The notes beneath the pieces are model-generated. The model was not told where the DNA came from and did no database searches. It saw nothing but the letters and a program-made list of their open reading frames with translations. A DNA stretch of 64,000 nt from Persicaria tinctoria (taxonomy: Eukaryota > Streptophyta > Magnoliopsida > Caryophyllales > Polygonaceae): assembly GCA_037127255.1 (NCBI GenBank), contig JBANSL010000002.1, positions 11,824,001 through 11,888,000 of the forward strand, read 5' to 3'. The translations under genes and the position numbers were made by a program. Each line of letters opens with the position of its first letter. The first letter of the stretch is position 1. Of this stretch, positions 1 to 64,000 are shown in pieces.

Positions 1-777
1 TAGAGTGGTTGTGAGATGGCAAATTGGTGAATGGCAAGAATAAGGTTGTTTCTTAAGGGGGGGGGGGGGTAGTTACAGGGTTCTGGTAGTCACATGAATT
101 TTTTTTTGAGCACGTCACATGACTGTTAGGCAAGTGTTAGTGACAAACTATGGAGTATAAATGAGGGAATAACCCTCAATGTTAGTTATCCAGTTTTTTT
201 TTGAGATTTAAGAGGCTTAAACTCGGGTGTAGTAAAATCTTTTCCAGCTTTGGCATTAACATGGGTGAGCTAGTGGCTTTTACACCTCTGGTTCAGTGTT
301 GGTCTCTATCAGTTTACAATTCACGACAATGAGCTTACTTGTGCTTTGCTACCCTATTTCCCTCCCTATCTCAGGACCCCGACAAATAAAATAGAGGCTT
401 ATGCATAGTCATCTACTTATTTAATCTTGTGTTCATGGTCTCCATTCATTCTCCTTGCTCGAATTCGTATGGTTAGATTTTGCTCCTTTTAATGAGACCT
501 TGTTTGAATTTACTATAATCTTCGTATCTCTGATGGGATATCTTTTGATTTCATTGCGATTAGATGGGAATTTGTGAGTTCCGAAATCTTCTAATAGGTT
601 TAAGTTAATCACTCAAGTTTTTGCGAGAAAAGACATGTAATGGACTCAATTGGAAATGTTGTGAAGATGATTTTGATATATGCCTTTCTGGTTAAGTGTA
701 AGCTTTGAGATTAACTATGTATTGGCTAAGCGAGTATATTGATTGATGACTCTCTGGTTTTCATCAATGAACATCAG
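1..777. other. Non-coding DNA upstream of the RPL24 copy
   Basis: No coding segment is seen here. It lies 5' of the first recognisable L24 exon. The family normally starts with a few codons (M-V-L-K) before an intron, and I could not find that mini-exon here, so it is either further upstream or lost. A G-run at 57-69 is simple sequence. Confidence 0.5.
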
Positions 778-1632
778 GACTGAGCTCTGTCGTTTGAGTG
801 GTTCCAAGATCTACCCTAGAAGGGGGATTAGTTTCATCCAATTAGATTCTCATGTACTTAATTTCCATGTTGAATATATGTTGTAGATTTGTTGCATTAA
901 GATAACTTAGTGAGTTGTTGATGGTCGTGTGTTTTCAGGTTTTCCTCTTTGCCAATTCAAAATGCAAGAGGTACTTCCACAACCGTCTGAAGCCCACCAA
1001 GCTTTGCTGGAATGCTGGACTGCTATGTACTGTAAGGAGTACAAGGAGGTGGAATTTTCAATCCTTATACTTGTGCATTGTGATTCATCTCATTGGGTTA
1101 AATAGGTTATGGTGTAAGTCTTAAATAGGTTATGGTGTAAGTGTGGCTCTCAATTTGATACCCTTTTCTATTTATTCACAGGACATTGCTGCTGAAGTTG
1201 TGAAGAAGAGGCGTCGTGCAACCAAGAAGCCTTACTCAAGAAGGTCCATTGTTGGAGCCACTTTAGAGGTTATCCAAAAGAAGAGGGTTGAGAAGCCAGA
1301 AGTCCGAGATGCTACCCGAGAGGCTTCTCTCTAGTATGATCTTATGCCCATTATTGTTACATTTCCACTCTCCCCAATTACCAAACAGCATTCTAAATTG
1401 TAGTAGAATGAGTTCTCTGTTTCGTTTTTTGTGATCTTAGCTGATCCTGGCTAATCAGTTCTTTAGTTTTTTTTTCCATAGTGAAATCAAGGAAAGAAAC
1501 AAGAAAACCAAGGATAAAAAGAGCACAAAGAAAGTAGAATCAGTTGATAAGTCGAAGATCTGGAATAAAAGTGTTTCAAATGCTGCCGGAGGTAAAGGTC
1601 TGAAGCTTGGAGGTGGCGGTGGAAAGTGTTAA
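778..1632 (+). pseudogene. RPL24: Ribosomal protein L24 (eL24) pseudogene, introns retained
   Basis: Four exon-like blocks match cytosolic 60S protein L24: 778-853 ([13 protein letters not shown]...), 939-1048 ([19 protein letters not shown]), 1182-1333 ([19 protein letters not shown]...) and 1482-1632 (EIKERNKKTKDKK... ending in GGGGGK-C). All have AG/GT borders and compatible phases. Exon 939-1048 is 110 bp where the family needs 102. An 8-bp tandem duplication (tgctggaa/tgctggac, 1005-1020) shifts the frame inside the WTAMY segment and leads to a stop. There is also an extra Arg codon after KPYSR, several changes at conserved positions (GAKIYPG to GSKIYPR, FIRSDSQ to FIQLDSH) and a Cys replacing the final Arg. 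Intact introns mean a DNA-level duplicate rather than a retrocopy. The start exon was not seen. Family identity is very secure; loss of function is inferred from the frameshift. Confidence 0.88.
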
Positions 1633-1694
1633 ATCCGCTTTCGCTCCTCCTCACCTAGCATTGAGATACAGATGGTAAACCAAGGTGTTGGAAG

Positions 1695-3444
1695 TAGACA
1701 CGGCCACGGGTCCGACCCGCCGGGTCGACAACCCGGGGAGAGTGACCCTAACCCTGACCCGGGGTTGGGACGGGTCGGCGGGTTGGGTGACCCGGCGGGT
1801 CGACGGGTCGGACTAACGGGCCGGCCACGTGGCACCAAATCGGGTACCCAACGAGTTTTGCGGGTCGACCCGCCGGGTCAACCATTTTTTTTTTTAAAAA
1901 AAAATTGTTTTAAACCCAAAATAAAACTCAACTCAAGTCTTTCACCACACTTTCGAAATGGAAAGATTTGAGGTTGACAAAACATGGTATGTGGGAAGAT
2001 ATATATAGATATCTTCATTCCACTCCCATCATTTCATCACACTTTAGATGTGGGAAAGAAAAGGTTGAATTGTGGGAATGACAAGTAGGGTATGAGGATC
2101 TATATATAGAGAAAATAGAGGTATGTAGCCCACTTTCGATGTGGGACAGAAATATGAGATATGAAAGAAAATGTGATAAATTGATATTTAAGTATATGAT
2201 GTAAAATGTAATGTAATTAAAGTCTTTGGATTATATGGTGGAATATAATGTAATTTAAGTATTTGGATTATATGATGTAACATATAATAATATAATTAAA
2301 GTGTTTACCTCTTAGGATTTAATGAAATGAATAACACATGATGATGAAACATCATGATACAATATATCAAGTTATGTTGGATTAATCTTTCTATTTAATT
2401 TAATTGATAGTTGTGTTGATCCATTAATCAATCATAAGTATTTTATTTTACTTGCATTATTATGTTAATTTCTTGATCAATGATTTCAAATCTAGGTTCT
2501 TCTTCATATAGATATGTTAAACTTTCTCGTTTAAAGTTGAATTAGCCACATGTTGTATATACACTTAATGATGATGTTATTAGAATTACATACTTGGGTT
2601 GCTTGTTATGACTTACATGAAAAGACACATTTAAAAAGTATTGCCAATATTATATTTCATTCTTGTGTTTGAAAATCCGAAGTTCTATATCATTTTGAAA
2701 ATAAACGAAAACTCGACATTAAGGATACTATACAAGTGTAACGGCTTTATCAATAACAATATTTGTATTATTTGAAATTATATCATAAAGACTCCTAACT
2801 TAGTATCATATAGAATGATATAGAATGATTTTATAGTGGATCCACCAAATAACACAAATGTTTAAGGTATATTGTTGAACTTCACACTTTCTTGTTACCC
2901 GTTCGTTATTTCTTTCATAATTGATAAGTAAATTTTTTTTAAAATAATATTTATATAAAGTATAGTACTAGTGTTTGTATATGATAAAAATTTATAAGTA
3001 TGGATTGACATTAAAAACCGAATGGTAGAGATTGAAGACATGGTGTAGTTTCTAGTTTCTACCCTTGTTCTTGTCCCACATTGAAAACTAGAGGAATGGG
3101 GGGTGCTAAGTCTATAAAAGGAGAAGCATGGGGGTGCTAAGTCTCACATTGCCATTGCATGTTACATTATGTAATATTATGAATTATTTTAAGAATAATT
3201 TATATGTAATTTACATAATAATTATAAATTTATTTTATTAAAAATAAATTTTTTCAAAAAAAATATATTTTAAAATGGCGGGTTGACCCGACGGGTCGAT
3301 CCGGGTCGGACCTGCCGGGTCACGGGTTCAGATTTAGTCGACCCTAACCCTAACCCTTAACCCTTCCCGACCCTCGGACCCGTGGACCCTGACCCGGCGG
3401 GTCACGAGTCGACCCGCCCGACCCGTGACCCGTGGCCGTGTCTA
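1695..3444. mobile_element. Non-autonomous hAT element (1.75 kb)
   Basis: The perfect 18-bp terminal inverted repeat TAGACACGGCCACGGGTC / GACCCGTGGCCGTGTCTA is flanked by the 8-bp duplication GTTGGAAG (1687-1694 and 3445-3452), which is diagnostic of hAT. The outer 150-200 bp on each side are GC-rich arrays of GACCCG/CGGGTC words, as in hAT subterminal transposase-binding regions. The middle is AT-rich with no transposase frame. It landed about 50 bp past the stop of the L24 pseudogene. Confidence 0.92.
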
Positions 3445-3452
3445 GTTGGAAG

Positions 3453-4086
3453 TAATAAATGTTTCAGATGTTCTCTTATTGTAGCTGGATTGCCAAATTT
3501 AATGTTTTGCCTTGAAATTTTTAAATTGATATCAGTCCTTGTTGTAGACCTTGAAATTTGAATTACATATCACAATTATTTTCATTACTAATTGATTGAA
3601 AGAAACTCTTGAAGCGAACTTCATCTTCCTGAAATCCAACTAACATCGTGCCGTGATTGGTCTATGCAAATTCTTCAAATAAGTGGCACGTGATGGGTAA
3701 AGTTGACTTAAACTTCCAAAAAAAAAACAAACAAAGCTAGAAGGGATGGCACAGAGTGTAAAATAACAATACATGAGAGGGCAATTAAGTAAAATACCGC
3801 AGGAGGCCAAGTAAAAGTGTCCGTTGGCGTTGGGTGGTGCAATTTTTTTGAAATTCAAATCCGCGCGTCTGTCGGTCTGAGCTGAGCAATTGAGCCATTC
3901 ACGTTGTTCTCCCACCTTTGCTTTTCCCATTAAACCCCCTTTCATCACCTCTAGCTCAATCTCCTTTCAAAACTACTTTTGCAGACTCTACTTCAATTGA
4001 ATTCACTCTCTTTCTCTCTTCCCGCTCCAGTTAAAGATCAATTTCCTAATTCATTCTCTCACCAAGGTTTTTGCTTCCACCGACTG
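3453..4086 (+). promoter_or_regulatory. Presumed promoter and 5' leader of the IQD gene
   Basis: The 630 bp before the IQD start codon hold no other gene. The last 130 bp are a CT-rich leader (ctctctttctctcttcc at 4004-4020), common in plant 5' UTRs. No convincing TATA box was assigned. A reverse-strand frame across 3640-3948 has no recognisable motif and is taken as chance. Confidence 0.4.
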
Positions 4087-6269
4087 ATGGGCGGATCTGG
4101 GAAGTGGGTGAAGTCGTTAATCGGCTTCAAGAAGCCGGAAAAGGAAGGCACGCTAGCAGATCATGTGAAGCCCTAACCAAAGTTCTCTGCTTTGGATTTA
4201 ATTTGGTTTATTAAGCTTCTCGTTGATTGAATTTCAATTTTCTCAACCTCAGGAGAAGCTCGGAGGAGGTAAAGGGAAGAAGTGGAAGCTATGGAGGAGC
4301 CCCTCGGGCGATCTCAGCTCCTGGAGGAAGGGATTCAAAGCTCGTCGTCATAGAGCGGATGTAGCTTCCGAGGGAGGCCATTCCCCCTCCCGAAACGACG
4401 CGTTTAATGCCGCTTTCGCCACTGTCGTCCGAGCTCCTCCCAAGGATTTCAGGGCCTTGAGGCAAGAGTGGGCTGCTGTTCGCATCCAAACCGCTTTCAG
4501 GGGACTTTTGGTAATTCGATTGCTCTTCTTCTTCACTTAAGATATACACCAATTTGATACAGCTTCATGGATCTTGCAGAGCCAAAAAAGTTTAAACCTT
4601 TGCTAGACAATCCCAACAATCTAGAATGCATTAAGTGGTAATTTGCTGCTTGCTTCAATTAGGTAAAAGAAGCAGGTTTCATAAACCAATTTTTGACCTA
4701 AAAAACTGCCTCTCAGATGCAATACTTTCAACAAGTTCCCAAATTTTACCTTTGTAAGTATATGTATGCTAGCAAGATAGGAGTAGGAAGTTGTTGCAAA
4801 AGCCCTTTTGGCATTAATAGAATCTGATGCAATGTTCAGATCTTACCATATCAGTCATGTTTCAATTAATGTGGGCATTTTATGGAACCTGTACAGCAAA
4901 GTTTAAACCTGTATATAGTTAAACACATTCTTTAATGCTGTCAGAGTGGCAATGATCATGTGCTGTTTGCTTAATTGGGTTTCCAATAGTTGATTTCAAT
5001 TTTGAACTGCTGTTCAAATGTATTGCTGTCAACTTTGTGGAAATTTGCATTTTAATGGGGTTTCCAATTGGGGAAACAAATGTAGGCAAAAAGGGCTCTG
5101 AAGGCACTGAAAGGAATTGTAAGGATTCAAGCTTTGGTTCGGGGTAGGCAGGTCCGGAAACAAGCCGCTGTGACCCTTAGATGTATGCAGGCTTTAGTTC
5201 GAGTTCAGGCCAGGGTTCGAGCCCATCGTGTCAGGATGTCCCTGGAAGGTCAGGCTGTGCAGCAGATGCTCGACGAAAGGAGACAAGAGACTGATCTCTT
5301 GAAGCATGCTGAGGTATAAAAGGCAAAACAAGACCACCTTGATTTTTTTATGAGTACTATTAGCTAATGGTTTGACATTGTTTCAGGAGGGATGGTGTGA
5401 CAGTAAAGGAACAGTAGATGAAGTTAGAGCTAAGTTACAAATGAGGCAAGAAGGTGCACTCAAAAGGGAGAGAGCACTTGCTTATTCCAATTCCCAAAAG
5501 GTTTATTGATACAATTCGAATTCATTTTGTTTCGAAATCTAATTCTAGGTTTTGTTCAATGTATTGATTTTGTGCCTTTTGTTTGCATCAGTTGACATCA
5601 ACACAAGACTTTGGTCCAAACACACACATCCGAATGTTCTCCAACAGAGACGCTGAAATCGACAGGAGCAGCTGGGGATGGAGCTGGCTGGAGCGCTGGA
5701 TGGCAGCAAAGCCATGGGAAAACAGGCTGATGGAAGAAGTGCAAAGCACATCATCAGATTTGACCCCAATTTCGAAGATCCAAACGTGTTCTTCCCATAA
5801 AAGCACGCGTCTAAAGTCCTTAGAGCCAACCCCACCGAGCTCAGTGAGGGTCACAAGGAACCACATGACAACCAGGATACAAGCGAAACCTCCCATGGCG
5901 CGCTCATCTCCCAGCCCAAGCTCAGAGCTGAGGTATGATGTGAGCTCAGCATCATCTTCACTTTGCACATCAGGAACTCCTGCTTCGGGTGCAGATGATC
6001 CGAGGGGCAGCTATGGCAGGCCAAGCTACATGAGCATGACCGAGTCAATGAAGGCTAAAAGGAGGGCCGGAAACTACCCGTGTCAGCAGTCAATGGATGA
6101 GTTGCAGTTCTCTAAGAGGTTGGTAGGGCACTCAGGCGAACTCTATCCGAACAATGCTGGTTCTGATCCTTCTTTGAATGGCTACTCCAGGCCGATGAAT
6201 GCTCCTACTCGAATGGGAAACAAGACCCCGAGGAAGCCATCACGCGACAGAAGGCATCTGGCTATGTAA
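4087..6269 (+). CDS. IQ67-domain (IQD) calmodulin-binding protein
   Basis: Five exons, all joined in phase 0: 4087-4164, 4253-4510, 5086-5313, 5387-5500 and 5592-6269 (stop TAA at 6267). They give about 451 residues. The start [13 protein letters not shown] is the typical IQD N-terminus, close to the IQD6/7/8 group. The IQ67 domain covers roughly residues 98-163, with [14 protein letters not shown] (104-117) and [12 protein letters not shown] (126-137), split by the exon 2/3 border as is usual in the family. A conserved [14 protein letters not shown] segment and a C-terminal DUF4005-like block ([16 protein letters not shown]) follow. IQD proteins bind calmodulin and scaffold microtubules or the plasma membrane; location is not predictable here. 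The protein is basic and Ser-rich. Splice sites were assigned by eye from GT/AG and family alignment. Confidence 0.93.
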
Positions 6270-7455
6270 CTGGCCGGGAGGTACATGGGATTTGATACAT
6301 GTTCAACAGCTTGTTGTTCTTCTATGATGCTTAAGAATATACATGGAATCAACTTTTTTTTTTCTTTTTTTTTTTTTACAAGTGTCAAGTGTTGTTCTTC
6401 GTTCTTGAGACCTCTTTTTTTTTCGATTGTAACTTGTTCACATTACAATGCCATGAAAAGGCACAGGAAAATATTGAAGCTTCAAACAATACTTGTGATT
6501 TGTGAATTGACTTTCGCATATGGTTGTACTCAACGCCTTTAGATATGATTTGTGCCATTGATCAGTTTTATTTATTTATTTATTATTATTATTATTATTT
6601 TTGCATTTTTAGACAAACAAATCAACCCTTATTATTTCTATTTATAGGTCTTTTTTAAGACAATCTTGTTGAGTTTTTCATTCTTATGATCCCACCAATA
6701 CCATGTTAAAAGTAAACGGATTTTCTATCCTATGCCGGATAAGAGGTCAAATTGAGAAATGTTTTTCCTAGATACACCTGGTTTCGCAGTTTTTAAATTA
6801 AATTATGGGTTCATCAATTTTCTTTTAGAGTTTGCTTTTCCAATAAAGGATTCTTATTCTATATCTTTGGGTCGCACAATAAACAAACCGTAAAGTAAAA
6901 AAGATTTTTTTTCCTAATTGGGTTTGACTCAAACCAAGCCCAATCCATAGGAGGAAGTTTTTGAAATCAATTTGATCATGTTCTATGGATGTAACTTGTA
7001 TAATTCTCGCGTTGTGATGCGATTTTTACAAAATAAAATCTTAATAATAAAATAAATTAATATTATATAATTAAATCAAATATTGTTTTTTTTTTGGTGA
7101 ACATCAAAAAATGGTTTAATATTTTGAATTAAATGTGTAAGAACAAACTCATAAGAAAAATGTGTAATAAGCTTATTAATTGATCGTGTGAAATGTGAAA
7201 ATCAATTGCAAAAATAGGGAGGAAAAAAAGTGATTGGTTGAAAATGTGATAATTAAGGTGGATGTGACACAAAAATATGGAGGAAAAAAAGTTAATATAG
7301 ATATAGATATTGCAGATTTTATATTTTATGCCCTTTGGGGCATAGCCGCATAGGATAAGAAGTCAAACTAGGAAATATTTTTTCCTAGATACACCAGTTT
7401 AACCATTTTTAAATTATAGTATGAGGTTAAGTTATTTTCTTTTAGGTTTTTTTTT
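6270..7455. other. 3' flank of IQD and AT-rich spacer with a dispersed repeat
   Basis: The first 280 bp are the likely 3' UTR, with T-runs at 6353-6376. Two related direct-repeat copies follow, at about 6725-6895 and 7325-7450. They share 'cctagatacacc...gtttt/atttttaaatta' and end in 'cacaataaacaaac' or 'catacaataaacaaac'. The second copy is interrupted by the MULE element at 7456 and resumes at 8219-8265. A third copy is near 38380-38510. Confidence 0.55.
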
Positions 7456-8208
7456 GGGTAAATTACGTCACTAGTCCCTAACGTTTCGTACTTTTTTCTT
7501 GTTGATCCCTAACCTTTTGTTCATTCTATTCAAGTCCTCAACCTTTTATACCTATTTCATATTGGTCCTTAACCTTCTATTCATTCCATTCAAGTCCCTA
7601 ACCTATTGAATTTGTTGCACTATAAGTCTATATTATTTTTAAAATTGAAAAATAAAATTAGATATTTTTTTAAAAATAATTTAGACTAAATTGCAATTTT
7701 TAGGGAATCTTCTAAGATTGGTTAAGAAAAATACCTATAATTATTTTTAATACCTATAATTATTTTTAATACCTATAATTTATAATTTTTAGTAAAAATA
7801 CACCCCTTTGTCCAAAAAAAAAACATTTTTTTTCAAAACATTGTGGTTCAATTTATTTAATACAATAATTTTGATCAATTAACGTTAGAAATGTTCATTA
7901 TTTAAAATCTACAAATCTTAGGCATTCCCCTAAAAATTTCTAATTTATTGGTATACATAATTTTTAGTCTATTTTTATTATTATATATTAATTTTAAAAT
8001 AAAATCTTTTTTTTTTCAATTTTAAAAATAACTTAGACTAATAGTGCAACAAATTCAATAGGTTAGGGACTTGAATGGAATGAATAGAAGTTTAAGGACT
8101 AATATGAAATAGGTATAAAAGGTTAGGAACTTGAATGGAATGAATGAAAGATTAGGGACTAACAAGAAAAAAGTATGAAACGTTGGGGACTAGTGGCGTA
8201 ATTTACCC
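7456..8208. mobile_element. MULE-like foldback element with ~200-bp terminal inverted repeats
   Basis: The left arm starts GGGTAAATTACGTCACTAG and the right arm ends CTAGTGGCGTAATTTACCC. The arms stay complementary for about 200 bp, including 'aacctattgaatttgttgcac' against its inverse near 8045-8067. Nine T residues flank each side (7447-7455 and 8210-8218), consistent with a 9-bp Mutator-type duplication but low in complexity. There is no transposase frame. Confidence 0.75.
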
Positions 8209-8283
8209 GTTTTTTTTTCAATAGTATTTTTATCATATGATTTTAAGGCATACAATAAACAAACGTAGATATTAAATGGATGT

Positions 8284-8433
8284 GGTTATATACATCACAA
8301 ATCACAAGGCTGAAAATGCACGTCCTTAAGAACGTGCAAGCCTTGTGACTAATTAACTTTTTAAAAAAATTAATTAACCCCTTTTAACCACGCACGTCCT
8401 TAAGGACGCGCATGATTTGGGGTGTATATAACC
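8284..8433. mobile_element. Small foldback MITE (TIR ggttatataca...)
   Basis: The outer inverted repeat ggttatatacatcacaaatc / gatttggggtgtatataacc encloses two copies of a near-palindrome, cacgtccttaagrac. No coding capacity. Relatives with similar ends lie at 9764-9889, 11139-11336 and 39518-39597. No clear TSD. Confidence 0.6.
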
Positions 8434-8504
8434 AACGCTTATTAAATCTCAGGCACCCAACTGTTTTCCTACATTGAAAAAAAATACTAGTATATTAAAT
8501 AATA

Positions 8505-8757
8505 CTCCCTCCGTTCGGCAAAACTTGTCGTTTTAGAGTTTTGTTTTTGTTCGAAAAAACTTGTCATTTTAGGTATTTTTGCTTTTACTTTACCAAAATG
8601 TCCTTGATTTGATTGATGTGTTGTGAGTTGTAGTTTTTGATAAAGTAAAAAGTAGAGTAATAATTGAGGGTAAATTAGTAAAAAGGAAGTGTAATTATTA
8701 GTTTTATTAAAAGTTGTGTGGAGAGTTAAAATGACAAGTTTTGCCGAACGGAGGGAG
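8505..8757. mobile_element. Stowaway-like MITE (Tc1/mariner)
   Basis: TIRs CTCCCTCCGTTCGGCAAAAC / GTTTTGCCGAACGGAGGGAG are flanked by TA (8503-8504 and 8758-8759). The arms remain complementary through gacaagttttgc. At 253 bp it has typical Stowaway size. It sits inside one copy of a ~44-bp tandem duplication of host sequence (8474-8818), so the uninterrupted second copy shows the pre-insertion site. Confidence 0.9.
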
Positions 8758-8818
8758 TACTGAAATAACAACCATTGAAAAAAAATACTATATTAAATAA
8801 TACTGAAATAACAACCAA

Positions 8819-10692
8819 ACATATATTCCACTTATGGCGAGGCAGAGAATAAAAAAAAGTATGCTTATCTATTTTCCAAATAAGTTGGAATTGATTTCCC
8901 AAAAGAGATGAAGAAATCAAAGAATGCAGGTGTGTATGGATTTCATTACTCCATATATTTTAATAATGATACATTTATAATTGTAATCACTTGAAAATTA
9001 TTTAATTGCAACACTCAAACACACACTTTACCTGAAATTAAATATAATTGACTGACATGTTTTACAAAGTATATTATTCAAAATTTATATTATTTTAAAT
9101 TAACCTATTAAAAATATATAATCAAATAAGTCATTATAAATACAGTGAAAGAGAAGGAAGAAATGGAAGGAAGCATTCGAAGCAACACATGTGGCAGACA
9201 TATACTATGCATAAAGGTTGTGTTAAATCACTCCCCCCTCCCATCTTTTTTTAACCCCACCATATTTGTTTTAATTCGAATGGTCTAATACTGAAGTCAG
9301 TTGGAAATTGGGATCAGAGTTATATATGTGAGCGTTTGTGCGTTAGTAACCTCTGCTAACATGCATGTAAGTTAATAACTGACGATAAAAGGAGCAATAT
9401 GAGATTTTATTTCTTCCCGTCTCTCAGCATCTAACATTATATTGTAAAGTTTGGAGGCTAGTTAAATATTGGTGAGGTGTGGATTGACTGACTTAAGTTA
9501 TGGCCACAAAAATTGACTTATTTAAGTCTTATTCTGATTTTTTAAAAAAATACAAAAATTACATCCATGTTTTATAAATATATAAGATAATTACTCCCAC
9601 CATTCTAAAAAAACATATCATTTATCATTTACACGTTTTTTTAGAATTACAAAAAATAAATAAAATATTCATTTTAAAAATATTTTTTTTAACAAATACA
9701 ACTACAAATTGTTACAAAAATTACAAAAAATAGATATTTTATAGTATAGTTTTTTTACGTTGCGGATATGTACACCGCAAATCATGCACGTCCTTAAGGA
9801 TGTGCATGATTAAAGGTGTTAATTAATTTTTTTACAACGTTAATTAGTCAGAACATTTTTTACCTTTGAATTTGCGGTGTATATAACAACACCATTTTTT
9901 TTAATCTTATTGGTGTGGGACCTACGTCGGTTGCCGCTCTCCGCGGGTCATGGAACGGAGGGAGAAGGCAAGAAGGGGCTCACGCAACCACATGTTTGCC
10001 GTTAAGGCGTATGCTGACGTCACCCAGCTAGCCAAAGTTGAAAGGGAACAAGAGTCACGACGTCACTGCTTTGCTAGACCCCCACGGATTTAATTTAGTG
10101 GGTCCGAGTTAGACCAAACCAAAACCGGAGTTATCAAACCGGCGTTCTTCTTTCTAGATGCTCTCTAATTACAGTAGTAATTACAGGCTAATAGCTAATG
10201 CCACAGAATAAAAATTACAAGGTAAAAAAAAAAATGATCCTAACCGAAGAGCCCAGATTTGGGCTCAGAGCTAGAACCATTCCCTAGGCTACGTGAGAAT
10301 TGGTTTGTTGCGTTAGGTGTGAATTGGTTTGGTGATGCAGTATCTTTTATCATCAACCGTTATATTATACGGACTAGATCGGTTGTGCCAAAGGGGACAG
10401 CTGTCCCCTCCCCTCCCCGGGTTTTAAAAAAAAAATTGATTGAAATTTGAAAGAAAAAAAATTAAATAACAAAGGGGGTGTTTTTGTGAGAAGGGTCAGG
10501 GGGACAGTGGAGATTTGGGGACAGCAGATCCTCTCTGCATATTATATACCTTTTGTAACTGTTTTTTAGTACAATATAACGAACGGGTTGTATTTCTTTT
10601 GCTTAGATGTTACATTAGTTTGAAATAACTGTTACATTTAGTTTAATGCAACGTAAGTGGAAGTAGTATTTTCAAAATAGCTACATTAGACC
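8819..10692. other. Gene-free spacer with one foldback repeat
   Basis: AT-rich DNA with no convincing exon. Apart from the foldback at 9764-9889 there is a more GC-balanced patch at 9905-10130 containing two 'gacgtcac' words (10014 and 10058), possibly an old regulatory or genic fragment. A further patch at 10386-10550 shares 'tgtgagaagggt/gacagtgg' words with repeats at 18.7 and 33.3 kb. Confidence 0.4.
9764..9889. mobile_element. Small foldback MITE, related to 8284-8433
   Basis: Ends gatatgtacaccgcaaatc and atttgcggtgtatataac are inverted repeats. It contains the same 'atgcacgtccttaaggatgtgcat' type palindrome (9783-9808) as the element at 8284. No coding capacity, and no clear TSD. Confidence 0.6.
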
Positions 10693-10762
10693 TAGGGGTG
10701 GGCGCGGGACCGAGACGGACCCTAGACGAGACCGGGATTTGCGAGATTTGTGTCCACCCCTA
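10693..10762. mobile_element. Minimal (70-bp) hAT derivative
   Basis: TAGGGGTGGGCGCGGGACC at the left and GTGTCCACCCCTA at the right form TIRs, flanked by the perfect 8-bp duplication ATTAGACC (10685-10692 and 10763-10770). Both ends match the 1373-bp element at 49842-51214, so this is an extreme internal-deletion member of the same family. Confidence 0.88.
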
Positions 10763-10770
10763 ATTAGACC

Positions 10771-12351
10771 TATTGTATCACTTTTCGATGTTTATGTAAT
10801 ATTTTGTTTTCAACTCTTTCAATAAACTTAATATGTAGTAGTGACCCATCTTGGATATGTACGTTTATGAAAAATAATAATAAGCGAATTATTGAGGAAA
10901 TGAAAAATAAAAAGTAATTTAAGGGTCCAAGACTCGGGCTCACGAATGTGGGTGAAATAATAAAAAACTGAAATTGAGTTCTTAAGCTGATGTGACAGAA
11001 AAAAAGTAAGTTTATGGCCCGAAATGGGTCTCACCAATAATGAGCATGCTATGTTGGTTAAGCCCCCTTTGTATAGTATTTTATGTGGACGGTTATTGTT
11101 TCAATAAGCTTTTTTTATAGGAATTACCCTAAAATTTTACTATTTACACCCAAATTATTTTTTTTTAAATAAACCCTACGCCTTTTGAGTCGTAGGTGTG
11201 TGACTCAAGAGGCGCAACTATTTTTTTTCTATATACATACCTTGCCCCCTCTTGAGTCACACGTCTATGACTCATGAGGCGTAGGGTTTATTTTTTAAAA
11301 AAATAAAAAAAACTTGGATTTTTAGGTGTAAATAACAACACCCTTTTTTATTCACGCTTCGGTTTGACATCGATCAAACCGCATTATCAACTAGTGTTTT
11401 AAAACTTTTAGTTTTGATATTGGCTATGTTTGATGAAATAGTAGTTGAAACTGATCGATTGGTCAGCTAAAACTGATTGATTATTTTTGTTTAGTATATG
11501 TTAATAATCTATTATGAAATTTGGTAAATCTAGTTGTTAGAGTAGCTGAAGAAAGCCAATAAATATAAAACCAAAATTAAAGCTCTGAAAAGTTTAGGTC
11601 AGTAATTATTAAAAAGTTTCGATTTAAAAAGCTAATTAAATTAAATTAAAATATTATATTTATTTCATTTAAAACTGTATAATATCAAAATTAAAAGCTC
11701 CAGCTAAAATTACTTAATTGTTTATATATGATATATTTATATTATTTAGGGAGTATATATTTGTATTTAATTATTTTAGGCTTCAAATAAGGTCAACATT
11801 CGAAGCTAAAATTGCTTAATTGTCTATTTTGTGATATTATACTGTTGATCCTTAGAGTTGGATTTCTGTCTAAAATAATTATACACTAGTACTTTTCTCG
11901 TACCTTGTACGAGTGAGTATTTTTATTGAAATTTACCGCTTTAGTTCCCCCTCATACTATGAATATATATTCATTTCATTTGAATTGTTGTCATGTTATC
12001 AATTACAACCCTTGTTATAATACAATAACACTTACAATCACAAACAAAAGTCTTATAATTTCGGTCAAGTTTGACACCTTAAACGAAATATTCGACACAT
12101 TAATTTTTGATCTACTAACATATTGCTCTTGCTTCTTGTCATTTCGTTCTTCGAAATATTTGATTATCATGATGAAGTACTTTTTATCTTGAGACAATCG
12201 ATACTTCAGATTTGACAAAAAAATAGTAAATCACCTGCTTCTACGCTTCTCATAGTATCCCTCATAATTAAAGGCAAAGAAAAGAAACCTTATAGTTGTT
12301 AGCTTAAGAAAACCGAATTCGGATCTTTTATGATATTTTATCTATTACACA
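10771..12351. other. AT-rich spacer
   Basis: No gene is supported; short frames at 10828-11037 and 11926-12218 lack motifs. It contains the foldback at 11139-11336. It also has a MITE-like stretch from about 11424 ('ggctatgtttgatgaaatagtag', 'cagctaaaactg') whose far end was not resolved. Confidence 0.4.
11139..11336. mobile_element. Foldback element with TIR actatttacacc / ggtgtaaat
   Basis: The ends tatttacacccaaatt and tttaggtgtaaata are inverted repeats. Inner arms containing ccctacgcc..gagtcgtag and its inverse gactcatgaggcgtaggg continue the fold. Non-coding. Similar in end sequence and organisation to the small foldbacks at 8284, 9764 and 39518. Confidence 0.6.
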
Positions 12352-12902
12352 CAGTGGCGGAGCTGGGGGGTGCTCGAGCACCCCCCTGGCTCGAAAAAAA
12401 AAACAAAAACAAATAATTTTTTTTTTCCATATATTTAGTATTTTTAAGGTAATATAATACCTTTAAATGATATTTGAAACAAAAGTGCTATTTAGCTCAA
12501 GTGATAAGGGAAGGAAGGGAGAAAGTAAGGAGAATCAAAAGGTGTTGGGTTCAAATCCCACTTCCTTAACTTTCTTATTTGTTTTACTCTATCATTAATT
12601 CTTCTCCCTTTCTCTTTGTATTTTTTTTCTTTCTATTAACCATTTCATTAAAAATGTCATATTTATGTTTAAATTATATATTAAACCCTTTAATTTTTCA
12701 TCATTTTTCTATATATATTTTTGTTTCTCTTCTATTTTTTTTGGTTACTCTCAACTACTTAAATACAAAAAAATAAAAAAAAATAACAATTTTAGTGTTA
12801 TTTCAATTTTTTTAACAAAATCTTCTTATTAAGTATACACCAAAAAAAAATTTACGAAATTTTTTAAGCACCCCCCTAGCCGGAATCCTGGCTCCGCCAC
12901 TG
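12352..12902. mobile_element. Non-autonomous hAT element (CAGTGGCGGA family)
   Basis: The left end CAGTGGCGGAGCTGGGGGG and right end GGCTCCGCCACTG are flanked by the perfect 8-bp TSD ATTACACA (12344-12351 and 12903-12910). A second inner palindrome, ggtgctcgagcacc, follows the left TIR. No transposase; 551 bp. The same TIR family occurs at 16704-17556, and in diverged form at 23861-24574. Confidence 0.92.
12483..12576 (+). mobile_element. tRNA-like SINE fragment inside the hAT element
   Basis: Pol III-type internal promoter words are present in order: box A-like ttagctcaagtgataagg (12491-12508) and box B-like gggttcaaatccc (12547-12559), about 40 bp apart. It cannot fold as a tRNA gene by eye and sits inside a transposon, so a SINE head or tRNA-derived fragment is more likely. 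Confidence 0.5.
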
Positions 12903-12910
12903 ATTACACA

Positions 12911-13739
12911 TCATTCTACACCTTTTAAATTGATATAAATTATAAATTAATTTGATAAAGATACCTTAAGTTTAAATGTATAAACCTTATATAGCTAAAG
13001 AAATTTAAAAAAATGAACAATCAACAGACTATAAGGTATTAATGCCATTTTTTGTTGCCCTTAGGCCTTAACATCTTAGCAAGAGCATGAACAACTTCTC
13101 AGCATCCACCATTGTTACAAAGGCCACAAAACACAAACGTTTACATGAAGATGCGATTCTGTATTAATACTCCCTCCAATATTTAGATCCAATCTTAAAT
13201 CAAATATAAAAGCAAACCCAAAATGAAAAAGAAACTACCACAAGAATTACAAAAAAAAAAAAATTATCAAGCCCGTCAAGTGAACCTGTAACACCCCTTC
13301 TTAATACACTGAAGAGATGTTGCAGCGCCAACAATTACTCAGACTTTAATGTCTTCGATGGTTGACACGTTGTCCAGTGTGTTGTATGTTTCATGATCTT
13401 CTTCGCCTTCTTTCGATCTTATTCTTATGAGATAAATGCACGATATATTTTATGAAGGAAAAAAAACATTTGGGATTTCTTTCTCAGACCTTAACCAAAG
13501 AGTTCGGATCACGATCATAATTATGTCATCAAGACATTACCCTTAGATCGGGTGGAGAACATATGGAATTACAGTGGATGGATAAACACATCGAAGGACT
13601 AGAGTTTTTCCCCACCAATCAGGTAACACACGGAGTAAATAATCGATCCCTAACTCAACAATCTATCTGTGTTTGAGTGTAAAAGAGAAGCAGGGATAAT
13701 CCCTATAATATGAGATGGGCTTTGAATCTTAAATTTAGC
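12911..13739. other. Gene-free stretch leading into gypsy remnant
   Basis: AT-rich, with no exon recognised. A single Stowaway-type end (tactccctccaat, about 13169) has no partner. From about 13280 the composition becomes more balanced, so this may be further decayed Ty3/gypsy sequence. Confidence 0.35.
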
Positions 13740-14735
13740 AAATCCTTTTGTGGAATAGGTATTTTACTTTGTCCATCTTGCTATCATAGCTTCTCGATGA
13801 CGCTTTTAACTTAGAGCACCTTTTATAACATTGACTTTCCATGTCGTAATCCTTAATAAGCTCCGACCATATTATCTGACTTATGTTGATGTTCTTCCGA
13901 GTAACAATGTACTTCAGCTCTTATGATATGTGAAGATTTGGCACTGATCACCGTAAGGATTTTGTTGCTAGATATTCATACTGCTTGAGTTGCTTGGACA
14001 CAAACGTGAGCACCTTATCATCGTACATCATCACACACCTAGATCTTGCTTAGAAGCATCATTATACACTAGGTATTCTTCCCCATCTCTCGACAATGCT
14101 AGAATAGGTGCAGTGGTCAACCGCTTCTTCAGTTCATGAAAGCTTTGCTCGCACTTCTCATTTCACATAAACTTCTGAGACTTCCTCAAAAAAGAGGTGA
14201 GTGGCTGGGAAATATTCGAGAACCCCTCCACTAACCTTTTATAGTATCCGACTAGTCCCAAAAAACTTCCTTCACATTCTTTGGGTGAACCCAGTGTTTC
14301 ACTACTGAGATCTTCTGAGGGTCTACCATCACTCCCTCCTTAGATATGATATGGCCTCCTAGAAAGGCCACCTGCTTGATCTAGAAGTCACACATGGAAA
14401 ACTTAGCATAGATTTGATGTTGTCGCAGCACTGTTAATGTGGTCTGCAGATGCTCCTCAAGAGCTTCCTCACTCGGAGAGTAGATCAAAATATCATCGAT
14501 AAACAACACCACAAACTTATCCAGGTAGTCATGAAAACCCATGTTCATCAACTCCATAAACACAGTTGGGGCGATGGTCAAGCCAAAGGGCATCACCACT
14601 AACTCATAGTGTCCATATCTAGTCCTGAAAGCAGTCTTCAGGATGTCCTCCTCGCGAATCCGTAACCGATGATACCCAGAACGAAGATCGATTTTGGAGA
14701 ATACCCTTCGAACACTAATCGACTTATGCTACTAA
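13740..14735 (-). pseudogene. Ty3/gypsy polyprotein fragment (RT-RNase H)
   Basis: The reverse strand encodes a classic Ty3/gypsy reverse transcriptase core: [11 protein letters not shown], then [33 protein letters not shown] (catalytic xxDD present), and [13 protein letters not shown]. The RNase H part follows in broken frames (ELKKRLTTAPIL, VLTFVSKQLKQYE, WSELIKDYDM). Only 14381-14599 is an uninterrupted frame; stops and frameshifts break the rest. No LTRs were found around it. A dead retrotransposon remnant. Confidence 0.85.
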
Positions 14736-14837
14736 TGCGCCCTATGGTTGATGCCATCAACTATTGGCGTCGTATGATACGATTTGGCTTAGACTACAAG
14801 TTGGAAGGAACGATGGTCCTATGACCTATCTGATGAT

Positions 14838-15287
14838 GTGCTTCCACCAATGGATGCCATTTGCTACAAGATGGAGCCACAACCTTACAACTTGGTAAGT
14901 AAGACCATGATTGAAGTGTCACCGATCTATACTTATGAGAAGCATTGTTTTGATCGCACGGAGGCCGGAGAAAAGAGGCGTCTTCGACTAGAACACTTCA
15001 TTTGTGAGACATTGGATCATCCTAGTGAAGTGAATGAGCATATAAGAGAGTGGAGGTATCGAATGATCCATGACCTACCTTCAACAAGAGATGTAACAAC
15101 CTCATGGCAAATGAAGTGGCAGACAGAGAAGTTACAAAGGGTTGCAGAGCTACAAGCACTCGATAAGGAAATGGAGGAAGATTTAGAGTATGACATCAAT
15201 CGAGGTGTCATATTTAAGTATTTGAATCCATTGTCGGACATACGTCGTGGATATTACTTTCTTGTTTGTGGAAACCCTCATTATTAA
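14838..15287 (+). CDS. Unrecognised 149-residue open frame in TE-rich DNA
   Basis: An open frame of 149 codons, charged and helical in character (REWRYRMIH, EKLQRVAELQALDKEMEED), with no signal peptide, membrane segment or motif I recognise. It starts about 100 bp beyond the gypsy RT remnant on the opposite strand. Further short frames on the same strand follow at 15531-15761 and 15762-15950. The length is more than expected by chance in this AT-rich DNA. It may be a captured gene fragment or part of a transposon. No function is proposed. Confidence 0.3.
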   Translation: MLPPMDAICYKMEPQPYNLVSKTMIEVSPIYTYEKHCFDRTEAGEKRRLRLEHFICETLDHPSEVNEHIREWRYRMIHDLPSTRDVTTSWQMKWQTEKLQRVAELQALDKEMEEDLEYDINRGVIFKYLNPLSDIRRGYYFLVCGNPHY

Positions 15288-15988
15288 AGAAAAGCTAGAG
15301 AGACTTAAGACAATATTTCCATTCAATAATGGGTGAAGGACCTGCGTGTCCCTAGATGCCCAGTAGCCATTTCTAAGATATAGTATTTTCCGCATTTGAA
15401 AACTTCGAGACTCCTCGTAGTGTTGTTTGATGTTATGACACTATATAAGTATGAATTGGTGTTACGTTGGTTTTGGGAGTAATTATAATTTGGTGAAATT
15501 TTGGATGTCATATAAGTGAATAGGGTATAAATGACATCGAATGCTATCTATATGGCGAGGTTTTTTTTAGTATTATGTGCACCAATTAGGAAAGGCTGCA
15601 CATTATTGTTTTCTGTCAAGAGGATGAAGTTGGTTTATGGTAGGAAATTGTTAAGAGATCTCAAGGATGCAAACCGTCAATCGGCCCCTCGTTGGCAATT
15701 GCAGTACAACTTATCTAAGGAGGGAGAAGAAAGGAGAATTCTGACCCATACTCATAAATAGATGAAAGTAGTAGAGCAAGAGACGAGATGTTCAAAAGCC
15801 CTCACTAGCCTCCCAAGACTACAGATGTTACGAATGGATTGCCATTCCCTATACACTTATATGAACATTGAGGGGGAACGCAACATAATTGGACAATTTA
15901 ACCTAGACAAGAGTGTATACATGATGAGACAGATGCCAACGCACCAATAACTCAATATACTATGTACTACCAAATTGAGTTAATCGAT

Positions 15989-16110
15989 ATTCCGTTCGAT
16001 TTGAGAGCTACTCATTCTTTTACGGTTTAGAGTGTTGTCCATAGATTTAAGTTAGGTAGTGTGCCTTTAGACAAACCGTTTAGGGCCGAACTCTCTAAAA
16101 GAGGGAACAA
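15989..16110 (+). pseudogene. Ty3/gypsy aspartic protease remnant
   Basis: Reading forward: IPFDLRATHSFTV-stop-SVVHRFKLGSVPLDKPFRAEL. This matches the gypsy retropepsin pattern (LFDSGATHSF...V..LGL....L..PF.V), but the catalytic DSG is DLR and there is an in-frame stop. It is on the opposite strand to the RT remnant at 13.7-14.7 kb, so either the element was rearranged or there are two insertions. Confidence 0.6.
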
Positions 16111-16703
16111 TGATAGGAACGAAGATGTTGAGTCAATTTTCTATCGCTGAACCAACATTTGATTATCTTAGGAACTACGTACTCAAATGTTAAATGTTCA
16201 CAATCTTCCTTCATCGCAAATGTTCCTTCATTAGTTCCTCGCAATGTTCCTTCTAAACTCGAATCAAGAGGAAATGATCGATGAATTCTACTACTATTAG
16301 ATTCAGATGGGTAAGATCAATAGTAAGGCTTGTGAATTACCATCGTCGATGATAAAAAAAAATATCATAGGAAAATCACACCAAAATGAAATATCCCCAA
16401 AATAGAAACATTAAAAAAAAACAAAATTACATGGATATCTATGATGAATCATTTTAAGGCCATATTTTGCAAGGATAATGGGTATTTTTTTTATTATCTA
16501 AATATCATATTCATGTAAAACATCGCATACAACAAAGGTAAAATCATGTCATTTTACACAAACATGCTCAAACACTTTAACAAATTTCATAACATATTTT
16601 TGATTTATATGAATAGGCACAAAGATAATGTTCAAATGTCAATCTTGTCATATTAAAATCATAAAGAACGATTTATACACACATTAAGCTATTGCATTTT
16701 TCG
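16111..16703. other. AT-rich spacer
   Basis: No gene, repeat pair or RNA recognised between the protease remnant and the next hAT element. Confidence 0.4.
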
Positions 16704-17556
16704 CAGTGGCGGATTGCTCAAGGAGCAAACCCAGCCTTTGCTGGGTGAAAAGTTTTGGAGTTATGCTGCTTATGCATAAAAAAAATATATTGCTGGGTCA
16801 TTTTTATTTTGGGTGAGCTTAAATTTTTTTTTTGGTGGACTAGGTGAGCTTAATTTGATTTGAGCCCAAATTTCTTTTCCAAGTTCACTAATTCACCCTC
16901 CTTCCAGCAAAACATTACGTAGCAACACATTTCTTTTTGCCATTTATCAAACTTCAACCATATTCATTCAATTTCGATTTCCGAACACCTCTCCATGCCA
17001 ACTTCTTTAATCTAATTCTTTTAAATTCTTGAGGTATGTTTTCATTTTACTCTCTTCTAATTATTCTTTATTTAATTTATAATTTACTAAATTAGGATTT
17101 TGAATTGTTTGGTAATTTGATGGTAGACATTGAGATTAATATTTGATATCATCCATTTTTTTATGCTTATATATCATTTTACCGAGTAGTCAATTGTAAT
17201 ACAACATCACATGTACGATGCTCCATATAGAAAAATAATGTGTCGACACTATTGACACAGAGTAAGTTATTGACCATTTCTAAATGAATGTACAAAAAGA
17301 ATTGAATTATGTGAACCGAAAACTCAGTCGACGAGAGATCATAGAGCGCAATTTCGTTGTTCATATTTTATTTGTGATGAAACTATTTATTATTATGAAT
17401 GTCAAATAACTCTTATAATTGATAAACTTGAATTTCTTTTGTATTTTTATGAAGTACTATATAATAATATCGTATTTTGATTTGATAATTTTTTTCTCTT
17501 TGTGGTGACTATAATTTTTCCGCACACCTAACTTTCATACACTAGATCCGCCACTG
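16704..17556. mobile_element. Non-autonomous hAT element (CAGTGGCGGA family)
   Basis: The left end CAGTGGCGGATTGCTCAAGG and right end CTAGATCCGCCACTG are flanked by the perfect 8-bp TSD ATTTTTCG (16696-16703 and 17557-17564). 853 bp, AT-rich, no transposase domain. Same TIR class as 12352-12902. Confidence 0.92.
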
Positions 17557-17619
17557 ATTTTTCGTGTGTATCGATATATTATCTAATATATCATGCCATA
17601 GATTGATAAAACATAGGTA

Positions 17620-18030
17620 AAATCCTCCACCTTAATCAACTCCAATTTTACTTATACACACATCAAGCTACCCTCAACTAACCAAAAATTTATTTGTGTG
17701 CATTAACTAACCAATAAATTTCATTCTTATATTGCAAATATGTAAATATAACCATAGAAGCATTCCATGGAACACCTTATATTCAATACATTAACCCAAA
17801 ATCCTTTAACTTAATAAACCCCAATTTCACTTATACACACATCAAGATACCATATCAAGTAAACAATAATTTATTTGTGTGCATTAACTAAGCAGTAAAT
17901 TTCAGTATCATGATGCAAATATCTAAATATAACCAAATAAGCATTTCATCGAACGCCTTATATGCAATACATTAATCCCAAATCCTCCAACTTAATCAAA
18001 CTCAATTTCACTTATACAACATCAACCTAC
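17620..18030. repeat. ~180-bp tandem repeat, two full copies plus a partial third
   Basis: The anchor 'cttatacacacatcaag' recurs at 17651 and 17830 and, slightly changed, at 18011, giving periods of 179 and 181 bp. Copies share 'tttatttgtgtgcattaacta', 'gcaaatatstaaatataacc' and 'caatacattaa'. Divergence between copies is clearly visible. A short satellite-like array, non-coding. Confidence 0.85.
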
Positions 18031-18137
18031 CACCTATAATATGATACCTACATGAATACCCATTATTTATATATGAATTTATATTTTGTAAAATTCTTAT
18101 TGTCTTTAGTTTAAAGTTTCCTAAAATGAAAACCTAG

Positions 18138-18544
18138 TCTATATACATATACTAAAACCGCTGCATTGTCGCTTACGTGTCAGCCTGTGAGTGCATCTGC
18201 ATACGTGGTGGCGCGTGAGTGCATCTCGCAAAACTTTATCCCGTAAAAAAAGAAATCTAATACTCCTATAATTGGATAGTTCTAATCTATATAATTAAAA
18301 AATGATTAACTCATATAATTGGATGGATGAAATATTTTATAAACGAGTAAATAGTATATAAGGAAAAAACTATATCAATATAATTAAACGTAGTAATAGG
18401 TAGTAGTAGTAGTAGTATATTACTATATTTCATAGTCATAATTGCCAAAAATATTAAGAGATATATATGTAGTATTTGATATGTGCATTTATTTATAATG
18501 TTGTATTAATGTATTATCCGTGCATGGGACGGGGCCTACACTAG
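18138..18544 (+). mobile_element. Short Helitron-like element
   Basis: The 5' end TCTATATACATATACTAAAAC and 3' end ccgtgcatgggacggggcctacaCTAG|T fit plant Helitrons: TC start, CTAG end, and a short GC hairpin (CCGT...ACGG) about 10 bp from the end. No TSD is expected. 407 bp, no RepHel domain. It contains a GTA microsatellite at 18400-18416. Confidence 0.65.
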
Positions 18545-18654
18545 TTATATATAAAATGAGTTAATTAGTGGAATTCAGATCTAACCATCAACCTTAACTA
18601 GCTAGTTGATAATTAAAAGTTTCTTAAAAAAAAGTTATAGGCACACAAAAATTC

Positions 18655-19035
18655 AGATGGGATCCGTTATGGCTCCAAATCGCTTGTCCTCCAAAATGCC
18701 CCCCTTCCTATCCTCCAACCCCCTCCTCCTCACAAACCCCAATTGAAAAAAAATAGATTAAAAGAATAGATTAAAAGAATTTAAAAAATTAACCTTCTGA
18801 TGAGAGGGGACGAGATTGGGGACAGACGACTTAAACCCATCTGCTATGCCCAATCCACCACTGTCTCTCTCCCTGTGCCTTCTCCTAGTTCATCCCATTT
18901 ACTTATTTCCCTTTTAAAAGAAAATTCTTTAATTTTTTTCTTTAACCTTAGGGATGAGGAGGGAAAAACACCGGGCCCTGTCCCTTTGGAGAAAGGTGAT
19001 CCCGTACAACAAAAATTACAACTCTCGATTTCCCA
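18655..19035. repeat. Dispersed repeat, copy of a family also at 10.4 and 33.3 kb
   Basis: It shares ordered words with 33305-33500 (ggctccaaatc, tgtcctc, cccctc.tcacaa, aaatagattaaaa, gagaggg-gaca/gagg). It shares fewer with 10386-10550 (tgtcccctcc, tgtgagaaggg). The GGGACA/TGTCCC words at opposite sides suggest a foldback MITE. Ends not resolved. Confidence 0.4.
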
Positions 19036-19179
19036 ATCAATTAGAAAACCCTAAAAGCAAGCAAATGATTTACTCGACTCGATTACTTCAATTAATTAAA
19101 CCTAATTAAGTATTAGCCTCAGAGTTTCACATAAATATATATACAATGGATTAGTATAACAAATAAAAATACATACTCC

Positions 19180-19282
19180 TTGAATTAATTTGTAAATAAA
19201 GAGCGGTCATATCCGGGGTTCGAACTGGGGACCTTTGGATACTACCCGCAAGTCCTTTCCAGTGAACCATTCCGAAATGGTT
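19180..19282 (-). mobile_element. SINE, minus strand
   Basis: Flanked by a 17-bp duplication with one mismatch, ataaaaatacatactcc (19163-19179) and ataaaaacacatactcc (19283-19299). On the minus strand a box A-like tggttcactggaaagg precedes a box B agttcgaacccc. At 103 bp it is a short tRNA-derived SINE rather than a functional tRNA. Confidence 0.7.
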
Positions 19283-19299
19283 ATAAAAACACATACTCC

Positions 19300-21699
19300 G
19301 ATAATCGATATTAGAATACATCACTTTGTCAATATTAAATTTGCGATTATAAATTCCAATCGGTATTTTCAAATAAAAACGACCCTTCCAATCTTATTTT
19401 TCAATTGACGGTGCCATTAAGGCTTATTTAATAACATGTAATTGATTAATTAAGTGTGTTATTAAATTAGATTGCTCAATTTTAAAAATTAATTAAATTA
19501 AATTTATATATTTACCTTATTTTAAAACTGTAGAATATTAAAATTAAAAACTCCGAAAACCTATATGTATTGCCCAACATAACCTAAAATGTGAAATGTT
19601 ACCTATTTTAGGTAACAATTCATCTCATTTGGACAAACTAGGCCTCCATGTACATCCCAAACCCATTCAAGCAACGACACGTTAATGTACGTTTAGTTGA
19701 AGAAAATGTACGTTGAAGGTTAATTATATTCAGTACTATTTATACCATTATTAATGTAGGGATTTGCAAAGTAGCCCACCAATTTCTTTAATTAGCCTAA
19801 ATCAATGTAGGGCCCCACTAATCCCTAGCTACTACCTCCATTTCCTTTTCTAATTTCTATCTCCAATAATGAAAAATTAAATTCAACTTTTCTTTTTTCC
19901 CAACTTTTCGTTGCACTTATTGTTATTACGTCGTCAACTAAATTAATTATCACTCAACCACACTCTCTGTCTCCCAAAGCCTCATCGCCTTATTAATTTC
20001 AATAAATTGTTTTTTTTTTATTTAAATAACGTTATGATTATAAATTGTTTTCACATAATATGTTAGGCTTAAATTTGTTGCGCACATTTCCACAAGGGGC
20101 CTCCATTTAATTGATAAAATTAATAGCACTAATCTTAGGTTTAAGGGTGGGATAAACTAATCACTTATTTAGTTATTTTCACTATGCAACAAACAAAAAT
20201 AATTTATGTTTAAAAAGAAGCTAAGTCAATTATCACATGTTAGGGTGAGAATAAAATAAAATTATGGATGAAACAAGAAGTTAATTTGGTCTCCTGTGTG
20301 TTAAAGATTCTCTATTAATTAAGATTCGAATTTTTTATTATTTAATATTTAATTTAGAGGTAAAAATCCCTTATTAATACATCTTGTCCTTTATGAGAGG
20401 CGGATCTTTGCTTTGAAAAAATAAAATAAAAATTACGGTGTTTAATGTCAAATTTTCATAGTGAAATTTTTCTTTGATTAGTGTGATTACGGGTGTGTTT
20501 GTTTAATATTATATAGTTTTAAATTAAATAAAGCTAACATTATTAGTTAATTAGCGTTTTGGAATTGAATTTCCACCAGCCATCCACCCCGACCAACTTT
20601 TCAGAGCTTTTCCTTTTATATGCACAAATCTCCTCTTTTATCGGCTAGTTTTATCAGCTACCAATTCAGTTAAGGTTACCAAACACAGTACTAGCTTAAT
20701 TTAACATATTTTACACAATAAATCATTCAAATTAAGATACCTATTCAGTTACTCATTCAGCTACTGTTACGTCTAGCAGCAAAAATTTAAAGTATGGAGT
20801 ATAATGTAAGACACTCAAATATGATTTTTTTTTTTTTGAAGGCACCCTCAGTATAAGGGTTGTTGTGGAAACTCTTAGGAAATCACTTATTACGGGTCAT
20901 TATCAAAATACCCTAAAATTTAAAATAAAAGAAAGAGAAACAATTATAACTTACTCCGTATTACGTAATTATTTACATTAATTTAACCAATGGAAACTAG
21001 TAAGGTCTCGGATATTTGACCTATCAATTATACTACTAGTTAATTCCTTTCTATATTATTAGTACTCCTCTTATTAATGACGGAGTATTTATTTACCTAT
21101 TCAAGGAGTATTTGACCTATATATATACACGGAGTATTTAATTATCTCATAATACGGAGTATTATTAGTACTCCTCTTATTAATGGGAGATTATCTCATA
21201 CGAGCCAGTTGGGTACGTAACACATGTACAGTGTAATATTTAATTGTTTCGACAATAAATTCTATTAAAAAAATTCTATTTATATTTATATTGATATATA
21301 TATACATTCTTATCATTAAATTTATAAATTTTAAAAACTAAAACAAATATTTTCTAAAATAATTAAATTTAAAATATAATATATATTAATATAAATTTAT
21401 ATTTAAAATCATTAGTAAGTGTTACCTCCCATATAAGTATAACACCAGGTAATTAAGTTTCCTAATGAAGTGGACCTTTCATTACCTTTTTTATATATTA
21501 AAAAAATCAAAATATTCCAATCGAACGTTTATAAAATCTCAGTTGCCTAAGTTGGCTTTGCTTCCTCCCCACAAATATTAACTCCCACTCGCGCCTTCCC
21601 CCACCGGTATCGCCACCGCCGCCACCGCCGGCGATCCAATCCCAAAAAATCAAGAAAGATTGAATCCCGCCGGGAGCAGTGCTCGGTCGACCGATCGGT
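19300..21699. other. AT-rich upstream region of the glutaredoxin gene
   Basis: No exon recognised. Contents: a MITE-like segment about 20489-20700 (gggtgtgtttgtttaat ... ggttaccaaacacag), and clustered 'cggagtat/atactccg' words with a duplicated 'ttattagtactcctcttattaatg' block at 21057 and 21164. A TATA-like ttatatatta at 21491-21500 lies about 200 bp before the start codon. The 5' leader at 21600-21640 is rich in caccgccgcc. Confidence 0.4.
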
Positions 21700-22053
21700 A
21701 TGCAATTCGGAATCGACGCGGAGGATGAGTCACCGGAGGCGAGGATCAGGCGGCTAATAGACGAAAACCCGGTGGTGATCTTCAGCCGATCCAACTGCTG
21801 TATGTGCCACGTCATGAAGCGGCTCCTCTCCACCGTCGGCGTCCACCCCACCGTCATCGAGCTCAGCGAGGAAGAGATCTCCGCGCTCCCCCGCCCCTCC
21901 CCCGAGGAGCAGGAGGCGGGGGGAGTCGGCGCCGTCGCTCCCGCCGTCTTCATCGGCGGCACGCGCGTCGGCGGCCTCGAGAGCCTCGTCGCCCTCCACC
22001 TGAGCGGCCACCTCGTGCCTAGACTCGTCCAAGTCGGAGCTCTTTCGGTATGA
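21700..22053 (+). CDS. CC-type glutaredoxin (ROXY/GRXC6-like)
   Basis: A single exon of 117 residues. The ATG at 21700 (MQFGIDAEDE) is chosen over an upstream in-frame GTG because family members begin MQ-. The plant-specific CC-type active site C-C-M-C is at residues 33-36 in the context VVIFSRSNCCMCHVMKRLL. The cis-Pro glutathione-binding segment APAVFIGG is at 80-87, and the GGLESLVALHLSG helix follows. These features and LVP-LVQVGAL near the end point to the GRXC6 subgroup. CC-type glutaredoxins act with TGA transcription factors in development, stress and nitrogen responses. The usual C-terminal ALWL/ALWV is ALSV here (TCG in place of TGG). The gene is strongly GC-rich against AT-rich flanks and intronless, as is common for this family. 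Confidence 0.93.
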   Translation: MQFGIDAEDESPEARIRRLIDENPVVIFSRSNCCMCHVMKRLLSTVGVHPTVIELSEEEISALPRPSPEEQEAGGVGAVAPAVFIGGTRVGGLESLVALHLSGHLVPRLVQVGALSV

Positions 22054-23606
22054 TGCCCGATCGATGATCAAAGATTCGATCTTGATTTCGAATCTCCTTA
22101 ATCGTACTGAAATTGAAGAAAACCGTTAGGTTAAATTAGGGGAATTAGTGTTCTTATTACACCTTTTGTATGTTACTTTCGATCGCTATCAAAATCAGTT
22201 CAATTGTGATCATATTCTTATGTCGCACTTTCAAAATTTATCAAAAAAGTATGGAATTTTTGAAATTTAATTAGGAATCTCTCTCCATCATCTGTGCGGC
22301 AGATCCTTTTGATTTTGGACAAAAAAAAACACTTTTAGTTGATTTTATGTCAAATAATTTGAAAAAACTGGCATGTTTGGTTTAAAGTGAGATGTATTAG
22401 TCAAATTTTATTCATTTTATTTACCAAACTCCATGTTAATTTGTAAATTGATTTTATTAACCATTGATATTTGATAAGTATAAGGTCGCGATCATCCCGA
22501 GCCTGAATTATTATTACCGAATCAAGCGAAAAATTAATTAATGTGTATTTTTCTTTTGGAATAAAAAAAATGAATATTCCATGTTTGAATTTGTAATGTC
22601 AGGTATGAAAAAAAAAAAAAAGGACTATTTATGGTTTATTTACATGTAATTTTCATTTATGTCTTGCTGAATAATTCCACGGAATCTTTGGTTGTGTGTA
22701 GGGGAGTTGTTTGGATTCCATTAATAATGGTTTTTTTGGGTCGATTAAATCTCATACTACCAATTAATAATTGCAGGGTGGAAATTTCATACCAATTACT
22801 CATTAGTCATTACTCATTTGATAAAGGAAGATTCAAGAACCAAAATTAAAGAGAGTATCAATTACTACTGTACCTTTTTTGGATTAGTTTATTACTAGTA
22901 TTAATCCCCTGTTTGAAAATATATTTTTTATATACAAAATATTAATTTTTTAAATATAATTTATTATTTATTATTAATATATATTAAATTACATTAAAAT
23001 ATATATTTTATATTTTTTGATTTTTTTTTAAAATATCAAAATTAAATTAAATATATTTTTCAACGGAGGGAGTAATTACTTTAAGTGAGTTAAGTCACAC
23101 AATTATTGTATGCGTGGGGGCCTTGCTAAATATGTGCAAAAATTAGACGAGCGAGGTGAGCGGGTTAAAGGCAGGTTAGTGGGTCATTATCATCAACAAA
23201 ATGATAAAAGCATGGGTCATTATCAATTTAGAAAAACCACATATTTGTATAATATATATATTTTTTTCATAATGTATAGTAACAAAAAAAAGATTCTATG
23301 AACATTACAAGGATTCCGGGTTCGACGAATTTGATTCGTTGCCTGTTTTGTTTTTTACACACGTTAATTATTCCTTCATCGATTTTTTATTTTTTACTTT
23401 TAATATTCACTATCGGTCTTTGGTTTAGTTATATACAAATATAATTTTTGGCCTATTATTCACAATAGAGATCTACATTTCTATGGGTTTCTTTATTTTG
23501 GGGAAAAAAAAATAGACGTGTAATGTTAAATATTTGTAGAGATTTTTTTTTGTGATATGTGTAATTTTAGATATTTTTTGAAAGACACCTCTAATACGAG
23601 GGTACG
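22054..23606. other. 3' flank of glutaredoxin and AT-rich spacer
   Basis: No further gene. A diverged Stowaway-like MITE is likely at 22904-23072 (left atcccctgtttgaaaatatat, right atatatttttcaacggaggg, both next to TA). Short frames at 22631-22849 and 23110-23301 have no motifs. Confidence 0.45.
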
Positions 23607-24690
23607 TTTTTTTTTTTTTTTTTGATAAGGTAAAAATTCGAGGTCGGAAAAATCTGAACCTCCAAGGCCGACAAGTCGGCAAACGGTATACCGTCTAAAC
23701 AAACAGATAATACAAAGATGATGCAGATACAAGCAACAACACTCTACAAAGGAGAAACAAGAAACAATCAGACCGAAACGAGATAGGGACATAGATTATT
23801 AGACGAAAGACGAAGCCAAGCACTCCCCAGAAGCAGCACTACAGCCCGCATGCCAGCGACCATAGGCGGAGCTAGGCGGGGGCAAGTGGGAGCATTCGCC
23901 CCCGCTTTCATCCGACAAATTACCTATATTTGTTCTACTCGTCGATAGCTTCGTTTTGATATATTATAAGCCTGAATCCGATAGCCGAGTAAAAAGTTAT
24001 GAACGTTTGAAAGTTAAACACAAATTAATTATTTCAAATGTCTTTTAATAAATCATGATGCTTTTATATTTTACTTAATTTGATATTTTGGTAATGTAAT
24101 TTAATCTAAGAGCTTCGAAACAAGAGGTTGTATTACTAAATTCGATAATTATATAAGAAATTATGCAAGTTTAAAGTTTGTATATCTTGTTACACGTTAT
24201 TGCATGATAAGAGAACAACAAGTTGCATATGACTTTGTGGGTTTCAAATGATATATTTTTAGACGAAAATAATGTTGTTATAGATTAAAACGACATCATC
24301 TTCATTTTAAAGAGAAAATAACTATATAACAACTAATTACATAGTTTTAAACTAACACCTCAATTTTGAATAAAAAACACCTCAATTTTGAATAAAAAAC
24401 GTTGTGTTTTGAACTAAAAATACCTTGTCTTGAACTAATATATATCACCGGTTAATGTAAAATATCATAGTTATGCTTCTCTAAACTATAGAAAAATCTA
24501 CCGAAGAATGAATTAACAATTTGTATAAAACTTTGCCCCCCCCCCCTTTCGATAAATTCCTGGCTCCGTCCCTGCCAGTGACACATCAGGATACGCCTAT
24601 AGGCAGTGAAGACAAACCTCCAAGGAAACAGTGAGACACCAATCGTCTGAATGGAACGCACCGGAGGCCCAAGCGAAAAAAAACAACCCG
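23607..24690 (-). mobile_element. Retroposed 3' LINE/SINE-like sequence (minus), split by a hAT
   Basis: On the minus strand it reads ttccttggaggtttgtcttcactgcc ... cggccttggaggttcag ... ctcgaatttttaccttatc and ends in a poly(A) (T-run at 23607-23623). The same order of words occurs at 25855-26320 and 47091-47530. The hAT at 23861-24574 interrupts it. No protein domain is evident, so this is the non-coding 3' part of a retroelement family. Confidence 0.65.
23861..24574. mobile_element. Degenerate hAT element nested in a retrosequence
   Basis: Ends CATAGGCGGAGCTAGGCGGG and TCCTGGCTCCGTCCCTG are imperfect inverted repeats of the CAGTGGCGGAGC class. The flanking 8-mers CCAGCGAC (23853-23860) and CCAGTGAC (24575-24582) form a TSD with one change. 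Removing it restores a continuous member of the retrosequence family. Confidence 0.75.
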
Positions 24691-25705
24691 CCCGGGATTT
24701 ATTCATTACATTTATAATATTTTAAGTTTTAACATTTAAATTATAATTCATTACATTTATAACATGAAATATTAGTTCTATTTTTTTTATATAAATTCAT
24801 ACTCATTACTAAAAATTAACAAAAAAATAATGCTTATAGAGTTTTTAGCTTTTAAGAAAAGAGATTATCAATTTATTACTCTATATTTCGAATCTCTTCT
24901 TAGACATCTAATAAAATTTATTATTTCATGAATAAATTAATATTGAAATTTTTTTAACTAATATTTATATTGATGTTTTTATTAACTTTTATTGTGGAAA
25001 ATCACATTTTAAAAATAGAAAAACTATTTTTTTTTAAATAATCAATATGTTAGTAATTAATTATCTTCATTTTTCATGATAAAATTTTATAAACCTAGCT
25101 ATTAATACAATGGTATAGAATATAAACATATTTAAAAAAAAAATCAATATAATTAAAATTATAATTGAAATAATTAAATGATACACACTCGTGTCGTGAT
25201 TATGGAGATCATACGGAGCAATGTGAACATTGATTGAGATGTTTAATTTAATTTGAATATTAAAATGAAAATTTAAAATGAATGGAATCTCCTATATATG
25301 TGGCTAATGGCTATGTTAGTCTTTGATGTTGAGCTGGTTTCGTTGCTGCTGCATCTTTCTTCTTGTCGGGTTGATTCCCTTTTTGGTGTATTTATATAAA
25401 AATAGAGAGAGGGAGAATTCCACTTTTAAACTACAATATAATAAAAAAGATCTACAAATGTGATTTATAAGTAAAATGGTACTGAAGTCCGTTAGTAGTT
25501 TAGCACATAAGTCAAATAAAATTTCATCCTAAAATTAAAAGTATTTCACTAATTTATATACTAATGTTGATTTATGAAATATGACCTTCTAACAATTTCC
25601 GAAACCTTATTCCATAAATTTCCCATAATTTAGAAAAATATCATCAATACTGTATATTAAACGATATTTTCACCATAAATTTCCCATGCTCTCTCTTTTC
25701 GATCT
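24691..25705. other. AT-rich spacer
   Basis: No gene, RNA or clear repeat end seen across this kilobase. Confidence 0.4.
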
Positions 25706-26430
25706 TTTTGATGCTGGAGAATGATGATGAATCTTGAAATTATTTTAACAAGATAATTGTCATCACTGTATATATATTGTAAATCAAATTAAAAGGATAT
25801 ACACACCCCTTCACATAATTAAAGGGTTCATAAGGATAAATTAAATAACCCCTCCTGGTAAAATAAAATTTTCCCAGTAGGGTTTGCGTAATTTCCGATT
25901 AGGTTTCGGGTGCGTTTGGCTCAGGTTTTGTGTGGCTCTACGTTTGGCATGACGGGACTTTCTTCTCCGTTTGATGGGGTTCTGGCAGTCAGAGTCGTGA
26001 TAGGCTGGGGTCGTGGTAGCACGTCTCCTTTCTCTAGAAGAATGGTTCCTTGGAGGTTCGTCTTCACTGCCCACAGGTGACTCCTAATGTATCGCTGACC
26101 TACGGTGCTGCTTCAGGGCTGTGCGTGGCTTCGTCTTTCATTTACACGTCCTCGTCTTGTTCGGTTTAGTTGCGTTTTGTTTCGCTTTTGTAGTAGTCCG
26201 ACCTGTTCTTTACACCTTCTTTGTATTTTATGTTTGTATTAGACGGATAATCGTCTGTCGACTTGTCAACCTTCGAAGTTCAGGTGTGTCTGATCTCGAA
26301 TTTTTTGATGTTTGAGAATGACGAATCTTGAAATTGTTTTAACAAGATAATTGTCATCACTATATGTAAATCAAATTAAAAGGATATACACAATACACAC
26401 CCCTTCACATAATTAAAGGGTTCATAATTT
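25706..26430 (+). mobile_element. Retrosequence flanked by ~125-bp direct repeats
   Basis: The core at about 25855-26305 matches the families at 23607 (minus) and 47091 (ggttccttggaggttcgtct, tcttcactgccca, tctgatctcgaatt). It is bracketed by two near-identical ~125-bp blocks (about 25706-25835 and 26306-26430) sharing aatcttgaaatt.ttttaac, aagataattgtcatcact and cccttcacataattaaaggg. Such a repeat is far longer than normal target duplications. Confidence 0.7.
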
Positions 26431-27020
26431 ATCTAATTTAATACCGTATTTGAATCAAGCATCTAGCTAGCTAGCTAGCTAGCCTAGAGGTATAATTGAT
26501 ACAGTAGTTGATGATCGTTTTACATTTGCAATCGTCATCATTTTCTATAATTAGTTAATAATTTTACAAATAATTTATTTCATTAATAGTTTCAATTTAA
26601 AATACGTTTTAAAATTTGTAAGAAATAGGTCAAACAACCTATAAATGATGGATTTTTTTCCCAAAAGGGCCAATTTTTTATTAATTTATTTTTAAAAAAA
26701 AAATCATTCACCAATGTCATGTCGCTTTTTCCCCTCATTTCACTTACTTTATTTGATTATCAATAATACATTCCTTGATTATTTCCTTTATTTAAAAAAA
26801 AAAAATTCCTTGGACAAAATATCAGTATTAAAATAATCCTTCAAATATTAAAAAGAGGAGAGAATCTCCCATTTTGAATCTAGCTTGTATTATAGTCTTG
26901 TAGAGCATATATTGTGCGAGGTTGTAGGGCATATTAAGTTATTAACCTATATATATCTATATATATAATTATGCAAATTTTAATTTGATCTAAAATGCTT
27001 ACTACTATATATTTTAGTTT
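26431..27020. other. AT-rich spacer
   Basis: No gene seen. A short (ctag)n microsatellite is present near 26461-26483. Confidence 0.4.
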
Positions 27021-27558
27021 GGCCAAATTGCATAAAACCACCCCCAATTTGCTCAAAACCACCTCTTCAATTAACACATAATTGCAGTAAACTATCCATT
27101 AAAACTCAAAAGTTTGGATTGAACCACCCATTCATCAAATGTAGTACCGTTTCAATTAAAAATGCAAAAAATGACAGCAATATCCTAATTAAAAACATCG
27201 AAATTTCTTTTGTATGACACTCAACAACACCCATCTCATTTTTTTTGCTCTTCTTTGCAATTCGATAGATTGATAGGGGTTGGACTGGTTTGTTAACCCC
27301 ATGATAGCCGTTGTGATTTGTGCACCTTCCTCTCATGTCGTTGTTTTGGTTCACCAAGCTACGTTTCCTAACTGATGACTTTGGATTCATTCCCGACTTT
27401 ACATTTTTTAATTGAAACGATATTAAATACTCTGTATAAGGATGGGTGGTTCCCTGCAACTTTTTAGGTTTTAATGGGTAGTTTACTGCAATTATGTATT
27501 TACAGAGTGATTTTCAGCAAATTGGGTTATTTAAGAGGTGATTTTCTGCAATTTGGCC
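27021..27558. mobile_element. Foldback MITE (TIR GGCCAAATTGCA)
   Basis: The left arm starts ggccaaattgcataaaaccac and the right arm ends gtgattttctgcaatttggcc. Inner arms (cacataattgcagtaaactatcc / gggtagtttactgcaattatg; gaaccacccatt / gggtggttcc) continue the fold. Non-coding. Flanking 9-mers do not match well, so superfamily assignment (MULE-like) is tentative. Confidence 0.65.
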
Positions 27559-28105
27559 TTCTGTTTTTCTAAGCTACCTAATGTATTCGTACGCATATTT
27601 AGAGTTACAGACTTAGAGGTGACCATGAGCCCTCGATTAAAAATAAATTTTAATATGCACATTCTTCTAATTGATAGCTCTGGTTTGAAATATAATAGGT
27701 TCAAATCTATCATTCAAGAAAAAAGTTATGATCGAATGGTTGAAAATAGAACATATTGAAATTATTTCACAGATCATTTACCAAGTCGGGATTTTTCAGC
27801 TGCGCGCAGTTATTGTTTATTAAACTTAATACCTTCATATTATAATTAAATCCGAGAATTTTAAATTAGTAGGATGTATAGGCTAGAAAATCTTATGATG
27901 AGATTTAAAATAAAACCAGATTCAATTTGAAGTATTTTTAAATATAAAATAAAAGGCAATAAATACAAAGTAAACGATATTTTATAATATAGTTTTCATC
28001 ATTCTTATAAATACTTATAAATACGAGGAAAAAATTAATCTTAACTTTTTTGAGAGGGAAGGAATATTAAATATTCAAATTAATTAATGAAATGTTAAAC
28101 TAATA
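27559..28105. other. AT-rich spacer
   Basis: No gene or repeat ends recognised. Confidence 0.4.
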
Positions 28106-28864
28106 GAGGGAATTTGGTAAAAAAACCATTTTAGCATATTTGGTTAGCTAGATAGGTCCATTAATTGTTTTTTTTAGTATGCTTAGCCCATTAATTGTTT
28201 TTTTAGCTTGCTTAGCCCTCTTGACCGGTCAACGGTCAACGTTGACCGGTCAACCCATTTTGATGCCAACTTTTTTTTTTTTTTTTTTTTGATGCCAACT
28301 TTTTTTTTTTTTTTTTTTTAGTGATGCCATATTTTACCATTTTGATGCCAACATTTTGTGGTGACAATTTTATATAATTGATGGCATAAGAGCTTAAAAC
28401 GTGGAATCAAAATATTGTTACCTTATTGTCACTTTTCTAATGAAATGATTGGATGACTTTTTTTTTAATGCCACTTTTTTAAAACATTGATGACATTTTT
28501 TGTGATGTCATATTTTACCGTTTTGATGCCAAAATTTTATTACATTTTATTTTCACTCTGATGCCACTTTTCTAATTAAATTATTGGATGACACTTTTTT
28601 TAAACTTTGATGACATTTTTTGTTTACTCTAATGTCACGTTGACCATTGATGCCATTTTGAAAAATTTGTATCACATTAAAGAAAAAAATGTCATCAAAA
28701 ATACTACTTTGAAAAAATATCATCAAAAATCTGGCATCACGGTAAAAAAAATATTATCAAAAAAATGACATAAAAAAGTGGCATCAAAGTGAAAATAAAA
28801 TATAGTAAAATTTTGGCATCAAAACGGTAAAATATGGCATCACTAAAAAAAAAAAAGTTGGCAT

Positions 28865-28905
<41 letters not shown>

Positions 28906-29076
28906 GGCATCAAAATGGGTTGGTCAACGGTCAACCGTTGACCGGTCAATGGTCAAACGGTTGACCATTGACCAACCCACCCAATTGGGAAGGGGCTAGG
29001 GCAAAACTAATTAAATTAACTAATGGCCTAGGTGACTAATTGAATATTAAAAAAAGGCCTAGTACCAAAATCGCCC
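28106..29076. mobile_element. MULE-like foldback element with W-box palindromes
   Basis: The 9-bp duplication AAACTAATA flanks the element (28097-28105 and 29077-29085), the Mutator signature. TIRs are imperfect (GAGGGAATTTGGTA / TACCAAAATCGCCC). Both inner arms hold clusters of TTGACC/GGTCAA (28221-28256 and 28918-28975, 12 cores in all), repeated gatgccaac/gttggcatc words, and long T or A runs (28269-28319 and 28867-28902). No transposase. Confidence 0.8.
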
Positions 29077-29172
29077 AAACTAATAAGTACAATTAAAATA
29101 AAGGAATCGGCCTGAAACTTTGGAAGCCAATCAAAATCCATTACTGAACCAAACGAATATGCTTTCTTAGTT

Positions 29173-32100
29173 TTTTGTTAATGTTTTTTTGAAACGGAAA
29201 AAATTTGACCATAGGGCTTAGCCCTATCAGCCAAGAGCATCCTTTCGGATGAGACTACGCAAAAGAGAATCATCAGGAGTCATTGGACCAAGTGAAGCAG
29301 AACCAAGTCGTGACAAGCGATCTGCCACTAGATTTGCTTCCCGGTAGACATGACGAATCTCGACCGAACAAAAGAAGCCCAGCGAGACTAGACTGTCTGA
29401 GACAATCATATCCGAGTCTCCAGTAGGCTTCCCCAAACCTTTTAAACACTTAATAATTGTTAGGTTATCTCCTTCTACAATCAATTTCGTAATTCCCAAT
29501 TTTTTTGCAGCGAGTATGTCATTCCATATCCCATGGCTTTCGCATCCACATACAGAATCGATTGGTGATGGTCCCCAGCCACAGTAGATAGGGGAACCCT
29601 TGAAGTCACGAATGATAAACCCAAAAGTGCCCTTATTACTAGAGGAGAGAGAGAGCCATCGAAGTTAAGTTTATGTGTATCCTGAGGAGGTGGTTCCCAT
29701 TTGGTTCTTTTTCTTTTTGAAATCAATCTGGGTTTTGAGTTGCTTGGTGTAGCTGTTATATTTTCTCTTGTATTTTCCTTTGCTTGTGAGGTTGTCCAGA
29801 TAAATTTTTGATCTTTTTTGAAAGCTAATATCTTTCTTATATCTGGGGTTATACTGTCGAAGTGCGTTTTGTTTCTAGAGAACCAGATGCCCCACCAGAC
29901 AAATGCTACGTCTTCAAATTTTACTTTTCCAATTGTGTTCTTGATATTCCAAATAGTTTCGTTGATCGGGTCTCCTTTATCAAAACAACCATGCATTTTC
30001 ATAAAGGATCATGGGTCATTTGCCATCAGAGTGCCCCTAGTAATGGGGCAGTCCCATAATAAGTGATATAAATCCTCATAGCATGAGTCGCAGTGAGGAC
30101 AATTTGTCGGGATCCCTAGCCTTCGAGATGCTAATCTGACCGTTGTTGGTACTGCATTTTTTAGGATCTTCCACATGAATGATTTTATTTTGGGTGGGGT
30201 ATTTAGGTCCCAAACCCAGCTTATATCCGATTTTGTGTGGTTTTTGTATTTATGTATCATATCAATTGCAGAGGTTGTTGTATACCAACCATTCTTACTC
30301 CATTTCCAATATAATCTGTCAACATGGATGTTCTCGGGTAATGGTATTGTGGTGATTTTCTCTATTAAGTCACTCGGTAATAAGCCTTGCAATTTCCCAA
30401 ATAATTTGTTCCGATCCCATCTTTTATTTTCTTTTATGAAGTATTGTATGTTTATTGACTCATCAATTTGTTGAGTATCTGGGATAAATGTTTTCAGGGG
30501 TGCTTGTCCCATCCAGAGGTCTCTCCAGAAATTTATCGCTGAACCATCCCCAATAGACCATTGGAGACCATTTTTTAATAGAGGTATTAATTTTATAAGT
30601 TGTGCCCATTGCCACGAGGATCCCCCACGCTTTTGATAATTCAGGATATTGCTTGTCTTGAGGTATTTTTCTTTTATTAGTTTAACCCACGGGCTATTAG
30701 GTTCCGCTAGTATTTTCCAGAGCAGTTTCATCTGCAATGCCTTATTCATATCCTCTGAGCAACGGAGACCAAGCCCACCATTTTCCTTTGTTTTACATAT
30801 TTCAAACCAACTGATGAGTGGTTTATGGTTAGGCCCTTTGTTCCAGAGGAATTGTCTATTGATTCTGTCCAGCTCTGAGTGGACAGATTTGGGTAACATA
30901 AAGCATTGCATTAAATGCAAAGGTTTTGCTGAAAGCGTAGACTTGATTAGAGTACACCTTCCAGCTTGTGAGAGACAGTTCGCCTTCCATTTATGCAGTT
31001 GAGTTTTGTTATTCATTATAAGGTCTTTGAAATCATCTTTTGTTACTCTTCCTTCAATGATCGGACATCCTAAGTAGCACCCTAAATTAGGGGTGTGTGC
31101 TATTTCTAATTCATTATGGATTAGATTTTTCTGTGTTGTCAAGACGTTTTTTGAAGTTTGGAATTGGGATTTATGTCGATTTACTCGTTGTCCTGATCGA
31201 CAAAGCAGTATACACCCTTAATGTTTTGTTGATTTGGTCACAACCAGTTTTTGTAGCTGACGCAAAGATAAGAATATCATCAGCGAAAGCTAGAAAAGGA
31301 ATCTTAGTTCCGTCTCTTGTTAGTCTTATTCCTAGATGGCTATGAGGTTTTTCAGATTCATTGTAAAGACCTCTAGCTAGGATTTCAGAAACAATTAGGA
31401 ATAGATAAGGTGATAAAGGGTCGCCCTGACGTAGACCCCTATCGGGGAAGAAAACATCAGTGGGTTCATTATTTACCAATACTGAGTATGTGACCGTGGT
31501 TATACATTCCTTGATCCAATCCGTGAACCTTTTGGAGAAACCTATTTTGAGCATAGTGGAAAGAAGAAAGTCCCACTCCACCATGTCAAAGGCCTTTTTC
31601 ATATCTAGCTTAACTGCCATCCAGCCGGTTTTTCCTTTTTTCTTAGAGAAGGAGTGAAAAATTTCATTTGCAATTAAAATGTTATCCTGTATAGATCTAC
31701 CAGAAGTAAAAGCACTCTGTAGGGGGTTGGTTATTTTAGGAATGATTTTTTTTAGTCTTGATGCTAATACTTTGGATATTACCTTATAAGTTGTTGAACA
31801 AAGGCTTATTGGTCTATAGTGTGATGTTGTTGTAGGATTGTCTGTTTTTGGTATTAAAGCGATAAACGTGTGGTTAGTTTGTTTCAGAATCCGTCCACTT
31901 AGGAAAAAGCTTTTTACAGCCTTGATTACAGAAGGTTCAACAATATGTCAATATTTTTTAAAGAATCCCGCAGGGAACCCATCAGGCCCTGGCGATTTGT
32001 CGTTTGCTAAACCAAATACCGCATTTTTAATTTCCGCGTTTGTGACTTGTCTTGTTAGCCAGTTATTATCTTCATTCGAAATTTCGTTTTCTATATAGGT

Positions 32101-32609
32101 TAATAAATTGCTAGGTATTTGTTGCCTCCTTTGAAGTGAATATCTTAGGCTGAAGTCATGTTTGATTAGTTTTCTTATTTCATCTTCGCTATTGATTGTT
32201 ATGCAAGCTGTAGTTTGGATCTGTTTTATTATATTTCTATTACGTCTTCCAGTTGCAATTTTGTGAAAATATTTTGTGTTTGCGTCTATGGATTTGACAT
32301 GTATTCTTTTGGCTCGTTGTCCCCAATATTTTTGTTGATAGGTTAAAAGTGAAGCATGCTTTACTGTGAGTCTTTTGATTTTTTTGTCTATATCATAGTT
32401 ATAAGCGTTACAGAGCGTGTTTTGCAGCTCCAAGAGTTGTGATTCAACTTGTTTTATTTGGCGGAAAACGTTTCCAAATGTTACCTTGCTCCAAAGCTTA
32501 CTTTTTCTTTTTACTTCTTGCAGTTTCTTTGTTAATTTAAACATTTGGGAACCCGGAGAGTCAAGTCTCCCAGCCGATCGTACAATGTTTTCACAGTCTG
32601 GTCTTTGTT
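29173..32609 (-). mobile_element. 5'-truncated LINE (L1-type) with target-site duplication
   Basis: The 17-bp duplication AATATGCTTTCTTAGTT flanks it (29156-29172 and 32610-32626), with an A-rich 3' end at the left. Reading the minus strand: a connector region (32544-31950), the RT core (31620-31171, LRQGDPLSPYLF, FADDILIFA), the thumb/zinc-binding region (31142-30009, with C-H-C-type PTNCPHCDSCYEDLYHLLWDCP), and RNase H (about 30002-29227, VEGDN, HVYREANLVADRLSRLG). The endonuclease domain is absent, lost by 5' truncation. The frame is broken by a stop near 31948 (TGA in KKY-stop-HIV), a stop near 30008, and frameshifts near 31170 and 29490. Dead but fairly recent. Confidence 0.93.
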
Positions 32610-32626
32610 AATATGCTTTCTTAGTT

Positions 32627-33925
32627 GAATACTTGAATGGCACCCTTAAATAGTACAGTACTGAATAGAACAATCAACAAACCCTAGTAATTATAAAATG
32701 TGTGTTGATGTCATAAGTTGATGGCTACAGTGAATCCTCATGTGAGTAGCTAGTGAAGGGGGTGGCCGGTGGGTGCCCATTTGCACCCCTAAAAGTTTGA
32801 TTAAGAAAGCTTAATCATGATTTATCACAAATGTGGCTCCTACTTATTGCTTTCTTTAATTCCTGGTTGCACCTTCACTGGTTGGCAGCTGCTTTCCTTG
32901 TCTCTCTATAATGCATACTTTTCACTGGTTGGAGGAAGGGGGAGTTAGAAGGTTCCATATTCGATTTATGTCTTCATCTATTTTATTTGGAGAAAATTTC
33001 AGGTTTGTCTTACTCCTTGTTAGTGGGTCCAGTCGGTCGGCACAAGACGATTTATCTGGTGAATGGCTCTTGTGGTTAAATCACCTGTCCGGAGCTTACC
33101 ATCAAATAAAAGAACATTTTTTTTAATCATACCCTTTTTTTTCTTCTAGTAATGTATGTTTATAGACACATATTAATAATTTTTTTAAAAAAGAGAAAAA
33201 TACTAAATTATTGGGTATAAAAATCATAGAGGCTAATACATTTAAAAAAAGTAAATCATTTTTATAAAGCAATTCTTTCTAAATTTGAAAATTTTAAAGC
33301 GTGTTTCTAAACGGCTCCAAATCACATGTCCTCAACCTTGCCACCCTCCTATACCCTAATACCCCTCACAAGTCTTAATTAAGAAAATAAAACAAAAAAA
33401 AAATAGATTAAAATATTAAAAAAATATTAAAATGGGATGGATTTTGTGAGAAGGGACATGAGAGGGGCACAAGCTGGGCTACAACCTCTAAGAATTGTGG
33501 CCAATCTCTCTCTCTCAATCATGATTTATCTCAAACCGTAGCCGAGTTAATTTTTCAAGTTTTCAAAACCATGACACGGAATGTTCTCATGGCTTTCAAA
33601 ATCATAGCAACTATCGTTCATTTGACGATATTTTAATAGTGTAGAAAGCAAATCATTAAAAAAAATCTTATTTGGGGGTTAAATTTTCCCTTGTATTGTT
33701 GGGGGGTTCCCCTAATATATAAGTTAGCATAAAGTTAGTTACTTAGTGCACAAGCACAAGCTTTGGAAAGAAAAAGTTCATAGGTCACTCAAATAGAATC
33801 ATGTTTGGTGGGATAATAATTAATAACTGGGTTGTATATACAAATGCACATAAATAATAAATTAAATAATTATAAATCGGATTAAAATTAGTTGTATTAA
33901 TTATCAGATCGTATACAAGAGAAAT
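32627..33925. other. Spacer with a dispersed repeat
   Basis: No gene recognised. 33305-33500 is a copy of the repeat family at 18655-19035 (ggctccaaatcacatgtcctc, tgtgagaagggacatgagagggg). The segment at 32920-33115 has a moderately GC-rich, tRNA-SINE-like look but no clear box pair. Confidence 0.4.
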
Positions 33926-34640
33926 AAACCCAACATATGACAAGTATTGTAACAAGCTGGTGGACTATTTGGTATTTTAGGAATGGTACCACCTTTCGAA
34001 ATCAGACGCCATCAGCGTCAAAAACTATTGAGAGTTTTTGTGACCAACAATTGGAATCTTGGAGAAAGGCGTGCTCTTTTGTGTGCACATCCGAAGTGCA
34101 TTGCCAGGAGTGTACCCAAATAACACAAAACCGTCAAGGAAAACAAACTGGAAAGCCAAAAGGAAAAAATGGAAAAAAACCTCCCCACAAGGAACTTAAA
34201 TTGAATTTTGATTGATCATCATTATTATCAGGGGTTAGTAGTGATGGTGTCATTATTCGTGACTGGCGTGGAAACCCCCTCCAGATAGCTACTATGAAAC
34301 TCGGGAATACTTTCCCCTTAATGGCTGAGACTCTAGCTCTCAGGCTAGACATTAGTGAAATCAATAAACTCAGAAAGGATATAATAATCGAAGGTTACTC
34401 GAAAATTATTATTGACTATCTACAAAACAAAACGAGATGTCCATGGGAAATTGAATTAATCATGTCAGACATACAATTCCTAATAAAAAGTATGAGAAAG
34501 GTGGTCTTTTCTCATGTTCCCCGAGCTGACAATAGAGTGGCTGACAAGGTTGCACACATTGGCCACTCTGCCATGAAGAGTAATCTTAACTTTAACCCAG
34601 ATCTTATGGATCTCATCCGTCTGGATGCACTTGGGTAGCT
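33926..34640 (+). pseudogene. LINE C-terminal (RNase H) fragment
   Basis: Forward frames 33937-34215 and 34294-34638 read WWTIWYFRNGTTFRNQ ... ELKLNFD-stop ... GVIIRDWRGNP ... ETLALRLDI ... IIEGYSKIIIDYLQ ... FSHVPRADNRVADKVAHIGHS. This is the typical tail of plant L1-type LINEs, with RNase H. The TGA after LNFD falls where NFDGS is expected, and catalytic VEGD/VESD is IEGY. A non-functional fragment; its TSD was not found. Confidence 0.82.
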
Positions 34641-34850
34641 TTTTGCCCAAATTCTTTCCTAATCAAAAATAAAATAAAATAGAATGAGTTTCTGTATCAA
34701 AACAAATTAGAAATGAAGAAATTAGACATAATACAATAAGTGATAACTTATAACTGAAATACTCTCTAAGTTTTTTTTCCTTCTTATTTTATTAAAAATT
34801 ACATCAATTTTAAAACAATCCAAAAGGTAAGGAGGCCCTCTTTAATTTAT

Positions 34851-35673
34851 GGGAAAACTAATTAAAATACCCACACCTTTGGGGGTATGGTAAAAATATA
34901 TCCTCAACTTTCAAATATAATAAAAATATCCCGACCTTTAAAGGGGGTGGTAATATATTATCCTGTGTTTTTTCACGGGTCAAAAATGCTGACAAGGTAG
35001 CATACGTGGATTTTTTTTGACAAGACAACATACATGGAAGGTTTTTTTTACAAATTACCACGGAAATTGTGTTTTCTTGAACAGTTTTCTTAGGAAATAA
35101 AACGATAACAAACGGAACCCGAAAAACGAAATTGATTCAACCAAGCAACTAATCCGACCAAAATTGCCTCAAATTAACACAACACGACTATTCCTAACAC
35201 CAAACCGACAAAAAAACTAAACCGACCACAACAACGAAGAGGTGAAAAAATAAAACTTACCCAACCAAGTTCGTGAACGAATAAGAGGTGAAGAAGATGT
35301 GAAAGAGACAACTCAAAATAGTCGACCACGAGGGAGAAAAACTGACATTGAAGAGGAACCATGAGCTACTTGGAAGACCTGAAAGCCAATTCAAGAGGCG
35401 ACCACGGAAGAACACATAAGGGAGGAAAATATATTGGGTATAAACTTAGTCAAGCTCTTTATTTTTTTCCTGAGGACAGTAGAACACTGTTTAAGAAAAC
35501 CCTTGTAAAAAAATCCATGCAAACTGCCTTGTCAGCATTTTTGACTCGTGAAAAACCTTGTGGTAATATATTACCACTACCCTCAAAGGTCGGGATATTT
35601 TTATTACATTTGAAAGTTGAGGATATATTTTTACCACGTCCCCAAAAGTGGGGATATTTTAATTAGTTTTCCC
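34851..35673. mobile_element. MULE-like element with ~200-bp TIRs
   Basis: The perfect 9-bp duplication TTAATTTAT (34842-34850 and 35674-35682) flanks GGGAAAACTAATTAAAATA ... TATTTTAATTAGTTTTCCC. The arms remain complementary for about 200 bp, through accttt..gggggtggtaatatatta and its inverse. The middle is 400 bp with no transposase; short frames at 35174-35362 and 35361-35666 mostly lie in the arms. Confidence 0.92.
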
Positions 35674-35682
35674 TTAATTTAT

Positions 35683-36429
35683 TGAAATGAGTTACACTTA
35701 GCCCACTCACAAACCATCCCAAACTTTTAGTGATAGATTTATTAACATAGTCACGGAAACACTATATTTCTATATAGTTTTTTTATTGTCTTTTTCCGAT
35801 AGTCCATGTTGCTTATAATAATACGGAGTATTAAATAATAAATAATAATCATGAATCAACATGAAAAAGTTGCAAAATAAAGATCCACAGACAGACAAAA
35901 ATGAGGGAATTTTAAACCACAGATTAACCACTCATTTGGTTGTGTTCCTGCATGTGGGCACTAAAACAGACACTATATATTGTTCATGTATTTATTATTA
36001 TTATTATTATTAATTTTACAAACATATGCACTTTCTTTGGACAAGTCTAAATGTGTCATATTGGGATTAGGGTTTGTTTGGCATAAAAGAACATTATTTC
36101 CCATCGACACACATTATTCATTATAAAATTGTATCTTCGCTTTATTCACAAAAGTGCGCAAGACCATTGAGGTTCCATTCTAAAATCAATTAATAATAAA
36201 AGAAGTGACCCACTGACTTATATGTAATGCTCGAATTCTTGAGTTTTTCGAAGTGGGACAAACCATCCTTCACATCACAACAGTCTATAATAAACACAAC
36301 CTCCCTGGATGATACAGACAGAACACAACACACCACAACATACATAAAATTGGGTAATGTACAGCTAAACTTCTCAACCACTGTAACAGCAAAAAAACAT
36401 TACAGCCCCCTGAAGCAAGTGGCAGAAGA
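35683..36429. other. Spacer and 3' UTR of SQD1
   Basis: The last ~200 bp before 36430 are the likely SQD1 3' untranslated region (minus strand). An (att)n microsatellite is at 35994-36012. No other gene is seen. Confidence 0.45.
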
Positions 36430-39340
<2,911 letters not shown>

Positions 39341-39517
39341 TAACGATGGGATTGGGTAGAGCTCAGCGGAGCGGAGGGTAGATGCATCGGATATTCCTCC
39401 ATTTCATTATTTTCATCAATGTCTATTTTATGTTGCTTACGAAATTACTATTTTATCCCTGCTTACATCCCCTTATTTCTCAAGTGTCTTCCTTTTTTTT
39501 TTTTGGGTCGTTGCTTT

Positions 39518-39597
39518 GGATACACCACAAATCCTCCTCTTTAATTGCGTCCATTTCAATATGCAAGTCTTTTTAACTTTTTGTGGTGTATTTATCC
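39518..39597. mobile_element. 80-bp foldback MITE
   Basis: ggatacaccacaaatc at the left and tttgtggtgtatttatcc at the right are inverted. It is the shortest member of the group with TIR words tacacc-r-caaat (see 8284, 9764 and 11139). It sits upstream of SQD1. Confidence 0.55.
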
Positions 39598-39656
39598 GGA
39601 CCGTTTTTTTTTGGGTAAAAATAATTATTTTTTCCGTTAATTAAAATATGTTATTT

Positions 39657-39960
39657 TGGGTCCGTTTGGCAATGTATATAACTTTTCGGAAATATTTTAT
39701 AGTTTTAAATAAGTTAAATGTAAAATTGTAATTTAATTAGCTTTTTAAATTACATTTTCAACAGCTACTCATCTAAGCTTTTTAGAATTCTATTTATTTT
39801 CTCCTATCTGATCAGTTAGTTTGTATCAGCTATTTTATCGGTTGGGTTACCAAACACCTTACTAGCTTATGAAAACTCTAATTTATTTATCATATATGTA
39901 ATACACTCAATCCATCAGCTTTAACTACCCTATCAGCTCCGTGTTACTAAACTGACCAAT
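39657..39960. mobile_element. MITE-like repeat
   Basis: Left 'gggtccgtttggcaatg' and right 'cgtgttactaaactgacc' are imperfect inverted repeats of the 'tttgg...ccaaac' type. An inner copy, gggttaccaaacacc, is at 39843-39857. Non-coding; TSD not resolved. Confidence 0.4.
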
Positions 39961-40184
39961 AGACTAACAAATATGCCTTCCAAGCAATACTAAAAAAACT
40001 ATAACTAACTATTATTCACTCATAAATATAAGAACAATTATTTAAAATAAATATCAAAATGCTTAAAATGAATTTTTTTTTATTAACAATAATCATTCCT
40101 AAAATTACATAGGGGTATTGAAAATGGCTTGCCAAATTTCGACTAATAACCATTTTTTTTACAGTATGTAAAAAATTGGGTGTA

Positions 40185-40474
40185 CTACCGACATCCATAA
40201 TCATCAAACTTGATGATGTTCTGAAACTCACAACAAGAACGCAAAATAAAATTACAGCTAAACTGAGATTTCGCAAGAAAATCAGTCGCGCCATTTGCCT
40301 CTCTATAGCAATGCTGGAATATGATGGTCTCAAACTCTTTGCTTAAATATCTGATTTCTTTAACTATTTGCACCACCTCCCATGGTATATTGATCTCCTA
40401 GTTAATGGCATTGATAAAAATTGAGCAATCACTCTCAACTATGGTTTTCCGTATTCCAAGCTCCACTGCCATTC
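40185..40474 (-). pseudogene. LINE RNase H fragment (minus)
   Basis: Minus-strand reading: LRMAVELGIRKTIVESDCSIFINAIN, then an in-frame stop, then PWEVVQIVKEIRYLSKEFETIIFQHCYREANGATDFLAK. This is the VESD and H-x-x-REAN RNase H signature of plant LINEs. It is cut at 40475 by a PIF-like insertion. With the fragment at 43055-43510 it may once have been one LINE. Confidence 0.75.
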
Positions 40475-40477
40475 TTA

Positions 40478-40884
40478 GAGCATCCCCAACAGCTTATGTA
40501 AAGTAGAGAAAATAGACAATTTTAGAGGAAATATAGGTTTTTTAACCCCAACAGATTTTGTAAAACCATCTCTAAAATAGAGGAATGGGAGGAAAGAGAA
40601 AAAAAATCTCTAAATTTAGAGGAAGGCTTAAAATCTATAAAATTAAATGCATTCACTCCTTCTCATGTCTACCCATTTATTCATTGGTTGTTACATATTG
40701 ATTTAATTAATTTATTGAAATTTTATTTATTAAATTATGAATTTATGCATTTATTATAGTGTATAATAAATGTATAAATATGTAAAATAGAGAAGTTGTT
40801 GGGGTTATAGTATAAAAATTATAGAGATTTTGATATTTTTCTCTCCATAATAGAGAATTTTTAGAGAAGCTGTTGGTCTTGCTA
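40478..40884. mobile_element. Tourist-like MITE (PIF/Harbinger)
   Basis: GAGCATCCCCAACAGCTT at the left and AAGCTGTTGGTCTTGC at the right are near-perfect TIRs next to TTA (40475-40477 and 40885-40887). 407 bp, with repeated 'tagagga/tctaaa' words and no transposase. Confidence 0.75.
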
Positions 40885-40898
40885 TTATACCTGCATAA

Positions 40899-42227
40899 GA
40901 GCAACCCCAACAGATGTGATATATTAGAGAAAAGATGGAATTTAGAGGGAAAAAAACCCATTTTTTGTCCCCATCAGATTATGCAAACCAATCTGGAAAA
41001 TAGAGAAAGACATGAAAAATGGAAAAAAAAATCTGTAAATTTGTGGGAAGAAGTTTCGTCTCTATAATTGAATGTTTGCACTTCTCCCCATGGACAATTT
41101 ATTGCCTCCACTATAGTAGGGTTGTTTCCAGGCAAATATATTGCCGCCACTACAGTAGGGTTCTTCTCAACTGATGCTGGTGAATCCTCTTCTCTCCTGT
41201 AGTGATTGATTCCAGGTATGTGATTTCAATTTCAATCCTCTTCTTCACTTCTTCTTCGTCTGATTCAATTTCCGATTTCGCTTTCCAAATTACTAGTACT
41301 GTAATCCGATTTCTAATATAGATTTCGTTTGATTCAATTTCTGATTTCCAAGTTGTTGTTCGATTGCTATTGCTTGATGTTTCTTATTTCTCTTGATGTT
41401 TCTAATTTAGATTTTGTTTGAATTTTTTAGTTGCTGTTTGATTTCGCTTTCCAAGTTTCTCTTGATGTTGCTTGATGTTTCTGATTTCTCTTGTTGTTGC
41501 CTGCTATTCGATTTACTGTTCTAAGTTGCCGTTCGATTTCGCTTTCAAAGTTTCTCTTGATGTTTCTGATTTCTCTTGTTGTTGCTTGCTGTTCGATTTG
41601 TTGTTCCAAGTTGTTGTTCGAATTTATGATTGCTATGGAGGTTATTGTTGCTTCATTCGAATCTGATTTTTTGTTGTCTGATTTTTTTATTGCTATCGAA
41701 TCTCATTTTAGGGCTTCCAAATCAATCTGATTTTTGATTGCTATCGAATCTTATTCGAATATGTTGCTGTCTGATTTTTTTTATTGCTATCAAATCTGAA
41801 TTTTCGAGTGCCCTTTCTTACTAGTTTTTTCCTTTGTATATGAATTTCATGGAGCTCCTAAATGTGAACACGCACACCATTTCCCCATTGTTGTCTTTGA
41901 TTTCACAATAAACAAGCTTGAACTGCTTCTGTTTCTTCACTCGCTTGGCTGCAAATGAACTTCCAATTAAGGGGTGTGATATACATTCATCTTTCCAATC
42001 TCTTTTATTAAGTTTCAAGCATATGAAAAATTTGTAAGTTCATGAGCTTAAAGGGCAATCTATACAGTACCCTATGTACTCGCAATTTCAAAAACTCAGA
42101 AATTGGTTCAAATTCTATAATATACTAATGTTACCCTTCATAATATACGAATGTTACCCTTCATTATAGATTTTGACATTTTCATCTCTATTTTAGAGAT
42201 TTTTTAGCAAAGCTGTTGGGTTTGCTC
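40899..42227. mobile_element. Non-autonomous PIF/Harbinger element carrying foreign-looking sequence
   Basis: TIRs GAGCAACCCCAACAG / CTGTTGGGTTTGCTC are flanked by TAA (40896-40898 and 42228-42230). The interior is not a transposase. 41220-41800 is T/C-rich with imperfect ~90-bp repeats (ttgatgtttctgatttctct). 41821-42018 (minus) is an open frame of 65 codons (RDWKDECISHPLIGSSFAAK...) that I do not recognise and that may be a captured exon. Confidence 0.75.
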
Positions 42228-43054
42228 TAAACTGCAAAAGCTTCTGCTGGGATGTTTGTGAGTCACGCCTTATTCTCGAGCACGGTTCAACTCCCCGAGC
42301 CTTCATTGAAGATCTACACGTGCATTGGGATCAAGAGCGTCAAACCATCTTAATCACATGTTGGAGCCGAAATGCCTAAGGGTTTTACCTTGTTATATTT
42401 CCTATTTTAGTAACTTTTATACTTAAGCTATTTTAGGAAACTTTTAGGGTTAATTAATTAATTTCTTTAAGTTGTTAATTTAATTATTATTTTTGCTATA
42501 ATCGGCTTCTCCAGGGTTATTAATAGTCGATCCTTCATTGTAGAACTTACGCCTCTTTTGAATTAGAAAAATACAGTTTGTGTGAAACACATCTGTGAGA
42601 AAGTCAATCGATTCGTATCGTTGCTCATCGATTGCAAATTGGTTCTTGATCTAACTTGGTTTGCTTTGAGTTCGTCAACCTCGCGAGAGCTTGGTGATCC
42701 TGGTAATCACAAGTCCCGTCCTTGTGCCTCCAAGTTGTCCGCTTGGTTGTGTAAGGTTTGTAGATGCGGGCTTTGTAATCGTTGATACTTAGTTCCTACC
42801 CTCTTAGGAGATCTGGGGTCTTTATCTCATTTTACCTTAGTTCGAATCACCTTTCTATCGGTCTTTATTTCATTGTTTTGTCGAGTCCAGAGTTGCTGAA
42901 TTTTCGAGTCTTTGTTCTTGTTCTTGGGTCTTTGCTTCCGTTCTTGTCTTTGAGTCTTGATTGTCGAAGATCAGGCCATCCTACAGCTAACCCCGTATCA
43001 AACTTGACCATAATTGTTCCTCAGAATGCAACCAATCTGAGGTTGCGAACCAAT
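42228..43054. other. Spacer, possible solo-LTR-like sequence
   Basis: No gene. From 42359 (tgttggagccgaaatg) to about 43000 the sequence has LTR-like traits (TG start, TATA-like gctataatcgg, GT-rich end), but I could not place a CA end or TSD. Left unassigned. Confidence 0.3.
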
Positions 43055-43510
43055 TTTTACTGAAGTATCGACATTAATTTTGACATGTTCCTTACTCCAG
43101 CAAGAAATCTTATCAATAGTTCGAGTTAAAACATTGATAATACTCTTATAAGAACCTTTGTGAAAAATAATTCTATTTCGCAGCTCCCAAATAAAATGTC
43201 ATAAATGGCACAGGTCTGCAGAATCTATATTAAGAGCCCTAATATTTAAAATATTTTACGAGATATCACTTGTTAAATTTGGTATGGTAAAACATTTTTT
43301 CAATTTAATACCCAGATTTTGAATAAGGGATCTGGTAATCTGGCAGTTAAGTTAAACAATAAATGATTTGTATCTTCTATATCAGAATTACAATGAGAAC
43401 ATGTACTCGGAACTCTATTTATATATCTATTTAGACGAACAGTAGTAGGTAAGATATCTAACATAATTTTCCAAATACAACTTATTGATGATGGGTTAAA
43501 ACTTAAAAGC
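43055..43510 (-). pseudogene. LINE zinc-binding (zf-RVT) region fragment
   Basis: Minus-strand reading near 43510-43360: CIWKIMLDILPTTVRLNRYINRVPSTCSHCNSDIEDTNHLLF, the zf-RVT signature of plant L1-type LINEs. It is followed by stop-riddled sequence. Decayed; same orientation as the RNase H piece at 40185-40474. Confidence 0.75.
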
Positions 43511-44709
43511 TATGGAAAATTTATACACAAATATTTTACAGCTGAACAACGGTTGCTGTTAAATGGACCCAACAACTTTTAAATTCCGGCCCAATGGGCC
43601 AGCCCAATTTTTACAGCGCCTCTTTGACATGGAAAAACATCAATGTTGATAGAAAGCCGAAGGAAAATTCCACATGTAATCCTATACATTTGCAAATTTC
43701 CATACAGTGTACCATATTTTACAAAAAATTATTCTGTTTTAGGATCATCATACAAATACCTTTTAACCATTGTACTAACTTACTCGATAATGCCAAAATA
43801 CCCGCGAGACAGCGCTTTTATACTTGCGCATAGCACGCACGAGAAGGGGATGGTTGTGGCTCAATTGGGAGAAGAAAGCGATCCATGGATGAAGACGGAA
43901 TATGTTGGAGCAAGGCTGTCGTGGCTAGAGCCATATACACATTGTCGTTCCCAAAAAGAACAACATCCATGCCCTTTCGTTCTGGATCTATCGGAAACAC
44001 TCTCTCGATCTGTTCGGGGTACGAGTGCGTACATCCTGACCCCCAGACCTCGCTTTACAGCGGGATTAACTGTGTTGTTGTTGTTGTTAGTTTCTTGGAT
44101 GCCAGACCGAGTTACGACTTGGGAACTGTGATAGTTTGCTTTGGCAAATGACACTCTACAATCAGCAACGAACTCCTACTCGCTACCTCGCGCCATAGGC
44201 GAAACTACCTTCTTCATCGTTTGCTTGATTTCGCCTTGTTGAAGCAACTCAACACCATTCATAGCAGTATATGAACATTCACATTTCATTCATTAAAAAC
44301 AGAATCAAATCTCTGCATTGCAGTAATAGGAAATGTATAGATCCAATTGAACTGTTGAGATCTTCTCTTTAATGGAGCTTCAAAATTTTATCAAAGTACT
44401 GTATATATATATATTATCCCTATTACATTTCATTCACCATCAAAAATTAAATTGAACAATTACAGCATCAAATTATCCACAGAACACACACAAAAATTAC
44501 TGGAAGATTCATATGGATGAATTCATATCCTTATATCTCTCGCTTAATCAAATCAAACAAAGGAGAGGCATCACAGCAAGTAATTCATACTATAAAAGTG
44601 AAAAATAAAAAAATAAAAAAAAATCGTTCTTTGATCTTTTTCCCAATTGAGGCAATCCAAAACTTAAGAAATGACATCAAGAAAAGGAAATTATTCAAAG
44701 AAATCAATC
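43511..44709. other. Spacer with a SINE
   Basis: Outside the SINE at about 43845-44095 nothing recognisable is seen. The last ~200 bp before 44710 are likely the NHL gene's 3' UTR (minus strand). Confidence 0.4.
43845..44095 (+). mobile_element. TS/Au-type SINE
   Basis: The 3' half follows the order known from plant TS/Au SINEs: ggaaacactctc..., gtgcgtacatcctgacccc, cagacctcgctttacagcgg, gattaactgtg, then a (ttg)n tail (44072-44088). A box A-like tggctcaattgg (43858-43869) lies near the presumed start. No clear TSD, so the start is approximate. Confidence 0.65.
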
Positions 44710-45579
44710 CTAAAAAGTGAATTTCCAGATCTTAATTCTGAGATCCACCTTACATTTGGCGTTGGAAACGGTTGCCAGCGCCGGCGTCGTCGTCGTCTTC
44801 TTCTTCTTGCCGGAGGTCGTTTGCTTTGGCACCGACCCCCGGATTCCGTCGCAAAGGACTCGAATTCCGACCTTCTTGCTGCTGAGCTTCCCCATCTTGA
44901 CCTCCACCTGCGTGTCCATCTGGACGCTGAGCGGGAACCCGTTCCTCTTGCTCAGATCCGATTTCAATCCGCTAACGGAGTCCGAGTCCAGATCCTGGGC
45001 GGGGTCGCTGGCGACGGTCCCCCTGACAATCGTCGTGTTGCTGGGGACGTGAGTGAACGACGGGAGGGTAGCGTTGCCGATTGCCAGCCCGCCGGAGGAG
45101 GCGAGGGCGACGGAGAAGGCGTCGTACACGAACGAGATCTTGCTGTTGGGGTTTTTAGCGGAGAGAGTGAAATCGAGCTTCGAATTGAGGTGAGAGAAGT
45201 CGCCGGGGGTGGAGAGGTTGAAAGCCGAGATCTTGACTGACAGGACGGAGAAAGTCGGGTGCTTTGGATGGTACAGCACGTAGAAGATGGAGCCGGCGAT
45301 GGCGGCGAGGAGAAGGAGGCAGAGGAGGGCGATTAGGGTGTAGATGAAGCAGAGGCAGCAGAAGCGGCGGCAGGAGCAGGTGCCGCGCTTGGACCGCCGG
45401 GGCTGGGGGCGGTAGGGCCCGCCGGGGCGGGGGCGGTTGGGGTTGTAGAGCTGCCCGGGGGGAGCCTTGGCTTTTGCGGCGGTGGAGGGGGCGGCGGCGC
45501 CGTTTGGGGCGGGGGCGGCGCCGGACATTGCGGGAGGTGGGGGTGTGGGTTTGGAGGAGGGGTACACTCTGTCCGCCAT
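44710..45579 (-). CDS. NDR1/HIN1-like (NHL) LEA_2 membrane protein
   Basis: A single exon on the minus strand, 289 residues. The N-terminal ~65 residues are Pro/Ala-rich and basic (cytosolic). A Cys cluster CSCRRFCCLC is at 68-77. One transmembrane helix is at about 78-103 (IYTLIALLCLLLLAAIAGSIFYVLY). The outer LEA_2 domain is at about 130-250, with the hallmark NPNSKISFVYD (143-153). Potential N-glycosylation sites are NLS (121), NAT (169) and NTT (181). Lys/Thr-rich residues 258-266 precede a conserved C-terminal CKVDLRIKIWKF. NHL proteins sit in the plasma membrane with a type II topology, and several act in pathogen or abiotic stress responses; this member's role is unknown. The coding DNA is GC-rich. 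The start (MADRVYP) is the first ATG of the frame and matches family N-termini. Confidence 0.95.
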   Translation of the reverse strand: MADRVYPSSKPTPPPPAMSGAAPAPNGAAAPSTAAKAKAPPGQLYNPNRPRPGGPYRPQPRRSKRGTCSCRRFCCLCFIYTLIALLCLLLLAAIAGSIFYVLYHPKHPTFSVLSVKISAFNLSTPGDFSHLNSKLDFTLSAKNPNSKISFVYDAFSVALASSGGLAIGNATLPSFTHVPSNTTIVRGTVASDPAQDLDSDSVSGLKSDLSKRNGFPLSVQMDTQVEVKMGKLSSKKVGIRVLCDGIRGSVPKQTTSGKKKKTTTTPALATVSNAKCKVDLRIKIWKFTF

Positions 45580-45690
45580 GGATCTTGTAGTTGCACTCTC
45601 GGGATCGGATTTTTTTTTTTTTGTTTTTTTTTTAATATATGGTGTGAAAGTGAGAAATGTAAATTGGAGGAGGGATTTTATAATGATATT

Positions 45691-45705
45691 TATTTATATA
45701 TATAG
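45691..45705 (-). promoter_or_regulatory. TATA-like element of the NHL gene
   Basis: Reads ctatatatataaata on the minus strand, about 115 bp upstream of the NHL start codon. An A/T homopolymer stretch (45610-45632) lies in the leader. Plausible by position and sequence only. Confidence 0.5.
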
Positions 45706-47071
45706 TGGGTTGTGGGGGAAATTATGGGTCTAATAATGAAAACTGAAAAGTTGTCATTTCATTGTGGAATTATTAGTTGGATTATTTTAAAAGGAGGGGT
45801 TTAAATTTTAAATTGATTAATTTTGGCCTTTTTTTTATAATTTTATATAGGTTTCTTTGAGGTGAAATAAGGTGGTCCTAATAAAATTTGTGGTTTTGAT
45901 TATTTATGGAAAATATATATACAAATGGTGTGATTAATAGAGGTTAATTTGAAAGTAGGTGTAGTTGTTCCTTCTAGAAAAAAAGATTAATTAGGTGTGG
46001 TTTCAATTTCATATTAGGTCGAAGGATTAATGTCAAGGGTTAATTTCAACTACTAGGATTACTTCACAATTTAGCAAGTTAATTTACAACTCTTTGTGTT
46101 ATTAAAAAAAATGTTGATGGATAATTTTATATTTTAAATAAAATAATACTCCTTTTGTTAATTAAAATTTATCGTTTACTATTCATGTACACGTTTTTAT
46201 AATGATAAAAAACTATATAAAATATTAACATTTATTTACATTTGTTTTTATAAATTCATACTTGTAATAAGTATGAAATTATTAAAAAAATTATTATAAA
46301 ATTTAATATTTTATATAGCTTTTAACACATAAAAAAACGTGTGTGAATAGTAAAACGTCAAATTTTAATTAGCGGAGAGAGTAATACTTATAATAATTTT
46401 TATTATTTAAATAATGAAATTAATTTTAAATTTCAACTAGTTTATAAACTCATTAGATTTACCCAATATTTAAAATATTTAAATGAAAAAGGGGAAGGAA
46501 TAATAATCCTTGTTTTTTCGTGGTATCTACGGCTTCAACACTACAGTAAAGGGGGGAAGGTGGGACCCGCACCATACATTTTCCAGCTCAACACGTATGC
46601 TTTGTTTCCACGTGATCATATCGCGTCTTAAATCCGGAAGCCCATCAAACGTTGCAGGGAGGCGGGACCCACGTTCCACAATCCAATCCTGCGGCTGGTA
46701 AAGCATGTGTACCAGAAGCTGTATGGGACGGGTTGTAGGGAATCATGTCCCAACTTTCCCGATTAAATAAACACCACCGACAATCTCAAGCCACTTTTTA
46801 CAAGGGGTTCGATGGCATCATATTTTGTGTCATTTATTGTATTTTAATTAAAATAAATAAATAACGATGGGTATAACGTCGTATTTAACTTCTTAATCAT
46901 GGTCAATTGTCTTATTACTAAGCTAATTATCCCCTTAATCAATTGTTTTAAGTCCAAACCATTTTGACTTACCTCCTAGCTTGTAGCTTTCATCCCAACT
47001 TATGTTTCTAATTTCCCTATATATAGTTGATCATTTGTTGATTCAAATAAGCACTAAGAGTTTAATATTAT
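45706..47071. other. Upstream region of the NHL gene
   Basis: No gene. It contains the Stowaway-like MITE at 46149-46381. A GC-balanced stretch at 46510-46760 (cacgtgatc, gggacccac, ggacgggttg) may be promoter-like DNA but has no identifiable partner gene. Confidence 0.4.
46149..46381. mobile_element. Stowaway-like MITE (diverged)
   Basis: The left end ctccttttgttaattaaaattt and right end aaattttaattagcggagagag are inverted, flanked by TA (46147-46148 and 46382-46383). The inner arms tttactattcatgtacacgttttt and its inverse are also complementary. Confidence 0.8.
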
Positions 47072-47090
47072 AATAACTACGATTTCTCTA

Positions 47091-47530
47091 ATACAATCCC
47101 GAAAGGGCCCTAATAAAATCTTGAAAGGATTTTCAAGTGCGTTGTATTTGGGTGGTTCTCGGCTCAGCGATCCTTTTCTTAGTTGGGGCTCTGACGTCTC
47201 AGAGTCGAGTCTGGTTGGGGTCGAGGTGGTGTGTATCGAGGCGTCTCCGTGATCCGTAAATTTCCTTGGAGGTTCGTCTTCACTGCCCACGCTCCACAAG
47301 GACTACTGAAGTACCGATGGTCAGCGGTGTTGCTGCTTGGTGGTGCGTGGGTTCGGGTCGTAGTCTATATTGTCCCCAATGTGTTAGGATTAGGTCTGCT
47401 AGGCCGTCCGAATTTGTTTGCTTGTCACTGCCTGGGTTGCACCTTTTGTTATTTCCGTTGTATGTCGATTTTGTCGGCCTCTTGAGGTGTCAAGCTTGTC
47501 TGACCCTCGAATTCTTATCTTATCAAAAAA
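47091..47530 (+). mobile_element. Retroposed LINE 3'-end/SINE-like sequence with TSD
   Basis: The 19-bp duplication AATAACTACGATTTCTCTA (47072-47090 and 47531-47549) flanks it, and it ends ctcgaattcttatcttatc followed by A's. It shares the ordered words tccttggaggttcgtctt, cactgccca and gtctgac.ctcgaatt with 23607 (minus) and 25855. No protein domain is clear. Confidence 0.85.
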
Positions 47531-47549
47531 AATAACTACGATTTCTCTA

Positions 47550-48865
47550 TCCTATGTCCCAATGTATAAGATAAGATTTCCGTTTTGGAAAAAATATATC
47601 CTTAATTAAAATACATTAGTCAAAATTTAAATTAAATTTCTACTATTGTTTATTTTTTTTTGTAGGGTATCTTTCTCAATTTAGAATCTTATTATGTCCT
47701 AATGATATAGGATAGAAAGACCGTTATAAATCATATTTTAAAATTGTAATAATAAGTTTAAACATGTCGTCGAACGAGCTCTTAATTTAATTAATTAAAA
47801 TAGACAATTGGAGATTGGAGATACGATGGGTCATATATGGGTGCTCTTTTAGCATTAATTGGTTTACAAAAGATTTGATTATTTGGTGTTAGATGAGAAA
47901 TCAATTAAAGATCCATCGTATTGACTCTGACACCAATACACTATACATACAACAAAGGGTTCCTCACTTCCTCCCTTGATTTCCAAGTTTAGTCGCTCTC
48001 TTTATTAATTAAGGCTCCACCAATATTATAATATTCTAATTGCTTTCTTCCTTTCTACCAAAAAAAAATAAAAAATTGCTTTCTATCTAGGGCTTAATTT
48101 AATTCCCCCTATTTTAAGTTTTGAAATATCTGCGCATTAAGAAAAATCAATAAAAACAAAAATACACTTTCTAATATTATTGAGATTTATTTCATAAAAT
48201 CGGTTAAGAATGTGAACAGATCAAAAGAATCACACGTTGAAAATGTAAACAGATCAAATCTTAGCATATAAACTAGTAGGATACTCTTTCTATTGTCAAT
48301 TGGTTTTAGAATGGAAATTTTTATGTATATGAGAGATGAGGGTTTGCTGCCTAGAGAAGCAAATTGATGTGGTAATTTTAAGCTAAACCATCACCGTCTT
48401 GCAATTCCTAAATTTAGATGATTCGAATGTGATGGTTTAGCTATATTATAATTAATTTTGATCATCTTTGGGTATGTCTATTACCCTAGGTGTATACCAT
48501 AAAATATGCTCCTATTAGAATTGGACATACATATGTTTTTCAAATTAATTACTGAGCTATGTAACAAATTAAAAATACAGGGGATATATAATTAGTAACT
48601 AATTAAGCACCTAACACTAGGGATTGAAAGAACAAAGGAAGAACACTTGATAAGAGGTAAAGGCCCACTTTCATTATTTTTCAACATAATCCCTATTTCA
48701 AGTAAGTAGGTGAATTTATATGAATGAGGTACACTTCGATTGTCATTACATATAAGACCCATTCGTGACACCCTATTAATAGAGACGTTTTCTTAAAATA
48801 TCCTTCTACTTTTTTTTTTTCAAAGATAAAAATAAAATAATAACCCCAACTCCCTTGCCATTTTA
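47550..48865. other. AT-rich spacer
   Basis: No gene. 48205-48320 resembles the LTR-like repeats at 61.97 and 63.3 kb (agcatataaactagtaggat..., attgtcaattggttttagaatgga). Confidence 0.4.
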
Positions 48866-48880
48866 TGTGCATATGTTAGC

Positions 48881-49191
48881 ATTTGCTTATATTTGTACAT
48901 AATTGTTAGTCTATCTACCGGCTTATCCGGTCTCTCGGTTTTTCTGGGCTTGTCTACAGATCCGAATTATTTTGCTTCCAAAAAAAAATTTGTGCATATG
49001 TTAGCTATGTTGTCCCCAACATTATTGGGTTAAGATCGTTTGTTCCTCTGGATCTGATTGCTTATCACTGTTGTATTGCACCGTTTTTATTTCATATTTT
49101 ATGTTTGATGGTTCGCCCGTTTGCTGACTTTATCGGTCTCTCGAGCTGTCATACTTGTCTGATCATCGAATTCTTACCTAATAAAAAAAAA
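48881..49191 (+). mobile_element. Two retrosequence insertions sharing one target site
   Basis: The word tgtgcatatgttagc occurs three times (48866-48880, 48991-49005 and, with one change, 49192-49206). Between them are two separate 3'-end fragments, 48881-48990 and 49006-49191, each ending in poly(A). Both resemble the family at 47091 (tatcsggtctctcg, tctgatcatcgaattcttacc). Confidence 0.75.
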
Positions 49192-49206
49192 GGTGCATAT
49201 GTTAGC

Positions 49207-49833
49207 AATGTAAAACCATTTTTCATCATTCCATCGCACCTTTTGATTGGTTTGGTTGACGATACTATGTAGGATGTGAAGACACATAAAATATCCAGAG
49301 TCAAGTTAATGTTGTTGTTACTCTCTTGTAAAATGACCACTTTAATTACTTAATTTATCTCAGTACTAGTAAAAAATATTGATGAGTGAACTGCCTATGT
49401 AAACTATCATTGGTCCTTAAAATATGTTCTGATTCTACTTATGTAAGTGGAAACTATATAAGGTATTAATGATGAAGGGGTAAAATAGTAATTTTACACT
49501 TTTAACATCGAACATAGCGTAAAAGGTGGGATATGTGGTCTTTTACAAAAATCTAGTTTTTTAAAGGGTGATTTCCTATAAAAAAAATTAATTTAATGGG
49601 TCATTTTATGAAAAATTGTATGCTTAAGAGGTGATTTTCTTGGATTTAGGTGGATCCTCAACCTAAATCCAATCCAGCCCAACACTTGACTCACCCATTA
49701 CAAAATTATAAGATGGGCTGGGCTGGACTAAAATGAATTACCAACTTTGGCCCATTTAATATTTTCAGTGGGCCTTGAAATATTCTCTTAAATACGAGGA
49801 GAAGGTTTGAGTACTTCTGAATTGACCAACACA
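49207..49833. other. Spacer
   Basis: No gene. 49560-49660 has words (ggtgattttct, gtgatttcc) reminiscent of the right arm of the foldback at 27021-27558. Confidence 0.35.
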
Positions 49834-49841
49834 TTGTTAGG

Positions 49842-50975
49842 TAGGGGTGGGCGCGGGACGGGACGGGACGGGATTGGGCCGGGCCGGGACTCGTCCCGCT
49901 AAATTTTTTCGGGACGGGATTGACATTTTTTTTTCGGGACGGGATGGTGTCTGGACGGGACGGGATCGGGACGGGACGGACCTTGTCCCGCATATAAAAA
50001 TAATAAAATATTATATAAATTTGCAAAGTGAAAAATGCTTTCATAATTCATTATTTAGTATAATATGTTGAATACGGTATTATTCTCAACTATATTATTC
50101 AATAATAATATTATTAATATTAATATTATAATACTATTATTAATTCATACAATGATTGTATAATTAATTATAATGTTCAACATATTTGGCTACATTATCT
50201 TACTAGATCAGGACGGAAAGGAATTGAGACGAGATTTACCAATATTGTCTAATTAATTATCGATTGATAGTTAGGAAGAATACCGTATTTAATTAGCTAT
50301 TTGCCTCTTGTAACTCTAAATGGGCGGGATGTGTGTGTCGATCTGTCGGGATCCTCTCCATTGACTCAGTCTGGAATTTCTGACTTTATGCCTGGTCGTG
50401 CTGTTGTTGATGCTGCTCGACGTAAGTGTGTCAAGTATCGAGATTTGTGTACGACGGCTGGTTATGGTTTCCTACCCTTCTCATTCTCTTCATTGGGGGA
50501 GTTGGATACAGATGCGGTTGCATTGCTGAAGCGGATTCAGAAATTCTCGGTATCTCAGGATGCTGGGGCTCGTGTTGCACGTTATATTTTTACTAGACTT
50601 GGCTTTGTTATCGCTAAAGGAGTGGGTGCCCAGATAGTATCTCGGTTGCCCACTAATTTCTTGTAATATGTTTTTATTATTATAATAATAATAAATAATA
50701 ATAATAATAATAAATAATAATAATAATAATAATCCCACGTTATAATTATACTTTACAAGAAAAAAATATAATATGATATAATAATAATAATAATAATAAT
50801 TTTATTATAAATTAATATTATTATTAAATTATATTATAATATTATATATTATTATTATTATTATTATAAAATGAAAATTATTATTATGGTTATAAATAAT
50901 ATTTGCTCAAAATAATAATACTAATAATATATTAGTATTATTTTATAATATTATAATATTATTATTATTATAAAA

Positions 50976-51021
<46 letters not shown>

Positions 51022-51214
51022 GCGGGACGGGACGGGATTTGCGGGATCCCACCGGGATCGTCCCGCGTTTTGTCCCGCATAATTTTTGCGGGACGGGATT
51101 CGCTATTTTGTCCTAAATCCCACCGGGATCGGGACGGGATCGGGACGGGACCGGGACGGGATCGGGACGGGACCGGGACGGGATCGGGATTTGCGGGATT
51201 TGTGCCCACCCCTA
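49842..51214. mobile_element. Non-autonomous hAT element with a captured coding segment
   Basis: TAGGGGTGGGCGCGGGACGG at the left and GTGCCCACCCCTA at the right are flanked by the perfect 8-bp TSD TTGTTAGG (49834-49841 and 51215-51222). The subterminal parts are arrays of cgggacggga / gggatcggga words. The interior has AT microsatellites (50680-51020) and a 121-codon open frame at 50301-50666. Same family as the 70-bp element at 10693. Confidence 0.93.
50301..50666 (+). CDS. Partial coding segment captured in hAT (retroelement-associated domain)
   Basis: A 121-codon open frame reading DVCVDLSGSSPLTQSG, YGFLPFSFSSLGELDTDAVALLKRIQKF and ARYIFTRLGFVIAKGVGAQIVSRLP. This pattern (VDvtG.SP..., gFlPFaF...G.l...a...L.Ri, f.RlgF.iqkGvgAQlvaRLP) is one I associate with the C-terminal region of plant hypothetical proteins that often also carry reverse transcriptase-like sequence. 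Its codon composition is far more GC-rich than the microsatellite flanks. The first ATG is probably not native; the segment looks like an internal exon captured by the transposon. Function unknown. Confidence 0.55.
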   Translation: MPLVTLNGRDVCVDLSGSSPLTQSGISDFMPGRAVVDAARRKCVKYRDLCTTAGYGFLPFSFSSLGELDTDAVALLKRIQKFSVSQDAGARVARYIFTRLGFVIAKGVGAQIVSRLPTNFL

Positions 51215-51221
51215 TTGTTAG

Positions 51222-51476
51222 GCTGTGTTTTGGATTCTAATACATTTTGATTATAATGTATAAAAAAATTGAATAGTGTTTGTTTAGTTTCATAATGTAT
51301 TTAAAATAACGTAAGTTTTAAATAAAATACAAGGCAGAGTGCGTCAATTAAACACTTATTATTGCATATAATTAATTATCACAATTTATAAAGTATTTTA
51401 TTTAAAATTTACTTCGTAAAAGTACTAATCAAACACTATTTGTTTATGCATTATAATTGGATTCCAAACAAATACG
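51222..51476. mobile_element. MITE (tttggattc type)
   Basis: The left end ggctgtgttttggattcta and right end ttggattccaaacaaatacgc are inverted repeats, with inner 'cattttgattataatg' against 'cattataattgg'. Non-coding, abutting the hAT at 49842-51214. TSD not resolved. Confidence 0.5.
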
Positions 51477-51489
51477 CATGAAAAAAAAT

Positions 51490-51975
51490 TAGATGGACAA
51501 AACCAACGAAAAACCACCTTGAGATCAATTTCGACGGTTAGTTATCTCATGGTTTAGCTTCAAAATACGTCTATGCCACTACACTAATGGTCGAAACCTT
51601 GGTGCTCTAGTCGGGCTTTGTGGTAGTCAGAGAATTGGACTTGGGACGTTTTAAGGTTGAGAGTGATAGTTTCACACTTTAACTGTCATCAAGACAATCT
51701 CCGGTGTCTGGCCTTGCTTTTGGGAGATTGAGATGTTTGTCATGAACATCCAGTTTCTCCTACAAATAGTTTGAGTGGATATCCTATTTTCACATCTTTC
51801 ATGAAATTAATCGTGTAACAGATAAGGTGACTCATCTCAGACATTCCATTGAGCACGAGACTCTCACATTCCATTTAGAGTTCATGTCTCTCGTCTGAAA
51901 GGATGCCATTGAGAGATGCATCATTAAGGTCCAACACATCTCAAACTGTTGCCTTGTATTAAAAAAAATACCATA
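51490..51975 (+). pseudogene. Decayed LINE RNase H fragment
   Basis: Forward reading with several stops: LEINFDG at the start, FKVESDSFTL, then YFHIFHEINRVTDKVTHLRHS. These are the FDGS, VESD and H.F.E.NRVADK.AH signatures of the plant LINE tail. It ends in an A-run at 51961-51968. The word gagtacttctgaat occurs just after it (51976-51989) and before the hAT at 49809-49822, which may be its TSD with later insertions between. Confidence 0.65.
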
Positions 51976-52094
51976 GAGTACTTCTGAATCCTTCCAACAA
52001 TTCATCCACTAGTCCTGGAAATCTTCAAATTCGCAGCCTCTTCCAACTCTTTGCGGCGAAAAAGCTACACATACCTGAATTATATGTATATAAT

Positions 52095-52790
52095 TAGACC
52101 TGAGTAAATATGGGCCAATCCGCCCGGTAAAATATGCGGGCTTGGATATAGTAGTTGGCCCAAGCGGGCCGACGGGCCCGACTCGGTAGGTCCAGAGGGC
52201 CGGGCTTGGATAGATGGTGAAGCCCAAGCGGGCCGACGGGCTCGGGCCGAATTTATAATAATATTATATATAATTATAATTATATAAATTATATAGAGTA
52301 TTATAAAAATATATACATAATTTCTAAAATTTATAACTATATTGCCGGTGTCATACTAGTGCTAAGTGCTAACTATTCCCAATCATAAACGCTCTCATCT
52401 GCAAAATCAAATCCAATTGAGAAATAAAAACCCTAAATGTTCTCTCTCGCATAGCCTGAGTGCCGCTTGAAAGTATTGGTACACTATAACGTTGATTTGC
52501 ATTTGTTAGTAAGCTAATATTGTCCAGATTTGCCTCGCATTTGAAAATATTTATACAATGTTGTAATTTGTTACTTTTTTTTAGTTCGATTTCGGATAGA
52601 AAACAAATTTGAGATGCTAGGCCCGCTTGGCCCGGTGGACGGCCCGACCTGGCAAAGCGGACGGGCTTGGGCAAGGCACTAGGCCCGAATACCGGACCTG
52701 GCCCAAGCCCGGCCCATTGTATTGGGCTGAAATTTTGGTCGAGGCCCGGCCCAAGCCCGCCCGGTCCGATCCATGCTCAAGCCTATTCTA
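52095..52790. mobile_element. Non-autonomous hAT element (GGGCC-rich ends)
   Basis: The left end TAGACCTGAGTAAATATGGG and right end ATGCTCAAGCCTATTCTA are imperfect TIRs. The 8-mer TATATAAT occurs on both sides (52087-52094 and 52791-52798). The subterminal regions are full of gggcc/ggccc words (gcccaagcgggccgacggg), while the middle is AT-rich. No transposase. Confidence 0.75.
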
Positions 52791-53004
52791 TATATAATAG
52801 ATAATATTTTTTTAGATTTCATAATTTCTAATTTGGTACAGTGGATGGTTATTAAATATATATATATATATATGGCCTTTTTTTTATATATAATATAGGG
52901 TATCTGGGTATATAATAAAGAGTTGAAGAAAAATCTCAAGAGTCTCTTCGGAAACATCGATACAGAAAAATCTCAAGAGTTAATTTTATAGAAAAAATTG
53001 TCTA

Positions 53005-53147
53005 TGTGATAATAGATAGAATAGAGATGAGAAGAAGGGAATGAACTGATGTATTATTGGGGGTCTTCAGGACCCTTTATATAAGAGTTTACATAGGGAA
53101 CTAGGGTTTCTAGTGTTTATCCATCACAATATAATAATATTATAACA
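53005..53147 (-). repeat. LTR (left; 3' LTR of the minus-oriented element)
   Basis: 143 bp, tgtgataata ... ttataaca. It contains ggtcttcaggacc, a hairpin of the same type as the interior array, next to a TATA-like tttatata. Confidence 0.92.
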
Positions 53148-53523
53148 CTCTCCCTTGGATAAACATTCCTAAATATTACAAAATTACATATCTTGCCTAG
53201 AAAACCCAATGGGACAAAACTAGGACCAAGAGAACAAATACATATGACATTTGATACACTTTGGTGATCTGCCTCGTTAAAAACCTTGTCAGGAAAACCC
53301 AGTGGGACAAAACTTGATCGAAGGGAAAAAGAGTGCAGTGCGTGTATACTCCCCCTGAATTCAACATCCTTCTCGAAGTCTTCTCATTCTTCTTGATGGC
53401 GATGTCTTCATGAGCTTATGGTTGAATATCAACATTTTCTTTGACCTGGAATTTCTTCATGATTGACTTGATACGCTTGACTTCCATGTATTGGTGTTGA
53501 GTTGCTTTGAATGCACAAGCATA

Positions 53524-56500
53524 AGGTACTACAGGACCTAGTGTGCTTTTCATTGTTGATCAGGGGGATCTGTTGTATTAAATGGTGCATAAGTTGCCTC
53601 GTTAAAAACCTTAAATTGGAAAACTCAAATGGGATAAAAACCAAGATCAAGGAAAAGAGTACAACATTGTATGGTACTTCAGGACCTAATGCAATGTCAC
53701 CATTTTCACAATTATAGGTACTTCTGGCACTCTTATAAGGATCTTTAATCAATTGCATGTGACGAGACTTTGATATTAATGCTTCAGACATTTTCAATCG
53801 ATCCTTTCATTTATATGCGTATGCAAGTAACACGTCCGTCATTTACTTACATTTAGATCCAGAATTATATTCACTTCCGGTGAATACATTCGCCATATAA
53901 CCTTTTATAGATATTTGTGCAATCAACTTGGCTTTGTATTTTATTTTGTATGAACACCCACTTAAAACCAAATGATGTTACACTTTCCGGTGTTGGAACT
54001 ACAGGTTCAATGCCATCATGCTTAAAGAACTCATTCTTGCATGAATTTCCTTTTTCTAGCTCTTTACTATCATTTCGATGTTGACATCCATTTGTTTATT
54101 CGATGATCATCATATTCTCATAGGCTCTTTCCACTTCTGGGGAATCGTATACCAAGAGCCTAGTGATCTCCAACACTTCTGGTGTACTTGAGAACCACTT
54201 GATATTCATGGAGTTGGAGTTACTTCTGGAACTTCCAAATGAGCTAGTATCTGTGACTTTATCACTTTCTTGGCTTATAGTAAATGCTTTCAATTGCATA
54301 TTTGCTAAACCTTATAATCATTTCATTTATTGAACTTCTGGTTCACTTGTATTTATCCGCGAATATGAAATGATAGAGAAGTTGCTTCCGTGCAATCTCT
54401 TTCTTAATTGTCTCATTTCCTCTCCCCCTAAATACCGAGCATTTGATCACCATTATAAAGCTCTAGGTATTTGATAGCAATAGGGACTCAAACCCCATGT
54501 ATCATCCAACTTCTTTGTGGTCTCGTTGTAGTTCATTTGGAGGAGGTACATCTCGGAACATATGTTGTTTATTCAAAACCTTTGAATGACATGATCTCTT
54601 CTAGAGATAATTAGGGGGATGTTATTGTGTCAAATTCGAAATGCAAACATGCATGGGCCCATTTGACTAACGACTCTTCTGGGTCGTCGTGAGCTACCTT
54701 ATGCTCAACAATGTTTTTGATAGCATTCTCTACCTTGTGTTTCATATGACCAAAGTATTGAGACATCTGTAATCTTGGAATTATACTGGTCTATATGATA
54801 GTGTTCCGTAGATGTCTCATTGAATCCATTCAAGAGACATTAGAGACTTTGCATTTACTTTGAATTTAGATGGTCTTGTCGTTGATTTGCCAAGATGACA
54901 TACCATATATGTTCGGTCACCCTTATAGAGGATCTTTGGGTCCTAGGATCTTCTGGTCCCTTTTAGTGGGTGTGTATGTGAATGCCAATGATCCCGCCCA
55001 TCATCGTTTCACATGAATGACCGAATGCCACAAAGAAAAACATTTTATCATTAACTAACTTTTGGTTAGTGATAAGTTTCAATGGGATAAATGAGTGTCA
55101 AATAAATCATATATATACATTCTCACTCTGTAAGACGTGCTTCTGGCTAGTCATATGAGATATTGGTGTTCAATACCATGTCAATTCATACATATGTGTC
55201 ATTTGTTACTTCAGGTAACAAGATCAATGCTCTTCTGGAGCTATATAGTATTCATCTTGGTTTTATATTCAAGATTGTTTGAGAAAACTTCAGGTTTTCA
55301 AAATTGTTTGACACTTATAAAACCATAATATTCAACCATTAAACCTTGTATTTGGTGATCTATTTAATTTAGATGTCATTGAATGGGTATTGTCAGAAAT
55401 TTCGTTGGTGTCATACTTCAGGTATGAGTCATTTATAATGTTATTCAAGACATTTAGAATTAACCGTATAACAGACCTAGCTATAAGCCACAATAATAAC
55501 TTTGGTCAAGCGCTTAACCATAACCTCTTTGACACCCTCTACCGGAGGGGCATGCTTCAGGCAATGCTTAAAGGATAGTCAGGAAGTGGCCTTTTTACCT
55601 GGGTCGTATCATGTGGTTACTTTTATTGGTTGTATCAACCAAACAAAAATAGTTCTGAATATGATAAAACCCACCTTCCATGTACTTCTTCAGGAGTACA
55701 AATGATAAAATTAGGAACATATACTCTTCCGGAGTTTGTGAAATCCTTTACTCTTTTAGAGTTCATAAAATATTCTTTACTCTTCAGGAGTTAATAAAAA
55801 ATCCACCAGTAGAGTCTTCAGACTCTTAGGTTAGTGTTGAAAAATTTCACAATCTACGGGATTGTGGTAAACCTTTCTCCCAAATGTTCATTTGCCAAAC
55901 AAAACTTCGCATTAGACACTCATGGTAAGTAGTTTCTTCGGGAAACACTTTGAGCTTTGAATTACAATAAGTAAAATCATAATAATTTTATTCAATATAA
56001 AGCAATGAATAATAATAATAAAAAATTGTATTTGTCCACTTCAGGTGGAGCCATGAGAAAAAAACTTGTCAATTTATCATTTTCTTCAAGAAATGATTTA
56101 ATTCATAAAATGATTCAATTTTCAACTTCGAGTGACAATTAGTCTCTATTATGTATATTTCGATCATATACTCCAAAAGATGATAAGTTGCAATTCAAAA
56201 AATATAGTAAGTTGTCATGTAAACATTGTCCATATTCTTCAAGAAATGGTATGATCGATTATTACTCACTTCAGGGAGAAGACAACTTGTATACATTCAC
56301 TTCATACACTTCTGGGTGTGATTTTAAATAATCTTTATGAGGATATACAATATATCTCTTATCATTCATTTACTTCAGGAAATGAATATTGTCACGTCAG
56401 GGACAAATTTGTATTGATGAGAGAGAGAGACATTTTATGAATTTCCTTTTCATATATCTCTTCAGGAGATTATTATCGTTCCTGCAGGAACGATTTATGA

Positions 56501-57830
56501 GCATAATGTGTTCATCCTCTTCAGGGGATGATTTTATTTATTTCGAGAGATAATGATAAATAAATAAATAGTTGATATACATAGTAAAACTATAAAATCA
56601 TAAAATCATAAATAAAATAAAATTGGCATATTGTCAACTTCTGGTGACAAGAAAATGAACATCTGCAAATACATCTTCGTCTACTTCTGGAGACTGGTGG
56701 ATAAATCATAATTTTCTTGTTTAGCTATAAAAATCATCGGTACAAGGATGATTATGAATTTTAAAATTTTATCTACTACGGGAGATAAATTTTATTATGA
56801 TATATAGCCGAAAATATTTTATGTTCTTCAGGAGATAAATAAGAATTTCATCTTCTTCAAGAGATGTGATATATAAATTGTGTTTACTTTATCTACTTCA
56901 TGAGATAAACTACCACGTTTGGGATGATATGCAAATTTAACAATTTATATCTACTTCGGGACATAATGTTTGTCTACTTTTGGAGACAAGAAAATAAAAT
57001 ACAAATTGAAATGAATAATAAAACTGAAAATAAAAAAAATCATCACTACGGGGATGATTTTCAATCGTTCACATCTACTTCAGGAGATGTTCCGTTCATC
57101 TACTTCAGGAGATGATGATTAAACAAATATAATTTAAATAAATTAAATTAAATAACATATAAAATAAATAAACATAAATAATAGATATAATTTCTTCACT
57201 ACAGGGATGAAATTTATCGGCTTGATCATCTCTGCGGGGATGAGATTTATCGGCTTGATCATCTCTGCAGGGATGAGATTTATCGGCTTGATCATCTCTG
57301 CGGGGATGAGATTTATCGTTTCATCGCTTCGAGGATGAGATCAATTTATCATTCATCTACTTCAGGAGATGCGCTCGTTCATCTACTTCGGGAAATGATT
57401 TCGTTCATCCACTTTTGGAGATGATATATAAATTTAACAATTTTATCTACTTCAGGAGATAATTCATCTCCTTCGGGAGATGAAAAATAATTAAAATAAA
57501 CATAAAAATAAGATAAATAAATAAATAAATAATTCATCACTATAGGGATGAAATTCGATCGTTTATCACTAAAATAACATCCGCTTCAGGGGATACGACC
57601 GACTGATCCAATCGCTTCCGGGATTGAGTTTAAATTACTTTATCCGCTTCAGGGGATACAACTTTGATTGATTCAATCACTTCAGGGATTGAGATTACTT
57701 TATCCGCTTCCGGGGATACTACAAAAATCACTTCAGGGATTGAGATTACTTTATCCGCTTTCGGGGATACTACAAAATTGATTGATTAACCACTTCGAGG
57801 GTTACACATAATCTTCGGGGATGTATGAAT
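53524..57830. repeat. Array of short stem-loops with constant loop core CTTCWGG
   Basis: At least 30 short inverted repeats share a loop of the form (a)cttcagg, cttctgg, cttccgg or close variants, while the stems differ and remain complementary. Examples: 53524 aggtactacaggacct; 53869 attcacttccggtgaat; 54129 ttccacttctggggaa; 54331 tgaacttctggttca; 55205 gttacttcaggtaac; 55283 gaaaacttcaggttttc; 55411 tcatacttcaggtatga; 55681 tgtacttcttcaggagtaca; 56631 ttgtcaacttctggtgacaa; 57071 acatctacttcaggagatgt; 57641 tatccgcttcaggggata; 57674 caatcacttcagggattg. Stems are 4-9 bp; at 56364-56387 the stem is attcattt/aaatgaat. Spacing is irregular, mostly 20-150 bp, densest after 56 kb. No protein frame explains the pattern. 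Confidence 0.93.
57208..57322. repeat. 33-bp tandem repeat, three copies, within the stem-loop array
   Basis: The unit gatcatctctgcrggg/atgagatttatcggctt starts at 57224, 57257 and 57290 (period 33). Each unit holds one stem-loop (catctctgc-ggggatg). It shows that some hairpins multiplied by local tandem duplication. Confidence 0.88.
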
Positions 57831-58242
57831 ACTTTACAGGGGCAAAATATGAATCCCTGAAAGTTTTAGGCCTTTTTCTGTAATTGTGTAAAAATTACGG
57901 GCCAAGCTGCGATATTTAAGAAAATGCGGGTTGGTTCCGTAATTAATTAAAAACCTGCAAAATGCAAACCTATCTTCCTCGCTCTTAATTTACAGAAGGA
58001 GACGGCGGCAAGGTCGGTTGTTCCTGGCTCTTCCTTGCGTCGCGGATCCAACCCGACACAAGGCTACCGGATTTCCGACTCCAAGAGGTGGCTGCCGTTC
58101 AAGTTCCGACTAGGTCGAAGTTCGACCTCGGGGTTTGCGTGGAGGTCGGCGGCGTCGCCCAAGGGTAAAGATGAAGTATTCCCAATTGCAACATCTGCAT
58201 TCAATTCTTTTTCAAATTAAGAAGTATAGATGTTATAGATAA

Positions 58243-58686
58243 TTAAACATGGATAATTAAAAGGAAAGAAAATCGAAAACTTCCCTTCGCATCATCGGTG
58301 GATGAAAAAAACATTAGCAATATCGAAGTCATTGAATCGTCGAGCAGGAGCGGGCGATTAGCGAGGTGCATATAGAGCTGCTTCTTACACCGGAACTCAG
58401 CCATCAGCGCCTCACCGTCCTCATATCGGGCAACGATGACTTCGCAATCTGACGGCATACACCGCTCCCAGACAACGTCGATCGGATTCTGATGCCGACC
58501 AGAAAACCTTCGAGACTGCCGCGACTCGGCAAGCGTCCCTAGGCGTCTTGAATGCGACGATGGCGGCGATGCATCCCTACGACACCATGTCGAAGATACC
58601 ACCTTCATTATAGGCCATGATCTCGATAGATGAATTTCAACAGAGATCGGTTTCGATACGGGATGAAGGTCGGCACATAGAAACAA
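58243..58686 (-). CDS. Unrecognised 147-residue frame near the primer site of the LTR element
   Basis: An open frame of 147 codons on the element's sense strand, beginning about 50 bp after the primer-binding site, where gag would start. The sequence (WERCMPSDCEVIVARYEDGEALMAEFRCKKQLYMH) matches no gag zinc knuckle or domain I know, and composition is GC-richer than the array. It could be a degraded gag head or a captured host fragment. A forward-strand frame at 58035-58220 overlaps the same GC-rich block and is probably a shadow. Confidence 0.35.
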   Translation of the reverse strand: MFLCADLHPVSKPISVEIHLSRSWPIMKVVSSTWCRRDASPPSSHSRRLGTLAESRQSRRFSGRHQNPIDVVWERCMPSDCEVIVARYEDGEALMAEFRCKKQLYMHLANRPLLLDDSMTSILLMFFSSTDDAKGSFRFSFLLIIHV

Positions 58687-58734
58687 AAAGGATTATGGTT
58701 GATTTTATTTGGGTAGAGTTTCGTGCTGATAACA

Positions 58735-58877
58735 TGTGATAATAGATAGAATAGAGAGGAAAAGAAGGGAATGAACTGATGTATTATTGAGGATCTTCAG
58801 AACCCTTTATATAAGAGTTTACATAGGGAACTAGGGTTTCTAGTATTTATCCATCACAATATAATAATATTATAACA
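58735..58877 (-). repeat. LTR (right; 5' LTR of the minus-oriented element)
   Basis: 143 bp with the same ends as 53005-53147. Differences are single-base changes around 58757-58760, 58790-58801 and 58843. The hairpin word is gatcttcagaacc here, with one stem change on each side. Confidence 0.92.
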
Positions 58878-58954
58878 GTCTACCAAATTTAGAGTTATTT
58901 TTATAGACAAAAATATTACACTTCTATTGTTTACACAAAAGTCCTCACAATCTT

Positions 58955-59183
58955 TTTTTTATGACGAGGAACCCACCTTTGATGGCAAACCCCGAGCACG
59001 TGATCTAGCCAGCAAAAGTCACGTACCAGGTAAACCGGCTTGCGTCGACCGGCTCGACCCAGTGGTAGAGAGCAAGGTAAATCTTGGGTTTTCATTCAAA
59101 GAAAGAGGCGGAGGCAGAGATCGAATCCGGGACCTCCTTGCTCCTCCCCTTACTCCTTACCACTAGACCACCCCGACTGGGGC
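58955..59183 (-). mobile_element. tRNA-derived SINE, minus strand
   Basis: The 17-bp duplication aaagtcctcacaatctt (58938-58954 and 59184-59200) flanks it. The minus strand begins near ccccagtcggggtggtctagtgg (box A), continues to ggtcccggattcgatc (box B), and ends in poly(A) (T-run at the left). Confidence 0.88.
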
Positions 59184-59372
59184 AAAGTCCTCACAATCTT
59201 GTTAACAATACATGTGGTAGCCCATTAGCTCGTCTAATTGAAAAGAAAATACAATCAACCAAACTATCTTAAAAAACAAAACACATGAATACACGATCAA
59301 TACGTGACTACCCATTAAAATTTGTCCAACTTAAATGCTCTAAACCTAACTAACAAATACTAGCACGTAATA

Positions 59373-60119
59373 GTGACCATATCACACCCATTAAAGATCT
59401 CCTACAATCTAAACCATCTACACCAAACTTTGAGGACTTCTGCGTCATTTGGCAAGCGATATGGGAAATTAGGAACAATGTAATTTTTAAAAACATTGAA
59501 TCAATCTCACAAATTGTTGTTAGATCATTTGTGTAAGTAAGAGATTGACTGAGTGCCAATCCTAATAAACTAAGAAACAAGACAGAAGAAGGATTGTGAT
59601 CAGATGGAAAAAACCGCCTAGGGCCACCTACAAAATTAATGTAGATAGCTCAGCCAAACCTACTGGTTGCTGCCAAGTAGGTGGGATTCTCAGGGACTGT
59701 GATGGAAGTGTGATGGATATCTTTCCACAACAGGTAGATAGTGGTTCAGCTATCCAAACCGAAGTAGCTGCATTTTGTGCAGGTAAAAAAATGGCTTTGA
59801 GAAAAGGTTTACGCTGAGTAATAATTGAAGGTGACTGTCTAGAAGTAATCAAGGCTATAAACGGCGATACAAGACCTAGATGGGAAATATGGTGGCAGAT
59901 TGAGTTATTCAAAAAGATGCAATCGGATTTTGAGCTCATAGAATTCAAACATTGCTTTAGTGGAGCTAATGGTGCAGCAGATTTCATAGTCAGATCTAAT
60001 GTAATTTGTAATATGGATAATCTCCCTTATAATAGAGAATTCTGTAACATCATTCGAAAGGATGATCAGGGTGGCGTTCTGTCTTAAGAACCACCCCTTT
60101 TTACCTACTTAAATAAAAA
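59373..60119 (+). mobile_element. 5'-truncated LINE fragment with TSD (RNase H region)
   Basis: The 14-bp duplication ACTAGCACGTAATA (59359-59372 and 60120-60133) flanks a 747-bp insertion ending aaataaaaa. Forward reading: WQAIWEIRNNVIFKN (about 59450), then IRWKKPPRATYKINVDSSAKP, GGILRDCDGSVMD, QTEVAAFCAGKKMALRKGLR-stop-VIIEGDCLEVIKAI, FKHCFSGANGAADFIV. This is the plant LINE tail with RNase H, broken by a TGA at 59817. Confidence 0.88.
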
Positions 60120-60133
60120 ACTAGCACGTAATA

Positions 60134-60627
60134 ATCAACAAATAAATAAATATTTTAGCCTATTTTTTCCCTCAAACAAAATAGATTTTTTAGCCTAACT
60201 AACGGAATAGTAGACAACAACATAACCAAGACCTCGTCAAAAATTATTGACCATATTCAAACGACATGACATAAAGATTTCTAAAATTTAAGTTATTTTT
60301 AGTTTTTTTTAATATTAATTTCTTAGGGTTTTTTTAGTATAGATTTTTTTCCCGATTAAGGTTAGAAAAAAAGACCGTAAAATCATTTCTATTTCGTTAA
60401 TTCGTGGGAGTTTTGATTTCCATCTTGATTCAATTTGATTTTGTATGATTGATTTACATTGCTATTTACATTCCGACCGACAATATGAGTTAAGAAAAGA
60501 TTAAACTCGATCATTATCTAACACTATCTGCGTTATTTTTTTTAATATTTAAAAGTTTGGGTAGATTTGACTCCAATTACACCACTAAAGCAAACGATCA
60601 CTTATAAGAATATTGAAAAAATCGTAC
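60134..60627. other. Spacer
   Basis: AT-rich; nothing recognised apart from the SINE target copy (gaatattgaaaaaatcgt) at 60610-60627. Confidence 0.4.
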
Positions 60628-60813
60628 CAATCACAAGTTGGTGTAGTGGTTATGGGACTACATCTCATGCATCGAGATTCAAAGTTCGAAACACCGTGGA
60701 AACATGGAGACGCTTGTGAGTGGGAGGGTCAACCCCTTAAATAGGCCTACAGTAACCCGATCCAGATGTAGAGTGGGCAAAGCCCACTCTAACCGGAAAA
60801 GGATAAAAAAAAA
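60628..60813 (+). mobile_element. tRNA-derived SINE that seeded a tandem array
   Basis: Box A-like tggtgtagtggttatggg (60641-60658) and box B-like aagttcgaaacacc (60681-60694) are about 40 bp apart. The body ends ccggaaaaggat plus poly(A). The target duplication is gaatattgaaaaaatcgt at 60610-60627, with gaatattgaaaaatcgt right after the poly(A) at 60814-60830. Confidence 0.85.
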
Positions 60814-61955
60814 GAATATTGAAAAATCGTTTACTAACATTATCTCTTCGTCAAAAATCGAGTATACAACACTTGTTAGAGTCAACCCCTTAAATAGGCC
60901 TACAGTAACCCGATCCAGATGTAGAGTGGGCAAAGCCCACTTGAACCGGAAAAGGATAAAAAAAATAGAATATTGAAAAATCGTTTACTAACATTATCTC
61001 TTCGTCAAAAATCGAGTATACAACACTTGTTAGGGTCAACCCCTTAAATAGGCCTACAGCAACCCGATCCAGATGTAGAGTGGGCAAAGCCCACTTGAAC
61101 CGGAAAAGGATAAAAAAAAAAGAATATTGAAAAATCGTTTACTAACATTATCTCTTCGTCAAAAATCGAGTATACAACACTTGTTAGGGTCAACCCCTTA
61201 AATAGGCCTACAGTAACCCGATTCAGATGTAGAGTGGGCAAAGCCCACTTGAACCGGAAAAGGATAAAAAAAATAGAATATTGAAAAATCGTTTACTAAC
61301 ATTATCTCTTCGTCAAAAATCGAGTATACAACACTTGTTAGGGTCAACCCCTTAAATAGGCCTACAGTAACCCGATCCAGATGTAGAGTGGACAAAGCCC
61401 ACTTGAACCGGAAAAGGATAAAAAAAAAAGAATATTGAAAAATCGTTTACTAACATTATCTCTTCGTCAAAAATCGAGTATACAACACTTGTTAGGGTCA
61501 ACCCCTTAAATAGGCCTACAGTAACCCGATCCAGATGTAGAGTGGGCAAAGCCCACTTGAACCGGAAAAGGATAAAAAAAAAAAGAATATTGAAAAATCG
61601 TTTACTAACATTATCTCTTCGTCAAAAATCGAGTATACAACACTTGTTAGGGTCAACCCCTTAAATAGGCCTACAGTAACCCGATCCAGATGTAGAGTGG
61701 GCAAAGCCCACTTGAACCGGAAAAGGATAAAAAAAAAAGAATATTGAAAAATCGTTTACTAACATTATCTCTTCGTCAAAAACGGAGTATACAACACTTG
61801 TTAGGGTCAACCCCTTAAATAGGCCTACAATAACCCGATCCAGATGTAGAGTGGGCAAAGCCCACTTGAACCGGAAAAGGATAAAAAAAAAAAGAATATT
61901 GAAAAATCGTTTACTAACATTATCTCTTCGTAAAAAATCGAGTATCCAACACTTT
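60728..61955. repeat. ~154-bp tandem array, eight copies
   Basis: Unit starts (gtcaaccccttaaatagg) are at 60728, 60881, 61035, 61189, 61343, 61497, 61652 and 61806, giving spacings of 153-155 bp. Each unit is the 3' ~86 bp of the SINE plus ~68 bp of its 3' target flank (gaatattgaaaaatcgttta ... caacacttgttag). Copies differ by a few substitutions and the length of the A-run. The repeated reverse-strand frames across the array are by-products. Confidence 0.96.
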
Positions 61956-61964
61956 AACAAAGAG

Positions 61965-62160
61965 TAACCCGTTCTCGAGAGAATAAAAGATGTGAAGAGA
62001 CCAAAAGAGTTACACACGACAATATGAACAAGGAAACCTTAGTATATAACCTAGTGGATTACCCCACATATTGTCAATTGACTTAATATATAACCTAGTT
62101 GATTACCCCACCTATTGTCAATTGATTCTAGAATGAAATCCCACACAGACGCCTTATACC
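61965..62160 (+). repeat. LTR-like remnant
   Basis: gagagaataaaagatgtgaagagaccaaaagagtt ... gtatataacctagtgga ... attgtcaattga. It matches, in opposite orientation, 63265-63420 and, less well, 48205-48320 (+). It contains a local ~47-bp duplication (tatataacctagtkgattacccc). Probably a solo LTR of a TRIM-like family; ends not resolved. Confidence 0.5.
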
Positions 62161-62445
62161 CAGAATCATTAGTGCCCGGAACTTATATTGACAAATATCC
62201 AATGTGTTTTTTCCATGGGAAAACCTTGGATAAAATAAACCAAACTATAACTTAAACTTCCCTAACATCAACCAAATTCAAAATAGACTCTCACCTAACC
62301 ATTTGCCAAACTCAAAATAACCGGGCATGGGTTGTCACTTTAGAAATGAAGAGTAACTACCAACCATAAATGGCCTATAGTATATAGTGCCTGGTATCAC
62401 ACCCAAATATTCAAATTCGAATCCTCTTGATAATATAAAGCTACT

Positions 62446-63035
62446 TGTGGAGAACATGAGTTGGGATTGTCCCACATATATTGGTTAGAAAATGAATCTA
62501 AGTCTTGCATATAAGCCGGTTGGCTGCTTCACCTAACATCAATTGGTTTTAGGATGAAACCTCACTCGGCTTGTGTGCTCGGCTTGATTAACGCGTTTGC
62601 GCTTGGGCGTGCGTGACCCTACCCACGTCGGATGACCCACCGTGATTTAACATGGTATCAGAGCCGATGTTCGGCTAAGGTGCGGTGTGGTTTGGATTCC
62701 TGGTCTAATTGACTGTCCGGCGTGCGGTGTGGTTTGGATTCCTGGTCTAATTGGCTGGCCGGCCTTAAGGCATTGATTCGTCAAGTGCAACTGACAAATA
62801 ATGTGTGGCCAGACAGTTGCACTTGAGGGGGTGTGTTGAGAATATGAGTTGGGATTGTCCCATATTGGTTATAAAATGAATCCAAGCCTTGCATATAAGC
62901 CGGTGGGCTATTCCACCTAACACCAATTGGTTTTAGGATGGAACCTCACTCGGCTTGTGTGTTCGGCTTGGTTAACGCGTTTGCGCTTGGGCGTGCGTGA
63001 CCCTCCCACGTCGGATGACCTACCATGATTTAACA
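62446..63035 (+). mobile_element. TRIM (terminal-repeat retrotransposon in miniature)
   Basis: LTRs 62446-62652 and 62834-63035 (about 205 bp, TG...CA) are flanked by the 5-bp TSD CTACT (62441-62445 and 63036-63040). A primer-binding site TGGTATCAGAGCC for tRNA-iMet starts directly after the left LTR (62653-62665). A purine tract, cttgagggggtg (62822-62833), precedes the right LTR. The 181-bp interior is non-coding and contains a duplicated ggtgtggtttggattcctgg. A complete TRIM. Confidence 0.96.
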
Positions 63036-63668
63036 CTACTTCAACTAAAATAGACCATACATGAAAGGAATAGAAGCAAAATAAGCAACCATGGAACATG
63101 GGAACTACTTAATTTCTTTAAGGAAAGCGACATTATGGGCGCTATCAAAGTATGATTTTTCACTATATGAGTATATGTTCGAGACATGATTACGGCGATA
63201 AAGTTTTACCCAAGTCCGTTGGGACTCGGGATCGGGGGTCGTGTGCACACGTGCGCCCTTACCCTAATAGCCTAGCATATAAGTCGAGCGGGGTTCCATC
63301 ATAAAACCAATTGACATTAGGAGGAGTAACTCACTAGCTTATATACTAAGACTTCTTTGTTCATATAATCAACGTGGAACTCTTTTGGCCTCTTCACATC
63401 TTTCATTCTCTCAACAAGTTTTAAATAGGGAGCATTGGAGCAAACTAGAAATCCGAGCTGATATTTTGAACCATCTATTATGATTGTCATATCAACTGAA
63501 TAGTTTGAGCTCTGCTCGGGTTTAACTTGATAAACAGTTTGAGTATTTACTACGGAGTAAATGAAAGCACAAACAAATCAACAAAAAACAAATGTTTATT
63601 TAAACTTCAGACGAAAAGTGAATACAAAATTGTAGGACTCAGCAACGCAAGGAAGAAACAACAAATGC
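63036..63668. other. Spacer with inverted LTR-like remnant
   Basis: 63265-63420 on the minus strand is a relative of 61965-62160 (tgttgagagaatgaaagatg, gaggccaaaagagttcc, agtatataagctagtgag). No gene. Confidence 0.45.
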
Positions 63669-64000
63669 TAGGGTTGGAACGGTACGGTACCGTGGGAAAT
63701 TTTCGATTACCACGTACCGTACCGATACCCTTCGGTACGTAATTTTCTCTACCACGTACCAACCGAAGTTATCGGTAACCGAAGTTATTGGTACCGAAAT
63801 TGCCGGTTACCGAACATCTGGTACCGTGGTTACCAATAGATCGAACAAATTTCAATTTTCATCCCCCGGTAGACACGACTTGAGCAGATCCGACTCCAGG
63901 AGGTCCAAGGCTTGCACCTCTTCCTCGTGCACCCCTTCCATTGCCAAGGAGTCTTCCCAACGAACTCGAGGACGACCGATTTGACTGGTTTGAAGGGAGA
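63669..64000. mobile_element. Possible hAT end (TAGGGTTGGAACGG), cut by the window
   Basis: TAGGGTTGGAACGGTACGGT is followed by dense ggtacc/cgtacc words (63676-63835), as in hAT subterminal arrays. The other end is not in the window. From 63850 the sequence is more GC-balanced and could be coding on either strand, but no motif is recognised. Confidence 0.45.

Follow-up and report, generated by a model that had tools for sequence, protein, structure and literature searches.

We find that an LTR element on the minus strand of Persicaria tinctoria contig JBANSL010000002.1 carries an array of about 60 good stem-loops that share one loop motif, CCNGAAG, on stems of many different sequences. The element lies in the window analyzed here, a 64,000-nucleotide stretch of that contig, whose numbering we use throughout. 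Within the array, the sequence of the stem is free provided that pairing is kept, and the loop is kept. Because the loops stay constant while the stems drift yet still pair, the pattern points to a structure that presents its loop to a partner, and we infer that selection on structure plus loop has maintained the stem-loops. Our tentative reading, which we prefer without counting it as probable, is that a trans-acting protein, most likely the Gag of an autonomous partner element, would use them as repeated binding sites. All array statistics given below come from one copy of the element.

The host, which the earlier note had called an LTR element, proves to be an LTR insertion that is complete and spans 5,873 bp (Table 1). 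It has direct terminal repeats of 143 bp with TG...CA ends, and the target-site duplication GTCTA flanks both outer sides. From the purine tract AAGGGAGAG beside the LTR at 53 kb, the element is read in minus orientation, and its own loop therefore reads CCNGAAG where the plus strand reads CTTCNGG. No tRNA genes were found in the window for comparison with the putative primer-binding site. The 3' LTR itself contains an intact hairpin of the 5-nt-loop class, GGGTCCTGAAGACCC in the sense orientation, whose counterpart in the 5' LTR carries two changes.

Table 1. Features of the LTR element and its hairpin array, in window coordinates
Feature	Coordinates	Strand	Details
Target-site duplication GTCTA, copy 1	53000..53004		read at LTR edge
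3' LTR, 143 bp	53005..53147	-	6/143 positions unlike other LTR; holds 5-nt-loop-class hairpin 53061-53075
Polypurine tract AAGGGAGAG	53148..53156	-	adjoins 3' LTR; assigned from sequence
3' region with degenerate repeat	53184..53330	-	copies 53184-53237 and 53277-53330, 76% alike; 0 exact hairpin cores
Whole hairpin array	53670..57819	-	71 cores CCNGAAG: 42 exact plus 29 one-mismatch; 60/71 with 4/5 inner pairs or more
3' sub-array, mainly 5-nt loops CNGAA, C-G closed	53715..56051	-	20/22 of class below 56,000; those above are 56,045 and 56,466
Possible broken remnant of Copia-type reverse transcriptase	53846..54095	-	presumed resemblance of peptides from two frames
5' sub-array, mainly 8-nt loops	56077..57805	-	38/45 hairpins of class above 56,000
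33-nt tandem units, one hairpin per unit	57204..57318	-	loops CCCGCAG, CCTGCAG
51-nt tandem units, hairpins of two stem types	57579..57770	-	stems TATCC, CAATC
Leader, 5' LTR to array	57831..58734	-	0 exact cores on either strand; 149-codon open frame 58243-58692, no family match
Expected primer-binding-site stretch, after 5' LTR	58719..58734	-	TGTTATCAGCACGAAA in sense; putative, no tRNA match
5' LTR, 143 bp	58735..58877	-	paired with 3' LTR, 137/143 identical
Target-site duplication GTCTA, copy 2	58878..58882		read at LTR edge

The longest stop-to-stop frame in the element has 149 codons. Ten frames and 10 of 15 further frame pieces gave no Pfam match at the curated cut-off, so that, as expected of a LARD or another non-autonomous element, none of those searched is recognizable as a gag/pol open frame. 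Because no frame rises above a family cut-off, we regard the element, a now decaying insertion, as probably non-autonomous. This also bears out the view that no reading frame or known domain explains the array. A match to Eplus_motif with E=0.0014, scoring 18.8 bits where the cut-off is 24 and covering six residues of 57105-57320 on the minus strand was taken as spurious, and the remaining Pfam matches had E values of 0.025 or worse. No RVT_2 or integrase match appeared even at E≤10 among the 10 of 15 frame pieces searched singly. Two minus-strand pieces retrieved no relatives from the protein collection, one piece matched nothing in the PDB, and Rfam returned no match up to E=1, hammerhead ribozyme included, on either strand of 52500-59500. 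At 53.7-54.1 kb, the peptides PTPESVTSFGFKWVF, YKAKLIAQ (in the other frame) and GPEVPY resemble what we take to be a broken Copia reverse transcriptase; GPEVPY, PTPE and SPEV near 53.7-54.2 kb presumably resemble segments of the Copia polyprotein. The pieces of this possible remnant gave nothing above chance in Pfam, and the one of the two that was compared with the protein collection and the PDB had no match in either.

The array itself stands far above chance expectation. Between 53,524 and 57,830, the plus strand contains 42 exact CTTCNGG cores, compared to 0.65 ± 0.73 (maximum 3) in 60 dinucleotide shuffles, and 22 perfect hairpins with a stem of at least 5 and a loop of 4-9 nt bear the core, compared to 0.05 (maximum 1). 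Hairpins of any kind with a stem of at least 6 number 30, compared to 9.4 in shuffles (maximum 16). The cores have a median spacing of 42 nt, and at least four of the five inner pairs form at 34 of the 42 exact cores and at 26 of the 29 with one mismatch; the exact core at 57,819 has 2/5 pairs. All nine stem examples listed in the earlier note are present, and the shuffled control that it proposed leaves the CTTCNGG-centered hairpins intact. Its count of at least 30 hairpins, correct in taking the array as real, was too low by about half, and its loop CTTCWGG shared the right core but restricted to A or T a position where any base occurs. Some of our analyses used 66 or 67 of the 71 cores: the exact one at 57,819 was left out, and cores with one mismatch had to pass an arm filter; in the 66-core set a mild arm filter was applied to the exact cores too.

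Elsewhere in the window, outside 52,900-58,900, the CTTCNGG 7-mer is present 10 times on the two strands together, each time with only 2-3 of 6 pairs, and the regions flanking the array, the leader at 57,831-58,734 and the 3' region at 53,148-53,523, contain no exact core. Hairpins had been described as filling 53.5-57.8 kb, and they do extend over most of this interval, but they are weaker at 53.5-55.2 kb, where only 2 of 10 exact cores have all five inner pairs and some hairpins may be chance occurrences or coding relics. Post-insertion decay was considered as the cause of every imperfect inner pair and was ruled out: the 42 exact cores have 168 inner pairs, of which 20 are broken (non-Watson-Crick), compared to about 7 predicted from LTR divergence, which indicates that the hairpins of the source element were likewise imperfect. 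The segment 57000-57830 had no match in a plasmid DNA collection, and the pattern of the 3' region had none in genome contigs. Searching viral contigs with two motifs returned 7 and 1 loci, which we rejected as relatives on a core density of at most 0.9 per kb and on the absence of any alignment longer than 33 bases among the 40 best listed.

In the element sense, the loop is CCNGAAG, N being any base, and its NGAA stretch lies beside a C-G closing pair. Among hairpins with a stem of at least 6 in the unmasked sequence, the excess falls mainly on loops of 8 nt (14 compared to 1.4 in shuffles) and 5 nt (7 compared to 1.4); loops of 3 nt number 5 compared to 2.2. The 8-nt and 5-nt classes segregate along the element (Mann-Whitney p of about 2e-7, a value that overstates the significance, since neighboring hairpins may be related by duplication). 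When 70 core places were masked, the hairpins left over numbered 19 compared to 21.0 in shuffles (stem at least 5) and 8 compared to 7.1 (stem at least 6). Without a clear hairpin excess in the masked sequence, the palindromes appear tied to the CCNGAAG loop; at stems of at least 7, 5 hairpins remained compared to 2.2, a number attained by 3 of 60 shuffles, and a slight residue of hairpins away from the core is possible. The variants CCCGTAG, CTTGAAG, CTCGAAG and CCAAAAG each recur three times among 66 loops, implying that loop recognition is not strict. The stems, in turn, comprise 38 distinct inner 5-mers among the 61 hairpins of the 66-core set with at least 4/5 pairs.

The central claim of the earlier note, a fixed loop on covarying stems, is upheld by an arm-swap test that involves no filter. 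Across all 42 exact cores, a hairpin's own arms form 4.74 of 6 Watson-Crick pairs, compared to 2.87 ± 0.14 when arms are permuted among hairpins, and the best of 20,000 permutations reached 3.48. The 29 cores below 57,000, beyond the visibly tandem part, behave in the same way (4.59 compared to 2.74 ± 0.17, maximum 3.45). Class alignments agree: paired stem cells amount to 87.9% in the 45 hairpins with 8-nt loops (shuffled, 55.1%) and to 77.9% in the 22 with 5-nt loops (shuffled, 48.9%), percentages inflated by the arm filter that 26 of 29 one-mismatch hairpins passed, and 0 of 500 shuffles reach either value. The covariation scores of 0.884 (8-nt) and 0.729 (5-nt), against 0.255 and 0.205 when shuffled, are likewise reached by none of 500, and the signal is lost when partner columns are slid by 1-3. 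Two other measures lack significance: pairs with both-sided changes are no more numerous than in shuffled alignments, of which 298 of 500 (8-nt) and 480 of 500 (5-nt) attain the observed count, and in the 5-nt class the variety of pair types is likewise attained by 379 of 500.

Duplicate segments inside the array allow paralogous hairpins to be aligned, the second control proposed for the covariation claim. Over the first five pairs, 9 cells have changed on both sides and are still paired, compared to 7 changed on one side, in 21 aligned hairpin pairs that are not independent of one another and from which pairs of mixed loop class were dropped. The hairpins at 57,477 and 56,983, for example, differ by two adjacent compensated pairs.

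We also examined which strand, if either, shaped the stems. Departures from Watson-Crick pairing are rare and equally divided, with 7 G.T and 7 A.C among 396 stem cells, so that G.U asymmetry gave no signal for choosing a strand; among the one-sided changes in duplicated hairpins, 3 of 7 are G.T and none is A.C, a comparison based on few hairpins. The expectation that the sense strand would fold more strongly was ruled out, since the opposite was found: in 150-nt windows the antisense is more stable (mean z of -1.38 compared to -0.58 for sense), and isolated hairpins average -5.0 kcal/mol in antisense and -4.0 in sense, the sense mean standing against -1.3 for 400 control 26-mers. Pairing probability exceeds 0.5 beside the core at 26 of 42 sites in sense and 25 of 42 in antisense. 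With G.T equal to A.C and antisense folding at least equal to sense, neither strand is favored in this copy. The earlier proposal of a folded RNA is supported in its structural pattern, with RNA as a candidate for the functional form, and the scarcity of G.U pairs, together with the absence of a favored strand, makes an origin at the DNA level, by template switching, possible.

Template switching is the main rival to the binding-site reading. According to this explanation, the arms are written and kept matched by quasi-palindrome correction while the element is reverse transcribed or replicated, tandem duplication spreads them, and the hairpins need have no function. We consider it a possible but doubtful account of the array. 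Watson-Crick stems without strand asymmetry are what arm copying would yield, and tandem units do exist in the array. In the accessible text of PMC3820800, mutations that extend arm identity are reported for imperfect inverted repeats of yeast, and that of PMC6649704 offers template switching as one possible mechanism for palindromes in mitochondrial coding sequences of Nematomorpha. A general process, however, would perfect any inverted repeat, yet coreless hairpins show no clear excess, and it leaves unexplained why constant loops stand beside stems as diverged as these. The targeted palindrome-forming process that had been suggested is weakened, in its general form, by the first of these points; a version directed by the motif may be at work. 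Rather unlikely, in our estimate, is that the structure was selected, as RNA or single-stranded DNA, for something other than Gag binding, such as binding of a host factor, control over the stability of a transcript that is non-coding, or the priming and strand-transfer steps of reverse transcription. The arm-swap, loop-specificity and covariation results fit such a role equally well, and antisense folding at least as strong as sense would suit first-strand cDNA or an antisense transcript, but the Rfam search up to E=1 provided nothing to support it.

The two remaining explanations fare worse. CCNGAAG could encode Pro-Glu, in which case the array would descend from a repeat or linker in a Copia polyprotein, now decayed, with codons that are palindromic by chance. 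The free N would then be a third codon position, peptides at 53.7-54.2 kb presumably look Copia-like, and the stop rate in the Pro-Glu frame is 0.058, compared to 0.081 and 0.086 in the alternative frames (the latter inflated by TGA within the core). Against this, only 22 of 65 core spacings are divisible by three, which is the chance level, stops are frequent (85 of 1474 codons in the Pro-Glu frame around cores), no family reached its cut-off, and coding does not create arm pairing. On core spacing and stops we rejected a coding repeat as the explanation of the array and regard it as improbable, while some of the cores at 53.5-54.4 kb may stem from a coding relic. Ordinary tandem duplication of a single hairpin without constraint is very improbable. 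The tandem units at 57.2-57.8 kb are real, segmental duplications are present besides them, and the earlier dismissal of plain duplication does not extend to the part of 57.0-57.8 kb built of 33-nt and 51-nt units. Duplication alone, however, predicts that arms should match across hairpins as well as they do within them, which disagrees with the arm-swap result, including that below 57,000, and the paired changes in duplicated segments also speak against it.

We return to the preferred reading, in which the stem-loops bind a protein, and hypothesize both a protein partner and a role in packaging. The element's transcript would display about 60 CCNGAAG loops on short stems, each serving as a low-affinity site for a trans-supplied protein. 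Gag, or the nucleocapsid, from an autonomous partner element would be the best candidate, and many weak sites together might ensure packaging in the partner's particles. That isolated short hairpins fold by themselves is in favor of this reading, as are the loop specificity, the covariation and the lack of a coding explanation; the rarity of G.U counts against it, as the RNA pairing rules of one strand have left no visible imprint on the stems, and so do the more stable antisense folding, the recurrent loop variants and the surplus of broken inner pairs. Ty1 Gag is described as binding many RNAs with low specificity and preferring its own RNA in competition, in a structure-dependent manner (PMC8396678, accessible part), and many weak sites could strengthen a preference of this kind. 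Assembly of RNA viruses, moreover, is held to be driven by many dispersed stem-loops with a common recognition motif (PMC6281560, accessible part). A more specific and doubtful version is that the element is a non-autonomous one whose internal region consists mostly of packaging hairpins with identical loops, a cheater RNA that would be optimized for uptake into another element's particles by means of virus-style dispersed packaging signals.

To our knowledge, the mobilization of non-autonomous LTR elements by partners is still an open question. If our reading is true, some 60 loop-conserved hairpins would supply trans-packaging with a cis signal that is direct and open to testing. Should template switching at the loop motif be responsible instead, the array would reveal an unusual, motif-directed palindrome process, so that it is informative either way.

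Among the matches listed in our search of titles and abstract openings in the open-licence literature, no such array is described, and each known system that we compared shares some of its features. LARD elements, such as Sukkula of grasses, are LTR elements with an internal domain that yields no protein product, and the accessible text of PMC7215508 ascribes to LARD a well-conserved RNA secondary structure; here, by contrast, an element of 5,873 bp has LTRs of only 143 bp, and its structure, known from one copy, consists of many tiny hairpins built around a single loop motif. Retrozymes are also non-autonomous plant retroelements with a structured, functional RNA (PMC4918200, accessible part), but the Rfam search of 52500-59500 at E≤1 found no hammerhead in this element. 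In the template-switch palindromes of Nematomorpha and yeast, the arms of inverted repeats evolve jointly, as they do here, whereas the accessible text of PMC6649704 and PMC3820800 mentions no common loop and our array has one loop motif. The dispersed packaging signals of MS2, picornaviruses and HBV differ in that the array described here lies in sequence without recognized coding and its coat or Gag partner is hypothetical. They nevertheless consist of many variable stem-loops with a common recognition motif on one RNA (PMC6281560, accessible part), and the same arrangement, one loop motif on many variable stems, is what we find in this element.

The LTRs of the element, the retrotransposon that carries the hairpin array, differ at six positions, and at five of these the difference runs one way on the plus strand, with G in the 3' copy and A in the 5' copy. 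Within the leader, which separates the 5' LTR from the array, one stretch (listed below) seems by eye to have a higher G+C content than the array and to contain open frames on both strands. A Pfam search with frames of this stretch returned nothing above the cut-off. The stretch is possibly host sequence that the element captured.

Coordinates of features in the window
Feature	Position
3' LTR	53005-53147
5' LTR	58735-58877
Leader stretch	57951-58692
Inverted self-matches	28496-28849; 46141-46389
Reverse-transcriptase-like frames	29227-32607; 14381-14728
Tandem repeat	60725-61954
Simple repeat	50664-51023

Elsewhere, a 154-bp unit is repeated head-to-tail eight times, its copies about 97% alike, and an AT-rich, self-complementary simple repeat spans about 350 bp. 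The inverted self-matches are long, about 250-366 bp at 74-76%, and may be foldback or miniature elements. By appearance, the frames listed as reverse-transcriptase-like are candidates for a LINE and a Gypsy-type reverse transcriptase.
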